The notes beneath the pieces are model-generated. The model was given only the letters and a program-made list of their open reading frames with translations, did no database searches and was not told where the DNA came from. A stretch of 64,000 nucleotides of DNA from Bacteroidales bacterium (lineage in GTDB: Bacteria > Bacteroidota > Bacteroidia > Bacteroidales > WCHB1-69), in contig JAFXTS010000013.1 of the NCBI GenBank assembly GCA_017535665.1, forward strand, positions 1 through 64,000. The letters run 5' to 3'. Within the stretch, counting starts at the first letter, position 1; each line of letters starts with the position of its first letter. Positions 1-64,000 of the stretch are shown here, one piece after another. A program made the translations under genes and the position numbers.

Positions 1-943
1 CACCGCCACCGCCGGCACCATCGGTGCCAGAGAGACCCTGGGCTGCGGGAATGAAGTAATAACCCCATGTATAATTCACTGGGGTAGTGGGAGTAACGCC
101 GTTGGCACCGTTGCTGCCTGTGCCGCCCACCGAACCGGTATGGCCTGCCGAACCGCCCGAACCGCCGTAGCCGCCCGTGCCGCCGGAACCATTACCGCCG
201 GTAGTGCCCGTAACGCCTGAGTAGCCGCCCTGACTGTGGGTAACAGAGCCTTCGCCGCCGTTGCCGCCGCGCCCGCCGGTACGTACGCCCGAACCGACTG
301 CCGAGCCGCCGATACCTTCATCGTCGCCGTCGTTGGTCCACTCAGAGAGGCCACCGTCGCCGCCGCTGGAGCCGTTGTTGCCAGAAGCCCCCGCAGCACC
401 CGTGGTGCCGGAGATACCATCGCCGCCATTACCACAAAGCAATTCACAATCAATCAGTTGATTATCGTCAGCATCGCCGTTTATCAGCAACACGTAGGTG
501 GAAGCACCCTTGCCGGAATAGGCACGGTCGGCAGCGGTGGCCGAAGCCACAGCCATCCGCAGCCGGATGAGCGTCCAGTGGTTGGCGCCCATCGAGCGGA
601 AGGCAATCTTCTGGTTGTAGTCGAGCACCGACTGGAGGGCATCCACCGTGATGGTGGTGGCGAGGCCGTCGGGCTGCCACGTGGTGGCATCGAGGCCGCC
701 CTCGATGGTGAGGTTGCTGCGCAGGTCGAGCGTCTGGCTTTCGGCATAGTTGCCGGAAGCGACACGGATGACGGTGCCGTTGTCGTCGGCGAGGGCCAGT
801 GCGCGGGCAATGGTGCGGAGAGGTGCGGTGGCACTACCATCGGCAGCATCATCGCCCTGTGGAGCAACATAGAGGATTTGTTGCGCAAAAGCAACGCAAC
901 CGATCATCACCAAAAGTATTAATAAACTTACCTTTTTCATCAT
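1..943 (-). CDS. Secreted glycine-rich protein with probable right-handed beta-helix start (5' part only)
   Basis: The frame is open from the ATG pair at 941-943/938-940 on the minus strand to the window edge, giving at least 314 residues; the C-terminus lies outside. It opens with a signal peptide (MKKVSLLILL..., cut near AFAQ). It then has a DUF1565/parallel beta-helix-like start (LYVAPQGDDAADGS, then PLRTIARALALA), the usual opening of pectin-lyase-fold surface proteins. From about residue 185 it becomes an extreme Gly/Ser/Thr/Asn-rich tract of GGxGGxG type. A T9SS sorting domain could sit in the missing C-terminus, but this cannot be seen. A TACTTTTG box lies upstream. Start and secretion are well supported; substrate and function are unknown. 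Confidence 0.75.
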   Translation of the reverse strand, partial: MMKKVSLLILLVMIGCVAFAQQILYVAPQGDDAADGSATAPLRTIARALALADDNGTVIRVASGNYAESQTLDLRSNLTIEGGLDATTWQPDGLATTITVDALQSVLDYNQKIAFRSMGANHWTLIRLRMAVASATAADRAYSGKGASTYVLLINGDADDNQLIDCELLCGNGGDGISGTTGAAGASGNNGSSGGDGGLSEWTNDGDDEGIGGSAVGSGVRTGGRGGNGGEGSVTHSQGGYSGVTGTTGGNGSGGTGGYGGSGGSAGHTGSVGGTGSNGANGVTPTTPVNYTWGYYFIPAAQGLSGTDGAGGGG

Positions 944-979
944 TTACAATATATTAGATTCGTCTCAAAAATGGAGCGG

Positions 980-1008
980 CAAAAGTACAACAAAAAAATC
1001 AATCCAAA
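980..1008 (-). promoter_or_regulatory. Possible Bacteroidetes promoter of the Gly-rich protein gene
   Basis: On the minus strand there is a TACTTTTG (-7 type TAnnTTTG) at 987-980 and a TTTG at 1008-1005. The spacer is 17 bp, slightly shorter than the usual 19-21. It sits 37 bp before the start codon. Confidence 0.4.
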
Positions 1009-1087
1009 AGAAAATTTTCAAAATTTACATCTATTATTCTAATTTTCAATATAATAGATTTCTTAATAAAAGTTAATGAGAAATATT

Positions 1088-1118
1088 TTTGATAATCCAT
1101 AAAAAAAATGTAACTTTG
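1088..1118 (+). promoter_or_regulatory. Bacteroidetes-type promoter of the kce-like gene
   Basis: TTTG (1088-1091), a 19-bp spacer and TAACTTTG (1111-1118) match the -33/-7 consensus of Bacteroidetes housekeeping promoters. It lies 58 bp upstream of the kce-like start. No Shine-Dalgarno sequence is visible between them. Confidence 0.65.
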
Positions 1119-1176
1119 CCCACTTTTTAAAAGGTGAAATAGAATATTATAAATAATTAAAAATCAAAAAAATAAT

Positions 1177-2013
1177 ATGGAAAAACTGATTATCACAGCC
1201 GCTATTTGCGGAGCAGAAGTCACGAAAGAGCAGAACCCTGCTGTACCTTATACTGTAGAAGAGATCGTTCGCGAGGCCAAGTCGGCGGTGGATGCCGGTG
1301 CCGCGATTGTGCATTTGCATGTGCGTTTTGACGATGGCACGCCCACCCAGAGCCGCGAGCGTTTCCAGGAGTGCGAGGAGGCTATTTACAAGGCATGTCC
1401 CGACGTGATTCTGATTCCCTCCACTGGTGGTGCTGTGGGCATGACTCCCGACGAGCGTTTGCAATCGACCGACACCACTCCTATTCCGGAGATGGCCACT
1501 TTGGACTGTGGTACCTGCAACTTCGGCGATGAGATTTTCGACAACACGATGCCGACGATGCGTGCTTTTGGCAAGCGCATGATCGAGCGCGGCATCAAGC
1601 CCGAATACGAGTGCTTTGAGATGGGTCATTTGGACACCATCTTGACGATGGCCCGCAAAGGTCAGGTGCCCGGTGCGCCGATGCAGTTCAACTTCGTGCT
1701 GGGTGTTCCCGGCTGTACGCCGGCTACGGTGGCGAACCTCTGCTGGCTGGTGAATGCCATTCCGGCAGGCAGCACCTGGACGGTGACCGGCATTGGCCGT
1801 CATGCTTTCCCGATGGCTGCTGCGGCTATCGCCATGGGCGGCAACGTGCGCGTGGGCTTCGAGGACAACCTGAACCTGGCGAAGGGCGTTCCGGCCAAAT
1901 CGAACGGCGAACTGGTGGCCAAGGTAGTCCGTCTGGCCAAGGAGCTTGGCCGCGAGGTGGCCACCTCCGACGAGGCACGTGTCATTCTGGGACTTCCTGC
2001 CAGAAAAAAATAA
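1177..2013 (+). CDS. kce: 3-keto-5-aminohexanoate cleavage enzyme-like (BKACE family)
   Basis: This is a 278-residue TIM-barrel protein of the BKACE (DUF849) family. Family members cleave beta-keto acids with acetyl-CoA to a CoA thioester plus acetoacetate; Kce does this in lysine fermentation. The metal-binding residues known for Kce are visible: Glu14 (in CGAEV), His46 and His48 (HLHVR) and Glu229 (GFEDN). PSTGG (81-85) and GVPGC (176-180) are typical. It has its own promoter and is followed 33 bp later by a short-chain dehydrogenase, so the two are probably co-transcribed. Family membership is firm. The exact beta-keto acid is not, because BKACE enzymes vary in substrate and no kamA, kamDE, kdd or kal lies next to it. 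Confidence 0.85.
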   Translation: MEKLIITAAICGAEVTKEQNPAVPYTVEEIVREAKSAVDAGAAIVHLHVRFDDGTPTQSRERFQECEEAIYKACPDVILIPSTGGAVGMTPDERLQSTDTTPIPEMATLDCGTCNFGDEIFDNTMPTMRAFGKRMIERGIKPEYECFEMGHLDTILTMARKGQVPGAPMQFNFVLGVPGCTPATVANLCWLVNAIPAGSTWTVTGIGRHAFPMAAAAIAMGGNVRVGFEDNLNLAKGVPAKSNGELVAKVVRLAKELGREVATSDEARVILGLPARKK

Positions 2014-2046
2014 TCACAACGACCGTTCCGACAAAAGGGAAATAGT

Positions 2047-2895
2047 ATGTCAAAAGTCGCAATCATCACCGGTGCCGATGGCGGCATGGGGCAGGAGCAT
2101 GTGAAGGCGGTTAGCAAGGCCGGCTATGAGGTCGTGATGGCGTGTCGCAACCCACAGAAGGCATGGCCCATCTGCAAGGAGCTCATCGCCAAGACGCACA
2201 ACACGAACATCCGTGTCATGAAACTCGACCTCGCCTCTTTTGCCAGCATCTACGCTTTTGTGGAGGAGATCCGCCAGCAATTTACGCATGTGGACCTTCT
2301 GCTCAACAATGCGGGCAGGCTCTGCCACCAGCTGGAGGTGACCGCCGACGGCGTAGAGATGACCGTCGGGGTGAACTACCTCGGCCACTATCTGCTGACC
2401 AGACAGCTCTTACCACTGATTCCGCCGGGCAGCCGCATCGTGAACATGGTGTCGCTCACCATCCGCTACGGCAAGGTCGATCACGACATCTTCACCCCCG
2501 TTCCGGCCCAAAAGTTCAACCGTTTCACCGCCTATTCCGACTCCAAGTTGGCGTTGCTGTATTTCACGCTGGACCTAGCCGAGGAGCTGAAAGACAAGAA
2601 CATACTGGTGAACTGCGCCGATCCGGGCATCGTGAGCACCAACATCATACGGCAGGGCAACATCGTGGTGGACAAGATGTGCGACTGGTTCTTCCGGCCC
2701 ATCATCTACAAGCCTGCGAAGGGGGCCAGCACCATGATTCATCTGGCGCTCTCGCCCGATATCACCTGCACGGGAAAATGTTTTGCCCGGAAAAAGCCTG
2801 TGCGGTTGAAAAAGAAGATGATTGAAAATCCCTACCGACAGCAGTTGCACGACAAGACGGAGGAACTGATTGGGAAATTGAAAATGGGAAAATGA
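2047..2895 (+). CDS. Short-chain dehydrogenase/reductase
   Basis: This 282-residue NAD(P)-binding Rossmann protein of the classical SDR family resembles the retinol-dehydrogenase/WWOX-like branch. The nucleotide motif TGADGGMG is at 8-15, NNAG at 87-90, the catalytic Ser at 136, and the Tyr/Lys pair at 163 and 167 (YSDSK). The substrate is unknown. It follows kce by 33 bp and is likely in the same transcript. The last residues (IGKLKMGK) are encoded by an A/G-rich tract that continues into the downstream palindrome and tandem repeat. The C-terminus may therefore have been rewritten by that repetitive element. Confidence 0.85.
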   Translation: MSKVAIITGADGGMGQEHVKAVSKAGYEVVMACRNPQKAWPICKELIAKTHNTNIRVMKLDLASFASIYAFVEEIRQQFTHVDLLLNNAGRLCHQLEVTADGVEMTVGVNYLGHYLLTRQLLPLIPPGSRIVNMVSLTIRYGKVDHDIFTPVPAQKFNRFTAYSDSKLALLYFTLDLAEELKDKNILVNCADPGIVSTNIIRQGNIVVDKMCDWFFRPIIYKPAKGASTMIHLALSPDITCTGKCFARKKPVRLKKKMIENPYRQQLHDKTEELIGKLKMGK

Positions 2896-2906
2896 AAATG
2901 GAAAAT

Positions 2907-2934
2907 GTAGAGACGTAGCGCGCTACGTCTCTAC
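2907..2934. repeat. Perfect 28-bp palindrome (REP-like)
   Basis: A 14-bp arm starting GTAGAGACG is followed directly by its exact reverse complement, with no loop. It lies 11 bp after the SDR stop and just before a tandem repeat. Similar GAGACG-type palindromes are scattered in Bacteroidetes and cyanobacterial genomes. As RNA it would form a strong hairpin, but no T-tract follows, so it is more likely a dispersed REP-like element than a terminator. Confidence 0.8.
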
Positions 2935-2936
2935 GC

Positions 2937-2991
2937 TCAACGAATCAACGCATCAACAAATCAACAATTCAACGCATCAACAATTCAACGA

Positions 2992-2992
<1 letters not shown>
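2937..2992. repeat. Seven tandem 8-bp repeats (TCAAC + 3 variable bases) ending on the sufC start codon
   Basis: Seven units of exactly 8 bp (TCAACGAA, TCAACGCA, TCAACAAA, TCAACAAT, TCAACGCA, TCAACAAT, TCAACGAA) run without interruption. The last base of unit seven is the A of the sufC ATG. The whole sufC leader is therefore repeat DNA with no ribosome binding site. Slippage here would change the sufC leader length. Confidence 0.85.
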
Positions 2993-3756
<764 letters not shown>

Positions 3757-3757
3757 G

Positions 3758-4984
3758 ATGACAAAAGAAGAAAAGCTTATCATCGACCAGTGTATGGCCG
3801 ACCTCTCCCAATGGAAAGTACAGGACCAGCCTGCCCCGTACCGCCCGGTGGAGGAGTATTTCCACTGCAAAGTCAAAGACATCGACACGCAGATGTGCAT
3901 CTTCCTGAACGGCTGGTACGTGCATGACAATATGCCGCTGACCATTTCACCGGAAGGAGTGATTGTAGGCTCTCTGACGGAAGCGGCACAACGCTTTCCC
4001 GAAAAAGTACTCCCCTACCTCAACCAAAAATCGCTTCCCAAAGAAGATGACCTCTCGGTGCTCAACCGTCAGCGTTACAACGATGGACTTTTTGTTTATG
4101 TTCCTGAAAATGTGACCGTTGAAAAGCCCATCCAGCTCATCTCCCTCACCGACTCGCCCGACGAACTGATGATCAACAACCGCCATCTCATCGTTTTGGA
4201 GAAAAATGCGGAATTGTCGTTCGTGCAATGCGACGACTCCATCCAGTTCAAAAAGAGTTTCATCAACAATGTCACCCAGATTCATCTGGCGGAGGATGCT
4301 CGTCTTTCCTATTATAAAATGGAAAACAAGAATCCCGAGTCGATGCTGTTCAATGAGGTGGATGTGGAGCAGAAGGCGCATTCGCAGTTCTATTCCAACG
4401 CGATGACCTTCAATACGGGTTATTTGAGAAGCCGCATCAACGTGCTGCTCACCGAGCCGTTTGCCTCCGCCACGATGCATGGTCTGTATTTGGTAGACCG
4501 CCAGCAGCATGTTGACACACAGGTGTTTGTGGACCACCAGGTGCCCAACTGCGAGAGTCACCAGCTGTACAAGGGCATTGTGGATGACTCGGCAAAGGCC
4601 AATTTCTTGGGACATGTGGTGGTACGTCCGGATGCGCAGCGCACGCTGGCCGACCAGACCAACCGCAATATCACCCTCACCGACACGGCGCACGTCACCT
4701 CGCGGCCGTTCTTGGAAATCTATGCCGATGATGTGAAGTGCAACCACGGCACCACAGTGGGACAGCTGGATGACGACGCGATGTTCTACCTCCGCACCCG
4801 CGGCATCTGCGAGCGCAACGCCCGTATGCTGCTGATGTTCGCTTTCGCAAATGAGATTGCCAACAACATCAAGATTGACTCATTGCGCGAGCGTTATCTG
4901 GTGATGATTCGCAAACGGCTCAATGGCGAGCTGACCATCTGCGACCAATGCGTGTTGCACTGTCCACACTTGGTGAACGGTTAA
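3758..4984 (+). CDS. sufD: Fe-S cluster assembly protein SufD
   Basis: This 408-residue SufBD-family beta-helix protein is a scaffold partner of SufB and SufC. The family core is visible in the central and C-terminal part: SHQLYKGIVDDSAKANFLG, the DAQRT segment and KCNHGTTVGQLDDDAMFYLRTRGI, which carries the conserved His. It lies 1 bp after sufC. The usual next gene, the cysteine desulfurase sufS, does not follow; an unrelated secreted protein comes next. SufB and SufS must be encoded elsewhere if the system works. Confidence 0.92.
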   Translation: MTKEEKLIIDQCMADLSQWKVQDQPAPYRPVEEYFHCKVKDIDTQMCIFLNGWYVHDNMPLTISPEGVIVGSLTEAAQRFPEKVLPYLNQKSLPKEDDLSVLNRQRYNDGLFVYVPENVTVEKPIQLISLTDSPDELMINNRHLIVLEKNAELSFVQCDDSIQFKKSFINNVTQIHLAEDARLSYYKMENKNPESMLFNEVDVEQKAHSQFYSNAMTFNTGYLRSRINVLLTEPFASATMHGLYLVDRQQHVDTQVFVDHQVPNCESHQLYKGIVDDSAKANFLGHVVVRPDAQRTLADQTNRNITLTDTAHVTSRPFLEIYADDVKCNHGTTVGQLDDDAMFYLRTRGICERNARMLLMFAFANEIANNIKIDSLRERYLVMIRKRLNGELTICDQCVLHCPHLVNG

Positions 4985-5002
4985 CCGAATTTTTATCCCG
5001 CC

Positions 5003-6481
5003 ATGAAACGCCGACTTCTCCCCTACCTCATGATGCTTTTCGGGTGGCTGTTGCTGCCGGGGATGCTGGTGGCGCAGTCGGATGCGCCTTTGCGCGTGGA
5101 GTTTCCCGCCGCCAAAGACCAGCACGACTACAACATGGCCGTTGCCGACACCATGGGGCTGTTCGTCTTCTACGATGCCGGCAGCATTAGCGTGGATACC
5201 AACCGTTGGATTTGCCTGCATTATGACACTAACCTTGTGAAAATCAACACTTCCAACATCAAACTTCCACCGCTGACTGATTTTGTCGCATCGGATTACT
5301 GCGATGGTATTCTCTATCTTCTTTTGCAAAAAAGAATGCCCAAAAAGTCGCCGCCGCGCACTTTCATCGTAGCCATCACACCAGAAAAACGCACTTTTGA
5401 AGTGTCGGAAATTGACGGGATACAGGCCAACGACCTGTCGGGAATTTACGCGACGGACGGACAGTTGCTGTTGCTGGCCACGGACTCCAAATCCGACCTC
5501 GTGTATTTCTACCAGCCATCGTTACACCAGCTGACCACACTCAGCGACATCTTCAGTTACCAAGTGGAATTCTGCACGGCAGACACGGCCGCCCGCCGGT
5601 GGCTCATCGGGCTGCACCAAGTCACCAGCGCACAGGGCGACCTGTTCCTGTACGAATACAGCTGGGCCGACGGGAGCGCGAACCTCACCCGCTTTCCGCA
5701 GCAGTTGCCCGACCACACCAACGTGCTGTGTCAGACCGCCCGCGCCTTCCCTCTCAACGCCGACACCGTTCTGCTGCTCGGCACCTACAACAACCTCTCC
5801 GACCGGCATTCGGTCAACCTGCACTCGGGCGTTTACTCGGTGCTTTTCAGCCATCACCAGTTCGACACCCTTCAGACCTACAACTTCACCAGTCTCAAGA
5901 GCGGCAGCGCCGCCAACACGCCCAATGCCAACCTCAACCTGCAACTGCAACTCGGCGCATCCACTTGTACATCAGAGCAATACAGCATCGTGTCGGAAGT
6001 CTATTATCCCGACTACAGTTACACCTACAACAATCATTACAACGATTACAACTACTACAGTTCGGCACCCACCACCGTCTTCCTCGGCTACCAGTTTGTA
6101 AACGCCTACATCACCACTTTCGACCAGACGGGGCATCTGCTGTGGGACCATTATTTCCCGCTCACCTCCATCAGCAACATGCAACTGGGACCTGTTGTAA
6201 GCCTCTCCTACACCGAAGAGGACGCGCTCATCTATTACGCTCGTAACAATAGGATTTTCAGTACTTTAATCAATGGATATGAGACATTAGAGAAACTCAC
6301 CTCCATGAACATCGAGACCATGAGCACCCGCGATGTGGTGGAATACAACCAAGGCACAGAGATGCAGCGCTGGTATGGCGACAACTTTTTGGTGAGCGGA
6401 TACCAATATCTTCGCAACCGCGACAAAGCCACCAAAGCCAAACGTTTTGTATTCTTTATCAATAAATTAGAATACCGATAA
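5003..6481 (+). CDS. Secreted protein of unknown function
   Basis: This is a 492-residue protein with an N-terminal signal peptide (about 1-25, ending MLVAQ). I recognise no domain. The body alternates beta-strand-like segments with many D/N/S/T residues, which suggests a beta-propeller-like extracellular protein, but no clear repeat could be aligned. An unusual Tyr/Asn-rich stretch (about residues 333-353, near 6000-6062) contains ten Tyr. It starts 18 bp after sufD and is followed after 3 bp by the LRR gene, so these two secreted proteins are probably co-translated. The C-terminus has no obvious sorting domain. Confidence 0.7.
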   Translation: MKRRLLPYLMMLFGWLLLPGMLVAQSDAPLRVEFPAAKDQHDYNMAVADTMGLFVFYDAGSISVDTNRWICLHYDTNLVKINTSNIKLPPLTDFVASDYCDGILYLLLQKRMPKKSPPRTFIVAITPEKRTFEVSEIDGIQANDLSGIYATDGQLLLLATDSKSDLVYFYQPSLHQLTTLSDIFSYQVEFCTADTAARRWLIGLHQVTSAQGDLFLYEYSWADGSANLTRFPQQLPDHTNVLCQTARAFPLNADTVLLLGTYNNLSDRHSVNLHSGVYSVLFSHHQFDTLQTYNFTSLKSGSAANTPNANLNLQLQLGASTCTSEQYSIVSEVYYPDYSYTYNNHYNDYNYYSSAPTTVFLGYQFVNAYITTFDQTGHLLWDHYFPLTSISNMQLGPVVSLSYTEEDALIYYARNNRIFSTLINGYETLEKLTSMNIETMSTRDVVEYNQGTEMQRWYGDNFLVSGYQYLRNRDKATKAKRFVFFINKLEYR

Positions 6482-6484
6482 ACC

Positions 6485-7099
6485 ATGCTGCGCCACACCA
6501 TTCTTCCGATTCTTTTACTGATATTTTGCACCACGGTGGCGCAAGGTCAGTTGTTGAGCGATGCGGAGTTGAAGAAGAAACCTGTGTTCACCTCGATTGA
6601 AGAGGCTGCAAAATCGCCAGAGGAGGTTTACCGGATGAAACTGAAAATCAAGGCCGACTCTTTGCCCGACGAGTTGTTCCAGTTCACCAATTTGCAGGAG
6701 TTGGTGGTGGCGAGATGCAAGCTGAGCACCCTCAACACCCGGATTGGCGAACTCACGCAGTTGCAGCGGTTGGATGTGTCGGCCAACCACTTGGTGGCGT
6801 TGCCGGAAAGTCTGTGTCAGCTGAGAAACCTCAAAGAGCTGATTATCAACCGCAACATCATCGCCGCGCTGCCGGATGGCATCGGCATGATGGAGAGTTT
6901 GGAATACATTGATGCTTGGAGCAACCCGCTGTATGTGTTGCCCGAAAGCATTGCCGCCCTGCGCGGTGTGCTGAAGGAAATAGACCTCCACCAGGTGGAA
7001 CTGAGGGATGAAGAGTTAGAGGCAATGGAGAAACTGTTGCCCGAGACCAAGATCGGGTACACCTCCACCTGCGACTGTCACGGCACGCGCGACAAGTAG
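6485..7099 (+). CDS. Secreted leucine-rich-repeat protein
   Basis: This 204-residue protein begins with a signal peptide (about 1-21). Five or so leucine-rich repeats of the bacterial 23-residue type lie at residues 60-165, for example LPDELFQFTNLQELVV, IGELTQLQRLDVSANHLVALP and LCQLRNLKELIINRNIIAALP. The C-terminus ends with a Cys-containing STCDCHG segment. LRRs usually bind proteins or peptides; no enzymatic domain is present. It is 3 bp downstream of the unknown secreted protein. Its stop codon directly abuts the stop codon of convergent ftsY with no base between. Confidence 0.85.
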   Translation: MLRHTILPILLLIFCTTVAQGQLLSDAELKKKPVFTSIEEAAKSPEEVYRMKLKIKADSLPDELFQFTNLQELVVARCKLSTLNTRIGELTQLQRLDVSANHLVALPESLCQLRNLKELIINRNIIAALPDGIGMMESLEYIDAWSNPLYVLPESIAALRGVLKEIDLHQVELRDEELEAMEKLLPETKIGYTSTCDCHGTRDK

Positions 7100-8059
7100 T
7101 TAGGCTTCTGGGAAGAAGGAGTCCACGAACTCGCTGCGGTTGAAGACTTGCAGCTGGTCGATTTTTTCGCCCACCCCGATATACTTGACCGGAATCTTGA
7201 ACTGATGGGAGATGCCGATGACGACACCACCCTTGGCGGTTCCGTCGAGTTTGGTGATGGCGAGGGCGTTGACCTCGGTGGCAGCGGTGAACTGCTTGGC
7301 CTGTTCAATCGCATTCTGGCCGGTAGAGCCGTCGAGCACGAGCAGCACCTCGTCGGGGGTGTCGGGCAGCAGTTTGCCGATCACATTTTTGATCTTGGAG
7401 AGCTCGCGCATCAGGTTAGACTTGTTGTGGAGGCGGCCTGCGGTGTCGATGATGACGACATCGCACTTTTTGGCGATGGCCGACTTGACAGTGTCGTAGG
7501 CCACGGCGGCGGGATCGGCGCCCATAGGCTGTACCACAATAGGCACGCCGGCGCGTTCGGCCCACACCTCAAGCTGATCAACGGCGGCGGCACGGAAAGT
7601 GTCGGCAGCACCGAGCATGACCGAATAGCCCTTATTCTTGAACTGGTAGGCCAACTTGCCGATGGTGGTGGTTTTGCCGGCGCCGTTCACTCCGACAACC
7701 ATGATGACATACGGACGGCCCAGGTTGGCCGGGATGGAAAAGTCGGTCTGGTCCTCCTGATTGTTCTCCATGAGCAAAGCAGCAATCTCCTCACGCAGAA
7801 TCATTTGCAACTGACCTGTTCCCAGATACTTGTCGCGAGACACGCGAGATTCAATCCGCTCAATGATGGTCAGCGTGGTTTCCACACCCACATCCGAAGT
7901 CACCAAAACCTCCTCCAGATTGTCCAGAACCTCATCATCAACCTTCGACTTGCCCACGACCGTTTTGGCCAATTTGGCGAAAAAACTCTCCTTCGACTTT
8001 TCAAGTCCTTTATTCAGTTCTTCTTTCTTTTCTTTAGAAAAAATAGAGAAAAATCCCAT
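7100..8059 (-). CDS. ftsY: Signal recognition particle receptor FtsY
   Basis: FtsY is the GTPase receptor that docks the SRP-ribosome complex at the inner membrane. The start at 8059 (MGFFSIFSKEKKEELNKGL) gives 319 residues. A longer reading from 8125 would pass through the promoter and is not credible. The NG domain is complete: GVNGAGKTTTIGKLA (P-loop), DTFRAAAVDQLEVW, DTAGRLHNKSNLM and TKLDGTAKGG. The acidic A domain is short, as is common in Bacteroidetes. A strong promoter lies 24 bp upstream. The 3' end meets the LRR gene tail to tail with zero spacing. Confidence 0.95.
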   Translation of the reverse strand: MGFFSIFSKEKKEELNKGLEKSKESFFAKLAKTVVGKSKVDDEVLDNLEEVLVTSDVGVETTLTIIERIESRVSRDKYLGTGQLQMILREEIAALLMENNQEDQTDFSIPANLGRPYVIMVVGVNGAGKTTTIGKLAYQFKNKGYSVMLGAADTFRAAAVDQLEVWAERAGVPIVVQPMGADPAAVAYDTVKSAIAKKCDVVIIDTAGRLHNKSNLMRELSKIKNVIGKLLPDTPDEVLLVLDGSTGQNAIEQAKQFTAATEVNALAITKLDGTAKGGVVIGISHQFKIPVKYIGVGEKIDQLQVFNRSEFVDSFFPEA

Positions 8060-8082
8060 AAACACAATTTTAGAAATTCGCT

Positions 8083-8115
8083 GCAAAGATACAAAAATCT
8101 GCGCCAATACACAAA
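8083..8115 (-). promoter_or_regulatory. Bacteroidetes-type promoter of ftsY
   Basis: On the minus strand TTTG (8115-8112), a 20-bp spacer and TATCTTTG (8091-8084, followed by C at 8083) match the consensus closely. The distance to the ftsY ATG is about 24 bp. This placement rules out the longer ftsY start at 8125. Confidence 0.75.
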
Positions 8116-8171
8116 GCATCAGCAATAAATTTAAAATTGAGCAAAATGTGCTGAAATCCGAAAAAAATTAT

Positions 8172-8179
8172 TATTTTTG
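8172..8179 (+). promoter_or_regulatory. -7 box upstream of small lipoprotein and buk
   Basis: TATTTTTG matches the Bacteroidetes -7 motif. The best -33 candidate is a weak TGTG at 8147-8150 with a 21-bp spacer. It lies 35 bp before the lipoprotein start. Confidence 0.5.
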
Positions 8180-8214
8180 CGCTTTCAAAGAAAAACAATA
8201 AATTCCTTATTATT

Positions 8215-8619
8215 ATGAAAAAATATTTCATCACGTTATTTGTGGGCATCCTATTAGTTTTAATTTCGGGATGCACGAAATTTGAACCTGCCACCGTTGA
8301 CGCTTCTGTCACCCCCATCCTTTATCCGGGCACCTGCATCATGGACTGCAAAGGCACCATCACAGAGAATGGTGGATGCAAATACTTCAACGAGGTGGGC
8401 TTCCTGTTCAGTCTCACCCCCGAACCCACCTACAAAGCGGATGGCGTGACTACCATCGCTATGGAGGAGCATGACGGGAAGAGCACGACCTTCAACCTCA
8501 CCTACAACGGCGCCATGCTCGACACCGTGTATTACGTGCGCGCATACGTTTGCACCAACGCCGGCACCGGCTATAGCGAGGTCAAAATCATTCCCACCCA
8601 CGAATCAACCGCAGAATAA
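8215..8619 (+). CDS. Small lipoprotein with fibronectin-like fold
   Basis: This 134-residue protein has a lipoprotein signal ending LISGC, with the lipid-anchored Cys at 20. The mature part resembles the Bacteroidetes Fn3-like module that ends 'DTVYYVRAYVCTNAGTGYSE'. The same module recurs in the larger lipoprotein at 16019. It precedes the butyrate kinase gene by 26 bp and probably shares its promoter, although the products have no obvious link. Function unknown. Confidence 0.75.
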   Translation: MKKYFITLFVGILLVLISGCTKFEPATVDASVTPILYPGTCIMDCKGTITENGGCKYFNEVGFLFSLTPEPTYKADGVTTIAMEEHDGKSTTFNLTYNGAMLDTVYYVRAYVCTNAGTGYSEVKIIPTHESTAE

Positions 8620-8645
8620 TCACCATTAAACCTAAAATATTTATA

Positions 8646-9719
8646 ATGAGAAACAAGATTCTTGCCATCAATCCTGGAGCCACCTCCACTAAAATCGCTG
8701 TTTTCGAAGGCGAAAAGAACATTTTCACCACCAATATCAAGCACTCTGTCGATGAGCTGTCGAAATTCGCAGTTCTTGCCGACCAGTATGACTACCGCAA
8801 GAATTTCGTTCTGGAAGAATTGAAAAACCAGAACATCAACTTGGACGAAATCGCCATCGTGATGGGTCGTGGCGGTCTCATCAAGCCGCTCACCTCTGGT
8901 GTGTATCGTGTCAACGATCTGATGAAGAAGCACTTACTGGAAGGCTATAACGGTGTTCACGCCTGCAACCTCGGCGGTTTGATTGCCGACAGTGTGGCCA
9001 AAATGATAGGTTTGAAAGAGGCCTATATTGCCGACCCCGTCATCGTGGATGAGATGGAGGACATCGCCCGCATCTCCGGCCACAAAGACTTTGAACGTCT
9101 TTCCATCTTCCATGCGTTGAACCAGAAGGCCATCGCCCGCACGTATGCCAAATCCATCGGCAAAAAGTATGAAGAGTTGAACCTGATTGTGGCGCACATG
9201 GGCGGCGGTATCAGCGTGGGCGCACACCGCAAAGGCCGTGTCATCGACGTGAACCAGGCTCTCGAAGGTGAAGGTCCTTTCTCACCCGAGCGTTCTGGAA
9301 CCCTCCCGATGGACCAGGTCATCAAGGCTTGCTACAGTGGCAAATACACCTACGAAGAGATGCGCAAGGTCATCGTGGGCAAAGGCGGTCTCGTATCCTA
9401 CCTCGGCACCAACGATGCTTACGAGGTGGAGAAACGCGCCCTTGCCGGCGACAAATACGCCGACCTTATCGAGCGTGCCATGGCCTACCAGATTGGCAAG
9501 CAGATTGCTGGCAACGCCGCCGTACTCGAAGGCAAGGTGGATGCCATCCTGCTCACTGGCGGTATCGCTTACGGCAAGCCCATCGTCGGCCATATCAAAC
9601 GCCACGTGGAGTGGATTGCCCCTGTTGCCGTTTATCCGGGCGAAGACGAAATGGCTTCCATGGCCATGAACGCCCGCATGATCCTCGACGGCAGCGTGGA
9701 GGTGAAGGATTACGAATAA
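8646..9719 (+). CDS. buk: Butyrate kinase
   Basis: Butyrate kinase transfers phosphate between butyryl-phosphate and ADP and makes ATP in butyrate fermentation. The 357-residue protein has the ASKHA N-terminal phosphate loop INPGATSTKIA (8-18) and the family motifs GRGGLIKPL, HMGGGISVG and LTGGIAYG. Its length and the absence of a separate acetate-kinase signature favour Buk over AckA; a branched-chain-acid kinase is the main alternative. No phosphotransbutyrylase gene is adjacent. A rho-independent terminator follows directly. Confidence 0.92.
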   Translation: MRNKILAINPGATSTKIAVFEGEKNIFTTNIKHSVDELSKFAVLADQYDYRKNFVLEELKNQNINLDEIAIVMGRGGLIKPLTSGVYRVNDLMKKHLLEGYNGVHACNLGGLIADSVAKMIGLKEAYIADPVIVDEMEDIARISGHKDFERLSIFHALNQKAIARTYAKSIGKKYEELNLIVAHMGGGISVGAHRKGRVIDVNQALEGEGPFSPERSGTLPMDQVIKACYSGKYTYEEMRKVIVGKGGLVSYLGTNDAYEVEKRALAGDKYADLIERAMAYQIGKQIAGNAAVLEGKVDAILLTGGIAYGKPIVGHIKRHVEWIAPVAVYPGEDEMASMAMNARMILDGSVEVKDYE

Positions 9720-9741
9720 CATAACCTTATACGATAACATG

Positions 9742-9778
9742 GGAGAATGGCGCCGACAAAGCCCATTCTCCTTTTTTT
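9742..9778 (+). terminator. Rho-independent terminator after buk
   Basis: A 9-bp stem (GGAGAATGG at 9742-9750, CCATTCTCC at 9763-9771) with a 12-nt loop is followed by seven T. It ends the buk transcript. It also shows that the apparent start of the next gene at 9747 lies inside the terminator. Confidence 0.85.
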
Positions 9779-9803
9779 AACAGTACTAAAGATTCTAACT
9801 GCT

Positions 9804-12791
9804 ATGCTCACTACTGCTCACAATAAATTAACCGAAACAAAACAACAGAAAGCGGCCCGCCAATTCAGTGATGAATGGAGGGTTCGAGGTGATGAGAAAA
9901 GCGAAACACAATCATTCTGGTTGAGTTTGCTCTCTTCAGTTTATGGTATTTCAAATCCTCAGAAATTTATTGAATTTGAAAAACGTGTGCAATTGTCTCA
10001 CGTCAGCTTCATTGATGCCTATATTTCTTCTACCAAAGTCCTTATAGAGCAAAAAAGTTCCGACATTGACTTACATAAGCCTTACAAGCAAAGTGATGGT
10101 TCGATGCTCACACCATTCCAGCAAGCAAAGCGTTATGCCAACGAAATGCCATATTCTATGCGTCCTCGGTGGGTAGTGGTATGCAATTTCCGTTCGTTTC
10201 TTATATATGATATGGAACAGCCACACGGGGAGCCGCAGGAGATGCTCTTGGAAAATCTAGAAAAAGAACACTATCGTTTGCAATTTATTGTTGATGAGAA
10301 TAATGAGCGCCTCAAACGCGAATTGGAAGTGTCTGTCAAGGCGGGCGAATTAGTAGGAGTTATTTACGACAAACTACTTCAGCAGTATATTGACCCCAAC
10401 GATACTGAAACACTACGATCGCTCAACATTTTATGCGTGCGTTTGGTTTTCTGTCTTTATGCCGAAGACGCTTTCCTTTTCGGTTCTAAAACGGCATTCC
10501 ACGACTATCTAGCTCACTATGAGGCGCGTGACATCAGGCGGGCTCTTCTCGATCTGTTTGATGCTCTCGACACACCGCTTGACCAACGCGATCCCTATCT
10601 GGACGATACGCTAAAGGCATTTCCCTATGTCAATGGAGGATTATTCAGCAAAGATGAACGCCTAATCATCCCTCAATTCAGCGAAGAGCTGAAAGAACTG
10701 CTCTTGACTCACGCATCGGATGACTTTGACTGGAGTGATATCAGTCCGACCATTTTTGGCGCAGTTTTTGAAAGCACTCTGAATCCTGATACCAGAAGAA
10801 AAGGCGGGATGCACTATACCTCTATTGAGAACATCCACAAGGTGATTGACCCGTTGTTTTTGGACGATCTGCGGAATGAATTGGAAGCTATCAAACGAGA
10901 AAAAGTGGAGAGAATACAAGACAAGAAAGCTGCGGATTTCCAAGATAAGTTAGCTTCATTGCGTTTCCTTGACCCCGCTTGTGGAAGTGGTAACTTTCTG
11001 ACAGAAACTTTTTTATCGCTTCGAAGATTAGAAAACGAAGCCATCCGCATTCAGACCAAAGGACAAGCAAGACTTGGTTTTGAAGAGACCAATCCTATCA
11101 AAGTGAACATTCACCAATTTTATGGGATTGAAATCAATGACTTTGCTGTCTCCGTGGCCACTACTGCCCTTTGGATTGCCGAAAACCAAATGCTGAAAGA
11201 AACGGAAAACATTGTGGATTTCGACCTTGACATGTTGCCGCTGAAATCATATCATAACATAACGGAAGGGAATGCCTTACGGATGGATTGGAATACTTTT
11301 ATAAAAGAAGATGATGCAAAGTATTTGTTTGCCGAAAAGCTCAATATTTACAAGGTAAGTGAAGATTTCAAAGACTGTATCGCCAGTGAGACTTTATCTA
11401 CTTATCAGACGCATTACAAAGAACTGAATGTTATTACAAAAGAGGTAGAAGAAAAAAAACTCCCTGATACACAGAACCATAAATCTATCATATTTGATTA
11501 CATCATGGGCAATCCGCCGTTTGTTGGAGCAAGGTGGATGAGTAAGGAGCAAAAAGAGGATGTTATTTATACTTTTGGTAAAAGGTGGCATGGGGTAGGT
11601 GATTTGGATTATGTTTGTTGTTGGTACAAAAAAGCAAGCGATTTACTAAGAAACTGCGATAAAACGAAAGCCGCATTTGTCAGCACCAATAGTATTACGC
11701 AGGGTGGCGCTGTGGCGAACCTATGGAAACCATTGTTTCAGACACATCAAGTGAAGTTTGATTTCGCCTATCGCACATTCCGATGGGATAGCGAATCGGA
11801 ACAAAAAGCCCACGTACATTGCGTAATTGTCGGTTTTTCAAACAATAGATCCGCAAATAATCAAAGAATCATTTTTGATGAGAACGGCAGCAAACATTTA
11901 GCGAGCAACATCAACGGATATCTATTGGACGCACCCAACATTTTTATCGAAAAAAAATCTAAGCCCCTATGTGATGTGCCACAAATTTGTCTTGGTGGGC
12001 AACCTATTGACGATGGCAATTTCATTCTGACAACTGAAGAGAAAGAGGAATACATCAAAAAAGAGCCGCAAGGGGAGAAATTTCTACGACCCTTTATGAT
12101 GGGGAAAGACTTCATCGAACGTACCCCTCGATGGTGTTTTTGGCTTATGGGAGCAAATCCTTCTGAACTCCGCAAATGTCATGAAATTATGCACCGAGTA
12201 GCAAATGTCAGGAGTTTTCGTCTTGAGAGCGATCGAACAAGCACCCTCCGCGCAGCTGAAATGCCCACAGTTTTTGGTGCCCCGTTTGTGGCTGAAAGCG
12301 ATTATATTGCTATCCCAAAAGTTTCTTCTGAACAACGGCGGTATATTCCTATGGACTATCTTTCCAAAGAGATCATTCCCGGAGACAAACTCTTCGTAAT
12401 GCAAAATGCAAGTCTTTATCACTTTGGAGTACTTACGAGTTGTGTACACATGGCATGGACAAGGGCTGTTTGCGGAAGACTGAAAAGCGACTATAGTTAT
12501 TCGAATACTATTGTCTATAACAACTTCCCTTGGCCAGACGCCACAGAATCTCAACAGCAAAAAATTGAACAGACTGCCCAAGCCATCTTTGATGTCCGCG
12601 CAAAATTCCCCGACTGCTCATTGGCAGATCTGTACGATGAAATCAGTATGCCGCCGGAACTTCGCAAAGCTCATGAAGCCAATGATAAGGCCGTAATGCA
12701 AGCCTTCGGATTTCCTACCAAAATGTCGGAAAGCGAAATCGTAGCGGAACTATTCAAAATGTATATCATTCTTTCAAGCCAAACTCAATAA
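9804..12791 (+). CDS. MmeI-like type IIG/IIL restriction-modification enzyme (nuclease-methyltransferase fusion)
   Basis: This 995-residue single polypeptide combines DNA cleavage, N6-adenine methylation and target recognition. The N-terminal PD-(D/E)xK nuclease shows Asp71, then ten residues, then Glu82-Gln-Lys84, the MmeI-family pattern. A helical linker follows. The methyltransferase has motif I FLDPACGSGNF (388-398) and motif IV NPPF (570-573). The C-terminal third should hold the recognition domain. The ATG at 9804 is chosen because the upstream one is inside the buk terminator. The gene is AT-richer than its neighbours and ends 1 bp before nadK, which suggests horizontal insertion. No separate specificity or protection gene is nearby, as expected for this class. 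Confidence 0.85.
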   Translation: MLTTAHNKLTETKQQKAARQFSDEWRVRGDEKSETQSFWLSLLSSVYGISNPQKFIEFEKRVQLSHVSFIDAYISSTKVLIEQKSSDIDLHKPYKQSDGSMLTPFQQAKRYANEMPYSMRPRWVVVCNFRSFLIYDMEQPHGEPQEMLLENLEKEHYRLQFIVDENNERLKRELEVSVKAGELVGVIYDKLLQQYIDPNDTETLRSLNILCVRLVFCLYAEDAFLFGSKTAFHDYLAHYEARDIRRALLDLFDALDTPLDQRDPYLDDTLKAFPYVNGGLFSKDERLIIPQFSEELKELLLTHASDDFDWSDISPTIFGAVFESTLNPDTRRKGGMHYTSIENIHKVIDPLFLDDLRNELEAIKREKVERIQDKKAADFQDKLASLRFLDPACGSGNFLTETFLSLRRLENEAIRIQTKGQARLGFEETNPIKVNIHQFYGIEINDFAVSVATTALWIAENQMLKETENIVDFDLDMLPLKSYHNITEGNALRMDWNTFIKEDDAKYLFAEKLNIYKVSEDFKDCIASETLSTYQTHYKELNVITKEVEEKKLPDTQNHKSIIFDYIMGNPPFVGARWMSKEQKEDVIYTFGKRWHGVGDLDYVCCWYKKASDLLRNCDKTKAAFVSTNSITQGGAVANLWKPLFQTHQVKFDFAYRTFRWDSESEQKAHVHCVIVGFSNNRSANNQRIIFDENGSKHLASNINGYLLDAPNIFIEKKSKPLCDVPQICLGGQPIDDGNFILTTEEKEEYIKKEPQGEKFLRPFMMGKDFIERTPRWCFWLMGANPSELRKCHEIMHRVANVRSFRLESDRTSTLRAAEMPTVFGAPFVAESDYIAIPKVSSEQRRYIPMDYLSKEIIPGDKLFVMQNASLYHFGVLTSCVHMAWTRAVCGRLKSDYSYSNTIVYNNFPWPDATESQQQKIEQTAQAIFDVRAKFPDCSLADLYDEISMPPELRKAHEANDKAVMQAFGFPTKMSESEIVAELFKMYIILSSQTQ

Positions 12792-12792
12792 A

Positions 12793-13638
12793 ATGAAAAT
12801 CGCGCTTTATAGCAAGTCCCCCACCCCCGAAGGAAAGGCGTTCATCGCCGAGGTCATCTGCTTCCTGAAAGAGAAGGGTGTTACCACCCACGAAGTGACA
12901 GGAAGGCCCACCGACCGTCAGGAACTTTCTGCCTTCCGGCCCGACTTCCTCTTCTCCATCGGCGGCGACGGCACCTTCATTGATGCCGCCAACCTCGTGG
13001 GCGACAGCGGCATCCCCATCTTAGGCATCAACACCGGCAGAATCGGCTTCCTCACCAACGTCAACCGCAGCAACTACAAAGAGGCTTTCGACTTTCTTCA
13101 AAATTCTGATTATCAGATTGAAAAAAGAAGTCTTCTGCAAATCCGCAGCGACAAAGAGGAGACATTGCCGGCGCAGTTCGCCCTGAACGACATCTCCATC
13201 CACCCGCACGGCGAGTCGATCAACGCCGTGCATGTGGAGGCCAACGGCGAGCAACTCAACACCTACTGGGGCGACGGTCTCATCATCGCCACCCCCACCG
13301 GTTCTACTGCCTACTCGCTCAGTTGCGGCGGTCCCATACTGGTACCCTCCGCCAACGTGATGGTGCTCACCCCCATCGCCTCGCACAGTCTTACCGTGCG
13401 TCCTATCGTGCTACCCACCGACAACGAACTGAAAATCAAGGTGGAAAGTCGTACGCACCGCTTCATCCTCTCTGTGGACTCGCACCGGCTGACCATGGAT
13501 GATGACCTGACGCTCACCATCAGTCGCGCACCATACACCATTCCCACCATCCGTCTCCCCAACGCGGGATTCTACTCGGTGATTCGCGAGAAGTTGCTGT
13601 GGGGCCTCGACAAACGAAATTTCTCCAACCATGAATAA
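12793..13638 (+). CDS. nadK: NAD kinase
   Basis: NAD kinase phosphorylates NAD to NADP in the cytoplasm. The 281-residue protein carries GGDGT (57-61) and NTGRIGFL (80-87), plus the substrate-binding segment TPTGSTAYSLSCGGPI. It begins 1 bp after the MmeI-like gene. Its last bases overlap the flavin reductase start by 8 bp, so translation of those two is probably coupled. No separate promoter is visible in front of it, so it may depend on readthrough from the restriction gene or on an internal promoter. Confidence 0.95.
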   Translation: MKIALYSKSPTPEGKAFIAEVICFLKEKGVTTHEVTGRPTDRQELSAFRPDFLFSIGGDGTFIDAANLVGDSGIPILGINTGRIGFLTNVNRSNYKEAFDFLQNSDYQIEKRSLLQIRSDKEETLPAQFALNDISIHPHGESINAVHVEANGEQLNTYWGDGLIIATPTGSTAYSLSCGGPILVPSANVMVLTPIASHSLTVRPIVLPTDNELKIKVESRTHRFILSVDSHRLTMDDDLTLTISRAPYTIPTIRLPNAGFYSVIREKLLWGLDKRNFSNHE

Positions 13639-14212
13639 AAGGAACACCAAACGCCAGCTGAAGCCCGGCAACATGCTCAATCCCACCCCTGTAGTGATGG
13701 TGAGCTGCGGCGAAACACCCGACGAATACAACATCATCACCATTGCATGGTGCGGCACATTGTGCAGCGACCCGCCGATGTGCTATATTTCCGTTCGCCC
13801 CAACCGGCACTCCTACCCCATCCTGAAGGAGCGCAAAGAATTTGTTATCAATCTCGTTTCCAATGAGTTGACAGAGCGCACCGACTGGTGTGGTGTGCGT
13901 TCTGGCGCCAAATACAACAAGTTCATCGAGACAGGGCTCACGCCGATACGCGGCAGTGTGGTGAAGGCCCCGATGATACACGAGTCACCGGTGAACATCG
14001 AGTGTGTGGTGAAGCAGGTGATTCCGTTAGGCACGCACGACATGTTCATGTCCGAAATTGTGGCGGTGCACGCCGACGAGAGTCTCTTTGACAAAAAGAC
14101 GGGGGCGATGCACCTGGAGCGTGCCAACCTCGTGAGCTACTCCAACGGGCATTATTACAATTTAGGGAAAATCATCGGTAAGTTCGGGTATTCGGTGGAG
14201 AGGAAAAAATAA
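13631..14212 (+). CDS. Flavin reductase-like FMN-binding split-barrel protein
   Basis: This 193-residue protein belongs to the flavin reductase-like/flavoredoxin family. It begins with the typical N-terminal LKPGNMLNPTPVVMVSCG, then ITIAWCGTLCSDPPMCYISVRPNRHSYPIL and EFVINLVS, which line the FMN site. The substrate and electron donor are unknown; members reduce flavin or act as small electron carriers. It overlaps nadK by 8 bp, which links it to NADP supply by position only. A possible hairpin (14223-14244) follows without a clear T-tract. Confidence 0.88.
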   Translation: MNKRNTKRQLKPGNMLNPTPVVMVSCGETPDEYNIITIAWCGTLCSDPPMCYISVRPNRHSYPILKERKEFVINLVSNELTERTDWCGVRSGAKYNKFIETGLTPIRGSVVKAPMIHESPVNIECVVKQVIPLGTHDMFMSEIVAVHADESLFDKKTGAMHLERANLVSYSNGHYYNLGKIIGKFGYSVERKK

Positions 14213-14255
14213 TCGAAATTTCGTTTCTGCCTGTCGGGAGAAACAAAATTTTCAC

Positions 14256-14263
14256 TATTTTTG
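14256..14263 (+). promoter_or_regulatory. -7 box in front of the putative structured RNA
   Basis: TATTTTTG, followed by CACCC, matches the Bacteroidetes -7 motif. No convincing -33 TTTG is found at 19-21 bp. Transcription from here would start near 14270, just before the folded region. It is the only promoter-like site seen before the gene at 14593. Confidence 0.45.
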
Positions 14264-14269
14264 CACCCT

Positions 14270-14528
14270 CATTTCCGTACTCTCATCACTTTGTTTGCTA
14301 CCAGCACTAATGCCCGTAGAATAAGGAATCCGGCGGGTAGTAGGTTCTTATTATTTGTACAATCAAAGCGTTAGCTTTATCTCATTACTGTAAATCTGGA
14401 AAATTTGCAAAATAGGATGCGAGATAGAGGTTAATGCTTATGCGTTCAGCGTAAGCTTAATTTTACAGTTGCATCCTTGGCATTCCAGAGCCGACAGTAT
14501 GACTTAAAGTTGAGTTTACGCTTTTTTT
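14270..14528 (+). ncRNA. Putative structured RNA or leader with pseudoknot
   Basis: The 380-bp gap 14213-14592 holds no ORF but several exact complementary segments. They are: hairpin AAAGC/GCTTT (14365-14378); ACTGTAAA (14387-14394) with TTTACAGT (14462-14469); CTGGAA (14396-14401) with TTCCAG (14483-14488); AGGATGC (14414-14420) with GCATCCT (14471-14477); and hairpin GCTTATGC/GCGTAAGC (14436-14456), extended by TTAA/TTAA across a one-base bulge. The ACTGTAAA pairing crosses CTGGAA/TTCCAG, so it would be a pseudoknot. Alternative pairings exist: TATCTC 14378 with GAGATA 14421, and AGCGTAA 14448-14454 with TTACGCT 14516-14522 just before seven T. This looks like a stand-alone RNA or a terminator-type switch for the next genes. 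I do not recognise the class. Confidence 0.5.
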
Positions 14529-14592
14529 GTGCCTTGCAAGACTGGAAAACCAAACACTAAACAACAATATTAATTAAAAACAAAACAAAACA

Positions 14593-15168
14593 ATGAAAAA
14601 AGTAATGATTTTGAGTTCCATGCTGTTTCTTGGCATGATGATGGTTAACAACGCAATGGCTCAGACCGTTGATGAATTAAGAAAACAACGCGAACGCAAC
14701 AGAGTGGAGCGCAGTCTCAAACAAGAATGTGTGGATGATGACCAATATATGGCAGAAATTGGATACGCAACGAGTGGAGACAGAGACCATGCGGAAGCGG
14801 ATGCTCTCATCAATTGTCAACGAAAACTCAAATTGCGTCTTGAACAAACCGTGCAAGGCGTAGTGGAAGATCTTTCTGCAAAACAGGAACTTGTATCACA
14901 AGATGCCTATGATGCTATTACCCTGCGGAAAATCAACGAAGGTTTTCAGTCTGTCATCAATAAAACCATCGGACATACTATTAAGTGTTATTCCGATTCT
15001 TGGAAAAATGAAAAAGGCGGATGGGATGCAGAATATAATGCTAAAATTTCGATAGAAGAATTCGTTCGTGAAACAAAAGCAGCCATCAATGAAGATGCTG
15101 TTTTACGAGCAAATATACAGATGGATAGCTTTGAAAATACATTTCGGGAGCATCTGAAAAATGAATAA
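14593..15168 (+). CDS. Secreted LPP20-like protein of unknown function
   Basis: This 191-residue protein has a signal peptide (1-23, ending AMAQ). The mature part has a module IGYATSGDRDHAEADALINC (about 56-75), which matches in layout the GVGxTEKxAxxxA module of the genes at 15184 and 18928 and the LPP20 family. The rest is predicted helical with one Trp-rich turn. It is the first gene after the putative structured RNA and has no promoter of its own, so the RNA region is likely its leader. The next gene starts 15 bp downstream. Function is unknown; an envelope location is inferred. Confidence 0.65.
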   Translation: MKKVMILSSMLFLGMMMVNNAMAQTVDELRKQRERNRVERSLKQECVDDDQYMAEIGYATSGDRDHAEADALINCQRKLKLRLEQTVQGVVEDLSAKQELVSQDAYDAITLRKINEGFQSVINKTIGHTIKCYSDSWKNEKGGWDAEYNAKISIEEFVRETKAAINEDAVLRANIQMDSFENTFREHLKNE

Positions 15169-15183
15169 AATTCGAAAAAAATC

Positions 15184-16014
15184 ATGAAGAAAATTTTATT
15201 TCTTGTTATTATCGTACTGCTGTCTGTTTCGGCTTTTGCCCAGAACAGGCAGCAGATACGCCCCGATTGGCTGCTGAAAAAGCCAGAAGCGGGCAATGAC
15301 ACCTACGAATATGTTATTGAACACGGAGTGGGACTGACTGAAAAGGACGCCCTTGACGAAGCCATCAATCACATCCATCAGTATTATATCCATCGTCTCG
15401 GACAAAAGATAGAGTCCTCGCAGGAAGGGGTGACTGCACAGACTGAAACTTATGCCATCCCGTTTAAAAAAGTCTGCGAATACACCGAGAAAGAGAAGGA
15501 TGGAACTTTTACGGTATATGTCTTATGCCAAGTGGCCGTGCGTGGCAATATCACACCGGTTTTTGATGAGTACTATTCCTGCAACAGTATCGGAGAATAC
15601 AAGAATTTCATGCACAAGAAGAATGTTTCTGCCATCGTGGCTTCTATCTTTATGCCAGGGGCTGGGCAGATGGTGAAGCGACATTATGGTTCAGGTGTTC
15701 TCACTCTTTTAGGCGAAGTAGTGTTTGTGGGTGGCGCAGTGGGTTCCTATTTTTATGCGCAGAATCAACTTTCCATTATGCGCAACTATGATGTCTCTTT
15801 GACAGATTTCAATGCAGCAAAAAAAAACTATGGCATTTGCCGCATCGTCAACATTGCTTGTCTATCCGCTGCAGGTGCTTTGTATGTATATAGCCTGATC
15901 CGGACAGGAACAATGAAATACAAGTTCAAGAACGACCACCTTTCGTTTGCTCCAGCTTTCATTCCTACGGAACAGGGTATGGCTTCGGGAGCATGTCTGA
16001 CCTTTAAATTTTGA
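15184..16014 (+). CDS. Envelope protein with LPP20-like N-terminus and DUF5683-like membrane part
   Basis: This is a 276-residue protein. The signal peptide (1-19) is followed by an LPP20-like module: [10 protein letters not shown], then [21 protein letters not shown] (about 24-65). The middle contains [24 protein letters not shown], which resembles the PGxGQ motif of DUF5683, and a hydrophobic helix after it; a second helix lies near residue 235. The N-terminal module is clearly related to that of the gene at 18928 (RPNW, TYEYYVSKGVGNTEKEA). It sits 15 bp after the previous gene and 4 bp before the next, so these form an operon. Function unknown. Confidence 0.7.
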
Positions 16015-16018
16015 AAAA

Positions 16019-17923
16019 ATGAAAAGAATTTGTGTTATTTGCATTGTTGCAAGCTTTATGTTGACTTTGATTGTCGCTTGTGTAAAAGATCTGGGGAAAG
16101 AGGGCATCTATACTGAAACGGAAATCGTAGGCACGGTGGTAGAAAAAAGCGCCAATTCTCCGTTGCAAAACATCAAAGTGCAGGTGACGGACGGCAACCG
16201 TATCCATGCCTCTGCTACAACAGGCAGTGATGGGACTTTTCAAATGAAAGTAAATTTCAACGAAATTAATGACAATTATTACTTGTTACTTGATGGTTCT
16301 CCAGATTTGCCTTCAAAGCAGGAAATGCTTAAAGGTATGGGGAATGAGTTTTATGATTACAAAATTCTGGTGCTCTACGACAAAACCGACACCAACCTGT
16401 TGCCGCAGGTGCGTACAGGAGAGGCAAGTAATGTCTTGGGACATACGGCTACAGTAGGAGGAATGGTCTCTTTCAGTGGCGGAAAGCCATTAACGGGACG
16501 GGGTATCTGCTATGCCACGAAACAGACTCCGACCGTTGACGATTTAGTAAGTACTGCTGGGTCAGAGGTGGGAGCCTTTAACTGCGATCTTACGGGGTTG
16601 CAGACAAACACTACCTATTATTACCGAGCTTATGCCACCAACAGCATCGGCATTTCTTATGGTGAACAGAAAATGTTCACCACGACGGAGGGCCTGCCCA
16701 TGGTGACCACAACTACCCCCACAAATATTTTAGCTACAACAGCCCAAAGTGGGGGGGATGTGACAGACGGCGGTTCTCCTGTAACAGCCCGAGGCATTTG
16801 CTGGAACACTACGGGCAATCCCGATCTCAACGACACGCATACGACCAACGGCACTGGCAACGGCACCTTTACGTCTAATATGACAAGTCTTACACCTGGC
16901 ACTACATACCACGTTCGTGCATACGCCACAAACAGTATGGGGACTAACTATGGTGCGGACAAAACCTTCACGACCTCTAATGGATCACCTATAATTCTTA
17001 TTTCTTCTGCTACGAGCATAACAGCTACGAGTGCTGTTTTGACAGGGAGTGTAACGAATGACCAAGGAATCACCATTGAAGAACGTGGATTCTGCTGGAG
17101 TACAAATCAATATCCGACCATAAATGATAGCCACATCGCTGTGGGAACAGGTACAGGTAGTTTTACTAGTTCTTCTACAAATTTAATACGTAATACTACA
17201 TATTATGCCCGGGCCTATGCGCGTAATAGTTTTGGTTTATATTATAGCCAACAGATTCATTTCACTACTGCAGATGGCCTGCCTACCGTTACCACGCTAA
17301 ATCCAACATTAAATGGGACAACTGTTACTACAGGAGGGAATGTCAGTACAGACGGCGGATATAGCGTAACTGCTCGTGGAGTGTGCTGGAGTACTGCGCC
17401 TTATCCGGATTTGTCAGCATCCCATCACCACACTACAAATGGAAGCGGAACAGGTTCATACTCCTCTACTTTTGAAATGACAGGACAAGGAATTTATTAC
17501 ATTCGTGCTTATGCCACTAATGCCAACGGCACTTCATACGGGGAGCAAGTGACAATAAATCATCCGTATAACAATCTACCAACTTTCACGTACAATGGTT
17601 TTACTTATCGGGTTGCCCCTCCTGCTACGACTACAATGAATTGGAATGATGCAAATGATTATTGTAATAGTCTCACCTTATATGGATATTCCGACTGGAG
17701 ATTGCCAACAGAAACAGAACTCCTAATAATGCGGCAGAATAGTACGATAGGTGGATGGGGATCTGTGAATGAAAATCATTTTTGGTGGAGTTGTATAGAG
17801 TGTGATTATAATAACACCCACGGCCACTTTGCGATTCATATTCCATACACTAGCAGTGGCGGCTCTACGTGTAACAATGACGCAACCCTCCGATATGTCC
17901 GTCCTATTCGTGTAGAAAACTAA
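16019..17923 (+). CDS. Lipoprotein with four Fn3-like repeats and C-terminal DUF1566-type domain
   Basis: This 634-residue lipoprotein has a lipobox ending LIVAC (Cys21). A carboxypeptidase-regulatory-like beta-sandwich (about 33-110) follows. Then come four repeats of about 97 residues (about 125-510), each with a core of the form ARGICW-x-T...P.., then [12 protein letters not shown]. The C-terminus (about 520-634) has the DUF1566/FISUMP pattern [13 protein letters not shown] and [12 protein letters not shown], a C-type-lectin-like fold often found at surface protein ends. The repeats are diverged from each other. It is 4 bp after the preceding gene. A surface adhesin or carbohydrate-binding role is possible but unproven. 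Confidence 0.8.
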
Positions 17924-18003
17924 AAAGGAATTATTTGAGATAAAATGTTTTAGAACCACGCAATGTGGGCAAATTGCAATTTTTAAAGTTGACAGATGTG
18001 TTT

Positions 18004-18627
18004 ATGAAGGATTTTTCAATGGAATTTTGGGGAATTTTGACAAGCATAGTTTGTGTTGCTTTAGGCGCATGCTTGAGCTACATTTTCTTTCGTAAACAGA
18101 ACCAAGACAAGTTAAGTGTGTCGTTATTCACAAAATACCAAAACATTGCTCAAGAATTGGCGGGTATCCTGAAAGACCTACTTCCTTTGTCTTTAACAAT
18201 ACAGAATTACACTACAATTCAATGCAATAGAATTGATAAAGCTTTGGGAGAATTCCTTTACAAGTATTATCTCATCCTTCCTCCACCCGTTCTGGAAGAA
18301 ATTAATTGCTTACATGAATGTTTATTGTGTCGAGGGAAGAATGCTTTTATAATTAAAACAGAGAATGAATTACCTGTATTACAAAAACGGTCAACAGATG
18401 AAGAGATAAAAAGCTTACTTGAAGAAGTCGCTATTGTCACAACGAAAAAAGGTCTATTTAACATTTATAAACAATACAAAAGACTGCCACGTTCAATTTA
18501 TTTGAAATGCCATGCTCGCCATGTGATCAAGGTTTTGAATGATTGTTGGAATCTTTCAGATATCCACGAATGGAAAAATAAGTTACCTATTTTGCCTACA
18601 AAGTCAAAACTACCACAAAACGAATAG
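18004..18627 (+). CDS. Single-pass membrane protein of unknown function
   Basis: The frame runs from 17965, but the ATG at 18004 (MKDFSMEFWGIL) puts a hydrophobic helix (about 6-30) at the N-terminus, giving 207 residues. After the helix the protein is soluble and helix-rich with several Cys (LHECLLCRGK). The DNA is AT-rich compared with the flanking core genes. I recognise no family. It lies between the Fn3 lipoprotein and a gene remnant. A start at 18019 is also possible. Confidence 0.5.
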   Translation: MKDFSMEFWGILTSIVCVALGACLSYIFFRKQNQDKLSVSLFTKYQNIAQELAGILKDLLPLSLTIQNYTTIQCNRIDKALGEFLYKYYLILPPPVLEEINCLHECLLCRGKNAFIIKTENELPVLQKRSTDEEIKSLLEEVAIVTTKKGLFNIYKQYKRLPRSIYLKCHARHVIKVLNDCWNLSDIHEWKNKLPILPTKSKLPQNE

Positions 18628-18628
18628 C

Positions 18629-18912
18629 ATGAAACAACTCATTACCATCATCACCACCTTGCTGCTCTTCGGCTGCCTTCACGCTCAAGTCACCGACTTC
18701 GACGAGTGGAAGAAGGCACAACAAGACAAATACAACAAATACAACAATTTTGTCAACCAACAGCAGTTTGTGGCCTTCTGCGGCAGCATCAATGCGGCAT
18801 ACGCCGAGAGCTTCTTTTTAGGCATAAGTGCTGAGGGTGTGTTTGATGTCTGGAGTTACACTTTGAACCTCCCATAAACCTCAAATTAGGTATTGCATTT
18901 GGAATAAAATAA
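18629..18912 (+). pseudogene. Chimeric remnant: 5' end of a 20094-type gene fused to the 3' end of an 18928-type gene
   Basis: The ATG at 18629 opens a signal peptide and then VTDFDEWKKAQQDK, the same N-terminus as the transglutaminase-like protein at 20094; 50 bp (18680-18729) are identical to 20145-20194. After AYAE the sequence jumps to FFLGISAEGVFDVWSY, which matches the C-terminal barrel end of the protein at 18928 (FFLGISAGASYDVVNY). The frame then breaks and stops at 18877. Shifting frame near 18857 restores FEPPINLKLGIAFGIK to a stop at 18912, matching FAPSIMVKIGVSWGVR of 18928. This is a deletion fusion of two neighbouring paralogues plus a frameshift; the 82-residue product is probably not functional. 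Confidence 0.8.
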
Positions 18913-18927
18913 TATAAAGTCCTTATC

Positions 18928-20061
18928 ATGAAAAAAATCATCTCATTATTATTTATCATATCATTTTCCATCAGTGCGTATGCACAAACCTATATCAGTA
19001 TGCGCCCCAATTGGACATTCAATCCGCCTACGGCTGAAAATTCAACGTACGAATATTATGTAAGCAAAGGGGTGGGCAATACCGAAAAAGAGGCGCGTAC
19101 AGATGCGTTTGTTATCGCAGTAAAAGAAGCCCAGCAACGTGTCGGCGTTGGGGCAAACTCAAGTGAAATTTTTAGTGCTTTTCAAAGCAATCAAGATTTC
19201 AATGTGATAGCCAACTATTATGAAATCCCAATGAAAGAAGTATGTAGCTTTTCTGAGAAAACCCGAGATGGAAGTCAATGGTATTACTATCAGCTTCTGC
19301 AAATAGCCATCAACGGCTCTATCACTCCAGATTTCAGGCAATTTACTGGCGATTGCTACGATTTCAGTAAAGCAAAAGAACTGCGTGAAATCATGAAAGA
19401 AGAGTACAAGGAGAAAATCGAGGAAGACAAGAAGAGGCAAGAGCAGGAAGCCAAAACACAGCGACAGGAAGAAAGAAAAAGCAAACGCCTTGACAATCCG
19501 TATTGTAATGCAGGCAAGCATCGATATATCGCTTGGAATATTGCTGGAGCCAGTTACCCGTGGAGTTTGATAAGCGGAGTAGAATTTCGATATGGAAAAA
19601 TAATTGGTTTTGGCGCATACCTTGATTTGGGAATTGATTTCACAAGGATAAAATATACATATAAACACGGATACGAGAGTGACGGATACGAGTATGACTG
19701 TAGCCTTATCTCGGACGCTACAACCAAAGTATTTTTTCATTATGCTGGAGGACTAAAATTTTATCTCTATAAAGGGGTATTTCTTGATTTTGGCTATGGC
19801 TCAATTAGCAAGTCTTTCGTTGATCTCGGTAAAATAGAAGGATATTATTACTATGATAATAGTCATAAAGAGAAGGCGAAGAATTGGGTTTACCAAGCCC
19901 ACGGAGTGCTTTTCCATGCTGGTTATAATTTCGTCACCAATCTCACTAATGGAGCGGGATTTTTCCTTGGGATAAGTGCAGGAGCATCGTATGACGTTGT
20001 AAATTACGAATTTGCTCCATCAATAATGGTAAAAATAGGTGTTTCATGGGGCGTGAGATAA
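18928..20061 (+). CDS. Envelope protein: LPP20-like module, coiled coil, C-terminal beta-barrel-like part
   Basis: This is a 377-residue protein. Signal peptide 1-20; LPP20-like module with RPNWTFNPPTAENSTYEYYVSKGVGNTEKEA compressed in residues 26-58; a charged coiled coil (about 150-192, KEEYKEKIEEDKKRQEQEAK and onward). From about 200 to the end there are alternating strands rich in Tyr and Gly, ending VKIGVSWGVR, like a small outer-membrane barrel. The N-terminal module is paralogous to that of the 15184 protein. The C-terminal end is repeated in the remnant just upstream. Function unknown; a periplasm-to-outer-membrane role is inferred from layout. Confidence 0.7.
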   Translation: MKKIISLLFIISFSISAYAQTYISMRPNWTFNPPTAENSTYEYYVSKGVGNTEKEARTDAFVIAVKEAQQRVGVGANSSEIFSAFQSNQDFNVIANYYEIPMKEVCSFSEKTRDGSQWYYYQLLQIAINGSITPDFRQFTGDCYDFSKAKELREIMKEEYKEKIEEDKKRQEQEAKTQRQEERKSKRLDNPYCNAGKHRYIAWNIAGASYPWSLISGVEFRYGKIIGFGAYLDLGIDFTRIKYTYKHGYESDGYEYDCSLISDATTKVFFHYAGGLKFYLYKGVFLDFGYGSISKSFVDLGKIEGYYYYDNSHKEKAKNWVYQAHGVLFHAGYNFVTNLTNGAGFFLGISAGASYDVVNYEFAPSIMVKIGVSWGVR

Positions 20062-20093
20062 ATACATAAACGATACTTATTAATAAGTACAAA

Positions 20094-21578
20094 GTGAAAA
20101 AAACAATTCTATTTATTATATTTGTTGCTCTCCTCCACTCCCTCCACGCTCAAGTCACCGACTTCGACGAGTGGAAGAAGGCACAACAAGACAAGTTCAA
20201 CAGTTTTGTCAACCAACAGCAGCAGCAGTTTGCAGCCTTCCGCGACAGTATTAATGCGGCGTATGCTGAGAAGATGCAACAGCGCTGGGAGAAATTCCAA
20301 CTACAGGCGGCAGAGCCCGTTCCGGCAAAACCAGAGCCGCCCAAGCCCGTAGCGAAACCTGTGGAGGAGGCACCCGCCCCCGCTACCCCTCTTCCCACTC
20401 CCGTGGCAATGAAACCTAAAGTGCCAGAAAAGCCTCTGCCCCCGCAACCCATACTGCCTGCACAACCTATCGAGCGTCCTGCGCAAGAACCCGCCCCTCA
20501 GTACACTTTCTCCTTCCACCATACCCCCTGCGCTGTACACCTGCAACAAAGCCAATCCTTCAGCTTGCCCAACGCCTCCGAGTCATCATCCGCAGCCGCT
20601 TGGAAAAAAATGTCAGAAAGCGGCTTCGATCTCGTAGCCGACGACTGTTTGAAACACCGAGAAAGACTTGCCTTAGACGACTGGGGATATATTGAACTCA
20701 CCAAAACATTGTCGGAGAGCTTTTTGGGTAAAGGCACTAATGAATCTGTGCTCATGCAAATCTACCTGCTGGCTCAATCGGGTTATCGTATCCGCATTGC
20801 TCGCAACAACAACAAGCTGATACCCCTCATTCCCTTCACTTGCGACCTGTACGGCTATTCATACCTTACCATCGCCGGCGAGCATTACTTCCTGATTTGC
20901 AACGAAAAGAATGGAGGTTCTTATTACGTCTTCAATGAGAAATTTGAAGGGGAAAAGACCGCTTCGCTGTTTATGCGTTCAGAACCCAACTTAACCGACA
21001 CACCCACTATCCCCAAGACTTTCACCTCAAAACGCTACCCTGCGGTTGCTGCTGAAGTAGCTGTGAACAAAAACCTTATCGAATACTATAACAACTACCC
21101 AGTCACCGATTACTGGAACGAGTATGCCAAGGCTTCTTTGAGCCGCGATGTCAAAAAGACCTTGTACCCCATACTAAAGAGGGAAATCGCAGGCAAATCG
21201 GAGGTGGAGGCTGCCAATATTCTGCTGAACTTCGTTCAGACCGCCTTCCCCTACAAAACCGACCAGGAACAGTTTGGCTACGAACGACCACTGTTTGGCG
21301 ATGAGATTTTCTATTACCCTTTCTGCGACTGTGAAGACCGCTCCATCCTATTCTGCATTCTGGTTCACGACCTTCTGAAACTGAATATTGTAATGCTGGA
21401 ATACTCCAACCATATCGCCACTGCCGTTCGATTCAAGAAAGAGGTTCCTGGCTACTATATACAGATTGAGTACGACAAGTTCGTCATATGCGACCCCACT
21501 TATATTGGAGCTTCCGTAGGCGACTGCATGCCGCAGTTCCGCGACACGAAGTCGGCCATCGTGGTGGTGTATGAGTAA
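20094..21578 (+). CDS. Exported protein with transglutaminase-like cysteine domain
   Basis: The gene starts with GTG at 20094. The 494-residue product has a signal peptide (1-19), a charged/Gln-rich helix (22-70, VTDFDEWKKAQQDK), a Pro/Ala-rich linker (74-135) and a C-terminal domain. There DCEDRS (412-417), YSNH (437-440) and CDPTY (466-470) give a Cys413-His440-Asp467 triad in the order and spacing of the transglutaminase/protease superfamily. It could crosslink or cut a peptide substrate in the envelope. It is 32 bp after the barrel protein. A truncated copy of its 5' end occurs at 18629. Confidence 0.75.
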   Translation: MKKTILFIIFVALLHSLHAQVTDFDEWKKAQQDKFNSFVNQQQQQFAAFRDSINAAYAEKMQQRWEKFQLQAAEPVPAKPEPPKPVAKPVEEAPAPATPLPTPVAMKPKVPEKPLPPQPILPAQPIERPAQEPAPQYTFSFHHTPCAVHLQQSQSFSLPNASESSSAAAWKKMSESGFDLVADDCLKHRERLALDDWGYIELTKTLSESFLGKGTNESVLMQIYLLAQSGYRIRIARNNNKLIPLIPFTCDLYGYSYLTIAGEHYFLICNEKNGGSYYVFNEKFEGEKTASLFMRSEPNLTDTPTIPKTFTSKRYPAVAAEVAVNKNLIEYYNNYPVTDYWNEYAKASLSRDVKKTLYPILKREIAGKSEVEAANILLNFVQTAFPYKTDQEQFGYERPLFGDEIFYYPFCDCEDRSILFCILVHDLLKLNIVMLEYSNHIATAVRFKKEVPGYYIQIEYDKFVICDPTYIGASVGDCMPQFRDTKSAIVVVYE

Positions 21579-21647
21579 CGCACGGACATACCCACTACCA
21601 CCATTTTTCTCCTTTTTTTTCTTATCCCAAATAACCAAAGAAAATTG

Positions 21648-21655
21648 TATCTTTG
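21648..21655 (+). promoter_or_regulatory. -7 box upstream of the RND pump gene
   Basis: TATCTTTG followed by CAGCG is a consensus Bacteroidetes -7 motif in the 184-bp gap before the RND gene. No TTTG is found at the proper -33 distance. The leader to the ATG at 21763 would be about 100 nt. Confidence 0.5.
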
Positions 21656-21762
21656 CAGCGGGAAAATTATGCCCTTTTTCATCCACAATTCACGCAGGTG
21701 ATTTTGGTTGTAGTGTATTGATAATGCGTGAATTATATTAAAATAATGATAAAAGATACAAT

Positions 21763-24700
21763 ATGAGCCTCTATCAGTCTGCTGTAAAAAAGCCCATCAT
21801 GACCGCCCTCGTTTACGTGGCCATCGCCATCCTCGGTGTCTATTCGGTCATGAAACTGCCCATCGACCTCTTCCCCGACATGGGTTCCAACCACATCATG
21901 GTGTTTACGGTGTACGCCGGCGCCAGCGCCGCCGATATCGAAAACAACGTCACCAAGCCCATCGAGAACGTGCTCAACAGTGTGGAGGACTTGAAAGAGA
22001 TGACCTCCCAGTCGAAGGAGAACTACTCCATCATCACCCTCGAATATGAGTATGGTATCGACATCGACAAGGCGACCAACGACGTGCGAGACAAGCTCGA
22101 CATGATGAACTCGCAGCTGCCCGACGGCTGCAACCTGCCCTTCCTCTTCAAATTCAGCATGGAGGATATCCCCATCCTGATGCTGTCGGTAAAGTCGGCA
22201 GAAAGCACCAACGCCCTCTACAAGATTCTCGATGAGCGTGTGTCACAGCCCATTAGCCGTATCAAAGGCGTAGGTACAGTCTCCATCTCCGGTGCCCCGA
22301 AGCGTGAGATCGCCATCTACTGCGACCCCGACAAGCTCGACGAATATAACCTCACCATCTCCGGCATCGCCCAGAAAATCGCCGCCGAGAACCGCAACCT
22401 TCCGTTAGGCTCGATGGACATCGGCACCGAGACCTACTCGATGCGTGTGCAGGGTGAGTTCGATAATGCCAACCAACTCAACGACATCGTGGTGGCCGGC
22501 GACGGCACCACCAAGAGCGTCTATCTGCGTGACGTGGCCACAGTGATCGACACCGTGCAGGAACGTCTGCAGGAGGTGTACAACAACGGCAACCGCGGTG
22601 CTATGATCATCGTGCAGAAACAGTCGGGCGCCAACTCGGTGGACATCTCCAACAAGGTGATGGCCCTGCTGCCCGAACTGCAAGAAACTCTTCCTTCCGA
22701 CATTGAAATCGGCATCATCGCCAACACCTCCGAAAGTATTGTCAATACTATCGACAGCTTGAAAAGCACCATTTTCACCATCTTGGTGTTAGTGGTCATC
22801 GTGGTGCTGTTCTTCCTCGGCCGTTGGCGTGCCACCTTCATCGTGGCTATCGTCATCCCGGTGTCGCTCGTAGCCGCCTTCATCTATTTAAGACTCACAG
22901 GTAACACCCTGAATATCATCTCACTATCATCCTTAAGTATTGCTATCGGTATGGTGGTGGACGATGCTATTGTGGTGTTGGAGAACATTACCACGCATAT
23001 AGAACGAGGCACCAAGCCCAAGTCGGCGGCTGTGTTCGCCACCAGCGAGGTGTCGCTGTCGGTTATCGCCACCACGCTCGTGCTTCTCGCCGTCTTCGTG
23101 CCGCTGACCTTCCTCGAAGGCCAGGCCGGTATCTTGTTCAAGCAGTTAGGCTGGATTGTGGCCATCGTCTGCTCGGTGTCCACCCTCGCGGCACTATCGC
23201 TCACCCCGATGCTCTGCTCCCTCATGTTGAAGAGCAACCCGAGCCGCGGCAAGGTGTTCGGCGCCATCTACAAACCCATCGAATGGTCGCTCAACGGTCT
23301 TGACAAGCTGTACAGCCGCTTCCTCGGCTGGTGCGTGTCACACCGCTTCATCGTCATCCTGGTTGCCCTTGCCATCTTTGGCGGCAGCCTGACCCTGCTG
23401 AAGGTCATCCCCACCGAGTTTTTCCCAACACAGGATATGGGCCGACTGTCGGCCACGGTGAAACTGCCCGTCGGCACCCGTATGGAGTATTCCCGCGACT
23501 TCGGCCTCCGCTTTACTGAGCACATGAAGAAAGAGTACCCCGAACTGCTGATGTGCAACTTCTCGGTAGGACAGCCCGACGATGACAACTCCTTCGGCAT
23601 CATGTCGGAGACGGGATCCAACATTGTGAAATTCAACATGCGTTTCAAAAACAAGACCGAGCGTAAACGTTCCATCACAGAAATTGCCGACCAAGTACGT
23701 GCCGACCTCAACGAATATGAGGAGCTGTACAAGTACAACGTCACGGTGGGTGGCGGCGGTATGGGCGGTCAGAACTCTGTGGATATTGAGCTCTACTGCT
23801 ACGATTTCGCCACCTCCGACAGGGTGGCGGCCGAGCTGGCCGATAGGATGCGCAAGGTGAAGGGATGCTCGGAGGTCAACATCAGCCGTACCGAGTATGT
23901 GCCGGAGCTGCACATCAGCTTCGACCGGCAGAAGCTGGCCGAACATGGCCTCAACCTGACCACGGCGGCCACCTACGTGCGCAACACCTTCAACGGCAAC
24001 ATCGCTTCCTACTACCGTGAAGAGGGCGACGAGTACAACATCCGCGTCCGCAACCTGCAAAGTCATCGTCAGAGCATCGATGATATTGAGAACATCCTCA
24101 TATACCCGCTCACTGGTGGCAGCGGCATCCGGTTGAAGGAACTCGCCACCATCGAAGAGACCTTCACACCACCGACCATTGAGCGTAAGAACCGCGAGCG
24201 TATGATCAAGGTGTCGTGCGTGGTCGGCAAGGACGGCGTGCTTAGCGAGGTGGTGGATGGCGCTAAAGAGCAGCTTCACCAGATGGACATCCCCGGCGAG
24301 ATGACCTACAACATCGGCGGTTCGTGGGAAGACCAGCAGGAGGCTTTCGCCGACATGACGACCTTGATGGTGCTCATCGTGCTGTTGGTGTATATCGTGA
24401 TGGCCTCACAATTCGAGTCGTTCACCTACCCCTTCGTCATCATGTTCTCCATCCCGTTCGCTTTCACGGGCGTGTTCATCGGACTGGCCCTTACCAACAC
24501 CCCGTTGGGTGTGATGGCCTTGGTGGGATTGCTGATGTTGATCGGTATTGTGGTGAAGAACGGTATCGTGTTGATTGACTACACGATACTCTGCCGTGAG
24601 AGAGGCATGACCATCCGCGATGCTGTGGTAACCGCCGGCAAGTCGCGTCTAAGACCTATCTTGATGACCACCCTCACCACGGTGCTCGGTATGATCCCGA

Positions 24701-24888
24701 TGGCCGTGGGCACTGGCGAAGGCGCGGAGATGTGGCGCTCGCTGGGTATGACCGTTGCGTGGGGTCTTTCGGTATCCACCCTCGTCACCTTAGTTCTCAT
24801 CCCCATCCTCTACAGCTGCTTCGCCAGCTTCGGCGAGTGGCGTCAGAACCGTAAAATGAAAAAACAGAACATCATCCTATCCAAATAA
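21763..24888 (+). CDS. RND efflux pump inner-membrane subunit (HAE1/AcrB family)
   Basis: This 1041-residue proton-driven exporter is full length for the family. It opens with the typical cytoplasmic start and TM1 (KKPIMTALVYVAIAILGVYSVMKLPIDLFPD). TM4 carries the proton-relay Asp pair in GMVVDDAIVVLENI, and TM10 the Lys in GIVVKNGIVLIDY. Two large periplasmic loops are complete. No membrane-fusion or outer-membrane subunit gene adjoins it. A TolC-like and an HlyD-like gene, without a pump, lie at 42988-45405. The substrate is unknown; hydrophobic drugs or bile acids are typical for the family. Confidence 0.93.
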   Translation: MSLYQSAVKKPIMTALVYVAIAILGVYSVMKLPIDLFPDMGSNHIMVFTVYAGASAADIENNVTKPIENVLNSVEDLKEMTSQSKENYSIITLEYEYGIDIDKATNDVRDKLDMMNSQLPDGCNLPFLFKFSMEDIPILMLSVKSAESTNALYKILDERVSQPISRIKGVGTVSISGAPKREIAIYCDPDKLDEYNLTISGIAQKIAAENRNLPLGSMDIGTETYSMRVQGEFDNANQLNDIVVAGDGTTKSVYLRDVATVIDTVQERLQEVYNNGNRGAMIIVQKQSGANSVDISNKVMALLPELQETLPSDIEIGIIANTSESIVNTIDSLKSTIFTILVLVVIVVLFFLGRWRATFIVAIVIPVSLVAAFIYLRLTGNTLNIISLSSLSIAIGMVVDDAIVVLENITTHIERGTKPKSAAVFATSEVSLSVIATTLVLLAVFVPLTFLEGQAGILFKQLGWIVAIVCSVSTLAALSLTPMLCSLMLKSNPSRGKVFGAIYKPIEWSLNGLDKLYSRFLGWCVSHRFIVILVALAIFGGSLTLLKVIPTEFFPTQDMGRLSATVKLPVGTRMEYSRDFGLRFTEHMKKEYPELLMCNFSVGQPDDDNSFGIMSETGSNIVKFNMRFKNKTERKRSITEIADQVRADLNEYEELYKYNVTVGGGGMGGQNSVDIELYCYDFATSDRVAAELADRMRKVKGCSEVNISRTEYVPELHISFDRQKLAEHGLNLTTAATYVRNTFNGNIASYYREEGDEYNIRVRNLQSHRQSIDDIENILIYPLTGGSGIRLKELATIEETFTPPTIERKNRERMIKVSCVVGKDGVLSEVVDGAKEQLHQMDIPGEMTYNIGGSWEDQQEAFADMTTLMVLIVLLVYIVMASQFESFTYPFVIMFSIPFAFTGVFIGLALTNTPLGVMALVGLLMLIGIVVKNGIVLIDYTILCRERGMTIRDAVVTAGKSRLRPILMTTLTTVLGMIPMAVGTGEGAEMWRSLGMTVAWGLSVSTLVTLVLIPILYSCFASFGEWRQNRKMKKQNIILSK

Positions 24889-24897
24889 CCTCTGACT

Positions 24898-25686
24898 ATG
24901 AACTTCAACTTACCCAAAACCATGTTCTGGACCCTTCTTTCCATCCTTATCCTCACCCTTATAGCTTGTCGAGCCAAGACCAAAGAGGAGTTTTATCCCA
25001 ATGGAGCCATGAAGTCAAGCATTGAATATAAAGGGAAGAAGAAAAATGGAGAGGCACGCGAGTATTATCCCAACGGGCACCTCCGCTCATTGGTGCGTTA
25101 CAAGAACGACAAAGAGGAAGGCCTCGCCGAATATTTTAACCAAGAAGGTGTCATCACCATGGATATTGAGATGAAAGAGGGTAAAAAGAACGGACGGATG
25201 CGCACCTATTTCATCACCGGAGGCCGCGAGATGGAGTGCTACTACGAAAACGACAAACTCGAAGGCACACAGTCGTATTACGACAAACTCAACAAGAAAG
25301 TGTCGGAGATGCACTACAAAAACGATGTGGCTGAAGGGACCTACACCGCATGGTACAGCAAAGCCGAGACCATCAACGGGTTGAATGCGCTGCGTTGTAC
25401 TGGTTCATACAAAAATGGCATGATGGACGGCGAATGGAATTATTATGATGAGAATGAGATGCCCGTCGGACATGCTGTCTTTCAGCAAGGTACCGGCAAG
25501 ATGACCACCTACCAAAACGGTGAAGTGGTCAAAGTTACGAATTATGTCAAGAATAAAAAAGAAGGGGAAGAAATTGAATACGACGGACATGGCAACGTGG
25601 TGAAGACCACCACCTATCACAACGACCGTATTGTGGCCATCGACGGCGTGACCATCTCCCTTTCCGAAGAAAACCCAGCCCAATAG
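24898..25686 (+). CDS. Lipoprotein with MORN-like/YwqK-type repeats
   Basis: This 262-residue lipoprotein has a lipobox ending LTLIAC (Cys24). The mature part is a series of about nine 20-24-residue beta-hairpin repeats of the form 'G-x-x-x-x-Y-Y-x-N-G-x-x-x', for example FYPNGAMKSSIEYKGKKKNG, EYYPNGHLRSLVRYKND and YDGHGNVVKTTTYHNDR. This pattern is shared by MORN repeats and the YwqK family. No toxin partner is visible. It begins 9 bp after the RND gene and ends 2 bp before the LptA-like gene, so all may form one transcript. Confidence 0.82.
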   Translation: MNFNLPKTMFWTLLSILILTLIACRAKTKEEFYPNGAMKSSIEYKGKKKNGEAREYYPNGHLRSLVRYKNDKEEGLAEYFNQEGVITMDIEMKEGKKNGRMRTYFITGGREMECYYENDKLEGTQSYYDKLNKKVSEMHYKNDVAEGTYTAWYSKAETINGLNALRCTGSYKNGMMDGEWNYYDENEMPVGHAVFQQGTGKMTTYQNGEVVKVTNYVKNKKEGEEIEYDGHGNVVKTTTYHNDRIVAIDGVTISLSEENPAQ

Positions 25687-25688
25687 TT

Positions 25689-27239
25689 ATGCTCCAACGG
25701 CTGCTCTACCTTCTTCTTCTGTTGCTGGTTTCTGGTCTTACCCCCACATTAGCCCAACAGAAAATCTATTTCCAGGCCGACCTGCTTCAATATGATGAAG
25801 ACCTGCGGCCAGGGGTGGAGCAATATACCGGCAACGTCATCTTCCGGCATGGGGAGACCGTCGGCTACTGTCAGTCGGCCGACAACTACCGCAACGAGAA
25901 TCGGCTATACGCCCACGGCAACCCCGTCAGAATCCACGTCAACGACTCGGTAACCCTCTATGGGAAAGAGATTTTGTACGATGGCAACAGCCGCGTGGTG
26001 ACTATATATTATAATGTGCGACTGACCGACAACAGCACGACGCTCTACACCGACAGCATGACCTACGACCTCGACGCCAAGATGGGCTACTACCTCTGCG
26101 GCGGCCGTATGGTGAGCGACTCCAACGTGCTCACCAGCCAGAAAGGTTATTATTATACCGACACCAAAACTGCCTACGTAAGCGACAGTGTATTGTTTGT
26201 GAATGAGACCTATACGGGCACCTGCGACAACGCCGCCTACAACACCGCCACCGAAGTGCTCCATTTCACCTCCCGTACCCACCTCTATTCCACCGAAAAC
26301 GAAGCATGGACCGACAAAGGCTGGTACGACACTAAAGAAGAATTGGTCAGTCTGGTGGGCAATGCCGAACTCCACAACCAAAACCAGCACATCTCGGGCG
26401 ACAGTCTCTATTTCGACAACAACATCAAGTACGGACAGGGTTGGAACCATGTGCACCTGGTGGACTCGGTGCAGAACTTCATTGTGGACGGCAACTACCT
26501 CGAATATCTTGACTGCCAATATGCTATAAGTACCGACAGCTGCATGCTCACCCTCATCGATGGTAACGACTCGCTGTTTCTGCATGCCGACACCTTGCGC
26601 GTGCTGTTCGACACCACCCAGAACCCAACCGACATGTTCGCCTACAACCACGCCAAATTCTTCCGCCACGACATGCAAGGGGCCTGCGACTCGCTCGTCT
26701 ATCACCTCGAAGACTCCCTCATTCTGATGTTCTACTCGCCGGTGGTATGGTCGGAAGCCAACCAGCTTACCGCCGATACCATCAAGTTCATCATTCTCGA
26801 TTCAGCAAATATCGACGTTCACCTCTGCCGCACTGCATTCATCGCTTCTTCACTTTTCCATGAAACAGAGTTCAATCAGATAAGAGGAATCACCATCACC
26901 GGAAGAATCCATGAGAAACAGCTCAGCCGCGTGGACGTGGTGGGCAACGCCGAATGCCTGTACTACATCCAAGAGCAGGACAGTTCGCTCATCGGTGTCA
27001 ACTCCACCATTACCAGCGAGATGACGATCTTCTTCAAAGATAACGAGATACAAACCATCCGCTTCTACAACGACCCTGACGGCAAACTTCATCCCGACCA
27101 GGAACTGACCGACGACGACCGCCGTCTCAAAGACTTCAAGTGGATGAGTGCCTTCCGTCCAGCCGACATCAGCGGCATTTTTGACAACCCCGTCATCAGA
27201 CCCACCACAACCGACAATACCCCCACAGAAGAACCATGA
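25689..27239 (+). CDS. LptA/OstA-like periplasmic protein
   Basis: This 516-residue exported protein (signal peptide 1-22) consists of OstA-type beta-jellyroll repeats: YFQADLLQYDEDL, then YTGNVIFRHGETVGYCQSADNY and later NQHISGDSLYFDNNI. LptA and the LptD N-terminus use this fold to carry LPS from the inner to the outer membrane. The length (516, against about 180 for E. coli LptA) matches the long OstA-like proteins of Bacteroidetes; no LptD barrel is present. It starts 2 bp after the MORN-like lipoprotein and overlaps aroC by 4 bp (ATGA). Confidence 0.85.
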   Translation: MLQRLLYLLLLLLVSGLTPTLAQQKIYFQADLLQYDEDLRPGVEQYTGNVIFRHGETVGYCQSADNYRNENRLYAHGNPVRIHVNDSVTLYGKEILYDGNSRVVTIYYNVRLTDNSTTLYTDSMTYDLDAKMGYYLCGGRMVSDSNVLTSQKGYYYTDTKTAYVSDSVLFVNETYTGTCDNAAYNTATEVLHFTSRTHLYSTENEAWTDKGWYDTKEELVSLVGNAELHNQNQHISGDSLYFDNNIKYGQGWNHVHLVDSVQNFIVDGNYLEYLDCQYAISTDSCMLTLIDGNDSLFLHADTLRVLFDTTQNPTDMFAYNHAKFFRHDMQGACDSLVYHLEDSLILMFYSPVVWSEANQLTADTIKFIILDSANIDVHLCRTAFIASSLFHETEFNQIRGITITGRIHEKQLSRVDVVGNAECLYYIQEQDSSLIGVNSTITSEMTIFFKDNEIQTIRFYNDPDGKLHPDQELTDDDRRLKDFKWMSAFRPADISGIFDNPVIRPTTTDNTPTEEP

Positions 27240-28213
27240 ACACTTTTGGAGAGAGATTCAGACTGACAGATTTTGGCGAGACCCACGGCAGCTGCATCGG
27301 TGGAGTGCTAGACGGCTGTCCGGCCGGACTTCCTATGGATGTGGATTTTGTGCAGAAAGAGTTAGACAGACGGTCGCTGACCGTTTACAACGATGGGCAT
27401 GGCAATACCCGCCGAGAGCCCGACCACGTTCAGTTTATATCGGGTTTGTATGAAGGCGAGACCACGGGCGCGCCCATTGCTTTTTTGATTGATAATAAAG
27501 ATGTTAAGATTGTTGAAGAGAATAATTTTGTGCTAAAACCCTCTCATGCCTCGTATGTGCTAAAAGAGAAATTCGGTCACTACTGCAACGAGCAGGGCGG
27601 ACGATTTTCTGCCCGTCAGACTGCCTGCCGCGTGGTGGGTGGAGCAATAGCCAAACTATTACTTCAGCATTATCATATTGAAATAAAATCATTTACAAAA
27701 GAAATAGCCAATGCTGGTAACGATGATACTGCCGGCGCGCTCGTGGAGTGCATCATTCGCAATGTGCCGGCAGGATGGGGAGAGCCCACCTACGGCGGAC
27801 TGGATGCCCGTCTCGCTGCCGCCATGCTTTCCATCCCCGCCTGCAAAGGCTTTGAAATCGGCGAAGGCTTCGCTGCCGCCCACATGACCGGCTCGCAATA
27901 TAACGATCTGCAAAACACTGACTTCTCTTTCCGCACCAACCACGATGGAGGCATCCAGGCCGGCATCAGCAACGGACAGGACATCCGCTTCCGCGTAGCC
28001 TTCAAACCCATCCCCTCCCTCCCTATCGACCAAAACACCATTGACTTTCAAGGAAATCCAACCTTATACAAAGGACATTCGCGCAACGACAAATCGGTGG
28101 TTCCCAGAGTGTTGCCCGTGGTAGAAGCCATGGCCGCACTCGTCATCGCAGACGCGATGCTCCTTCATTTTCCTAACTTAAAATCAGAAAAATGTTCAAA
28201 ACACCTATTTTAG
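27236..28213 (+). CDS. aroC: Divergent chorismate synthase homologue
   Basis: Chorismate synthase makes chorismate from EPSP with reduced FMN. This 325-residue homologue keeps the overall family layout (MNTFGERFRLTDFGETHG, EPDHVQFISGLYEG, SARQTACRVVGGAIAK, GGIQAGISNGQDIRFRVAFKP, VVPRVLPVVEAM). It departs at near-invariant sites. SHG is THG; RRRPG is replaced by RRSLTV; RPxHAD is KPSHAS (101-106). GGGRSSARET is QGGRFSARQT (120-129), and RHDPC is RNDKS (283-287). It is about 30 residues shorter than usual. It overlaps the LptA-like gene by 4 bp and the next gene by 22 bp; no other aro gene is near. It could be a degenerate or repurposed paralogue. Confidence 0.8.
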   Translation: MNTFGERFRLTDFGETHGSCIGGVLDGCPAGLPMDVDFVQKELDRRSLTVYNDGHGNTRREPDHVQFISGLYEGETTGAPIAFLIDNKDVKIVEENNFVLKPSHASYVLKEKFGHYCNEQGGRFSARQTACRVVGGAIAKLLLQHYHIEIKSFTKEIANAGNDDTAGALVECIIRNVPAGWGEPTYGGLDARLAAAMLSIPACKGFEIGEGFAAAHMTGSQYNDLQNTDFSFRTNHDGGIQAGISNGQDIRFRVAFKPIPSLPIDQNTIDFQGNPTLYKGHSRNDKSVVPRVLPVVEAMAALVIADAMLLHFPNLKSEKCSKHLF

Positions 28214-29088
28214 TTATCGCCTACGACCGCGTGGAATATACCCACGACCTTTTCACCGTACTACATGGCCTCCAGCCCGAAAAACTGTACGTTTCAGTTG
28301 ACGGGGCTGCTCCCGACGACCGCGTGGACTATCGCAAAACCCTTGAGGTACAATGCGTTTTCGCCTGCGAATGGCCCTGCGAATTGCATACCAATTTCAA
28401 TGCGAAACATCTCGGCAAATCGAAACATGTGGTGAGCGCCATCAACTGGTTCTTCGAGAACGAAAGTGAGGGCATCATCCTCTTCGACGACACCATCCCC
28501 CATCCTGACTTCTTCCCCTACTGCGAAGAACTGTTGGAGAAATACCGTGACAACCAGAAAATTGGCCACATTGGAGGATGTAACATTCTGAAAAAGAAGT
28601 CAGTAGAATCATCCTACTATTTTTCCGCCTATCCTACTGTATGGGGGTTTGCCACCTGGCGCGACCGCTGGCAGGGTTTCGACATCAACATGAAAGAGGT
28701 CTCCGTATCAGACTTCACCGATATTCTGTCACCCTTTACGGTGAAAAGAGATGTGCCCAACTTCTGGATGCGCCGCTACAAACTCATCACCCAATACCCC
28801 GATATTGACATCTGGGAATATCAGTATTTCATTCATTTGTGGAAAAAACAGTGTTTCAGCATCATTCCCGACACCAACCTCATCGAAAACAGAGGTTTTT
28901 CCTCCAAGAGCAAAAGAAAGCTCCGCCGCCTGAACCGGCCTACCCTTCCCATTCTCCCTATCGTACACAACACAGAATTTGTGCAGAATGAATACGCTGA
29001 CCGATACATCTTCAGACGTTATTTCCGTAAGGATAAACTAACCTTCCTGCGCCGCTGGATTGAGGAAAACATCCTCATCAATGACTAA
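28192..29088 (+). CDS. HlpA-like/GT13-type glycosyltransferase
   Basis: This 298-residue nucleotide-diphospho-sugar transferase is of the GT-A fold. It opens with PILVIAYDRVEYTHDLFTVL, then KLYVSVDGA and LGKSKHVVSAINWFF. The segment IILFDDTIPHPDFFPYCEELLEKY contains the metal-binding site. Most relatives have EDD there; this one has Phe98-Asp99-Asp100. SAYPTVWGFATWRDRW is typical of the family. The acceptor is unknown. It overlaps aroC by 22 bp and follows the LptA-like gene in the same run, so a role in LPS or surface glycan assembly is plausible. Confidence 0.78.
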   Translation: MFKTPILVIAYDRVEYTHDLFTVLHGLQPEKLYVSVDGAAPDDRVDYRKTLEVQCVFACEWPCELHTNFNAKHLGKSKHVVSAINWFFENESEGIILFDDTIPHPDFFPYCEELLEKYRDNQKIGHIGGCNILKKKSVESSYYFSAYPTVWGFATWRDRWQGFDINMKEVSVSDFTDILSPFTVKRDVPNFWMRRYKLITQYPDIDIWEYQYFIHLWKKQCFSIIPDTNLIENRGFSSKSKRKLRRLNRPTLPILPIVHNTEFVQNEYADRYIFRRYFRKDKLTFLRRWIEENILIND

Positions 29089-29113
29089 AACAAATTTTAT
29101 AAAAAATTGAGAC

Positions 29114-29524
29114 ATGAAACCTTACGAACACGTGGTAAAATACTATGAGTGCGACAAGATGGGAATTGTGCATCACTCTAATTACGTGCGGTTTATGGAA
29201 GAAGCACGCGTAGATTGGATGGACCAGCTCGGCTACGGATTCGACCAACTGGAGGCAGAAGGCGTGGTGTCGCCAGTGGTGGCCATCAGTTGCAATTATA
29301 AAACTCCCACGAAATTCAAGGATGTGATTTTCATAGAGGTGAAAATTGCAGAGATGAGTGCCTTGAAGATTAGTTTTGCCTACACGATGAAAACGGATGG
29401 GAAGTTGGTCTGCCAAGCCTCCAGCACGCACTGTTTTTTAGAGAACGGACGACCGGTAGCCTTGGAACAGCGTTTCCCTGAATTATACCAGAAAATCAAA
29501 GCATTAGGGGAGTTGCCCCAGTAA
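29114..29524 (+). CDS. Acyl-CoA thioesterase, YbgC/FadM type
   Basis: This 136-residue hot-dog-fold protein of the 4-hydroxybenzoyl-CoA thioesterase family hydrolyses acyl-CoA thioesters. The catalytic region YYECDKMGIVHHSNYVRFMEEAR (10-32) contains Asp14, equivalent to the nucleophile/base of 4HBT enzymes. The length is normal. It begins 25 bp after the glycosyltransferase and ends 4 bp before the 3' end of convergent alaS. The acyl chain specificity cannot be read from the sequence. Confidence 0.88.
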   Translation: MKPYEHVVKYYECDKMGIVHHSNYVRFMEEARVDWMDQLGYGFDQLEAEGVVSPVVAISCNYKTPTKFKDVIFIEVKIAEMSALKISFAYTMKTDGKLVCQASSTHCFLENGRPVALEQRFPELYQKIKALGELPQ

Positions 29525-29528
29525 TCTA

Positions 29529-32141
29529 CTACCCTTCAGTCACCACGGCCACCACCTTGTCCACGGCGGCTTGGATGCCGTCGCAGTTCTTGCCGCCGGC
29601 CTGAGCCAACGAGGGCTGTCCGCCGCCGCCACCCTGTATCAGAGCTGCAGCCTCCCGCACCAGCTTGCCCGCCTGTAACCCGCTGGCTACGAGGTCGTCA
29701 GACAACGCCACCGTGAGATTCGGCTTGCCGCCCTCCACCGTGCCGAAAACTACCAACAGTTTCTCGGCAGCCGTACGCAACTGGTACGCAATCTGTTTCA
29801 AACTGTCGGCATCCATCTCCAGCACGCCAGAGATAACCTTGAAACCGTTGATTTCCACTGCTTTGTCTTTCATGGCAGCAGCCGTAGCAGCAATCTTCTC
29901 CTGCTTGAAGGCCTCCAAGGTCTTCTTCATGGCAGCATTCTCAGCAGCCAAACGACTCACCGACTGCTCCAAGTTATCGGTGTTGAGCTGTGCCTTCAAA
30001 TTATTATGAATGGTGATGAAACCGTTGACATACTCCTCAGCATACTTTCCCGTGATGGCCTCGATACGACGCACACCAGCAGCGATGGCGCTTTCAGAAA
30101 TAATCTTCACCAAGCCGATATTGCCTGTAGCCGAAGTGTGCGTACCGCCGCAAAACTCGATAGAGTCGCCAAACTGGATGACGCGCACCCTGTCGCCATA
30201 CTTCTCGCCAAACAGCGCCATTGCTCCCAACTTCTTCGCCTCCTCAATCGGCATGGAACGGCGTTCATTCAGCTGTAAGTTCTTGCGTACCAAGTCGTTC
30301 ACCATCTTCTCCACCTGCTGGATCTCATCATCGCTCATCTTGGCGAAATGCGAGAAGTCGAAACGCAAACGGTCGGGAGCGACGAGCGAGCCCTTCTGTT
30401 CCACATGCGTGCCCAAGACATGGCGTAACGCAAAGTGAATCAAGTGCGTAGCTGAGTGGTTGTTCTGCGTGGTCTGCCGCAAATCCTCGTTAACGGTAGC
30501 GGTGAACGTACCTGTCAGGTTCTCTGGCAGAGATGTGGAGATATGTACCCACAAGTTGTTCTCCTTGATGGTATTATCAATTTTAATTTTCTCATTAATA
30601 TTCTGTAAAATGCCGCTGTCGCCCAACTGACCGCCCGACTCGGCATAGAACGGGCTCTTATCAAGCACAATCTGGAAAAGGCTCTTGCCTTTGGTTTTTA
30701 TTTTTCTGTATTTCAAAATCTTGCATTCACAAGAAAGAGTATCGTAACCGACAAATTCGGTCGGGTGGATGTCGCTGGAAAGCTCCACCCAGTCTTCGGT
30801 CTCCACAGCAGCGGCGGCACGCGAACGGGCTTTCTGCTCGGCCAATCCCTTCTGGAAACCTTCCATATCCACCAGCAGTCCCTTTTCGGAAGCCAGCAGT
30901 TGGGTAAGGTCTATCGGGAAGCCGTAAGTGTCGAAGAGCTCGAAAGCGAAGTCACCGGCCACGGGCTTGCCAGCTGCCAGCTTAGAGCAATAGTTCTCAA
31001 ACTTGACGATGCCCGACTCAAGGGTTTTGAGGAAGGAGGTCTCTTCTTCAGCGATAACCTTCTCTATCAAAACCTGTTGCGCTTTCAGTTCGGGAAATTG
31101 ACCGCCCATCTGCGCCACAAGGTCTTTGACCAAGGTGTTGATGAACGGCTGGTTAAAGCCAAGGAAAGTGTAGCCGTAACGGATGGCGCGACGCAGAATG
31201 CGGCGAATGACATAGCCCGCACCCGTATTCGACGGCAGCTGCCCGTCGGCGATGGCGAAGCTGACAGCACGGAGATGGTCGGCCACTACGCGGAGCGCAA
31301 TGTCGGTCTGGTGGTCGTCACCGTACTTTTTGTTGGAAAGCTGAGCCAGTTTCTGAATCAGAGGCTGGAACACGTCGGTGTCGTAATTCGATTTCTTGCC
31401 TTGAACAGCCATGCAGAGGCGCTCGAAACCCATGCCGGTATCAACGTGCTTGGCGGCCAGCGACACCAGCTCGCCAGATGCCAGACGGTTGAACTGCATG
31501 AAAACGAGGTTCCAGATTTCAATCACCAACGGATTATCCTTGTTAATGAGGGCTACGGCATTGATTTTCTGACGCTCGTCGTCATCGCGGAGGTCGATGT
31601 GGATTTCGGAGCAAGGGCCGCACGGACCGGTGTCTCCCATCTCCCAGAAGTTGTCCTTTTTGTTGCCATAAAGGATACGGTCTTCTGGCAAAAATCTCAT
31701 CCACAGTTGCTTGGCTTCCTCGTCGGCTTCGGTCTTGTCCTTTTCATCGCCGCCGAAAACCGTGGCATAGAGGCGGTCTTTGTCCAGCTTCACCACCTCG
31801 GTCAGAAACTCCCAAGCGTAGGCGATAGCATCGGCCTTGAAGTAGTCGCCGAACGACCAATTGCCAAGCATCTCGAACATGGTGTGGTGGTAAGTGTCTT
31901 TACCAACCTCCTCTAAATCATTATGTTTACCTGAAACACGAAGACATTTTTGCGAATCAGCAGCGCGGGGAAATTTCCGCGGCACATTGCCCAAAAAGAT
32001 ATCCTTGAACTGGTTCATCCCTGCGTTGGTGAACATCAGGGTAGGGTCGTTCTTGATGACCATCGGAGCTGATGGTACAATCGTATGTTCTTTTGAAGCA
32101 AAATAATCCAAAAATGCCTTACGTATCTCGTTACTATTCAT
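29529..32141 (-). CDS. alaS: Alanyl-tRNA synthetase
   Basis: AlaRS charges tRNA-Ala and edits mis-acylated Ser and Gly. At 870 residues it is full length. It starts MNSNEIRKAFLDYFASKEHTIVPSAPMV and has the class II catalytic core with MFEMLGNWSFGDYFK and GFERLCMAVQGK. The editing domain contains HSATHLIHFAL and the zinc-site FCGGTHTSATGNIG. The C-terminal C-Ala domain ends with the Gly-rich QGGGGGQPSLAQAGG. It lies 64 bp downstream of recJ on the same strand, with a -7 box in the gap. Confidence 0.97.
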   Translation of the reverse strand: MNSNEIRKAFLDYFASKEHTIVPSAPMVIKNDPTLMFTNAGMNQFKDIFLGNVPRKFPRAADSQKCLRVSGKHNDLEEVGKDTYHHTMFEMLGNWSFGDYFKADAIAYAWEFLTEVVKLDKDRLYATVFGGDEKDKTEADEEAKQLWMRFLPEDRILYGNKKDNFWEMGDTGPCGPCSEIHIDLRDDDERQKINAVALINKDNPLVIEIWNLVFMQFNRLASGELVSLAAKHVDTGMGFERLCMAVQGKKSNYDTDVFQPLIQKLAQLSNKKYGDDHQTDIALRVVADHLRAVSFAIADGQLPSNTGAGYVIRRILRRAIRYGYTFLGFNQPFINTLVKDLVAQMGGQFPELKAQQVLIEKVIAEEETSFLKTLESGIVKFENYCSKLAAGKPVAGDFAFELFDTYGFPIDLTQLLASEKGLLVDMEGFQKGLAEQKARSRAAAAVETEDWVELSSDIHPTEFVGYDTLSCECKILKYRKIKTKGKSLFQIVLDKSPFYAESGGQLGDSGILQNINEKIKIDNTIKENNLWVHISTSLPENLTGTFTATVNEDLRQTTQNNHSATHLIHFALRHVLGTHVEQKGSLVAPDRLRFDFSHFAKMSDDEIQQVEKMVNDLVRKNLQLNERRSMPIEEAKKLGAMALFGEKYGDRVRVIQFGDSIEFCGGTHTSATGNIGLVKIISESAIAAGVRRIEAITGKYAEEYVNGFITIHNNLKAQLNTDNLEQSVSRLAAENAAMKKTLEAFKQEKIAATAAAMKDKAVEINGFKVISGVLEMDADSLKQIAYQLRTAAEKLLVVFGTVEGGKPNLTVALSDDLVASGLQAGKLVREAAALIQGGGGGQPSLAQAGGKNCDGIQAAVDKVVAVVTEG

Positions 32142-32179
32142 AGTGTTACGAAAATTTAATAATCAATGAAAAACGGATG

Positions 32180-32187
32180 CAAAGTTA
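32180..32187 (-). promoter_or_regulatory. -7 box upstream of alaS
   Basis: TAACTTTG followed by C on the minus strand sits 38 bp before the alaS start, in the recJ-alaS gap. No TTTG is found at the -33 distance, so strength is uncertain. Confidence 0.45.
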
Positions 32188-32205
32188 CAACTTTTTTCTT
32201 TGCAG

Positions 32206-33972
32206 TTAGTCGCTGCACTTAATGTCCTTCACATTCAGCTGGATGGAAGTCACGTTGTTCCATGTGTTCTCCTCCACATGGTACAGCATGTCGAAGTCCT
32301 CACCGGAGGTCACCTTGTCAAAATTTTCTTTCTGGTTGAAGGCGATGGCATCGATGGGACGGCAGTATTTGTTGCGGTAGCAGACGCGCATCTTGATGTG
32401 CTTCTCGCCCACGATACGGGCGTTGCCCTCCTCCACGAGGCGGCGCGACAGGAACACGGGCGCCATGTTGCCCGGACCAAACGGGGCGAACCGCTTGAGG
32501 TTCTCCATGAAACGGGAGGTGATGTCGGTGAGATCCAACTCCATATCCACGTCGATTTCAGGAATGAGGGCGGCCTCATCTTGGATTTGTTCGGAGACGA
32601 ACTGCTCGAATTTGTCGATGAAGGCCTGCAGGTTCTCCTCTTTCAGCGAGAGGCCCGCGGCGTAGTTGTGACCGCCGAAATGCTCCAGCAAATCAGCGCA
32701 ATAGTCAATGCCGTTATAGATGTTGAACTCCTTGATGGAGCGGGCTGAGCCGGTGATAAGTCCGTCGGTGGACTTGGTGAGGATGATGGTGGGGCGATAG
32801 AACTCCTCCACGATGCGGGAGGCCACAATCCCGATGATACCCTTGTTCCAAGTGGGGTTGTAGAGCACGATGCTCTTGCGGTCGCGGTAATCGTCGTTGG
32901 AGAGGATCTCGTTGACGGCCTCGCTGGTGGCCTTCTTGTCGAGGTCGCGGCGGGTGTCGTTGTGCGAGTTGATGTTCTTGCCGATCTCCATCGACTTGTC
33001 TTCATCGTCGCAAATCAGCAGTTTCACCGACTCGCGGCCGGTGTTGATGCGTCCGGCAGCATTGATACGGGGGCCCACGTTGAATACGAGGTCGGTGATG
33101 GAGATGACGCGGTTGAAGATGGTCTGCTCGCTTGGCGGGTAGTGAATCTTGATGCCCGACTGCTCGATGATGGACTTGATGCCAACACGCGGGAATCGGT
33201 TGATGATGATGAGGCCGAAATAGGCGAGAATGCGGTTTTCACCGGTGATGGCCACGATGTCGGAAGCAATGGAGATGGCCACCAAATCGAGTTTGGAGAG
33301 CCACAGCTGGTCGGGCAGGTTAAATTTCTTGCAGTAGCCCTGGATGAGTTTGAAGCCCACGCCGCAACCAGAAAGTTCCTTGTACGGGTAAGGACAGCCG
33401 CTACGTTTGGGGTCAAGTACCGCCACCGCGTCGGGCAGTTCGTCGCCCTCGAGGTGATGGTCGCAGATGATGACGTCGATGCCGTAGCTGTTGGCAAATG
33501 CCACCTTGTCGTTGGCCTTGATGCCACAGTCGAGCGAAATCAGCAGGGTGAAATCGTTGGCGTGGCAATATTCAATGCCCTGGTCGGAAATACCGTAACC
33601 CTCTAAGTATCTGTCTGGTATATAGTATTCGATGTAGTTTTTATAATCGGCTCCAATAATTTCTTTCAAGAAAGAATAGACGAGTGCGACCGCAGAAGTG
33701 CCGTCGACGTCGTAGTCGCCGTAGATAAGGATTTTCTCGTTATTGATGATGGCGCGGGAGAGGCGGTCAACGGCCTTGTCCATATCCTTCATCAAGAAGG
33801 GGTCGTGCAATTTGGAAATATCTGGGTTGAAAAACAACTCCGCATCCTCCAGCGTGCGGATTCCTCTGCTGATGAGTAGAGAAGCTAAAGGTTTTTCAAT
33901 AGACAAAAGTTTACTGAAGCTCTCCACTTCACTTTCATCGGGGGCAGCATTGAGAATCCATCGTTTTTCCAT
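32206..33972 (-). CDS. recJ: Single-stranded-DNA-specific exonuclease RecJ
   Basis: RecJ degrades single-stranded DNA 5' to 3' in recombination and mismatch repair. The 588-residue protein has the DHH-family motifs GDYDVDGTSA (85-94), DCG (148-150) and CDHHLEGDELPDA with DHH at 171-173. The DHHA1 motif follows as GGHNYAAGLS near residue 445. The C-terminal OB-like domain is present. It has its own promoter and precedes alaS. Confidence 0.95.
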   Translation of the reverse strand: MEKRWILNAAPDESEVESFSKLLSIEKPLASLLISRGIRTLEDAELFFNPDISKLHDPFLMKDMDKAVDRLSRAIINNEKILIYGDYDVDGTSAVALVYSFLKEIIGADYKNYIEYYIPDRYLEGYGISDQGIEYCHANDFTLLISLDCGIKANDKVAFANSYGIDVIICDHHLEGDELPDAVAVLDPKRSGCPYPYKELSGCGVGFKLIQGYCKKFNLPDQLWLSKLDLVAISIASDIVAITGENRILAYFGLIIINRFPRVGIKSIIEQSGIKIHYPPSEQTIFNRVISITDLVFNVGPRINAAGRINTGRESVKLLICDDEDKSMEIGKNINSHNDTRRDLDKKATSEAVNEILSNDDYRDRKSIVLYNPTWNKGIIGIVASRIVEEFYRPTIILTKSTDGLITGSARSIKEFNIYNGIDYCADLLEHFGGHNYAAGLSLKEENLQAFIDKFEQFVSEQIQDEAALIPEIDVDMELDLTDITSRFMENLKRFAPFGPGNMAPVFLSRRLVEEGNARIVGEKHIKMRVCYRNKYCRPIDAIAFNQKENFDKVTSGEDFDMLYHVEENTWNNVTSIQLNVKDIKCSD

Positions 33973-34001
33973 CTTGCAAATCGTTAATTTTTTGGAGGGT
34001 G

Positions 34002-34032
34002 CAAATTTACTATTAATTTTTTGAACTGCAAG
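34002..34032 (-). promoter_or_regulatory. Bacteroidetes-type promoter of recJ
   Basis: On the minus strand CTTG (34032-34029), a 19-bp spacer and TAAATTTG (34009-34002) fit the -33/-7 consensus with one mismatch. It lies 29 bp before the recJ start. Confidence 0.6.
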
Positions 34033-34062
34033 ATGGAATTTTCAATTTTTTGTAAATTTATT

Positions 34063-35073
34063 TCATTCAATATTTACCTCAGGTTCGATGGCGATGCCGA
34101 AGCGGTCGAAGACGGCCTTTTGCACCTTTTTATAAAAGCCACAAATCTCTGATCCTGAAGCATTTCCATAATTCACAATCACCAATGCCTGAAGCGGATA
34201 CACGCCCACATTGCCCTCACGGACGCCCTTCATGCCGGCGAGGTCGATGAGCTGTCCGGCGGCCAACTTCACCTTCCCCTCCCCTGCCGGATAGGAAACC
34301 AGCTGCGGGAGCTGCTCGGCGAGGCGGTCGCGAACGGAAATATCCACCACTGGATTTTTGAAGAAACTGCCGGCACAACCGATCTTCGTAATATCGGGCA
34401 ACTTGGCATCGCGGATGGACTTCACCAGTGCGGCGACATTCTCCAAAGTTAATTCCAACTTTCTGTTTTCCAATTCTTTAGATAATGCTTGATAGGTAAG
34501 CGTAAAGTGCAGAATTTTGGAGAGACGGAAGCGCACGCGGGTGATGAGCACATCGTTTTTCCATTCGGTTTTAAAGATGGAAGAACGATAGCCAAAGGCG
34601 CACTCTTCATTGCGGAGAGCAAATGGTTTTTGTGAAGAGATTCTAAAACCTATCACACTGTCAATCACATCCTTCACCTCCACGCCGTAGGCGCCGATAT
34701 TTTGCACGGGAGAACTTCCCACGCGGCCAGGGATACCAATCAGATTTTCCACCCCATAATAATGGTTTTGAATGCAGAAATCCACAAAGTCGGCCCAATC
34801 GACGCCGGCGGCCACTTCCACCAACGCAGAGTCCGTATCTTCCTCTATCACAGCGATTCCATGGGTACACATCTGCACAATCGTACCATGAAAATCATCG
34901 GTAAAAAGGATGTTGCTGCCACCGCCCAAGACGAGGTATGGTTGGTTAAAGATTCCTTCCTGCCACAGGCGAGGAATTTCATCGTCATTTTCCACCTGCA
35001 CAAATCGGTCGCACAATGCGCTGACCATGAAGGTATTATAAGATTTAAGCTGCTGATTTTGAATATCTTTCAT
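34063..35073 (-). CDS. murB: UDP-N-acetylenolpyruvoylglucosamine reductase MurB (type I)
   Basis: MurB reduces UDP-GlcNAc-enolpyruvate to UDP-MurNAc for peptidoglycan, using FAD and NADPH. The 336-residue protein matches the long type I form. It shows the FAD-binding VLGGGSNILFTDDF and GIPGRVGSSPVQNIGAYGVEV. The catalytic Ser lies in GCAGSFFKNPVV, and AGQLIDLAGMKG is in the C-terminal domain. A TATTTTTG box at 35092-35099 (minus strand) lies 18 bp upstream. The gene is divergent from the S9 peptidase gene. Confidence 0.95.
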   Translation of the reverse strand: MKDIQNQQLKSYNTFMVSALCDRFVQVENDDEIPRLWQEGIFNQPYLVLGGGSNILFTDDFHGTIVQMCTHGIAVIEEDTDSALVEVAAGVDWADFVDFCIQNHYYGVENLIGIPGRVGSSPVQNIGAYGVEVKDVIDSVIGFRISSQKPFALRNEECAFGYRSSIFKTEWKNDVLITRVRFRLSKILHFTLTYQALSKELENRKLELTLENVAALVKSIRDAKLPDITKIGCAGSFFKNPVVDISVRDRLAEQLPQLVSYPAGEGKVKLAAGQLIDLAGMKGVREGNVGVYPLQALVIVNYGNASGSEICGFYKKVQKAVFDRFGIAIEPEVNIE

Positions 35074-35112
35074 AAATCAAATTTGAGTATGCAAAAATAC
35101 GAGGAAAAAATG

Positions 35113-35120
35113 TAAATTTG
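35113..35120 (+). promoter_or_regulatory. -7 box upstream of the S9 peptidase gene
   Basis: TAAATTTG in the murB-peptidase divergent gap is a fair -7 match. The nearest TTTG (35082-35085) is 27 bp away, longer than the usual spacer, so this is tentative. Confidence 0.4.
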
Positions 35121-35191
35121 CCGTTTGAAAGCAAAATCCGCTTTTCATTAATTAAATTATTAAAAATCAAATTATTACATAATAAAATCTT

Positions 35192-37321
35192 ATGAAAAAA
35201 ATCTTCTTTTTTGTCGTTATTAGTATGATGATACTCATTCCCAACGCACAAGTAAGTGCACAAGACATCAGCTCAAAAAGCAAAAATTCGTCAAAAGATG
35301 CTTCCCTTCGAGAGGGTCGTCCCACTCCCGACTTTTCGAAAGGCATTTTAACCGAAGAGATTTTGTGGACTTTCGGCCGTGTGAGTGCTCCTGAAGTGTC
35401 TCCCGATGGCACCACCCTGCTGTATGGGGTCACCTATTACAACTACAAGAAAAACAGCGGAAACACCGACCTGTACACGATACCCGTCGGCGGCGGCACT
35501 CCAACACAGGTAACCCGCACCTCCGCCAGCGAATCACAAGCCGTATGGAGACCCGACGGCAAAAAAATCGGCTTCCTGTTCGCCGCTGAAGGTACCATGC
35601 AGATTTTCGAATGCAACCCCGACGGCACCGAACGCAAACAACTCACCCGCTCCAAACTCGACATCAACGGTTTCTCTTACTCACCCGACGGCAAACATCT
35701 CCTATACACCTGCAACGTTCAGCTCGACCCCACCATCGTCGACCGTTACCCTGACCTGCCCAAAGCCAACGCGATGATTTACGACGACCTGATGTACCGC
35801 CACTGGGACAGCTGGGCAGACGGCACATACGCCCACCTGTTCATCGCCCCCTACGATGCGCCCGACAAAGCCATCGAGTTGCTGAAAGGCGAGCGTTTCC
35901 ACTGTCCGGTACCGCCCTTCGGAGGCATGGAGGACGCTGTGTGGAGCCCTGACGGACAGAAGATCGCCTATTGCTGCAAACGCGCCACCGGCAAGGACTT
36001 CGCCGTCAGCACCAACACCGACATCTTCATCTACGACCTCTCCAACGACAAAACCACCAACCTCACCGAAGACAACCTCGGCTACGACATGAACCCCGTG
36101 TGGAGCCCCGACGGCAGCCAGCTCGTATGGTGGAGCATGGCCACCCCCGGCTTCGAGTCCGACCACAAGGTAATGAAGGTGCATGACTTCAAAAACAACG
36201 TCACCGTCAAGCGTGTGTTTGCCGACAATCTGAATCCTGAAAGTTTCGTGTGGAGTCCCGACGGCAAGAAGATCTACTTCCTGAGCAGTTACGAGGGCAC
36301 CAACCAGATTTTTGTTTCACAGACCCGCTCAGAGAAGAAAAAGGAAACCATCACAGAGGTTAAGATTCTCACTAATGGCAACCACGATTACAACAGTCTT
36401 GCATGGGCTAATGGTAAGCTCATCGCCACCAAGACCACCCATCAGCAGCCGGCTGAAATCTACGCCATTGACCCATCCAACAAGGGTGCCGAGACCCAGC
36501 TCACTTTCACCAACAAGGAGTATCTCGACAAGATTGACATGGGCAAGACGGAGAAACGCATGGTGAAGACCACCGACGGCAAGGAGATGCTCGTGTGGGT
36601 GATTTATCCCCCGAAATTCGACCCCAACAAGAAATATCCCGCCCTGCTCTACTGCGAGGGCGGTCCGCAATCACCTGTCAGCCAGTTCTTCTCCTATCGA
36701 TGGAACTTCGCCATCATGGCCGCTCACGGATATATCGTGGTGGCTCCCAACCGTCGCGGTCTGCCCGGCTTCGGCACAGAGTGGAACGACGAGATCAGCA
36801 CCGACTACGGCGGACAGTGCATGAAGGACTACCTCTCCGCCATCGATGATGTGGCGAAAGAATCCTACGTGGATGAGAACCGCTTAGGTGCCGTGGGTGC
36901 CAGCTTCGGCGGATTCTCAGTGTACTGGCTGGCCGGCCACCACGAGAAACGCTTCAAAGCGCTCATCGCCCACTGCGGCATGTTCAACTTCGAGAGCTGG
37001 TACGGCACCACCGAAGAGTTGTTCTTCGCCAACCACGACATCGAAGGCAACTACTGGGACAACACCCCCAACAGCTACAACTTCTCGCCCCACCGCTTCG
37101 TGGGCAACTGGGACACCCCCATCCTCGTCATCCATGGCGGCAACGACTTCCGTATCCCCTACACGGAAGGCATGCAGGCCTTCGACATCGCCCAGATGAA
37201 AGGCATCCCCAGCCGATTCCTCTTCTTCCCCGACGAGAGCCACTTCGTGCTCAAACCACAAAACTCCATCCTCTGGCAGCGCGAATTCTTCCGCTTCCTG
37301 GATGAATATCTGAAAAAATAG
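35192..37321 (+). CDS. Secreted S9 family prolyl oligopeptidase-like peptidase
   Basis: This 709-residue exported serine peptidase has a signal peptide at 1-24. The N-terminal half is a beta-propeller with repeated 'W-SPDG-K-I' blades (VWRPDGKKIGFL, VWSPDGQKIAYC, VWSPDGSQLVWW, VWSPDGKKIYFL). The C-terminal alpha/beta-hydrolase domain has the Ser in GASFGGFSVYW, the Asp in HGGNDFRIPY and the His in DESHFV. The family (DPP IV, DPP 5, acylaminoacyl peptidases) removes dipeptides or acylated residues in the periplasm. This suits an amino-acid-fermenting organism. Exact specificity is not determined. Confidence 0.92.
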   Translation: MKKIFFFVVISMMILIPNAQVSAQDISSKSKNSSKDASLREGRPTPDFSKGILTEEILWTFGRVSAPEVSPDGTTLLYGVTYYNYKKNSGNTDLYTIPVGGGTPTQVTRTSASESQAVWRPDGKKIGFLFAAEGTMQIFECNPDGTERKQLTRSKLDINGFSYSPDGKHLLYTCNVQLDPTIVDRYPDLPKANAMIYDDLMYRHWDSWADGTYAHLFIAPYDAPDKAIELLKGERFHCPVPPFGGMEDAVWSPDGQKIAYCCKRATGKDFAVSTNTDIFIYDLSNDKTTNLTEDNLGYDMNPVWSPDGSQLVWWSMATPGFESDHKVMKVHDFKNNVTVKRVFADNLNPESFVWSPDGKKIYFLSSYEGTNQIFVSQTRSEKKKETITEVKILTNGNHDYNSLAWANGKLIATKTTHQQPAEIYAIDPSNKGAETQLTFTNKEYLDKIDMGKTEKRMVKTTDGKEMLVWVIYPPKFDPNKKYPALLYCEGGPQSPVSQFFSYRWNFAIMAAHGYIVVAPNRRGLPGFGTEWNDEISTDYGGQCMKDYLSAIDDVAKESYVDENRLGAVGASFGGFSVYWLAGHHEKRFKALIAHCGMFNFESWYGTTEELFFANHDIEGNYWDNTPNSYNFSPHRFVGNWDTPILVIHGGNDFRIPYTEGMQAFDIAQMKGIPSRFLFFPDESHFVLKPQNSILWQREFFRFLDEYLKK

Positions 37322-37343
37322 TCATTCTTTTTAATCCTTAATA

Positions 37344-38048
37344 ATGAAAAGAACAATCCTCATCATTCTGTCATTGATGATGCTTTGCGGGCCAATCTCC
37401 GCCCAACAAGACTGTCCGCAGGTGGACTGCCCTGGTATTTGCGGACGGTTCATCGATAACGACGGCGACGGTTTCTGCGACCACGGACAGTTGTCGAAGC
37501 CCAAGGTGGAACCAAAAGCCGAGCAGCCGAAAGCCCCTGAGCACAAAACAGTGGCAGTTCCGACAAAGGAGACTTCCCAGGCAGCAGTTACAGAACAAGA
37601 GCAGCCCGTTTCACAAGAAATCACTCCCGAAAAGCCGGAAGTATCTGACAATGAAAATGCTGGGTACGATGCCCATCAGGCGGTCATCACGCAGCAGCCC
37701 GAGAAGGAAGCCACTACCAAGCCGACCTCTCCCTACCACGTCTATCTCATCCTTGGCGGCACCCTGCTGGCGTATCTCATCTCGTTCATCCTTGTCAAGA
37801 CCAACCAATGGACGAAGGTCACACACCGCAAAGTGTGGAATGTCGCCCTCACGATCACCTTCTTGGTATCGTGCCTGTTAGGGCTGCTTCTGGCCATCTT
37901 CATCCACCACGGCTATCGCCCGCAGAACTACCTGCTTCTGCTGAAGCTGCACGTGTGGTTCGGCATTGCCATGACAGTCATTGCGTTTTTCCATGCATTG
38001 TGGCATATCAACTATTTCAAAACTATTTTCAAAAAAAGAAAAGAGTAA
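37344..38048 (+). CDS. Membrane protein with N-terminal Cys/Asp-rich motif and His-rich TM helices
   Basis: This 234-residue protein has a signal peptide (1-20). A short motif DCPQVDCPGICGRFIDNDGDGFCDHG (23-48) combines four or five Cys with an EF-hand-like DxDGDGxCD loop. A Pro/Glu/Lys-rich linker (50-125) follows. The C-terminus has three TM helices (about 130-150, 160-185, 195-220) with His in IHHGY, LKLHVWFG and FFHALWHINYF, resembling heme-binding DUF4405-type membrane domains. Metal or electron-transfer function is inferred, not shown. It is followed after 13 bp by the LptF/G gene. Confidence 0.65.
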   Translation: MKRTILIILSLMMLCGPISAQQDCPQVDCPGICGRFIDNDGDGFCDHGQLSKPKVEPKAEQPKAPEHKTVAVPTKETSQAAVTEQEQPVSQEITPEKPEVSDNENAGYDAHQAVITQQPEKEATTKPTSPYHVYLILGGTLLAYLISFILVKTNQWTKVTHRKVWNVALTITFLVSCLLGLLLAIFIHHGYRPQNYLLLLKLHVWFGIAMTVIAFFHALWHINYFKTIFKKRKE

Positions 38049-38061
38049 AGAGCCATCGGCG

Positions 38062-39177
38062 ATGAAACTCAGAAAAGACACTTGGAGATGGACCCTCATG
38101 GATACTTACCTTCTACGTAAGTACATCGGTTCTGTATTCTATGCCATTGCCCTGCTGATGACTATCATCATTGTTTTCGACATTTCACAAAACATGCAGT
38201 ATTTCAACAACACCACTGCCATGAATGTCATCACGGGCTACTATCTGAATTTCATCCCCTATTTCGTCACCCTTTTCTTCCCGTTGTTCACCTTCATCTC
38301 GGTCATCTGGTTCACCTCGAAACTGTCGGAGCGCAACGAAATCATCTCCTTCTTCAACGGAGGAGTCAGTTTTTACCGCTTCATCGTGCCATACATTGTG
38401 GGGGCTATCCTGTTGGGCATTTTTTCGCTCTTCCTGTCAAATTTTGTGGTACCCACTGCCAATGCCAATCTCAACACATTCAAAGACAAATACTTTCACG
38501 CCCCCCACAACATGGGAGTCGGTGCCATCACACAGCGCAACTTCCATTTCAAGAACACCAAAAACTCATACGTCTATGTGCAAAACTGGCGCAAAAACGC
38601 GCTGATGGGCGACAAGTTCACCTACGAGATTTTCGGCGAAGAGAACATCCCATACAAACTCAGCGCCGACCGGATCATGTACGACACCTGCAAGTCGAAC
38701 TGGAAGTTATACAACTATCGCATCCGCACCTTCGACGCTGAGGGGCGCGAGCACCTGATCGCCGGCATGGAGATGGACACCACCTTCAACTTTGGCCCCG
38801 CTGACTTCAGTCCGGATGTATCGACGGCGGGCACCATGAGTTACAGCAAACTCAAAAAATTCATCAAAAAGGAGCAGGAAAAAGGCTCCACGCTGGTGAA
38901 GAGTTACCAGATTGAGCAGCACCGAAGGGTGGCCAATCCGGCCTCCATCATTGTGATGACCTTGTTAGGGTTGTGCGTGGCAGCACGAAAGACACAACGA
39001 GGCATCGGAGTGCACATCTTTATCGGAATGTTCTTCGTGTTCACCTTCATCTTCCTGCAACAGGTATCCACCGTCTTCGCCGTTTCTGAGTCTCTATCAC
39101 CGGCCATGGCAGTCTGGCTACCCAATCTCATCTACTTAGGTATCAGTGGATTCCTACTTTACACCATTCCAAAATAG
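38062..39177 (+). CDS. LptF/LptG-family LPS export permease
   Basis: LptF/G permeases form the inner-membrane part of the LptB2FG ABC exporter that extracts LPS. The ATG at 38062 gives 371 residues. A start at 38098 (MDTYLLRKYIGSVFYA) gives 359, closer to the family norm and preceded by a GGAG. The family start YLLRKYIGSVFYAIALLMTIIIVFDISQNM, the periplasmic jellyroll and three C-terminal TM helices are present. An upstream ATG at 37981 lies inside the previous gene and is unlikely. Only one of the two permeases is in the window. A GldA-like ATPase follows after 20 bp. Confidence 0.88.
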   Translation: MKLRKDTWRWTLMDTYLLRKYIGSVFYAIALLMTIIIVFDISQNMQYFNNTTAMNVITGYYLNFIPYFVTLFFPLFTFISVIWFTSKLSERNEIISFFNGGVSFYRFIVPYIVGAILLGIFSLFLSNFVVPTANANLNTFKDKYFHAPHNMGVGAITQRNFHFKNTKNSYVYVQNWRKNALMGDKFTYEIFGEENIPYKLSADRIMYDTCKSNWKLYNYRIRTFDAEGREHLIAGMEMDTTFNFGPADFSPDVSTAGTMSYSKLKKFIKKEQEKGSTLVKSYQIEQHRRVANPASIIVMTLLGLCVAARKTQRGIGVHIFIGMFFVFTFIFLQQVSTVFAVSESLSPAMAVWLPNLIYLGISGFLLYTIPK

Positions 39178-39197
39178 AATAAAAAACATCCAATATC

Positions 39198-39944
39198 ATG
39201 TCAATCATCGTCAACAAAGTATCGAAGCAGTTCGGCAAACAGTGGGCCTTAAAAGAGGTAAGTTTTGAAGTCGGCAAGGGAGAAGTGGTCGGCTTTCTCG
39301 GTCCCAACGGGGCGGGGAAATCCACCATGATGAAGATCATCACCTGCTACCAGCCGCCCACCAGCGGCGACGTGAGCGTGTGCGGACTCGACATCTGGAA
39401 CGACTCGTTAGAACTCCGGAAAAAGGTCGGCTACCTGTCGGAAGCCAACCCGCTGTATATGGACATGTATGTGACTGAGTTCCTTCGCTTCATCGCGGGA
39501 CTGCGGAAAGTGCCGATGTCGCAGCGCAAACAACGTGTGGACCAAGTGATCGAGATGACCGGTCTCGGCCCCGAGATGCACAAGCAGATCGGCCAGCTGT
39601 CGAAAGGCTACAAGCAACGCGTGGGACTGGCACAGGCGCTCATCTCCGACCCCGAGGTGTTGATTTTGGATGAGCCGACTTCCGGACTCGACCCCAACCA
39701 GCTGGTCGGCATCCGCAACCTCATCAAGAAGTGCGGCAAGACCAAGACCGTGCTGCTCTCCACACACATCATGCAGGAGGTGGAGGCTATGTGCAGCCGC
39801 GCCATCATCATCAACAAGGGCGAGATTGTGGCCGATGCCACGTTAGAGAGTTTGCACGAGCAGGCTGCCCAGAGCGGCATAAAGAACGCCTCCCTCGAAG
39901 AACTGTTCCATACCCTCACCAAAAGCGCACCTTCTTCAAAATAA
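39198..39944 (+). CDS. ABC transporter ATP-binding protein, GldA-like
   Basis: This 248-residue ABC ATPase has Walker A GPNGAGKST (35-43), signature LSKGYKQRVGLAQALI, Walker B VLILDEPTSGLDP and switch HIM. The N-terminus (MSIIVNKVSKQFGKQWALKEVSFEVGKGEVVGFLGPNG) and the GYLSEANPLY segment resemble GldA of the gliding/T9SS-associated ABC complex. The GldFG permeases are not adjacent. It lies between the LptF/G permease and the PorE-like gene. A general NatA-type exporter ATPase is the alternative. Confidence 0.8.
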   Translation: MSIIVNKVSKQFGKQWALKEVSFEVGKGEVVGFLGPNGAGKSTMMKIITCYQPPTSGDVSVCGLDIWNDSLELRKKVGYLSEANPLYMDMYVTEFLRFIAGLRKVPMSQRKQRVDQVIEMTGLGPEMHKQIGQLSKGYKQRVGLAQALISDPEVLILDEPTSGLDPNQLVGIRNLIKKCGKTKTVLLSTHIMQEVEAMCSRAIIINKGEIVADATLESLHEQAAQSGIKNASLEELFHTLTKSAPSSK

Positions 39945-39977
39945 TAATTTATTGATTATCAATATAAAAAGAACACC

Positions 39978-42017
39978 ATGAAAAGGCACCTCAAGTTCAT
40001 CATCGGATTGCTGCTCTGCACGGCGGCCTTGTCGCTGCATGCTCAGGACGACGACAACGACGACCCCTGCGTACAAAGCTACCCCAAGGCGGTCAACAAG
40101 CAGTTCCAAAAAGCCCGCGACTTACAAAAATCGGGGAAGAAGTCAGATGCCAACGTCATCTATTATGAGATTTTGGAGGATTATCCCGAACACTTGGAGG
40201 TGAACTATTATCTGGCATTGAGCTATTTTTTGCCCATCAAAATCAACGGATATTATGTTGATAATGAAAGAGATGCAAAAAAAGGCATTGAAGCGGCCAA
40301 CCGTATGGCTGCGGTATGTCCCGAGTACAAGATAGAGATCCATTACTATGCAGCACGGGTGGCCTGGCTGATTGAGGACTTCAACAATGCCATCAAGCAT
40401 GCGCAGATTCTGCTCGACAACCCTGACCTTGTGAAAGACGATGAGCAGCTGGTTCATGCCGAGCAAATCATCAAGTCATCGAAAGTTTTTTCGCAGCTGC
40501 TCAACAACCCGGTGCCGTTCGATCCGAAGCCAGTGCCGGGCATTTCGACAAAGTACGACGAGTACTTGGCGACCATCTCTCCAGACGGAGAGTATTTCTA
40601 TTTCACACGTCGTCAGCCCTATACGCAGCAGAGCGCCTTCGGCAACGAGACTTCCGACCGCGAGTTCTTCTCTTACAGCCGACAGACCGGCAACGGCGGG
40701 TATGAGACCGGCAAGCCCCTCCCCTCTCCCTTCAACGAATCGAGCGGCGAGGGTAGTCCCACCATCAACTTGGCCAATGACATGCTCATCTTCGCGATGG
40801 TGCATGAGACCAAGGGGAAGGACGAGCAGGGCAAGGAGTTTATCTACCCCAACTACGACCTGTTCTACTCGAAGTGGAACGGCTTGGAGTGGTCGGATCC
40901 GCGCTCATTGGGCAACAAGGTGAACCGCGACAACTCGTGGGAGTCGCAGCCGACGCTGAGTTCGGACGGCAACATCCTCTTTTTCGCCTCCGACCGGCCG
41001 GGAGGGTACGGCGGCTCCGACATCTGGATGAGCGAGCGCGATGCCAACGGCAACTGGCAAGAGCCTGTCAACCTCGGTCCCATCATCAACACCAAGGGCA
41101 ACGAGCGGTCGCCCTTCCTCCACACCGACAGCCGCACCCTCTACTTCTCGTCATCCGTCACCGATGCACGACCCGGTCTCGGCGGCATGGACATCTACTA
41201 CTCCAAACTCGATGAGAACGGCAAGTGGAGCAAGCCCGTCAACATCGGCTACCCCATCAACTCGGAGAATGACGACGTGGATTTCTTCGTCAGTCTGGAC
41301 GGCAAAACCGCCTATTTCTCCTCCAACAACCTCGAATCCGAAGACTGGAATATCTACGAATTTTCGTTATACGAAGAGGCACGGCCCAAGAGCATGGTGA
41401 TTGTGAAGGGAACCGTGAACACCGACGACCACGAGTTAGTGAGTGCGGTGGTGGAACTGCGCGACGAGGAGTCGAACATCATCGCCACCACCACAGCCAA
41501 TGCCAACACCGGTCAGTATGCGGTGGCCGCGCAGGTCAACCAAGAGAAGCCGCAAAACCTCATCGTCAACATCAAACAAGATGGGTATGCCTACGACACC
41601 AAGTTGGTGGTGGTGGACCCCGAACCCGCGCCGGTGCTCACCTCCGACGCGGAAGTGAAACGCATCGAGGTCGGAAAAGTGTGCGACCTGCACGACATCT
41701 TCTTCGCCACCAACTCCTACACCCTCACCGACGAGTCGAAACGGCTGATCGACCTCTTCGCCGACTTCTTGGAGCACAACCCCACCGTGAAGGCAGAGAT
41801 CCAGGGCCATACCGACAACATTGGCAACGACAACGACAACCTAATTCTTTCCGACAAGCGCGCACAATCGGTTTATAACTATTTGATAGAAAAAGGAATA
41901 CCCAAAAATAGAATCCGCTATAAAGGCTATGGCGAAAGCAAACCCATTGCCACCAACAGCACTGAAGAAGGAAGAGCTAAAAACCGTAGAACTGTATTTT
42001 TGATTTATGAACGATAA
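39978..42017 (+). CDS. PorE-like OmpA-family protein with TPR, PD40 propeller and carboxypeptidase-regulatory domains
   Basis: This 679-residue exported protein has a signal peptide at 1-22. Domains in order: TPR-like helices (about 40-175); a PD40/WD40-like propeller (about 185-450, blades such as EYLATISPDGEYFYFTRR, QPTLSSDGNILFFASDRPGG and FFVSLDGKTAYFSSN); a carboxypeptidase-regulatory beta-sandwich (about 470-540); and an OmpA C-domain (about 560-679, with LTDESKRLIDLFADFL, IQGHTDNIGN and RAKNRRTVFLIYER). This is the arrangement of PorE, a peptidoglycan-binding T9SS component. Several non-T9SS Bacteroidetes proteins look alike. It overlaps the next gene by 11 bp. Confidence 0.82.
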   Translation: MKRHLKFIIGLLLCTAALSLHAQDDDNDDPCVQSYPKAVNKQFQKARDLQKSGKKSDANVIYYEILEDYPEHLEVNYYLALSYFLPIKINGYYVDNERDAKKGIEAANRMAAVCPEYKIEIHYYAARVAWLIEDFNNAIKHAQILLDNPDLVKDDEQLVHAEQIIKSSKVFSQLLNNPVPFDPKPVPGISTKYDEYLATISPDGEYFYFTRRQPYTQQSAFGNETSDREFFSYSRQTGNGGYETGKPLPSPFNESSGEGSPTINLANDMLIFAMVHETKGKDEQGKEFIYPNYDLFYSKWNGLEWSDPRSLGNKVNRDNSWESQPTLSSDGNILFFASDRPGGYGGSDIWMSERDANGNWQEPVNLGPIINTKGNERSPFLHTDSRTLYFSSSVTDARPGLGGMDIYYSKLDENGKWSKPVNIGYPINSENDDVDFFVSLDGKTAYFSSNNLESEDWNIYEFSLYEEARPKSMVIVKGTVNTDDHELVSAVVELRDEESNIIATTTANANTGQYAVAAQVNQEKPQNLIVNIKQDGYAYDTKLVVVDPEPAPVLTSDAEVKRIEVGKVCDLHDIFFATNSYTLTDESKRLIDLFADFLEHNPTVKAEIQGHTDNIGNDNDNLILSDKRAQSVYNYLIEKGIPKNRIRYKGYGESKPIATNSTEEGRAKNRRTVFLIYER

Positions 42018-42930
42018 CGCCCCCACCCCATCCCTCATCAAAAAGCCCATTCTGGAAGGCAAACATCCTGCCATACAATTATTATATATGGTATTGTTGA
42101 TTTTTGGATGCGGCGTTGTCATCAGCATGCTCGGACTTTTGCTTTCCTACGGCATTTGGGGAATGGAAGTGGAGGTACCAACCGCAGGCTACTATCGTTT
42201 CTTACAGGTTTTCAACGCGATAGGCGTTTTCTTAGTGCCTGCACTGCTGTTCTCCTACCTGCAGCGAAAGCGGTGGTTCAGCTACAACCAGGCGGATTGT
42301 CGCCCCAACAATGGCACCACCCTCATCTACGTGGCAGCGGCAGCGGTATGCATCTTACCCATTGCTGGCCTGATGGTGGAGTTGGGCAAGTTGGTGACCT
42401 GGCCCGACTTCATGGCGAAAATGGAGGAGTGGATGCACGAGCAGCAGGCCTCCGCCGACCATATTTTGGAAATGATGACCGCTGACACCCACATCAGCAC
42501 ACTGATACTCAACCTGTTGGTATGCGCCTTGCTGCCGGCGGTGTGCGAGGAGTTCTTCTTCAGAGGTTCACTACAGCAGTTGCTGCAGCACTGGTTCAAA
42601 AACTCTCATGCCGCGATATGGGTGACGGGCTTCATTTTCAGCGCTATCCATCTGCAAATCGATGGCCTTGTGGCACGCTGGCTGTTGGGCGCTTACCTCG
42701 GCTATCTGTTGGTATGGAGCGGCTCGCTATGGGTGCCCATTCTGGCCCATTTTTTGCATAACGCCTTATCCATTATCATCCAACACATTGTCAACGTCAA
42801 TGGAACGATTACGGAAGAAAACTTCACCCACACCAGCATCTTCTTCTCTCTACTCGCGCTGCTCTTTCTCACCGTCTTTATCTATCTCATTTATAGGTCT
42901 TCCCATAAAAATCAAGTCAATCAAGCATAA
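42007..42930 (+). CDS. CPBP-family intramembrane metalloprotease
   Basis: This 307-residue multi-TM protein of the CPBP/Abi (Rce1-like) family has the catalytic EExxxR as EEFFFR (181-186), then FxxxH as FSAIHLQ and HxxxN as HFLHN in later helices. Members cleave prenylated or other membrane substrates, and some act in bacteriocin immunity or signalling. Its start lies 11 bp inside the PorE-like gene, so translation may be coupled. No specific substrate is suggested by the neighbours. Confidence 0.88.
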   Translation: MNDNAPTPSLIKKPILEGKHPAIQLLYMVLLIFGCGVVISMLGLLLSYGIWGMEVEVPTAGYYRFLQVFNAIGVFLVPALLFSYLQRKRWFSYNQADCRPNNGTTLIYVAAAAVCILPIAGLMVELGKLVTWPDFMAKMEEWMHEQQASADHILEMMTADTHISTLILNLLVCALLPAVCEEFFFRGSLQQLLQHWFKNSHAAIWVTGFIFSAIHLQIDGLVARWLLGAYLGYLLVWSGSLWVPILAHFLHNALSIIIQHIVNVNGTITEENFTHTSIFFSLLALLFLTVFIYLIYRSSHKNQVNQA

Positions 42931-42987
42931 AATTCAGTTATCTGATAAAAGAAAATCCAATTTTGTACGTTAATACTAAATTTGTTA

Positions 42988-44316
42988 ATGAATAATATGA
43001 CACGACGCAGCCTTTTGATTCTCGGATGTTTTCTCATCCCCTTCCTACTACAGGCACAGGACTCTGTACATGTTAATTTACAGCAGGCCATTGAGATAGC
43101 GCTGAATGAGAATCCCACCATCAAGATTGCCAACCGGAATATTGAATCGAAAAAATATTCCAAGGACGAGCAGATTGCCGCTCTGTTTCCGACTGTGGCG
43201 GCCAGTGGAAGTTACCAGCGCACGGTGAAAAAGCAGAAGATGACCATGGAGATGGGCGGCAACCCGATGACCATCGAGGTAGGTACGAGCAACAACTACT
43301 CCGCTGGCATCAACTTCTCACTGCCTTTGGTGGCAGCCCCCACCTGGTACAACCTGAAACTCTCGCAGTTGGATGTGGAAGCCGCGATGGAGAGTGCCCG
43401 TTCCTCCCGCATTTCGTTGGTCAACGAGGTGAAGAAAGCCTACTATGGTATGCTGTTGGCCAAGGACTCATACCGCGTGCTGTTGGTCAATTACGAGAAT
43501 GTGCAATACACGGCAGAGAACATCAACAACAAATACGAACAGGGGTTGGCCTCCGATTTCGACAAACTGCGCGCCGACGTACAGGTGAAGAACCAGAAGC
43601 CGCAACTCACCGCTGCTGAAAACACGGTACAACTCGCCACCATGATGCTGAAAGTGCTCATTGGGGTGGATGTCAATGAACCGATCATTTTTGATGGTCA
43701 ATTGTCTGACTTTGAAAATGAAATGCTCAACTACCAAGTGCCGGAAGCCCAAAACGTTTCGTTGGCCAACAACAGCGATCTCCAACAGCTCGACCTGTCG
43801 AAAAACAGTCTTGACATGAGCGTAAAACTCATCAAAGCATCCGCTTGTCCCACCCTGGCTTTCAGCGGAAACGCACAATATATGACCATGGCCAACGACT
43901 TCGACTTCGCCAACTACAACTGGTTCCCCTACGCTGTGGTGGGCTTGTCGCTCAACGTGCCCATCACCTCGTGGATTGGCACTTCCTACAAAATCAAAGA
44001 GACGCGTTTGGCCATCGACAACCTCGAAGAACAGCGCAAATATGTGGAGAACAACCTGCGGGTGAGCGTAAACAACAACCTGTCGAACATTCGCAATGCC
44101 TTAGAGGATGTAACCTCCAACAAGGAGACGATGATGCAGGCACAGCGCGCATACGAAATTGTGCAGAAGCAGTTTGAGGTGGGACTTGCCACCTGGCTGG
44201 ATCTCAACTCTGCCGAACTCGCCCTCACCCAGTCGCAGTTGCTTTACCATCAATCCATCTACAACTTCCTGACCTCCAAGACCGAACTGGAAGCCCTCAT
44301 GGGACAAGAAAATTAA
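42988..44316 (+). CDS. TolC-family outer-membrane efflux protein
   Basis: This 442-residue outer-membrane channel subunit has a signal peptide (about 1-23, ending LQAQ). Two repeats of the OEP domain follow: VHVNLQQAIEIALNENPTI at the start, and AYEIVQKQFEVGLATWLDLNSAELALTQSQ near the end. The ATG at 42988 is preferred over an upstream TTG at 42982. It precedes an HlyD-like adaptor by 24 bp, but no RND or ABC pump gene follows. The likely pump is the RND gene at 21763. Confidence 0.92.
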   Translation: MNNMTRRSLLILGCFLIPFLLQAQDSVHVNLQQAIEIALNENPTIKIANRNIESKKYSKDEQIAALFPTVAASGSYQRTVKKQKMTMEMGGNPMTIEVGTSNNYSAGINFSLPLVAAPTWYNLKLSQLDVEAAMESARSSRISLVNEVKKAYYGMLLAKDSYRVLLVNYENVQYTAENINNKYEQGLASDFDKLRADVQVKNQKPQLTAAENTVQLATMMLKVLIGVDVNEPIIFDGQLSDFENEMLNYQVPEAQNVSLANNSDLQQLDLSKNSLDMSVKLIKASACPTLAFSGNAQYMTMANDFDFANYNWFPYAVVGLSLNVPITSWIGTSYKIKETRLAIDNLEEQRKYVENNLRVSVNNNLSNIRNALEDVTSNKETMMQAQRAYEIVQKQFEVGLATWLDLNSAELALTQSQLLYHQSIYNFLTSKTELEALMGQEN

Positions 44317-44340
44317 TGAAAAACAAGACATTATATAAAT

Positions 44341-45405
44341 ATGAAAAACATCGCAAAAAATCTTATGTTGCTGGCCCTCGTTGCTGTGATAGCAGCCGGA
44401 TGCAACAAGAAAGATGAAAACACTACCCAAAACACTGAAAAAAGGAAGATACAGACCGTGACGCTGGCACAGGTCACCACGGAAGATGTGGACCAACTGT
44501 ACGAATATACAGCAGTAGTGCAGGCCGAAGCCACCAACAACATCGCCCCCACCATCGCCGGCAGAATCGAAGCCATCTACGTGGAAGTAGGTGATATGGT
44601 GAAGAAAGGACAGAAGCTGGTGTCGATGGATGCCACCAACGAAGCCAACCTGAAGACGCAGCTCGACAACATGGAGACCTCCTTCAAGCGCATTGACGAA
44701 CTGTACAAAGCGGGTGGCATCTCCAAGTCGGACTGGGATGCGCAGAAAGCACAGTTGGATGTGCTCCGCAGCAACTATCAGAATACCATCATCAACACCA
44801 CCTTGACCAGTCCGTTGAATGGTGTGGTGACGATGCGTAACTACGACAGCGGCGACATCTATGCGGGCAACCCCATCCTGCAGGTACAGCAGATTACGCC
44901 TGTGAAGATTCTCATCAACGTATCGGAGAGCCAGTACAAGCAGGTGAAGTTGGGCATGACGGCCGATGTCAAGATTGAAGTTTTTGAGGATGAACCATTT
45001 ACTGGCAAGGTAACCCTCCTCTACCCGACCATTGACACGCGTACCCACACTTTCCCGGTGGAAATCACCTTGGCCAATGCTAACGCCAAGATCCGTCCGG
45101 GCATGTACGCTCATGTCACCATGAACTATGGCACCGCCCACCACGTGGTCATTCCCGACCAGAGCATCATCAAGCAGCAAGGCTCCGGCGACCGATATGT
45201 ATACGTATATCAAGATGGTAAGGTCTCATATCAGAAAGTCACCCTGGGACGCCGCATGGGCGATCGCTACGAGGTGGTTTCTGGCGTAGAGGATGGAGCC
45301 TTCGTGGTAATCACCGGTCAGACCAAACTGAACAACGGCATGGAAGTGAAGGTGAAGAACCCCGAAGTGCTGTCAGCAAGCGCCGAGACAACCCCTGAAG
45401 AGTAG
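44341..45405 (+). CDS. RND/HlyD-family periplasmic adaptor lipoprotein
   Basis: This 354-residue membrane-fusion protein is lipid-anchored at Cys21 (lipobox VIAAGC). It has the biotinyl-lipoyl-like halves (TIAGRIEAIYVEVGDMVKKGQKLVSMD and NTTLTSPLNGVVTMRNYDSGDIYAGNPILQVQQ), a short helical hairpin and the beta-barrel part (VKLGMTADVKIEVFEDEPFTGKVTLLYP). Together with the preceding TolC-like gene it makes two of the three pump parts. Confidence 0.93.
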   Translation: MKNIAKNLMLLALVAVIAAGCNKKDENTTQNTEKRKIQTVTLAQVTTEDVDQLYEYTAVVQAEATNNIAPTIAGRIEAIYVEVGDMVKKGQKLVSMDATNEANLKTQLDNMETSFKRIDELYKAGGISKSDWDAQKAQLDVLRSNYQNTIINTTLTSPLNGVVTMRNYDSGDIYAGNPILQVQQITPVKILINVSESQYKQVKLGMTADVKIEVFEDEPFTGKVTLLYPTIDTRTHTFPVEITLANANAKIRPGMYAHVTMNYGTAHHVVIPDQSIIKQQGSGDRYVYVYQDGKVSYQKVTLGRRMGDRYEVVSGVEDGAFVVITGQTKLNNGMEVKVKNPEVLSASAETTPEE

Positions 45406-45504
45406 TTTCAGAAAATATTTCAAAAAAATTGAAACAAAAGTAGAAAACGGGCGTAATAATTGAAATAAAAATATAACCTTTGCAATCTCAAATCTAAAAA
45501 CACA

Positions 45505-46530
45505 ATGCGCCGTTTATCTTCTTTATTTACAAAAGAAATCGCAATTGATTTAGGGACTGCCAATACCATTATCTTGCTCAACGACCAGCTGGTAGTTGAC
45601 GAGCCTTCCATCATTGCCATCGACAAAAACACCAAACAGGTGAAGGCAGTGGGCAAGAAGGCACAGATGATGCATGGCAAAACCCACGAAGAGATTCAAA
45701 CCATCCGTCCGTTAAAAGACGGTGTGATTGCCAACTTCCAGGCCACGGAAATGATGCTCAAGGAGTTCATCAAGATGACCGGTACCAAGGGACATCTGTT
45801 CCCACCGGCACTGAAGATGGTCATCTGTATCCCCTCCGGCATCACCGAGGTAGAGAAGCGTGCCGTACGCGACTCAGCTGAGCAGGCCGGCGCCAAAGAG
45901 GTGCGACTAATCCATGAGCCTATGGCCGCAGCCATCGGTATCGGTTTGGACGTGCTGAGCGACAATGGCAACATGATCATCGACATCGGTGGCGGTACCA
46001 GCGAGGTGGCTGTCATCGCCTTAGGAGGTATCGTGACCTGCCGTTCCAGCAAAATCGCTGGCGACGAGTTCAACGACAACATCATCGACTACATGCGCCG
46101 TAAGCACAACCTCTCCATCGGAGAGCCCACTGCCGAACGTATCAAGATCAAAGTCGGCTCGGCCATCGAGGACTTGGACGATCCACCAGAAGATTACGAA
46201 GTACAGGGCCGTGACCTCGTGCAGGGGCTTCCTATCTCTGTGAAAGTCAACTACAGGGAAATCGCGCAGGCACTCGACCACTCCATCTCGGAAATCGAGA
46301 GTGCCATCAAGAGCACGCTGGAAAGCACACCGCCAGAATCGTGCGTAGATATCTACAAGAATGGTATTTACATTGCCGGTGGTGGCGCACTGCTCCGCGG
46401 TCTCGACAAGCGTATCTCGCAGATGACGCACCTGCCCGTACACATCGCGGAAAACCCGCTGAAGGCTGTTGCCCGCGGCACTGGCATCGCCCTCAAGAAT
46501 ATCGACAAGTTCCCCTTCCTGATGAAATAA
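45505..46530 (+). CDS. mreB: Rod shape-determining protein MreB
   Basis: MreB is the bacterial actin that guides lateral cell-wall synthesis. The 341-residue protein has the phosphate-1 loop IAIDLGTANTIILL (12-25), the phosphate-2 loop IDIGGGTSEVAVIALGG and the adenosine motif GGGALLRGLDKRI. It is followed directly by a strong terminator. The usual mreC, mreD, pbp2 and rodA genes do not follow, so this is a solitary copy in the window and may be one of several MreB paralogues. Confidence 0.95.
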   Translation: MRRLSSLFTKEIAIDLGTANTIILLNDQLVVDEPSIIAIDKNTKQVKAVGKKAQMMHGKTHEEIQTIRPLKDGVIANFQATEMMLKEFIKMTGTKGHLFPPALKMVICIPSGITEVEKRAVRDSAEQAGAKEVRLIHEPMAAAIGIGLDVLSDNGNMIIDIGGGTSEVAVIALGGIVTCRSSKIAGDEFNDNIIDYMRRKHNLSIGEPTAERIKIKVGSAIEDLDDPPEDYEVQGRDLVQGLPISVKVNYREIAQALDHSISEIESAIKSTLESTPPESCVDIYKNGIYIAGGGALLRGLDKRISQMTHLPVHIAENPLKAVARGTGIALKNIDKFPFLMK

Positions 46531-46550
46531 CAACACCCATTCATATCTAT

Positions 46551-46579
46551 CGGCCGCCTACAAGCGGCCTTTTTTTTTT
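46551..46579 (+). terminator. Rho-independent terminator after mreB
   Basis: A 6-bp GC-only stem (GGCCGC 46552-46557, GCGGCC 46564-46569) with a 6-nt loop is followed by ten T (46570-46579), 21 bp after the mreB stop. Confidence 0.92.
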
Positions 46580-46620
46580 GCCATCGACAAAAAACAAAAC
46601 GATTATCACCAAAAAAATCC

Positions 46621-46628
46621 TATCTTTG
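46621..46628 (+). promoter_or_regulatory. -7 box upstream of the P-loop protein gene
   Basis: TATCTTTG followed by CACC is a consensus -7 motif directly after the mreB terminator and 24 bp before the next start. No TTTG is seen at the -33 distance. Confidence 0.55.
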
Positions 46629-46651
46629 CACCCTGAAGAACAAGCGTTGAT

Positions 46652-47674
46652 ATGTCACTGATAGAAGAAGTTAGCCGATACAAATCTGTCGCCGTAGTTG
46701 GAATGGAGAAGAACACGGGGAAGACGGAATGCCTGAACTACGTGCTGCGGGGATGCAGCCGCATAGGGCATACGGTAGGCGTAACTTCCATCGGCATTGA
46801 CGGAGAGACTTGCGATCAGGTGACCCGCACCGCCAAACCGGAGATCACGCTGACCGCTGGCACGCTCTTTTCCACCTCCGAGAAGTTCTATCACACCCGC
46901 AGGCTCACCGCTGAGATAGAGAGCCTGACGGCGTGGCAGACCGCCCTCGGCCGCTTGGTAACCGCGCGGGCTGTCACCACCGGCAAGGTCATCCTCTCCG
47001 GCCCTGTGGCGACCGGACTGCTGCGCGATGTCATCGCTGAACTGCACACCCTCGGGGCTCGTACCGTTTTGGTGGACGGCGCCCTGTCGCGCAAGAGCCT
47101 CGCCTCACCAGCCATCACCGATGCCATGATATTGGCCACCGGCGCAGCACTATCGACCAACCTGCCAGAGCTGGTGCGCCAGACGCGCTTCGTTTACGAC
47201 CTGCTACAACTGCCCACCGCCGATATCCCTAACGCCACACAACTCGCCCGCATCGAGCAGGGCATCTGGGCCATTACGGAAGATGGCACGCCCGTGGATC
47301 TGGAAATCCCTTCCGCCCTTCTGCTACAACAACAGAAAGAAAGACTTTACCGACACGGCCACCGAATCTTCGTGAGCGGCGCTGTGAGCGACAAGATTCT
47401 CGAAACCCTGCGAATGCAGCCCGAAGCCAATCGTACCGAACTGATTATTAAGGATTTCACCCGCGTCTTCGCCACCCCACAAGCAGTAAGAGCCTATCTG
47501 CAAAAAGGAGGACGCATAACCGTGCTACACCAGCCCAAACTGCTGGCTATCAGTATTAACCCGTGGTCGCCCAGCGGCTACACCCTCCACTCCGACAAAC
47601 TCCGCGAAGCGCTCGCCGAAGTCATCAACGTCCCCATCGTGGATGTGCGCCAACAGAGCGAAGAGATGGAATAA
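46652..47674 (+). CDS. P-loop NTPase, possibly KamB-like aminomutase reactivase subunit
   Basis: This 340-residue cytoplasmic protein has an N-terminal Walker A GMEKNTGKT (17-25), followed by the segment HTVGVTSIGIDGETCDQVTRTAKPEITLTAGTLFST. That pattern (SIGxDGE, KPxI, GTxxxT) resembles what I recall of KamB, a helper of B12-dependent lysine 5,6-aminomutase; this is recognition by eye and not certain. VLVDGALSRKSLAS and AMILATGAAL fit a fold related to dethiobiotin-synthetase-type P-loop enzymes. No aminomutase gene is adjacent. It has its own promoter and ends 60 bp before the DUF4290 gene. Confidence 0.5.
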   Translation: MSLIEEVSRYKSVAVVGMEKNTGKTECLNYVLRGCSRIGHTVGVTSIGIDGETCDQVTRTAKPEITLTAGTLFSTSEKFYHTRRLTAEIESLTAWQTALGRLVTARAVTTGKVILSGPVATGLLRDVIAELHTLGARTVLVDGALSRKSLASPAITDAMILATGAALSTNLPELVRQTRFVYDLLQLPTADIPNATQLARIEQGIWAITEDGTPVDLEIPSALLLQQQKERLYRHGHRIFVSGAVSDKILETLRMQPEANRTELIIKDFTRVFATPQAVRAYLQKGGRITVLHQPKLLAISINPWSPSGYTLHSDKLREALAEVINVPIVDVRQQSEEME

Positions 47675-47708
47675 TTCACCAACTACCTGTCAGTTCCGAA
47701 TTAAATAG

Positions 47709-47716
47709 TATCTTTG
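47709..47716 (+). promoter_or_regulatory. -7 box upstream of the DUF4290 gene
   Basis: TATCTTTG followed by C lies 18 bp before the ATG at 47735. It overlaps the apparent earlier TTG start at 47714, which argues that 47735 is the true start. Confidence 0.6.
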
Positions 47717-47734
47717 CAACCAAATTTTTCTAAC

Positions 47735-48439
47735 ATGCCTGAATATAATACTGCTCGTAACAAATTAGAAATCAGAGAATACGGTCGCAATATCCAAAAA
47801 ATGATAGAGCAGGCCGTCACCATCGAGGACCGGCAAAAGCGCAACGAGGCCGCCAAGGCCATCATCAAAGCCATGTCGATGACCTCGCCGACTTTGGCGG
47901 CTGGTACGGTAACCAACCAGCCGGCCAACAACAATGCCCAGCCCGACCCGCAACTCCAAAAACAGAAAGAGTCGCTGGACTACTGGCAGAAGCTGTGGGA
48001 CCATCTCATCATCATCTCCAACTACCAGCTGGACATTGATTCCCCTTTCGCAAAACCGGAGAAGGAAAAAGAAACCGTACACATCTCACCCAGAAGCGAA
48101 TACAAGAAAACGGGTATCCGGGTGCGCTCGTACGGCCGTTATCTGGACCAGATGATCCAGACGGTCACCACCTACCCTGACGGACCGGAAAAACTACAGC
48201 TGACCAAAGATATCGCCAACCAGATGAAGAAACTCTACCTGACCTGGAACCGCGACACGGTAGAAGACTCCATCATCATCAACCAACTCTATGAACTGTC
48301 GGACGGCAAGCTGACCCTCCCCAAAGACTTTGTCTTCAACGCCATCACCGAACTGCCCGCCACCAACTCGGCAACTCCGGCGAAAAAGAAGAAAAAACGC
48401 AAGAAAAAACGCAAGAATACGGCTGCAGAGAGCTTATGA
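47735..48439 (+). CDS. DUF4290 domain protein
   Basis: This 234-residue cytoplasmic protein starts at MPEYNTARNKLEIREYGRNIQKMI, the typical start of the Bacteroidetes-specific DUF4290 family of unknown function. The protein is helical and charged, with a repeated region (EYKKTGIRVRSYGRYLDQMIQT) similar to the N-terminal segment. It ends in a very Lys-rich tail (KKKKKRKKKRKN). The tail may bind nucleic acid, which is inference only. It overlaps the ABC ATPase gene by 4 bp (ATGA). Confidence 0.85.
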   Translation: MPEYNTARNKLEIREYGRNIQKMIEQAVTIEDRQKRNEAAKAIIKAMSMTSPTLAAGTVTNQPANNNAQPDPQLQKQKESLDYWQKLWDHLIIISNYQLDIDSPFAKPEKEKETVHISPRSEYKKTGIRVRSYGRYLDQMIQTVTTYPDGPEKLQLTKDIANQMKKLYLTWNRDTVEDSIIINQLYELSDGKLTLPKDFVFNAITELPATNSATPAKKKKKRKKKRKNTAAESL

Positions 48440-49356
48440 ACATCATTGAAGTAGAAAACGTCACCAAAAGATTCGGGAAGCACAAGGCGTTAGACTGCCT
48501 GTCGCTCTCCATTGCCCAAGGCCGCATCTTCGGTTTGCTCGGTCCCAACGGAGCGGGCAAAACCACCTTGATACGCCTGCTCACTTGCATCAACACTGCA
48601 GACAGCGGCTCCATCTGTTTCCTTGGACATCCGCTCACCTCCGCCGACGTCTCCAATATTGGCTATCTCCCTGAAGAACGGGGACTTTACAAAAAAATGA
48701 AAGTGTCGGAACAGGCCATATATATGGCCCGTCTGCGCGGAATGTCGAAAAAAGATGCCACCGAATCGCTCCAGCAGTGGTTCCACAAACTTGGTATCGA
48801 GTCGTGGTGGGACCGCCGCGTGGAAGAGCTGTCGAAAGGTATGCAACAGAAAGTGCAGTTCATTGTGACCGTTGTGCATCGCCCCGACTTTCTCATCTTC
48901 GACGAACCCTTCTCCGGCTTCGACCCCATCAATGCGGAGCAACTGAAATCAGAAATTCTTGAACTGAAAGAAAAGGGCGCCACTATCATTCTCTCCACGC
49001 ACAACATGGCATCGGTAGAAGAGATTTGCGATGATATTGCCCTCATCAACAAAGGACAAGTCCTCATCAATGGGGCGGTCAACGAAGTGCGCCGCACTTT
49101 CCGGGAGAACCGTTTCCACATCACCTTCAGCGGACAGCCCGACATCAACGAACTACCCGAATGGATGCAGCTCCTTGCCCAAAACACCGACAACCAAACC
49201 ACCACCTTGCAACTACAACTCGCCGAAGGCCATCAGGCCAACGACCTTCTGCAACACTTCATCACCCACCACCCTATCCTCAGCTTCGGCGAAATGCTGC
49301 CCTCCATGAACGACATTTTTATCCGCACCATACAAGAACAGAACGAAAACCATTAA
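48436..49356 (+). CDS. ABC transporter ATP-binding protein (NatA-like)
   Basis: This 306-residue ABC ATPase has Walker A GPNGAGKTT (36-44), signature LSKGMQQKVQFI, Walker B FLIFDEPFSGFDP and the C-terminal extension found in NatA/YhaQ-type exporters. GYLPEERGLYKKMKV is typical of this branch. It starts within the stop of the DUF4290 gene and precedes the permease gene by 6 bp, so the two form an exporter. The substrate is unknown; NatAB exports sodium in Bacillus, but the family is broad. Confidence 0.92.
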   Translation: MNIIEVENVTKRFGKHKALDCLSLSIAQGRIFGLLGPNGAGKTTLIRLLTCINTADSGSICFLGHPLTSADVSNIGYLPEERGLYKKMKVSEQAIYMARLRGMSKKDATESLQQWFHKLGIESWWDRRVEELSKGMQQKVQFIVTVVHRPDFLIFDEPFSGFDPINAEQLKSEILELKEKGATIILSTHNMASVEEICDDIALINKGQVLINGAVNEVRRTFRENRFHITFSGQPDINELPEWMQLLAQNTDNQTTTLQLQLAEGHQANDLLQHFITHHPILSFGEMLPSMNDIFIRTIQEQNENH

Positions 49357-49362
49357 CCAGCC

Positions 49363-50673
49363 ATGAACAAAATACTGGTCATCATCTCACGCGAATTCCT
49401 CACCCGAATCAGGAAGAAATCGTTTATCATCACCACGCTGCTCATGCCTGTCATCATGGTTGTGCTGATTCTGCTTCCCGTATATCTGAGCAATCACACC
49501 GACAAGAACTGCACGGTGTATGTGTTGGATGACAACAATTATTTCATCAATAAATTCCATAACACCGCCAAGATCAAGTTCGAATACCCCAGCGGAGAAC
49601 TGGAGGGAATGAAACAAAGGTGCGTGAAGGGAGAATGTGATGCGGTACTGCACATTTTGGGCGGCACACAATCGCATCGTGCCAACCTTTTCTTCTATAA
49701 AGACCCGCCGCTAAGTCTGAAAAACGAGATTTCAGAACAGATGAACGAGGTCATCTTCGACCGCACATTACAACAGGAATTCAATGTCGATGTGCAACAC
49801 TACAAGGCCATCAAAGAGAACTCGCACAGCGACATACAGACCTTACAGATTGATGAAGACGGGCTGGCAAAAGAGAAAATGGTGGAGATGAACCGCTTTG
49901 TGGGGATCATCTGCGGCGTACTCATCTACTTCTTCGTCTTCACCTACGCCAACCAAGTGATGCGCAGTGTGATTGAAGAAAAATCCAACCGAATCATCGA
50001 AGTGATTGTCTCGTCGGTGAAGCCTTTCCCCTTCATGATGGGCAAAATTGTAGGAGTTGCCCTGACTGGGTTGACGCAGTTTGTGGCGCAGATCACCCTG
50101 ATCGTCATCATCCTATTTGTAGCAGGCAGTGTTGCCCCGCAGGTGTTCGCCGACAATTCCACCGCTGAGTTGCTTGCCCAAAACGGAGGCGGATTCGCAG
50201 GGGCCACGGTGGCTACCGACAGCAACGTCTTCACCAACATCTCGGCCTTCTACACCTTCCCGTTCAGCACCCTGATTTTCTGCTTCCTCTTCTATTTCAT
50301 CATCGGCTACCTGATGTATGCCTCCCTCTTTGCGGGCGTGGGTTCGGCCACCGACAACGAGACCGACTCGCAGCAGTTGGTGCTGCCCATCAGCATACCG
50401 CTAATCGCCTCGCTGATTGTGATTGCCAGCGGCATATCGCCACAACACGAACTCATCCGTTGGCTGTCGTTCATCCCGTTCACCTCCCCCATCGCGATGC
50501 TGTATCGCATCCCGTCGGGTGTTCCCCTCTGGGAACTCTTATTGTCGGGCGGAATATTGCTGCTGACCTTCTTGCTCTGTGTCAAATTCGCCGCCAAAAT
50601 CTACCGTATTGGATTGCTCCTTTATGGTAAAAAAGTCACTTGGCGGGAGCTGATGCGCTGGATGAAAATGTAA
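49363..50673 (+). CDS. ABC transporter permease (NatB-like)
   Basis: This 436-residue ABC-2 permease has TM1 at about 22-42 (FIITTLLMPVIMVVLILLPVYL), a periplasmic domain to about 175, then five or so TM helices. It contains EEKSNRIIEVIVSSVKPFPFMMGKIVGVA, the family's coupling segment. Its partner is the ATPase 6 bp upstream. The C-terminus ends with a short cytoplasmic Lys/Trp tail. Confidence 0.92.
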   Translation: MNKILVIISREFLTRIRKKSFIITTLLMPVIMVVLILLPVYLSNHTDKNCTVYVLDDNNYFINKFHNTAKIKFEYPSGELEGMKQRCVKGECDAVLHILGGTQSHRANLFFYKDPPLSLKNEISEQMNEVIFDRTLQQEFNVDVQHYKAIKENSHSDIQTLQIDEDGLAKEKMVEMNRFVGIICGVLIYFFVFTYANQVMRSVIEEKSNRIIEVIVSSVKPFPFMMGKIVGVALTGLTQFVAQITLIVIILFVAGSVAPQVFADNSTAELLAQNGGGFAGATVATDSNVFTNISAFYTFPFSTLIFCFLFYFIIGYLMYASLFAGVGSATDNETDSQQLVLPISIPLIASLIVIASGISPQHELIRWLSFIPFTSPIAMLYRIPSGVPLWELLLSGGILLLTFLLCVKFAAKIYRIGLLLYGKKVTWRELMRWMKM

Positions 50674-50693
50674 GGAAATTTTTTTCTGGATTT

Positions 50694-50726
50694 TTTGCAA
50701 AATATTGATTTTTTTCAGTAGTTTTG
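50694..50726 (+). promoter_or_regulatory. Bacteroidetes-type promoter of the first CHU_C surface protein
   Basis: TTTG (50694-50697), a 21-bp spacer and TAGTTTTG (50719-50726) match the -33/-7 consensus. It is 28 bp before the start codon. Confidence 0.65.
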
Positions 50727-50754
50727 CAAAATTAAAAAATCCCGAAAGAAATTA

Positions 50755-53238
50755 ATGAAAAGACACCTTCCTTTTGTACTTGTATTGTTGATTGGGGTGA
50801 TGGCGCGTGCTCAGTCGTCACTCTCGGTTAGCGTCACGGGAACGGTCAATACCGACTGTATTGGGCAGGGGTGCTATTACAACGGTCCCACGATTCTTAT
50901 CAACGAGGTGATGCTGTCGCCGTCGATGTACGACGGCTCTATGGTGGGAAGTTCGTATCACACCAGCGGTGGTGGGGAGTGGATTGAATTATACAATCCT
51001 CACAAATGCGACTCGGTAGATATCTCCTGTTATTTTTTGGGGAATAATGCCTACGACAATACCAACCAGACCGGCAACTGGGGAGGTGGTTTTGCTTTGC
51101 CTGCCGGCACGGTGATACCGCCGCAAGGCTTCTGCATGGTGCGTGGCTACCGGGCCGCCGCCGTGCCCGACAGTTTGCTGGTGCAAAACGGCGGCAACGT
51201 AGTGGAGGTGGTGATTGACGACCGCTACTGTCTGGATGCCGGCGGCGGTCGCCTATGGTTTCCCAATGCCGGCGGGTGGTTCGCCTTCTACGATGCCAAC
51301 GGTGTGCCCCAAGATGCCATCAGCTGGTGCAGCCAGAGCAACAGTTGCATGTCGTGCTATCCCTGCACGCCCGTCACCAACGACTGTGGGTTTTCAGGCG
51401 TTCTCCCCTCCTACGACCAGATTCCCGCCAGCCGCAAGACCTATATCACCTCGCTGAACCCCCAGAGCTATCTGGGAAGCTCCTTCCGCCGCATCCCTGA
51501 CGGAGGCAACTGGCAGAGCACGGGCGGCACACCCACCTACGCCACCTGCAACGATGTATGCATCGACCCGCCCGTCATCTTCTGCGCCGCCATCGCAGTG
51601 GCTACTCCCAGCGGCGGCACCCCACCCTACACCTACCTCTGGAGCGATGATTCCCAACAAATTACCGACACAGCCTTCGGCCTCTGCGCCGGCACCTACT
51701 ACGTCACCGTGACCGACGCCGACAACCAAACTGCCGTGGGCGAAGTCACCATCGTAAACTACGAGCCACCCGTATCGCACCCCGACTACATCGAGTGCCT
51801 GCACGACTCTTCCATCGTGCTGTCGGGACTTCCCGCTGGCGGCGTGTATGAAGGCGGATGGGTGGATGCCAACCACAACTTCTTCTTCCACGACTCCGCC
51901 GCCGTGTACCCCATGGCCTACACCTTCACCGACACCAACGGATGCTCCGCCACCGCCAACTTTACCATCACCGTCAACCCCGACTACGACCACTACTTCT
52001 ACGACACCATCTGCCAACGCGAACCCTACTCCGGCTACGGATTCACCGCATCTTCCACACAGACTTCCAGCATCGGAACGCAAACCTTACACAACGATTA
52101 TTCATCTATCAACCAATGCGATAGCTCCGTCACCCTCTACCTTACTGTACTTCCCAGCGAGATTTTCACCCACGACACTGCCATCTGCGAAGGAGAGGAC
52201 TTCGATGGCTTCAACTTCCAGTTAGCTGCCACAGAACTGAACATCGGGCTGAATCAAGCGCAGCAGATTTTCACCAACCAATACGGCTGCGACAGTACCG
52301 AGAACCTCAACCTCACCGTCAACCCGGTTTACGACCTGCACGTCACAGAAAATGTATGCCGAAACGAAATCTATTCTCAATACAACTTTTTGTTTTCGGC
52401 TGACACGATGGAGTTGGGTGAGCATACTTTCATCTATGAGGGAGCCAGCAGCAGTGGTTGCGACAGCACATTTACATTGATTGTCAGCATTTTACCCACC
52501 AGTGAAACTATTTTTTTCGACACCATCTGCCAACACGATACCTATCAGCAGCATAATTTTTCACTCAGCGATGAAGCAGTTGCCCATGCGGGTGACGTCG
52601 ATTTTGTGCAAAACTTGCAAAATGTGTATGGCTGCGACAGCACCGTCACCCTGCACATGGTCATCTATAGCAAGCCTCAAGTCGATTTCATCTCGAATCC
52701 TGAACGCATCATGCTGTCGGACGGAAGTCCTGTGCAGTTCATCAACCTGACCGATCTATCGGATACCTACCCGGGAGAGACCTTTACCTGGCACTGGGAT
52801 TTCGGTGATGGAGAAGAAGGTGACAGCGATGTAGATGGCATTTCACACACCTACGGCAACTGGGGCAACTTCCCTGTAACGCTCACCGTAACAGGAACGT
52901 ACGGTTGCGAGAGTGTGGTTACGCACAACGTGTACGTGGATGCCGACTTAGAATTTCCCAACATTATCACGCCCAACGGTGATGGGGTGAATGATGTATT
53001 CGCCATCGTAAATCTGAATCCCGAACTCGACAATGTACTGACCATCTACGATCGGTGGGGACAAAAGGTTTTTGAGATGAAGAATTATCGCACCTACATC
53101 AAAGAGGGAGTGTTGTACAATGCTGAGACCGGTTTTTCAGCGGAACACAACTCCGACGGGGTATATTACTACACCTTCCATTACGTTGGTTTTGTGCGAG
53201 CAGTGGAGTACCACAGCAGTCTGACCATCATTCGGTAA
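50755..53238 (+). CDS. T9SS type-B sorted surface protein with lamin-tail, Cys-repeat and PKD domains
   Basis: This is an 827-residue protein. Signal peptide 1-19. A lamin-tail-like domain (about 45-190, INEVMLSPSMYDGS with GGEWIELYNP) is followed by a SprB-like repeat (about 270-340, CAAIAVATPSGGTPPYTYLWSD). Then four repeats of about 65-75 residues (about 420-640) run from a Cys in TICQ/AICEG to 'GCDST-TL-L-V'. A PKD domain (about 645-735, WHWDFGDGE) and the CHU_C sorting domain (FPNIITPNGDGVNDVFAI to the end, with IYDRWGQKVFE) complete it. Proteins with this end are exported and surface-attached by T9SS. Confidence 0.88.
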   Translation: MKRHLPFVLVLLIGVMARAQSSLSVSVTGTVNTDCIGQGCYYNGPTILINEVMLSPSMYDGSMVGSSYHTSGGGEWIELYNPHKCDSVDISCYFLGNNAYDNTNQTGNWGGGFALPAGTVIPPQGFCMVRGYRAAAVPDSLLVQNGGNVVEVVIDDRYCLDAGGGRLWFPNAGGWFAFYDANGVPQDAISWCSQSNSCMSCYPCTPVTNDCGFSGVLPSYDQIPASRKTYITSLNPQSYLGSSFRRIPDGGNWQSTGGTPTYATCNDVCIDPPVIFCAAIAVATPSGGTPPYTYLWSDDSQQITDTAFGLCAGTYYVTVTDADNQTAVGEVTIVNYEPPVSHPDYIECLHDSSIVLSGLPAGGVYEGGWVDANHNFFFHDSAAVYPMAYTFTDTNGCSATANFTITVNPDYDHYFYDTICQREPYSGYGFTASSTQTSSIGTQTLHNDYSSINQCDSSVTLYLTVLPSEIFTHDTAICEGEDFDGFNFQLAATELNIGLNQAQQIFTNQYGCDSTENLNLTVNPVYDLHVTENVCRNEIYSQYNFLFSADTMELGEHTFIYEGASSSGCDSTFTLIVSILPTSETIFFDTICQHDTYQQHNFSLSDEAVAHAGDVDFVQNLQNVYGCDSTVTLHMVIYSKPQVDFISNPERIMLSDGSPVQFINLTDLSDTYPGETFTWHWDFGDGEEGDSDVDGISHTYGNWGNFPVTLTVTGTYGCESVVTHNVYVDADLEFPNIITPNGDGVNDVFAIVNLNPELDNVLTIYDRWGQKVFEMKNYRTYIKEGVLYNAETGFSAEHNSDGVYYYTFHYVGFVRAVEYHSSLTIIR

Positions 53239-53269
53239 CAAATTCTATTACAAGGAGATTTCAAAGTTC

Positions 53270-55312
53270 TCACCTATCCCTCACCACCGTCAGCGAACTA
53301 TGATATTCAAAGGTCTTGACGTGACCGCCGTAATAAAACACATAATAATAGACTCCATCTGACAATTTCTCGGCACTGAATCCTGACTCGGGGTTGCAAA
53401 GCAGACCGTTCTTGTCAATACAGGTTTTGTAATTTTCCATGTCGAAGACTTTCTTCCCCCAACGGTCGTATATGGACAGACGGTTCGGCACATCCAAATT
53501 CAAATTCTTGACCGCGAACACGTCGTTCACCCCGTCACCATTGGGAGTAATGACGTTAGGGAACTCCAAATCCGGTTCCACATAGACCGTATGACTGACA
53601 GAGTTGCGACAATCAAAAGAAGTCACCATCTCCAACGTGACCACAAATTCTCCCCACGTGCTATAAAAATGAGAAGTGTTATAATTGTGGGTTTCCTGCG
53701 TTTCGCCATCCCCGAAATCCCAATACCATGTATAGGTGTCATTCAACCCGATAAAACCCGACGTATCTGTCTGATTCAGAAACTGAACCTCAATATTGTC
53801 AGACAGCATAAGTCGGTCGGGTGAGGCAATGAAATCCACTTCCGGATGGGGATGAACGACCACCTCCGCCTCCGCTTCAGCGGTACAGCCCAACTCATCG
53901 CTAACGGTAACCGAATAGCTGGTGGTGACGTCAGGCGAAACCGTGATGGAGCGGCCTGTTCCTCCTATAGCCCACGCATACGCATGATATTCCAATTCAG
54001 TGGTAATGGTCGAGTTTTGTCCTGAACAAATCTCCGCTGGCTCAACGATAAAGGTGGGCGGTGGAATCACTGCGGCAGCGTAAACCGTCACACTGTCAAC
54101 ACTTTCGCAATGGTTGTCCCCTGTGACCGTACAGACGAAAGTCGTCACTTCATTTTCTGGAATAAGGGTAAAAGAAGAGGAGGTCTGTCCCGTATTCCAA
54201 TCGTATGTAACAGAATTTCCAGTAGTCGCCGTAATGGTCACCTCCTGCTCGGGGCAGATGGTGTCTTGCGAGGCCGTCACCTCCAATTCAGGACGAGTGG
54301 TGTCCACCGTAACATGCACCTGATTGATGATGTCAAACTCGTCTCCGTTGCAGGCAACATATTGTAAACGAGCGGTATAGTAAGTTGTCTCACTCGGCCA
54401 TACCGTGATGGTATCTCCCACACCCACAACAATTCCTGTGGCCGCAGAGGTGTCGGTGCCCAAGTACCAAGTCACCGTGTACACGGACTCGCCGGTGGGG
54501 ATGAAACGCCAAGCCTCCTCGTGAGCCGTCCACGGACCCGTATTGCGCCCCGGAGGCGTAATTCCCATTGTACCCGTGCTGTTCTGCAATCCAATCACAC
54601 CGTTACCACTGTTCCACGAGGTACAGGTCGGCGCATCACGCAAATAAATATCGATAATATTGGTGCCTTCATACAACACAATCATTGAAGTAAAAGTTCG
54701 GATAGAAGTGCAAGAATAGAGTTTTATATTATTGAAACTCAACACATAACTTCTGCATGGATATTCACCCAATACCCCTTGGAAGATACCCCCATCGCCC
54801 GTCGTAGCATTATAATCGCTCGTGGAGGGGTAGATGTCGCGATAGCAGGCGAAAATGGTGTTGGGGAAAAGGTTGGTGCTTGGAATCGAAGCGGAATACG
54901 ACCATGCACAGCTGCCACCAGCCACACTGGTATTGAAAGTAGCCACCGAATTGGCACCTGGAACCACCTGATCGTAAGTGTTTCCATAATAGCAAAATGT
55001 GAATGGCAAATTCAAAACATCTCCCCATGTATCATCGGTGGCATTGGCAAAAATACGGGTGCCGGCCGTATAGCCGTAAGGCGGATCATAGGGAATAGAC
55101 ACCACCGTATAATCGTTGGCCTCCGCCGCCGTGGCCACCGCATTCGCCACAAACGTGACCGGACCGATATTGGAACAGTCCAAATACACCTCAGTATTGT
55201 TCGTCCCCAACTCAGAAGGAGACACACTCGGACAACCGTCAAAGTTTTGCGCCCACACAGAGGCGACACCCATTGACATAATGATAACAGATACAAAAAT
55301 TTTACGAATCAT
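53270..55312 (-). CDS. T9SS type-B sorted surface protein with nidogen-like, Ig-like and PKD domains
   Basis: This is a 680-residue protein. Signal peptide 1-21. The N-terminal half resembles a nidogen-like domain (LPFTFCYYGNTYDQVVPGANSVATFN to GVIGLQNSTGTMGI, about 100-250). Ig-like modules (about 265-500), a PKD domain (WYWDFGDGE, about 530) and the CHU_C sorting domain (FPNVITPNGDGVNDVFAV, IYDRWGKKVFD) follow. The PKD-CHU_C end is a close paralogue of the end of the convergent gene at 50755, only 31 bp away tail to tail. A T9SS cargo protein is likely; its binding partner is unknown. Confidence 0.87.
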   Translation of the reverse strand: MIRKIFVSVIIMSMGVASVWAQNFDGCPSVSPSELGTNNTEVYLDCSNIGPVTFVANAVATAAEANDYTVVSIPYDPPYGYTAGTRIFANATDDTWGDVLNLPFTFCYYGNTYDQVVPGANSVATFNTSVAGGSCAWSYSASIPSTNLFPNTIFACYRDIYPSTSDYNATTGDGGIFQGVLGEYPCRSYVLSFNNIKLYSCTSIRTFTSMIVLYEGTNIIDIYLRDAPTCTSWNSGNGVIGLQNSTGTMGITPPGRNTGPWTAHEEAWRFIPTGESVYTVTWYLGTDTSAATGIVVGVGDTITVWPSETTYYTARLQYVACNGDEFDIINQVHVTVDTTRPELEVTASQDTICPEQEVTITATTGNSVTYDWNTGQTSSSFTLIPENEVTTFVCTVTGDNHCESVDSVTVYAAAVIPPPTFIVEPAEICSGQNSTITTELEYHAYAWAIGGTGRSITVSPDVTTSYSVTVSDELGCTAEAEAEVVVHPHPEVDFIASPDRLMLSDNIEVQFLNQTDTSGFIGLNDTYTWYWDFGDGETQETHNYNTSHFYSTWGEFVVTLEMVTSFDCRNSVSHTVYVEPDLEFPNVITPNGDGVNDVFAVKNLNLDVPNRLSIYDRWGKKVFDMENYKTCIDKNGLLCNPESGFSAEKLSDGVYYYVFYYGGHVKTFEYHSSLTVVRDR

Positions 55313-55395
55313 GACGTTGAATTTTTTTATAGCGTTTTTATGTCTAGTCAGACGTATGGAAAATGGAAACGCTGCAACGTCATTTCAAAAATTAT

Positions 55396-55426
55396 AAAAA
55401 AAAGACCGACTATAAAGCCGGTCTTT
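55396..55426 (-). terminator. Rho-independent terminator after the acyl-CoA synthetase gene
   Basis: On the minus strand an 8-bp stem (AAAGACCG/CGGTCTTT, at 55426-55419 and 55408-55401) with a 10-nt loop runs into eight T. It lies 24 bp after the stop of the gene at 55450-57522. Confidence 0.9.
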
Positions 55427-55449
55427 CACTATAAATATTTGATTAACTG

Positions 55450-57522
55450 TTATTTCTGCAAACGAATACGAGCATCCACAGCGGTAACGTAGCGCGGATT
55501 GCCGAGCAGCGGGTTGAGGTCCATCTCCGCGATTTCGGGAGCGGCCTGCACCAATGCGCTCACACGGGCAATCTGGTCGGCGTACAGGTCGATGTTGACG
55601 GGTTCCTGCCCGCGCACGCCCTGCAGAATCTTGTAGCCGCGCAGCTTCGTCAGCATCTCCTTGGCCTCGGCAGCCGTGATAGGTGCCAATGCACTCTGAA
55701 CGTCCTTCAGCACCTCGATGAAGATGCCGCCCAAGCCGAAGAATACCTGATGGCCGAACTTGTCGTCACGGATAGCGCCGATATAAACGTCGGTGCCGTC
55801 CAACATCGGGTACATCTCCACCGCATAAGTATCCTTGATAGCCATGAGACGGTCAAACTCCTTGCTCACGGTATCTAAATCCTTGACATTCAGGGTAACA
55901 CCACCCACATCGGATTTGTGCAACGGTCCAACAACCTTCATTACAAGCGGTACATCCTTGCTGCATCCCACCTCTTTGGCGAAGGCGAGAGCATCCTCTT
56001 TCTTGGAGACTTCCACAGATTTCTTGCGGCTGATGCCGGCAGCATCCAGAAGCTCGTTATAATCAGCAATTTCCATATAACCATCCTGACATCTGTCGAT
56101 GGTGCGGCGGATGCGGGCCACATCAATTTCGGGCTGCTCCACCACTTCGGGCTGCGGCTTCGGAGTGTTATACACCTTGCACAATGCCTGACCGAACACG
56201 CACTCTTCGGGGAAGTTAATGCGGTGCTTGTTGGTGATGAAGTCGGCGATTTCGTCCTTCACATTGATGATGGAGGGCAGAATCGGGAAGATGGGTTTCT
56301 TGCAGGTCTTCATCTTCTGGTCGAGTACTTCATAGACCTCCCAGTTGGCGAATAAACCGGGTGAACCGAAGATGACGCACATGCAGTCGATGTTGTCGAA
56401 GTCGTTCTCGCAGGCATCGATGATATAGCCGAGCTGTTCGGCGGTGCCAGTGGCGAGGAAGTCGATGGGGTTGCCCACGGAGGAGCCGCCGAAGAGTTTG
56501 GTGAGCAATTCATCAGCCTTCGGGCCTTCGATGTGGGGAACGTCCATCCCGTTGTCGGACAGCACGTCGGTGAGCATCACGGCGGGACCGCCAGCGTGGG
56601 TGATGACGGCCATGTTCTTGCCCTTCACCTCGGGGTGCATGAAGATGGCGCACACGGTGGTGAGTTCCTGACGGTTGTGGCAGCGCACGATACCGGCTTT
56701 GCGGAAGAGAGCATCCACAGCGGCGTCGTTAGTGGCGAGGGCGCCGGTATGCGATGAGGCGGCGCGGCTGCCGGCGGCGGAACCGCCCGACTTGATGGCC
56801 GCTATCTTGCATCCCTTGTTGATGAGCGAACGGGAGTGCTTCAACAGTTTCTGCGGATCACCGATTTTTTCCATATACAACATAATGACGCGGGAAGATT
56901 TCTCCGGGTCGAAGGTAGTGTCAAGATGTTCGAGAACGTCCTCAATACCCATCTGGGCAGAGTTGCCGACAGCCCATACACTGTTGAAAGTAAGACCATT
57001 GGAAATACCGTATTCCTTGATGAAGACGGCGGTGGCACCCGAGCCGGTCACGAAATCAACACCGTGCGGGTCGAGGGTCGGGATGGGGGTGTCGAAAGCA
57101 CCGCAGTAGTTGGTGTTGAGGAAGCCCGTGCAGTTGGGACCGATAAGCGAGCCACCCACGCTGTTGATGGTGTCGGTGATGTGCTTCTCGTACTCGGCTC
57201 CCTGCTGGCTCTCTTCGCCAAAACCGGCGGAGACGATGATGAAGCCGCGGGTGTTTTTCTCCTTCGCCAGAACATCCACAGTGGCGGGACAGTATTTGGC
57301 GGCGATGGCCAGAATGGCGCAATCCACCTCCGGCAGATCTTCCACTTTGGCGTAGCAGTGAATACCCTGCACCTCCGATTCCTTCGGGTTTACAGCATAG
57401 ATTTTCCCTTTAAAAGGACTTGACAATAAGTTTTTTACGAGTTTACCACCGGGTTTGTGGACATCATTGGAAGCACCGACGATGACGATGCTTTGAGGAT
57501 TTAATAATTTAGGATTGATCAT
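55450..57522 (-). CDS. ADP-forming acetate/acyl-CoA synthetase (fused alpha-beta)
   Basis: The enzyme converts acyl-CoA, ADP and phosphate to the free acid, CoA and ATP, conserving energy in amino-acid and sugar fermentation. The 690-residue protein fuses both subunits. The CoA-binding domain is at about 5-130 (SIVIVGASNDVHKPGG). The ligase-CoA domains contain the phospho-His258 in SSHTGALATNDAAVDALFRKAG. An ATP-grasp domain spans about 480-690 (VPLVMKVVGPLHKSDVGGV, GIFIEVLKD). It has a terminator and a TATTTTTG box upstream. Acetate, branched-chain or aryl acids are possible substrates. Confidence 0.92.
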   Translation of the reverse strand: MINPKLLNPQSIVIVGASNDVHKPGGKLVKNLLSSPFKGKIYAVNPKESEVQGIHCYAKVEDLPEVDCAILAIAAKYCPATVDVLAKEKNTRGFIIVSAGFGEESQQGAEYEKHITDTINSVGGSLIGPNCTGFLNTNYCGAFDTPIPTLDPHGVDFVTGSGATAVFIKEYGISNGLTFNSVWAVGNSAQMGIEDVLEHLDTTFDPEKSSRVIMLYMEKIGDPQKLLKHSRSLINKGCKIAAIKSGGSAAGSRAASSHTGALATNDAAVDALFRKAGIVRCHNRQELTTVCAIFMHPEVKGKNMAVITHAGGPAVMLTDVLSDNGMDVPHIEGPKADELLTKLFGGSSVGNPIDFLATGTAEQLGYIIDACENDFDNIDCMCVIFGSPGLFANWEVYEVLDQKMKTCKKPIFPILPSIINVKDEIADFITNKHRINFPEECVFGQALCKVYNTPKPQPEVVEQPEIDVARIRRTIDRCQDGYMEIADYNELLDAAGISRKKSVEVSKKEDALAFAKEVGCSKDVPLVMKVVGPLHKSDVGGVTLNVKDLDTVSKEFDRLMAIKDTYAVEMYPMLDGTDVYIGAIRDDKFGHQVFFGLGGIFIEVLKDVQSALAPITAAEAKEMLTKLRGYKILQGVRGQEPVNIDLYADQIARVSALVQAAPEIAEMDLNPLLGNPRYVTAVDARIRLQK

Positions 57523-57583
57523 TATAAAAAAATATTAAAATTTCACTCTAAATGGGGAGTTTGCAACCTGGAATTTGCAGCGG

Positions 57584-57591
57584 CAAAAATA
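57584..57591 (-). promoter_or_regulatory. -7 box upstream of the acyl-CoA synthetase gene
   Basis: TATTTTTG followed by CCGC on the minus strand, 61 bp before the start. No clear TTTG at the -33 distance. Confidence 0.45.
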
Positions 57592-57673
57592 GTAAAAAAA
57601 ATCGAGAAAAAATTTGTGAAAACAGGCAACATTTTACAATATTTTATGTAAAAGAAATAAATTGTGTAATTAT

Positions 57674-60600
57674 ATGAAGATGTTTCAAAAATTCTTTTGC
57701 ATCATAGTTTGCATTTTTGCTGTAGTTTGTGCTTCTGCACAGACCTATACCATGCCTTCATCTGGTACCAACACCATCACTGCGTGCGGAGGTACCGTAC
57801 TCGACCCCGGCGGCACCAGCACGTATGCCAACAGCACGAACAGCTATTTGGTCATCAACCCCGAGACCCCCGGTTGCAAAGTGCACCTTTCCGGCGCCTA
57901 CAATACGGAAAGCAGTTATGACTACTTTTACGTGTATGATGGCACTACCACCTCTGGCACGCAGCTGGGCTACTACTCAGGCACGGGCAACTGCGATGTA
58001 ACCTCTCAGTCAGGCTCGCTCATCATCTACTTCCACTCCGACGGTTCAGTAGTGCGCGATGGGTTCGAACTTTCCATCACATGCGTGGGCAGTTGCACCT
58101 GCGGCGGCCCTTACGGACTAACGACCACCACCGGCAATGGTGTGGCAACGGTATCATGGACCAACCCCAACTCTGCCGACATTCCCGGTTTTATCATCGA
58201 GTGGGGGCCTCATGGTTTCACCCCCGGCACCGGTACCACCGACTACACCACGGGTACCACCTACTCGCTCACCGGTCTTACCAACGGTACTCAATACGAC
58301 TTCTATGTGTGGTACGACTGCGGTGGCGACCATGTGGTGACTAATGAAACACCCACTATGGTTTCCTTCATCCCCTCCACAAACATTAACCTACCCATTA
58401 ATGGAACCACCACCATTACCATGTGCGGCGGACATATCTTCGACAGCGGCGGTCCCAGCGGACAATACAGCAACTCAGAAAACAGCGGCATCACCATCTA
58501 CGCCGAAAACCCGTGGTGCCTATTAACCGTCACAGGTACTTATAACACAGAAAGTTGCTGCGACCACATCTACATTTATGATGGAGAAGGAAGCGGCACG
58601 TTGTTAGGACAGTTCCAAGGTTCTGGCAACATCAATGTTACCAGCACCACTGGCAGCATCACCATCTCCTTCACCTCCGATGGCTCGGTGCTGTACGACG
58701 GTTTCGACCTCACCGTAGTCTGCACGGGTACCTGCGAATGCGGTTCGCAACCCCTCAGCGGTGTGCATGTTGTGCCTGACGGCAACAACGGCTACCAGCT
58801 GGTATGGAATGAAGCAACAGGAGATCCTTCCATCCACCAATACATCATTGAGTTTGGACCCGAGGGCTTCACGCCAGGCACTGGTACTACCATAACCGTT
58901 AATGGAAGTCCCTATCCGCTCAGTGGGCTCACTCCAGGCAATACGTACACCTACTACGTCTGGGCCGACTGCAACAATGATGGCGTAATTACTACGGAAG
59001 TCCCCGCCCAGTTCGATTTCTGCGTACCCTTTGCCACACCTTGTATTGACTTCACTGACCTGACTGCCCCACAGATCACGTGCACTACGGGACTTACCAA
59101 CAGTGGCGGTCCCTACACCAACACGGGAGTTGTGGACAATGGTCCCTCTTCTGCCTCCAGCCAGCACACCATCCACTATACCCCTGAACAAGACCCCCGC
59201 ACGGGCAATGGGCTTACCACAATCCCGCCTTGCGAACTCTACTCGGTGCGCCTCGGCAACTGGAACAGCAACTACGGCTGCGAAAGTATCTCCTACGATT
59301 TTGCCGTGGATACCACCGATGCCGACATCTTGCTACTGAAATATGCCGCCGTACTCCAAAACCCGAGCGGTCACGACGCGGATGAACAGCCCCGCTTCGT
59401 GTTCGAGCTTCTCGACCAGAACAACAACCAGATTGACGCCACCTGCGGCTACGCTAACTTCATCTCCGGCTCCACCACCAGCGGCTGGAACCAGACCACC
59501 TATGACAGCGAAACACTGTACTGGAAAGACTGGACATTCGTGGGGTTCGACGTCTCGGCTTATCACGGACAGACCGTCAAGGTGCGCCTTACCACCTACG
59601 ACTGCGACCAGGGAGCCCACTTCGGCTACGCCTATTTCACGCTGAACTGCAAACGGCGTGTCATCACAGCCGAGTCATGTGGCGAGATGCTCACCAACAC
59701 CTACACCGCACCCGCTGGCTTCAACTATGCTTGGTATTACCAGAACACCCCCAACAATATTCTTTCGCACGACCAGTCGATTACCATCGCTCCCAATGGA
59801 CAGGATGAAATACTCTGCTGCCATGTGTCGTTCACCGAGAATGCAGCTTGCGGTTTCGACCTCCGTACTTCCATTACCTCCCGCTATCCGATTGCGAGCT
59901 TCGAACCTGAACGTGACGGTTGCACATGGAGTTTTGCCATGAACAACACCAGCAGCGTGTCAGCCGACGGTGTGAACCCATTGGTGCCGCACGAAGGCTG
60001 CGAGACCGCCCACTGGGACTTCGGCGACGGCTCCACCTCCAACGAATATAGCCCCACCCACGAGTTCCCTGGCCCTGGCACCTACGTAGTGACCCTCATT
60101 TCCGGCATCGCCAATGACGAATGCCAAGACACTGCCCGCTTCACCATCGACCTGCTGGGCAACTACCCCGCCATCACTGGTGACTTTGACATTTGCGGTG
60201 GGGATGGCACCACCCTGCATGCCACGGGCGGCAGCTCATATGTGTGGCTTGAAAATGGTACGGAAATCGGTACACAAAACTCCATCTATGTAACTCCCAC
60301 TACTACAACTACTTATACGCTGACTTCTATCGCCGCTGACGGCTGCGAAGTGAATATTGAACAAGAAGTGGTGGTGAGCCCCACCTCCGCCAGCACCCTC
60401 ACCGACTCGGTGTGTCAAGGCGACCGTTACAACCTGCACGGTTTCAACCTGCCGCCACAAATGGCCGACGGCACATTCAACTACACGCTTGTCATTCCTA
60501 ACCAATATGGATGCGACAGTGTCGTCACCCTCACCCTTATCGTAAAACCGCTGCCTAACACCAGCCTGGGCCGCACCTTCAACCACTGCTTTGAAGATTA

Positions 60601-61042
60601 TGGCGATGCTGTTCTGTCGGTGCCCACGCCCAACTGCAACTACCAGTGGAGTACCGGTGCCACCACGCAGGGCATCTCCGTCTCCGCAGGCGGCACCTAT
60701 AGCGTTACCGCCACCCTCAACGGCTGCACCAACTCAGGCGAGATCACCATCAACGACGTGTGCCCCTTCAATATCTATCTGCCCAACTGTATCACGCCCA
60801 CCGACAACGATGGAGTTAATGACATATTTAGATTACCGTCTGTCAAAGATATCGCCACTTTCGATATCAACATCTTTGACCGCTGGGGCCGCGTGGTCTT
60901 CCATTCCGAAGATCCTCATTTCGAGTGGAATGGCAGCGTAAACGGCAAGATTTTGAGCGGAAGAGTATATAACTACCGGATCGAGCTCAAGACCACTGGA
61001 GCAGAGAAACGTATCATCAGCGGAAGCCTTACGGTACTGTAG
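57674..61042 (+). CDS. T9SS type-B sorted surface protein with CUB and Fn3 domains
   Basis: The ATG at 57674 (MKMFQKFFCIIVCIFAVVCASAQ) gives 1122 residues; an earlier TTG at 57662 is unlikely. Order: signal peptide; two CUB-like plus Fn3 pairs, the CUBs marked by CKVHLSGAYNTESSYDYFYVYDG and CLLTVTGTYNTESCCDHIYIYDG; a jellyroll-like region (about 470-660); Ig/PKD (HWDFGDGSTSNEYSPTH, about 780); one Cys-repeat with YGCDSVVTLTLIV; and the CHU_C end (LPNCITPTDNDGVNDIFRL, FDRWGRVVF). The tandem CUB-Fn3 unit is an internal duplication. Adhesion or glycan binding is plausible. Confidence 0.87.
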   Translation: MKMFQKFFCIIVCIFAVVCASAQTYTMPSSGTNTITACGGTVLDPGGTSTYANSTNSYLVINPETPGCKVHLSGAYNTESSYDYFYVYDGTTTSGTQLGYYSGTGNCDVTSQSGSLIIYFHSDGSVVRDGFELSITCVGSCTCGGPYGLTTTTGNGVATVSWTNPNSADIPGFIIEWGPHGFTPGTGTTDYTTGTTYSLTGLTNGTQYDFYVWYDCGGDHVVTNETPTMVSFIPSTNINLPINGTTTITMCGGHIFDSGGPSGQYSNSENSGITIYAENPWCLLTVTGTYNTESCCDHIYIYDGEGSGTLLGQFQGSGNINVTSTTGSITISFTSDGSVLYDGFDLTVVCTGTCECGSQPLSGVHVVPDGNNGYQLVWNEATGDPSIHQYIIEFGPEGFTPGTGTTITVNGSPYPLSGLTPGNTYTYYVWADCNNDGVITTEVPAQFDFCVPFATPCIDFTDLTAPQITCTTGLTNSGGPYTNTGVVDNGPSSASSQHTIHYTPEQDPRTGNGLTTIPPCELYSVRLGNWNSNYGCESISYDFAVDTTDADILLLKYAAVLQNPSGHDADEQPRFVFELLDQNNNQIDATCGYANFISGSTTSGWNQTTYDSETLYWKDWTFVGFDVSAYHGQTVKVRLTTYDCDQGAHFGYAYFTLNCKRRVITAESCGEMLTNTYTAPAGFNYAWYYQNTPNNILSHDQSITIAPNGQDEILCCHVSFTENAACGFDLRTSITSRYPIASFEPERDGCTWSFAMNNTSSVSADGVNPLVPHEGCETAHWDFGDGSTSNEYSPTHEFPGPGTYVVTLISGIANDECQDTARFTIDLLGNYPAITGDFDICGGDGTTLHATGGSSYVWLENGTEIGTQNSIYVTPTTTTTYTLTSIAADGCEVNIEQEVVVSPTSASTLTDSVCQGDRYNLHGFNLPPQMADGTFNYTLVIPNQYGCDSVVTLTLIVKPLPNTSLGRTFNHCFEDYGDAVLSVPTPNCNYQWSTGATTQGISVSAGGTYSVTATLNGCTNSGEITINDVCPFNIYLPNCITPTDNDGVNDIFRLPSVKDIATFDINIFDRWGRVVFHSEDPHFEWNGSVNGKILSGRVYNYRIELKTTGAEKRIISGSLTVL

Positions 61043-61045
61043 CAC

Positions 61046-61885
61046 TCATCGTGTCGCCCTCACAAAACGGGGGCGGCCATAAAAATCTTTGCGACTTTCC
61101 ACTTCGGCGAACCCCTTCCCCATCAGCAATTCAACCAGCTGGGGATGATACTCCTCATAGGTTTCAAAATAGAGTTTACCGTTGGGCAACAACGATTGCG
61201 CAGCCAGCGAAGCGATTCTATCATAAAAAAGAAGTGGCTGATCATCCGGCACAAAAAGAGCGACACCCGGCTCATAGTCAATTACATTCCGATGTAACGT
61301 ATTTCGAATATTTTCAGGAATATAGGGCGGATTGCTAATGATGATGTCGTAACTTTCTGACAGATTTTCACACTGGAGAATGTCACACTGCTCGAAACGC
61401 ACCTGAACATTGTTCAGATGGGCGTTCTCTGCGGCGAGGGCGAGCGCGTCGGCACTAATGTCGCAAGCCGTCACAGCGGCATGATCGAGCCGGACGGCCA
61501 ACGACACGGCTATCGCGCCGGTGCCGGTACCGATATCCAGCACCTTCAGCCCCGACAAGCTGGCATTCTCGTCAACGACCGCTGCGACCAACTCCTCAGT
61601 TTCGGGGCGCGGGATGAGGGCGCGGCTGTCGGTGCGGAACCGAAGCCCACAAAACTCCGTGAAGCCGATGACATATTGCAAGGGTTCACCTTGCGAAAGA
61701 CGCTCTAAATCTGATAGATAATCAATATCATCCGACATTTCTTCATCCCCATCCAACAAAAACTGATGATACGGAATACCGAATCGATCCTGCACATACC
61801 ACCGCAACATCGCGGCACATTCGCGAGCATCGTACAGCGGCTGCAGCCGTTTCAAAAATAAATCACGAAAGGTGTTTCGCTTCAT
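61046..61885 (-). CDS. prmC: Release factor glutamine methyltransferase PrmC
   Basis: PrmC methylates the Gln of the GGQ motif in release factors RF1 and RF2. The 279-residue protein has an N-terminal helical domain ending with QGEPLQYVIGFTEFCGLRF. The SAM-binding VLDIGTGTG is at 115-123 and the catalytic NPPY at 185-188 (NPPYIPENIR). The 3' end lies 3 bp from the convergent CHU_C gene. A TATTTTTG box is 23 bp upstream of the start. Confidence 0.95.
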   Translation of the reverse strand: MKRNTFRDLFLKRLQPLYDARECAAMLRWYVQDRFGIPYHQFLLDGDEEMSDDIDYLSDLERLSQGEPLQYVIGFTEFCGLRFRTDSRALIPRPETEELVAAVVDENASLSGLKVLDIGTGTGAIAVSLAVRLDHAAVTACDISADALALAAENAHLNNVQVRFEQCDILQCENLSESYDIIISNPPYIPENIRNTLHRNVIDYEPGVALFVPDDQPLLFYDRIASLAAQSLLPNGKLYFETYEEYHPQLVELLMGKGFAEVESRKDFYGRPRFVRATR

Positions 61886-61908
61886 GAGAGTCCTCTGGAT
61901 TACAAATG

Positions 61909-61916
61909 CAAAAATA
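61909..61916 (-). promoter_or_regulatory. -7 box upstream of prmC
   Basis: TATTTTTG followed by C on the minus strand, 23 bp before the prmC start. No TTTG at the proper -33 distance. Confidence 0.5.
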
Positions 61917-62044
61917 CAACGAAAATTTCAATATTTCTACCATTTTTAACTCACTTCGCATTTCAAACCATTTCAAAAAAATCATGTCAAAACAGAATGA
62001 AACAATTTAATTCAGCTTTTGACGTTTAATTTGCAGAAAAATAG

Positions 62045-62052
62045 TACCTTTG
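62045..62052 (+). promoter_or_regulatory. -7 box upstream of the lipoprotein esterase gene
   Basis: TACCTTTG followed by C, 21 bp before the ATG at 62074. The best -33 TTTG is 23 bp upstream, slightly beyond the usual spacer. It overlaps the TTG at 62050, so that earlier start is rejected. Confidence 0.5.
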
Positions 62053-62073
62053 CAGGCTAATTCCACACGGATC

Positions 62074-63729
62074 ATGAACCATCCCAAAAAACTTATCGCC
62101 TCCTTGCTGTGCATCCTGATGACCTTGGGCATGTTGCTTTGCGCCCATGTTGGTCTCACCAGTTGCCAACATACTCAAGCCCCGACTGGAGACAAGAGCG
62201 AAGTATCTGTTTTAGAAGATCTTGACGAAGATGAACTTCCCTCTATCGTTCAACTCGACACCTACTATATTGGCAAAGTGGATGGAAAAGAATGCATCAT
62301 TACATTCAAAAGTTTTGCTAAAAAAAGTTTCACAGCAATTCTTTATAAAATAGAGGATAAAGCCGTCCTTGAACCGATAACCATCAACGGGAAGGTGAAA
62401 AAAAGGAAATGTATTATCACCTTGCCGAACAAGAAAGTGGTGTGGCACAAACTGGTTCTCAACGGCGATGCCGACCAATTTCGAGGGGAGTATGACGGGG
62501 GCAGTTTTTCCTTCAAAAAACATGTCCAGCCTGCTTTTAAAACCATCGCTAAGCAGAATCGTTATAAGGAAGAATGCTTTGAGATAGAGACCATTCGCGA
62601 TGTGAAGTATGGAACAGCGAAAGGCTATTGGGTATCGCGACCTGAGACATCGAATGATTATGGCAAAATCATCACCTCCGGTATTGCCAAAACAATATCG
62701 AAGAAGGACTTCGACCTTTACATGGACATTTATCTTCCGAAGGACGATACAATGAAGCAGCGTCCGATGGTGATGTTCATCCACGGAGGCGGCTTTTTCA
62801 TCGGCGACAAGCGCGACAATCCCATCGTGCTGTGGTGCCAACATTACGCCAAGATGGGCTATGTGGCGGTCTCCATCAACTACCGCATGGGCTTCAAGCC
62901 GTCGAAGACCTCCATTGAGCGGTGCGGCTACAGCGCTGCACAGGATGCGCACGCGGCCATGCGTTTTCTCATCCACAACAAAGAGAAATACCGCATCAAT
63001 CCCAACTACCTGTTTGTGGCGGGCAGCAGCGCAGGAGGCATCACCACCCTCAACCTCGCCTTCATGCGCAACGCCAACCGTCCCGAATCGGCTGAAGGCG
63101 GTTTGTTCAACGAAGATTTGGGCAACATCGAGTCGAGCGGCAATTCGCTGAAAGAGACCTTCAAAATACGCTGTATCGCCAACATGTGGGGCTCCGTTCA
63201 CGATATCAACATGATCAACAACGCCAAAATCTCCATCATCTCCTTCCACGGCGATGCCGATAAAGTGGTGCCCTATGGCGCCGATGTCCCCTTCAAAGAT
63301 CTCAAACTGAACATCAGCAATCTGTTTTTCAATAAGATGTACGGCTCAAAGTCCATCCATGAACGGGCGAAGAAACTGGGGTATCGCGAGGAACTGCATA
63401 CCTTCCCAGGATGCGGCCATGCCCCCCACGTGGATGCCAACAACCAGCCCAACGAAAAATTCTATTTCATCCAAGAAAAAACCACCGACTTCTTCTATCG
63501 CGAATTTGTACCCGAAGAGATTACCATACAGCCCGTTACAGGACAGACCTACGCGGTCAACGCCAAAGGCATCAGCACCTGTTACTGGCGTATCACCGGC
63601 GGTCTCATCCTGTCCACCAACAAAGGCACCGTCAGAGCCGTATGGCTGCCTAATGCAAGCGAACGCAAACTCGAATGTGTGGGAAGGTTGGAGAATGGAG
63701 CCGGATTTAGTGCGGAATACGTTTATTAA
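62074..63729 (+). CDS. Lipoprotein alpha/beta-hydrolase (carboxylesterase-like) with C-terminal Ig-like domain
   Basis: This 551-residue lipoprotein has a lipobox ending LTSC (Cys31). After a beta-rich N-terminal part (about 55-160) comes a carboxylesterase/BD-FAE-like hydrolase domain: oxyanion motif HGGG (237-240), nucleophile Ser319 in GSSAG (317-321), and the His in GCGHAPH. The C-terminal 70 residues (ITIQPVTGQTYAVNAKG, then CYWRITGG) form a PKD/Ig-like module. Such enzymes remove acetyl or feruloyl groups from polysaccharides or act as peptidases; the substrate is unknown. Confidence 0.82.
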   Translation: MNHPKKLIASLLCILMTLGMLLCAHVGLTSCQHTQAPTGDKSEVSVLEDLDEDELPSIVQLDTYYIGKVDGKECIITFKSFAKKSFTAILYKIEDKAVLEPITINGKVKKRKCIITLPNKKVVWHKLVLNGDADQFRGEYDGGSFSFKKHVQPAFKTIAKQNRYKEECFEIETIRDVKYGTAKGYWVSRPETSNDYGKIITSGIAKTISKKDFDLYMDIYLPKDDTMKQRPMVMFIHGGGFFIGDKRDNPIVLWCQHYAKMGYVAVSINYRMGFKPSKTSIERCGYSAAQDAHAAMRFLIHNKEKYRINPNYLFVAGSSAGGITTLNLAFMRNANRPESAEGGLFNEDLGNIESSGNSLKETFKIRCIANMWGSVHDINMINNAKISIISFHGDADKVVPYGADVPFKDLKLNISNLFFNKMYGSKSIHERAKKLGYREELHTFPGCGHAPHVDANNQPNEKFYFIQEKTTDFFYREFVPEEITIQPVTGQTYAVNAKGISTCYWRITGGLILSTNKGTVRAVWLPNASERKLECVGRLENGAGFSAEYVY

Positions 63730-63732
63730 TTT

Positions 63733-63766
63733 GAGAGATTTGAAAGATTTGAGAGATTTGAAGATT
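63733..63766. repeat. Four imperfect 9-bp repeats (GAGAGATTT type)
   Basis: GAGAGATTT, GAAAGATTT, GAGAGATTT and a shortened GAAGATT are in tandem directly after the esterase stop and before the next lipoprotein. It is a simple-sequence tract with no other feature. Confidence 0.7.
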
Positions 63767-63787
63767 CAATAATTAAAAATAACCATT

Positions 63788-64000
63788 ATGAAAAGATTTG
63801 TTTTTTTGATGTTCACCCTCTGCTTATCCGCAGCTTTTTTGATGACTTCTTGTAAGGATCCCGAACCGGAGCCCACCCCCTCACCCTACGATCAGGTGCT
63901 GACCAAGGACGGCATCTACCTTTCGATTTATGCCTTCAACAACGGCATCGTGTCGAAGATGGATTACACCCTGATTGACAACCAATCGTCGGACCTCATC
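63788..64000 (+). CDS. Lipoprotein, 5' part only
   Basis: The ATG at 63788 opens a frame that runs off the window; 71 residues are visible. It has a lipoprotein signal ending FLMTSC (Cys22), then an acidic/Pro-rich stretch KDPEPEPTPSP and a beta-rich start (GIYLSIYAFNNG). No family can be named from this part. It follows the esterase by 58 bp across the 9-bp repeats and may share its transcript. Confidence 0.7.
   Translation, partial: MKRFVFLMFTLCLSAAFLMTSCKDPEPEPTPSPYDQVLTKDGIYLSIYAFNNGIVSKMDYTLIDNQSSDLI

Follow-up and report, generated by a model that had tools for sequence, protein, structure and literature searches.

The question raised by this locus is what occupies positions 14213-14592 of the window (the whole 64,000-nucleotide stretch analysed, from a Bacteroidales bacterium contig), a gap that is bounded by the stop codon of a flavin-reductase gene (14212) and an ATG at 14593 and that contains no gene-like ORF. 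This stretch folds at -87.4 kcal/mol, compared to -59.1 kcal/mol in shuffles (z = -6.2), and its homologues display very strong covariation, in keeping with the structured RNA that an earlier note on this DNA had proposed. No protein-like change and no constant transposase flanks were seen among the homologues. Our study revealed that the core of the gap, at 14358-14532 on the + strand, is a genuine structured RNA that belongs to a large and so far undescribed family.

An undescribed RNA family in the Bacteroidota

The limits of the core were set by a covariance model, R1, which was built from 14 sequences and matched the window element with a score of 133.8 bits and an E-value of 2.4e-22 per genome, the R1 E-values being rough because of a short calibration. 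A DNA search of this genome with the element returned the element itself as its sole match, so the copies within the genome are not near-identical; R1 identified 13 clear copies there (E ~1e-5 or better). In a second species of the genus the element was 82% identical, at another genomic place and ahead of a VWA-domain gene, with the promoter box kept and the 5' leader altered. More distant matches, found by DNA search throughout the order, had the motif AGCGTTAGCTTT...GAAATCTGG in common. Short DNA matches were also inspected and discarded: a 33-nt match lay inside a clpX-like gene (L004) and was due to chance, others (L009, L014-L016, L018 and L021-L024) had no such hairpin, and a Saccharibacteria contig found by pattern scan (L128) was dropped as it gave no model match. 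The window RNA had no BLAST match among plasmid or phage records.

By R1, the element was carried by 87 of the 104 genomes of its taxonomic family, with per-genome copies reaching at least 26, by 161/393 genomes of the order and by 45/345 genomes of a phylum sample, other classes included. In the order search, scoring was confined to six candidates for each genome, which makes the copy numbers at that level lower bounds. Bacteroides fragilis harboured 8 copies, B. gallinarum 13, B. ndongoniae 10 and Butyricimonas 9, and further carriers were found in Alistipes, Prevotella, Dysgonomonas, Chryseobacterium, Flavobacterium and Riemerella. Most genomes outside the carrier groups had no copy, which indicates that the model is specific.

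No family in Rfam 15 matched the element, in the window or at about 40 further loci, at gathering or relaxed thresholds; these negatives include DUF805, Flavo-1, Bacteroidales-1, 6S, SRP, tmRNA and RNase P, and agree with the earlier note, which had not recognized it as SRP, 6S, tmRNA, RNase P or a common riboswitch. The families of a 2017 survey of 224 motifs are reportedly largely in Rfam. No description of the element was found in the literature on Bacteroidota leaders, riboswitches or attenuation, or by searching for its consensus letters.

Several catalogued RNAs are comparable in kind. DUF805 RNA (RF03081) is likewise a cis-regulatory-type RNA of Bacteroidota, but it is a separate, 68-nt family. 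It occurs beside the element at two loci: in L007 at 1701-1766, between the element and the start codon, and again at 2665-2733 before the next gene, and in L027 at 1270-1338, near the element. Flavo-1 (RF01705), Bacteroidales-1 (RF01693) and other motifs of Weinberg et al. 2010 (PMC2864571) are also computationally identified, multicopy or orphan RNAs of Bacteroidota; the element matched neither Flavo-1 nor Bacteroidales-1 at gathering or relaxed thresholds. Fremin and Bhatt 2021 (PMC8040213) list two long palindromic Bacteroidetes RNA candidates, HMP2_4205 and HMP2_4078, one of which was called a terminator near TPR genes and the other of which lies near phage genes. These are set apart from the element by description, as the passages on them in that paper describe no two-state structure, copy number or such gene context; on this comparison by description only, it is possible that they are identical with part of the element family.

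Two mutually exclusive folds

Structure was assessed in an alignment (A4) of 99 distinct copies aligned to R1. One fold, state A, is a long rod formed by P1, P2, P3 and P5, with P4 between. P1 is a small 5' hairpin (AAAGC-GUUA-GCUUU, 14365-14378) with 95.7% of cells paired, and its 5' strand has an alternative partner at 14434-14438, the P7 base, with which 93.6% are paired. P2 joins 14386-14391 to 14494-14499 (98.1% paired, all six pairs with compensatory changes), and the apical hairpin P5 spans 14436-14456, where 14436-14443 pairs with 14449-14456 (95.9%). P3 forms between 14395-14401 and 14483-14489; in it 99.3% of cells are paired, compensatory changes occur in 7/7 pairs and a single G-U stands among 693 otherwise Watson-Crick complementary cells. 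Over the 27 countable pairs of state A, 97.3% of cells were paired, compared to 29-47% in slid controls. Compensatory change was counted in 501 cells versus 127 in shuffles, a control that ignores kinship, although compensated variants are nonetheless seen among the copies of this one genome.

An unbiased covariation scan returned P2, P3 and P5 as its top column pairs, together with a pair outside the rod, 204/299; column 204 covaries with both column 128 (P5) and column 299 (P6). This second partner belongs to an alternative fold, state B, where the 3' arm of P5 exchanges its rod partner for the segment immediately 5' of a U-tract. The resulting helix, P6 (14448-14458 with 14512-14522, extended inward), was paired in 95.7% of cells, with 52 compensatory cells versus 13 in shuffles, and the state B set as a whole in 94.2%, with 83 versus 21. 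In the 3' hairpin of state B (14448-14522), P6 carries the cap P9 (RGGY:RCCU; 14478-14481 paired to 14490-14493), and the loop, AUUCCAGA at 14482-14489, is 8 nt long; as the U-tract (14522-14528) follows P6, this hairpin is a candidate terminator. In the 5' hairpin (14366-14439), P7 (14366-14383 with 14421-14439) carries the cap P8 (GAAA:UUUC; 14391-14394 paired to 14404-14407), and the loop, UCUGGAAAA at 14395-14403, has 9 nt. P7 is extended at its base by a near-invariant AGCGUU:AAYGCU, 93.6% paired.

P6 and P7 were not built into the alignment, because R1 contained no P6 or P7 pairs. Partner shuffling gave z = -14.3 for P6 and -13.8 to -17.7 for P7, compared to null values (z +0.4 to +2.4) for four control segment pairs. 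Folded alone, the 3' half formed P6 in 94/99 copies and the 5' half formed the P7 base in 93/99; in the window, the 3' half folded at -30.1 kcal/mol and the 5' half as the P7/P8 hairpin. Among 20 held-out copies from Bacteroides and relatives, outside the alignment, P6 was found in 18 and P7 in 15. P5/P4 and P6 share one strand and are mutually exclusive, and both covary. Covariation across the 99 distinct copies therefore supports two mutually exclusive folds.

The four pairs of complementary segments singled out in the earlier note are all present in the window, and comparison of the 99 homologues separated them. The pair 14396-14401/14483-14488 is P3, a conserved helix (99% of cells paired). 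The pair 14448-14454/14516-14522, which precedes seven T, corresponds to P6 and is likewise conserved (95%), and 14378-14383/14421-14426 is part of the conserved P7 (58% by column, alignment-free z = -13.8). The fourth, 14387-14394/14462-14469, is not conserved (49%), and the pseudoknot that it was thought to form with P3 was thus a chance match. The competing helices and the terminator helix of the proposed two-state switch are accordingly the conserved ones, the switching itself being a prediction from them.

The loops of the two half-hairpins carry the P3 strands, 14395-14401 in the 5' hairpin and 14483-14489 in the 3' hairpin, and are mutually complementary. Their lengths are constant while the rest of the element varies, at 9 nt in 96/99 copies for the 5' hairpin and 8 nt in 97/99 for the 3' hairpin. 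Being fixed in size and strictly complementary, the loops suggest a kissing contact between the state B hairpins. In the kissing pairs of the ColE1 RNA I/RNA II type there are likewise two hairpins with 7-nt Watson-Crick complementary loops of fixed size, convertible to an extended duplex. In the element, however, both hairpins lie on one transcript rather than on a plasmid antisense pair, the second is a terminator candidate and the kissing is predicted from the loops.

Several positions that are unpaired in the rod are invariant (GAAA, AAUUU, GG and CC), and invariant nucleotides flanking P3 could form a pocket that stabilizes one fold on sensing a ligand or a protein, as in a riboswitch-like aptamer. 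The presence of many copies per genome ahead of unrelated exported proteins also recalls second-messenger riboswitches. However, the base pairs of P8 and P9 in the alternative fold account for these invariant nucleotides, which have no partner in the rod, so that a pocket would not be needed, and the 88 downstream proteins analysed have no common pathway. For these two reasons membership of a riboswitch class cannot be claimed, and we regard an aptamer as quite unlikely.

Gene context and the selected molecule

The element lies in a consistent position relative to genes. Of 108 copies whose flanks were long enough, 103 had a sense ORF downstream, and the median distance between the end of the element and the start codon was 64 nt. 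Upstream, the Bacteroidota-type -7 promoter box TAnnTTTG occurred 86 times in sense, compared to 35 times in antisense and 16 in shuffles. The box that the earlier note had placed ahead of the element was found on the + strand of the window as TATTTTTG, at 14256-14263. Between element and start codon the box is at chance level family-wide (2 versus 1.8), which agrees with the earlier view that the gene behind it lacks a separate promoter. From the position of the -7 box, transcription of the window leader would start near 14269, and the 5' leader would extend from there to 14357. This part is variable in length and sequence, is not conserved and is absent from some copies (113 leaders, with a comparison to L003).

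A leader-peptide attenuator was considered and set aside, as very short ORFs were present in 59/113 leaders compared to 36 in shuffles and were not universal. In several copies, moreover, transcription would begin too near P1 for a leader peptide to be encoded, the promoter lying about 20 nt before P1 in some; with this and the weak, non-universal excess of tiny ORFs, such a peptide is unlikely to apply to the family at large. A tiny start-stop ORF or motif like ATGACATAA or CCTATGAAATAG recurs about 25-75 nt 5' of P1, for example in L143, L114, L126, L040, L049, L062 and L010. Within the window's family, a second conserved motif stands just past the element in many copies, ahead of the start codon; it reads roughly GUUUGUGAC..GAAAAGCGGAAACGGUU..AACC..UACAAACAU, its two ends are complementary and it has no Rfam match (L087, L088, L089, L090, L067, L069, L076 and L077).

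Exported-looking proteins, called by a crude hydrophobicity rule, made up 80/103 of the downstream products compared to 105/284 for the remaining genes at those loci (p = 8e-13). The downstream proteins are nevertheless diverse, with 67 Pfam families over 88 proteins and none dominant. They are mostly secreted proteins or lipoproteins and include T9SS-tail and FISUMP proteins, proteins with PEGA, BACON or CsgG domains, LRR proteins, DNA methylases, a resolvase, recombinases and glycosyltransferases; with no common pathway among them, they suggest no signal. The eight copies in Bacteroides fragilis Q1F2 precede genes other than upxY-type antiterminator genes, and so a Bacteroides capsule (upxY) leader was rejected. 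The envelope gene block of the earlier note fits in part: the genes here encode putative secreted proteins, but at other loci copies also lie ahead of unrelated genes.

The first gene of the putative regulated operon in the window (14593-15168, + strand) encodes a protein of 191 aa that appears to have a signal peptide; it has no Pfam match, and the rest of the genus gave no DNA match to it. The operon that the element precedes (14593-20061) encodes several signal-peptide proteins without a Pfam match, two of which (15184-16014 and 18928-20061) are mutually similar and reminiscent of LPP20-type proteins. Elsewhere in the window, a 1014-aa protein (9747-12791) with the DNA methylase motifs DPACGSGNF and NPPF is probably a combined restriction-modification enzyme.

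The structure might alternatively act in single-stranded DNA, as an integron attC-like site, a miniature transposon or part of an invertible promoter. The element is multicopy and is not syntenic between two species of one genus, integrases or recombinases are sometimes encoded close to a copy, and in one case the copy lies within the terminal repeats that surround an IS-type transposase. However, the copies within a genome are not near-identical, their orientation and spacing to genes are fixed, and most have no adjoining mobile-element gene. Furthermore, G-U greatly exceeds A-C in the helices (336 versus 18 cells), which indicates that the sense-strand RNA is the selected molecule; at loci scoring on both strands, model scores were 28-40 bits in antisense and 131-165 bits in sense. 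A DNA element is therefore very improbable, and the RNA reading is retained below.

Some copies do accompany mobile DNA. On a Dysgonomonas contig (L116), 1975-bp perfect inverted repeats (1-1975 and 5143-7117) each contain one copy of the element together with an IS1595-like transposase, so that an insertion sequence may carry the element in this case. In Butyricimonas (L148), two copies at 1829-1990 and 2384-2551, 394 nt apart, directly follow a tyrosine-recombinase-like gene. Closely similar copies precede a gene for a 73-90-aa protein on a viral contig (L149, 7397-7560) and in several Bacteroides and Phocaeicola genomes (L123, L137, L180, L191 and L196), which suggests a prophage or integrative element carrying the switch.

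A probable transcription attenuator

Two exclusive folds, one of them a putative stop signal, placed just ahead of genes make an on/off switch for those genes probable. In our assessment, the element probably forms the 5' leader of the gene that follows and works as a transcription attenuator; that it terminates and regulates, and which state is on, we infer from its sequence and conservation. RNA polymerase would start at or near the TATTTTTG box and transcribe the element ahead of the gene. In state B, predicted to be off, the 5' half would fold on itself (P7 with its P8 cap) and leave the 3' half free to form the P6/P9 hairpin abutting the U-tract, at which transcription would stop. In state A, predicted to be on, 14421-14443, made up of the 3' strand of P7 and the 5' arm of P5, would pair with the strand that starts P6 (14449-14470), giving one long rod (P5, P4, P3 and P2) in which the terminator is blocked and the gene is read. 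The strand 14449-14470 may thus take 14421-14443 as its partner in the rod or 14500-14521 in the terminator, and 14421-14439 can in turn be held by 14366-14383 (P7). A kissing contact of the complementary P3 loops would be a likely intermediate between the states.

A strand shared between the P5 5' arm and a segment adjacent to the U-tract is a hallmark of antiterminator/terminator designs, and it is this that points to attenuator logic. Attenuators and riboswitches with such an exchange have the same order of promoter, leader and gene, and the same shared strand that pairs upstream or with the segment adjacent to the U-tract, while a third strand sequesters the antiterminator strand. The element differs from classic attenuators in not requiring a leader peptide and in having no metabolic theme. 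It differs further in that two full hairpins with complementary loops re-zip into one rod, and in occurring in dozens of copies ahead of unrelated genes.

Several observations speak against the attenuator. The genes behind the copies have no pathway in common and so hint at no signal. A clear U-tract is present in 101/114 copies and lacking in about 11%, and part of the U-tract pairs with a 5' A-rich segment in the rod as calculated. The calculated mean energies are -63.8 kcal/mol for the rod and -46.7 kcal/mol for the two hairpins (kissing energy excluded), so that the rod is about 17 kcal/mol stabler on average and state A would dominate at equilibrium. Since the energies favour the rod, the choice between folds would be kinetic, made during transcription, or made by a bound factor.

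With its own promoter and terminator-like end, the element could instead be an independent small RNA with a constitutive terminator, whose folds serve its own maturation or pairing in trans and past which the genes are reached by leaky read-through. The rod would suit a double-strand nuclease such as RNase III. However, a free small RNA need not be tied to gene starts, whereas 103/108 copies are in sense to a nearby gene and no second promoter precedes that gene. We consider this explanation unlikely and continue to prefer the attenuator.

Tentatively, the family may be a phylum-wide, gene-agnostic, portable leader, in which two kissing hairpins versus one rod decide the reading of accessory genes, by co-transcriptional folding alone or by one shared factor; we hold this extension to be possible but doubtful. 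Under it, a P3 loop pair compensated in each copy would prevent cross-reaction among the dozens of copies in a cell.

If our reading is correct, Bacteroidota from the gut, the rumen and the environment, among them Bacteroides fragilis, Alistipes, Chryseobacterium and Riemerella, share one unrecognized RNA element that occupies the leaders of many genes in each genome. Such leaders are left blank in annotation because Rfam has no family for them. Exported and accessory genes would share a control point in the element, which would also be a well-supported natural case of an RNA evolved for two folds and would provide a regulatory part ready for use in engineered commensal Bacteroides. The covariance-model approach makes it directly testable in existing transcriptomes.
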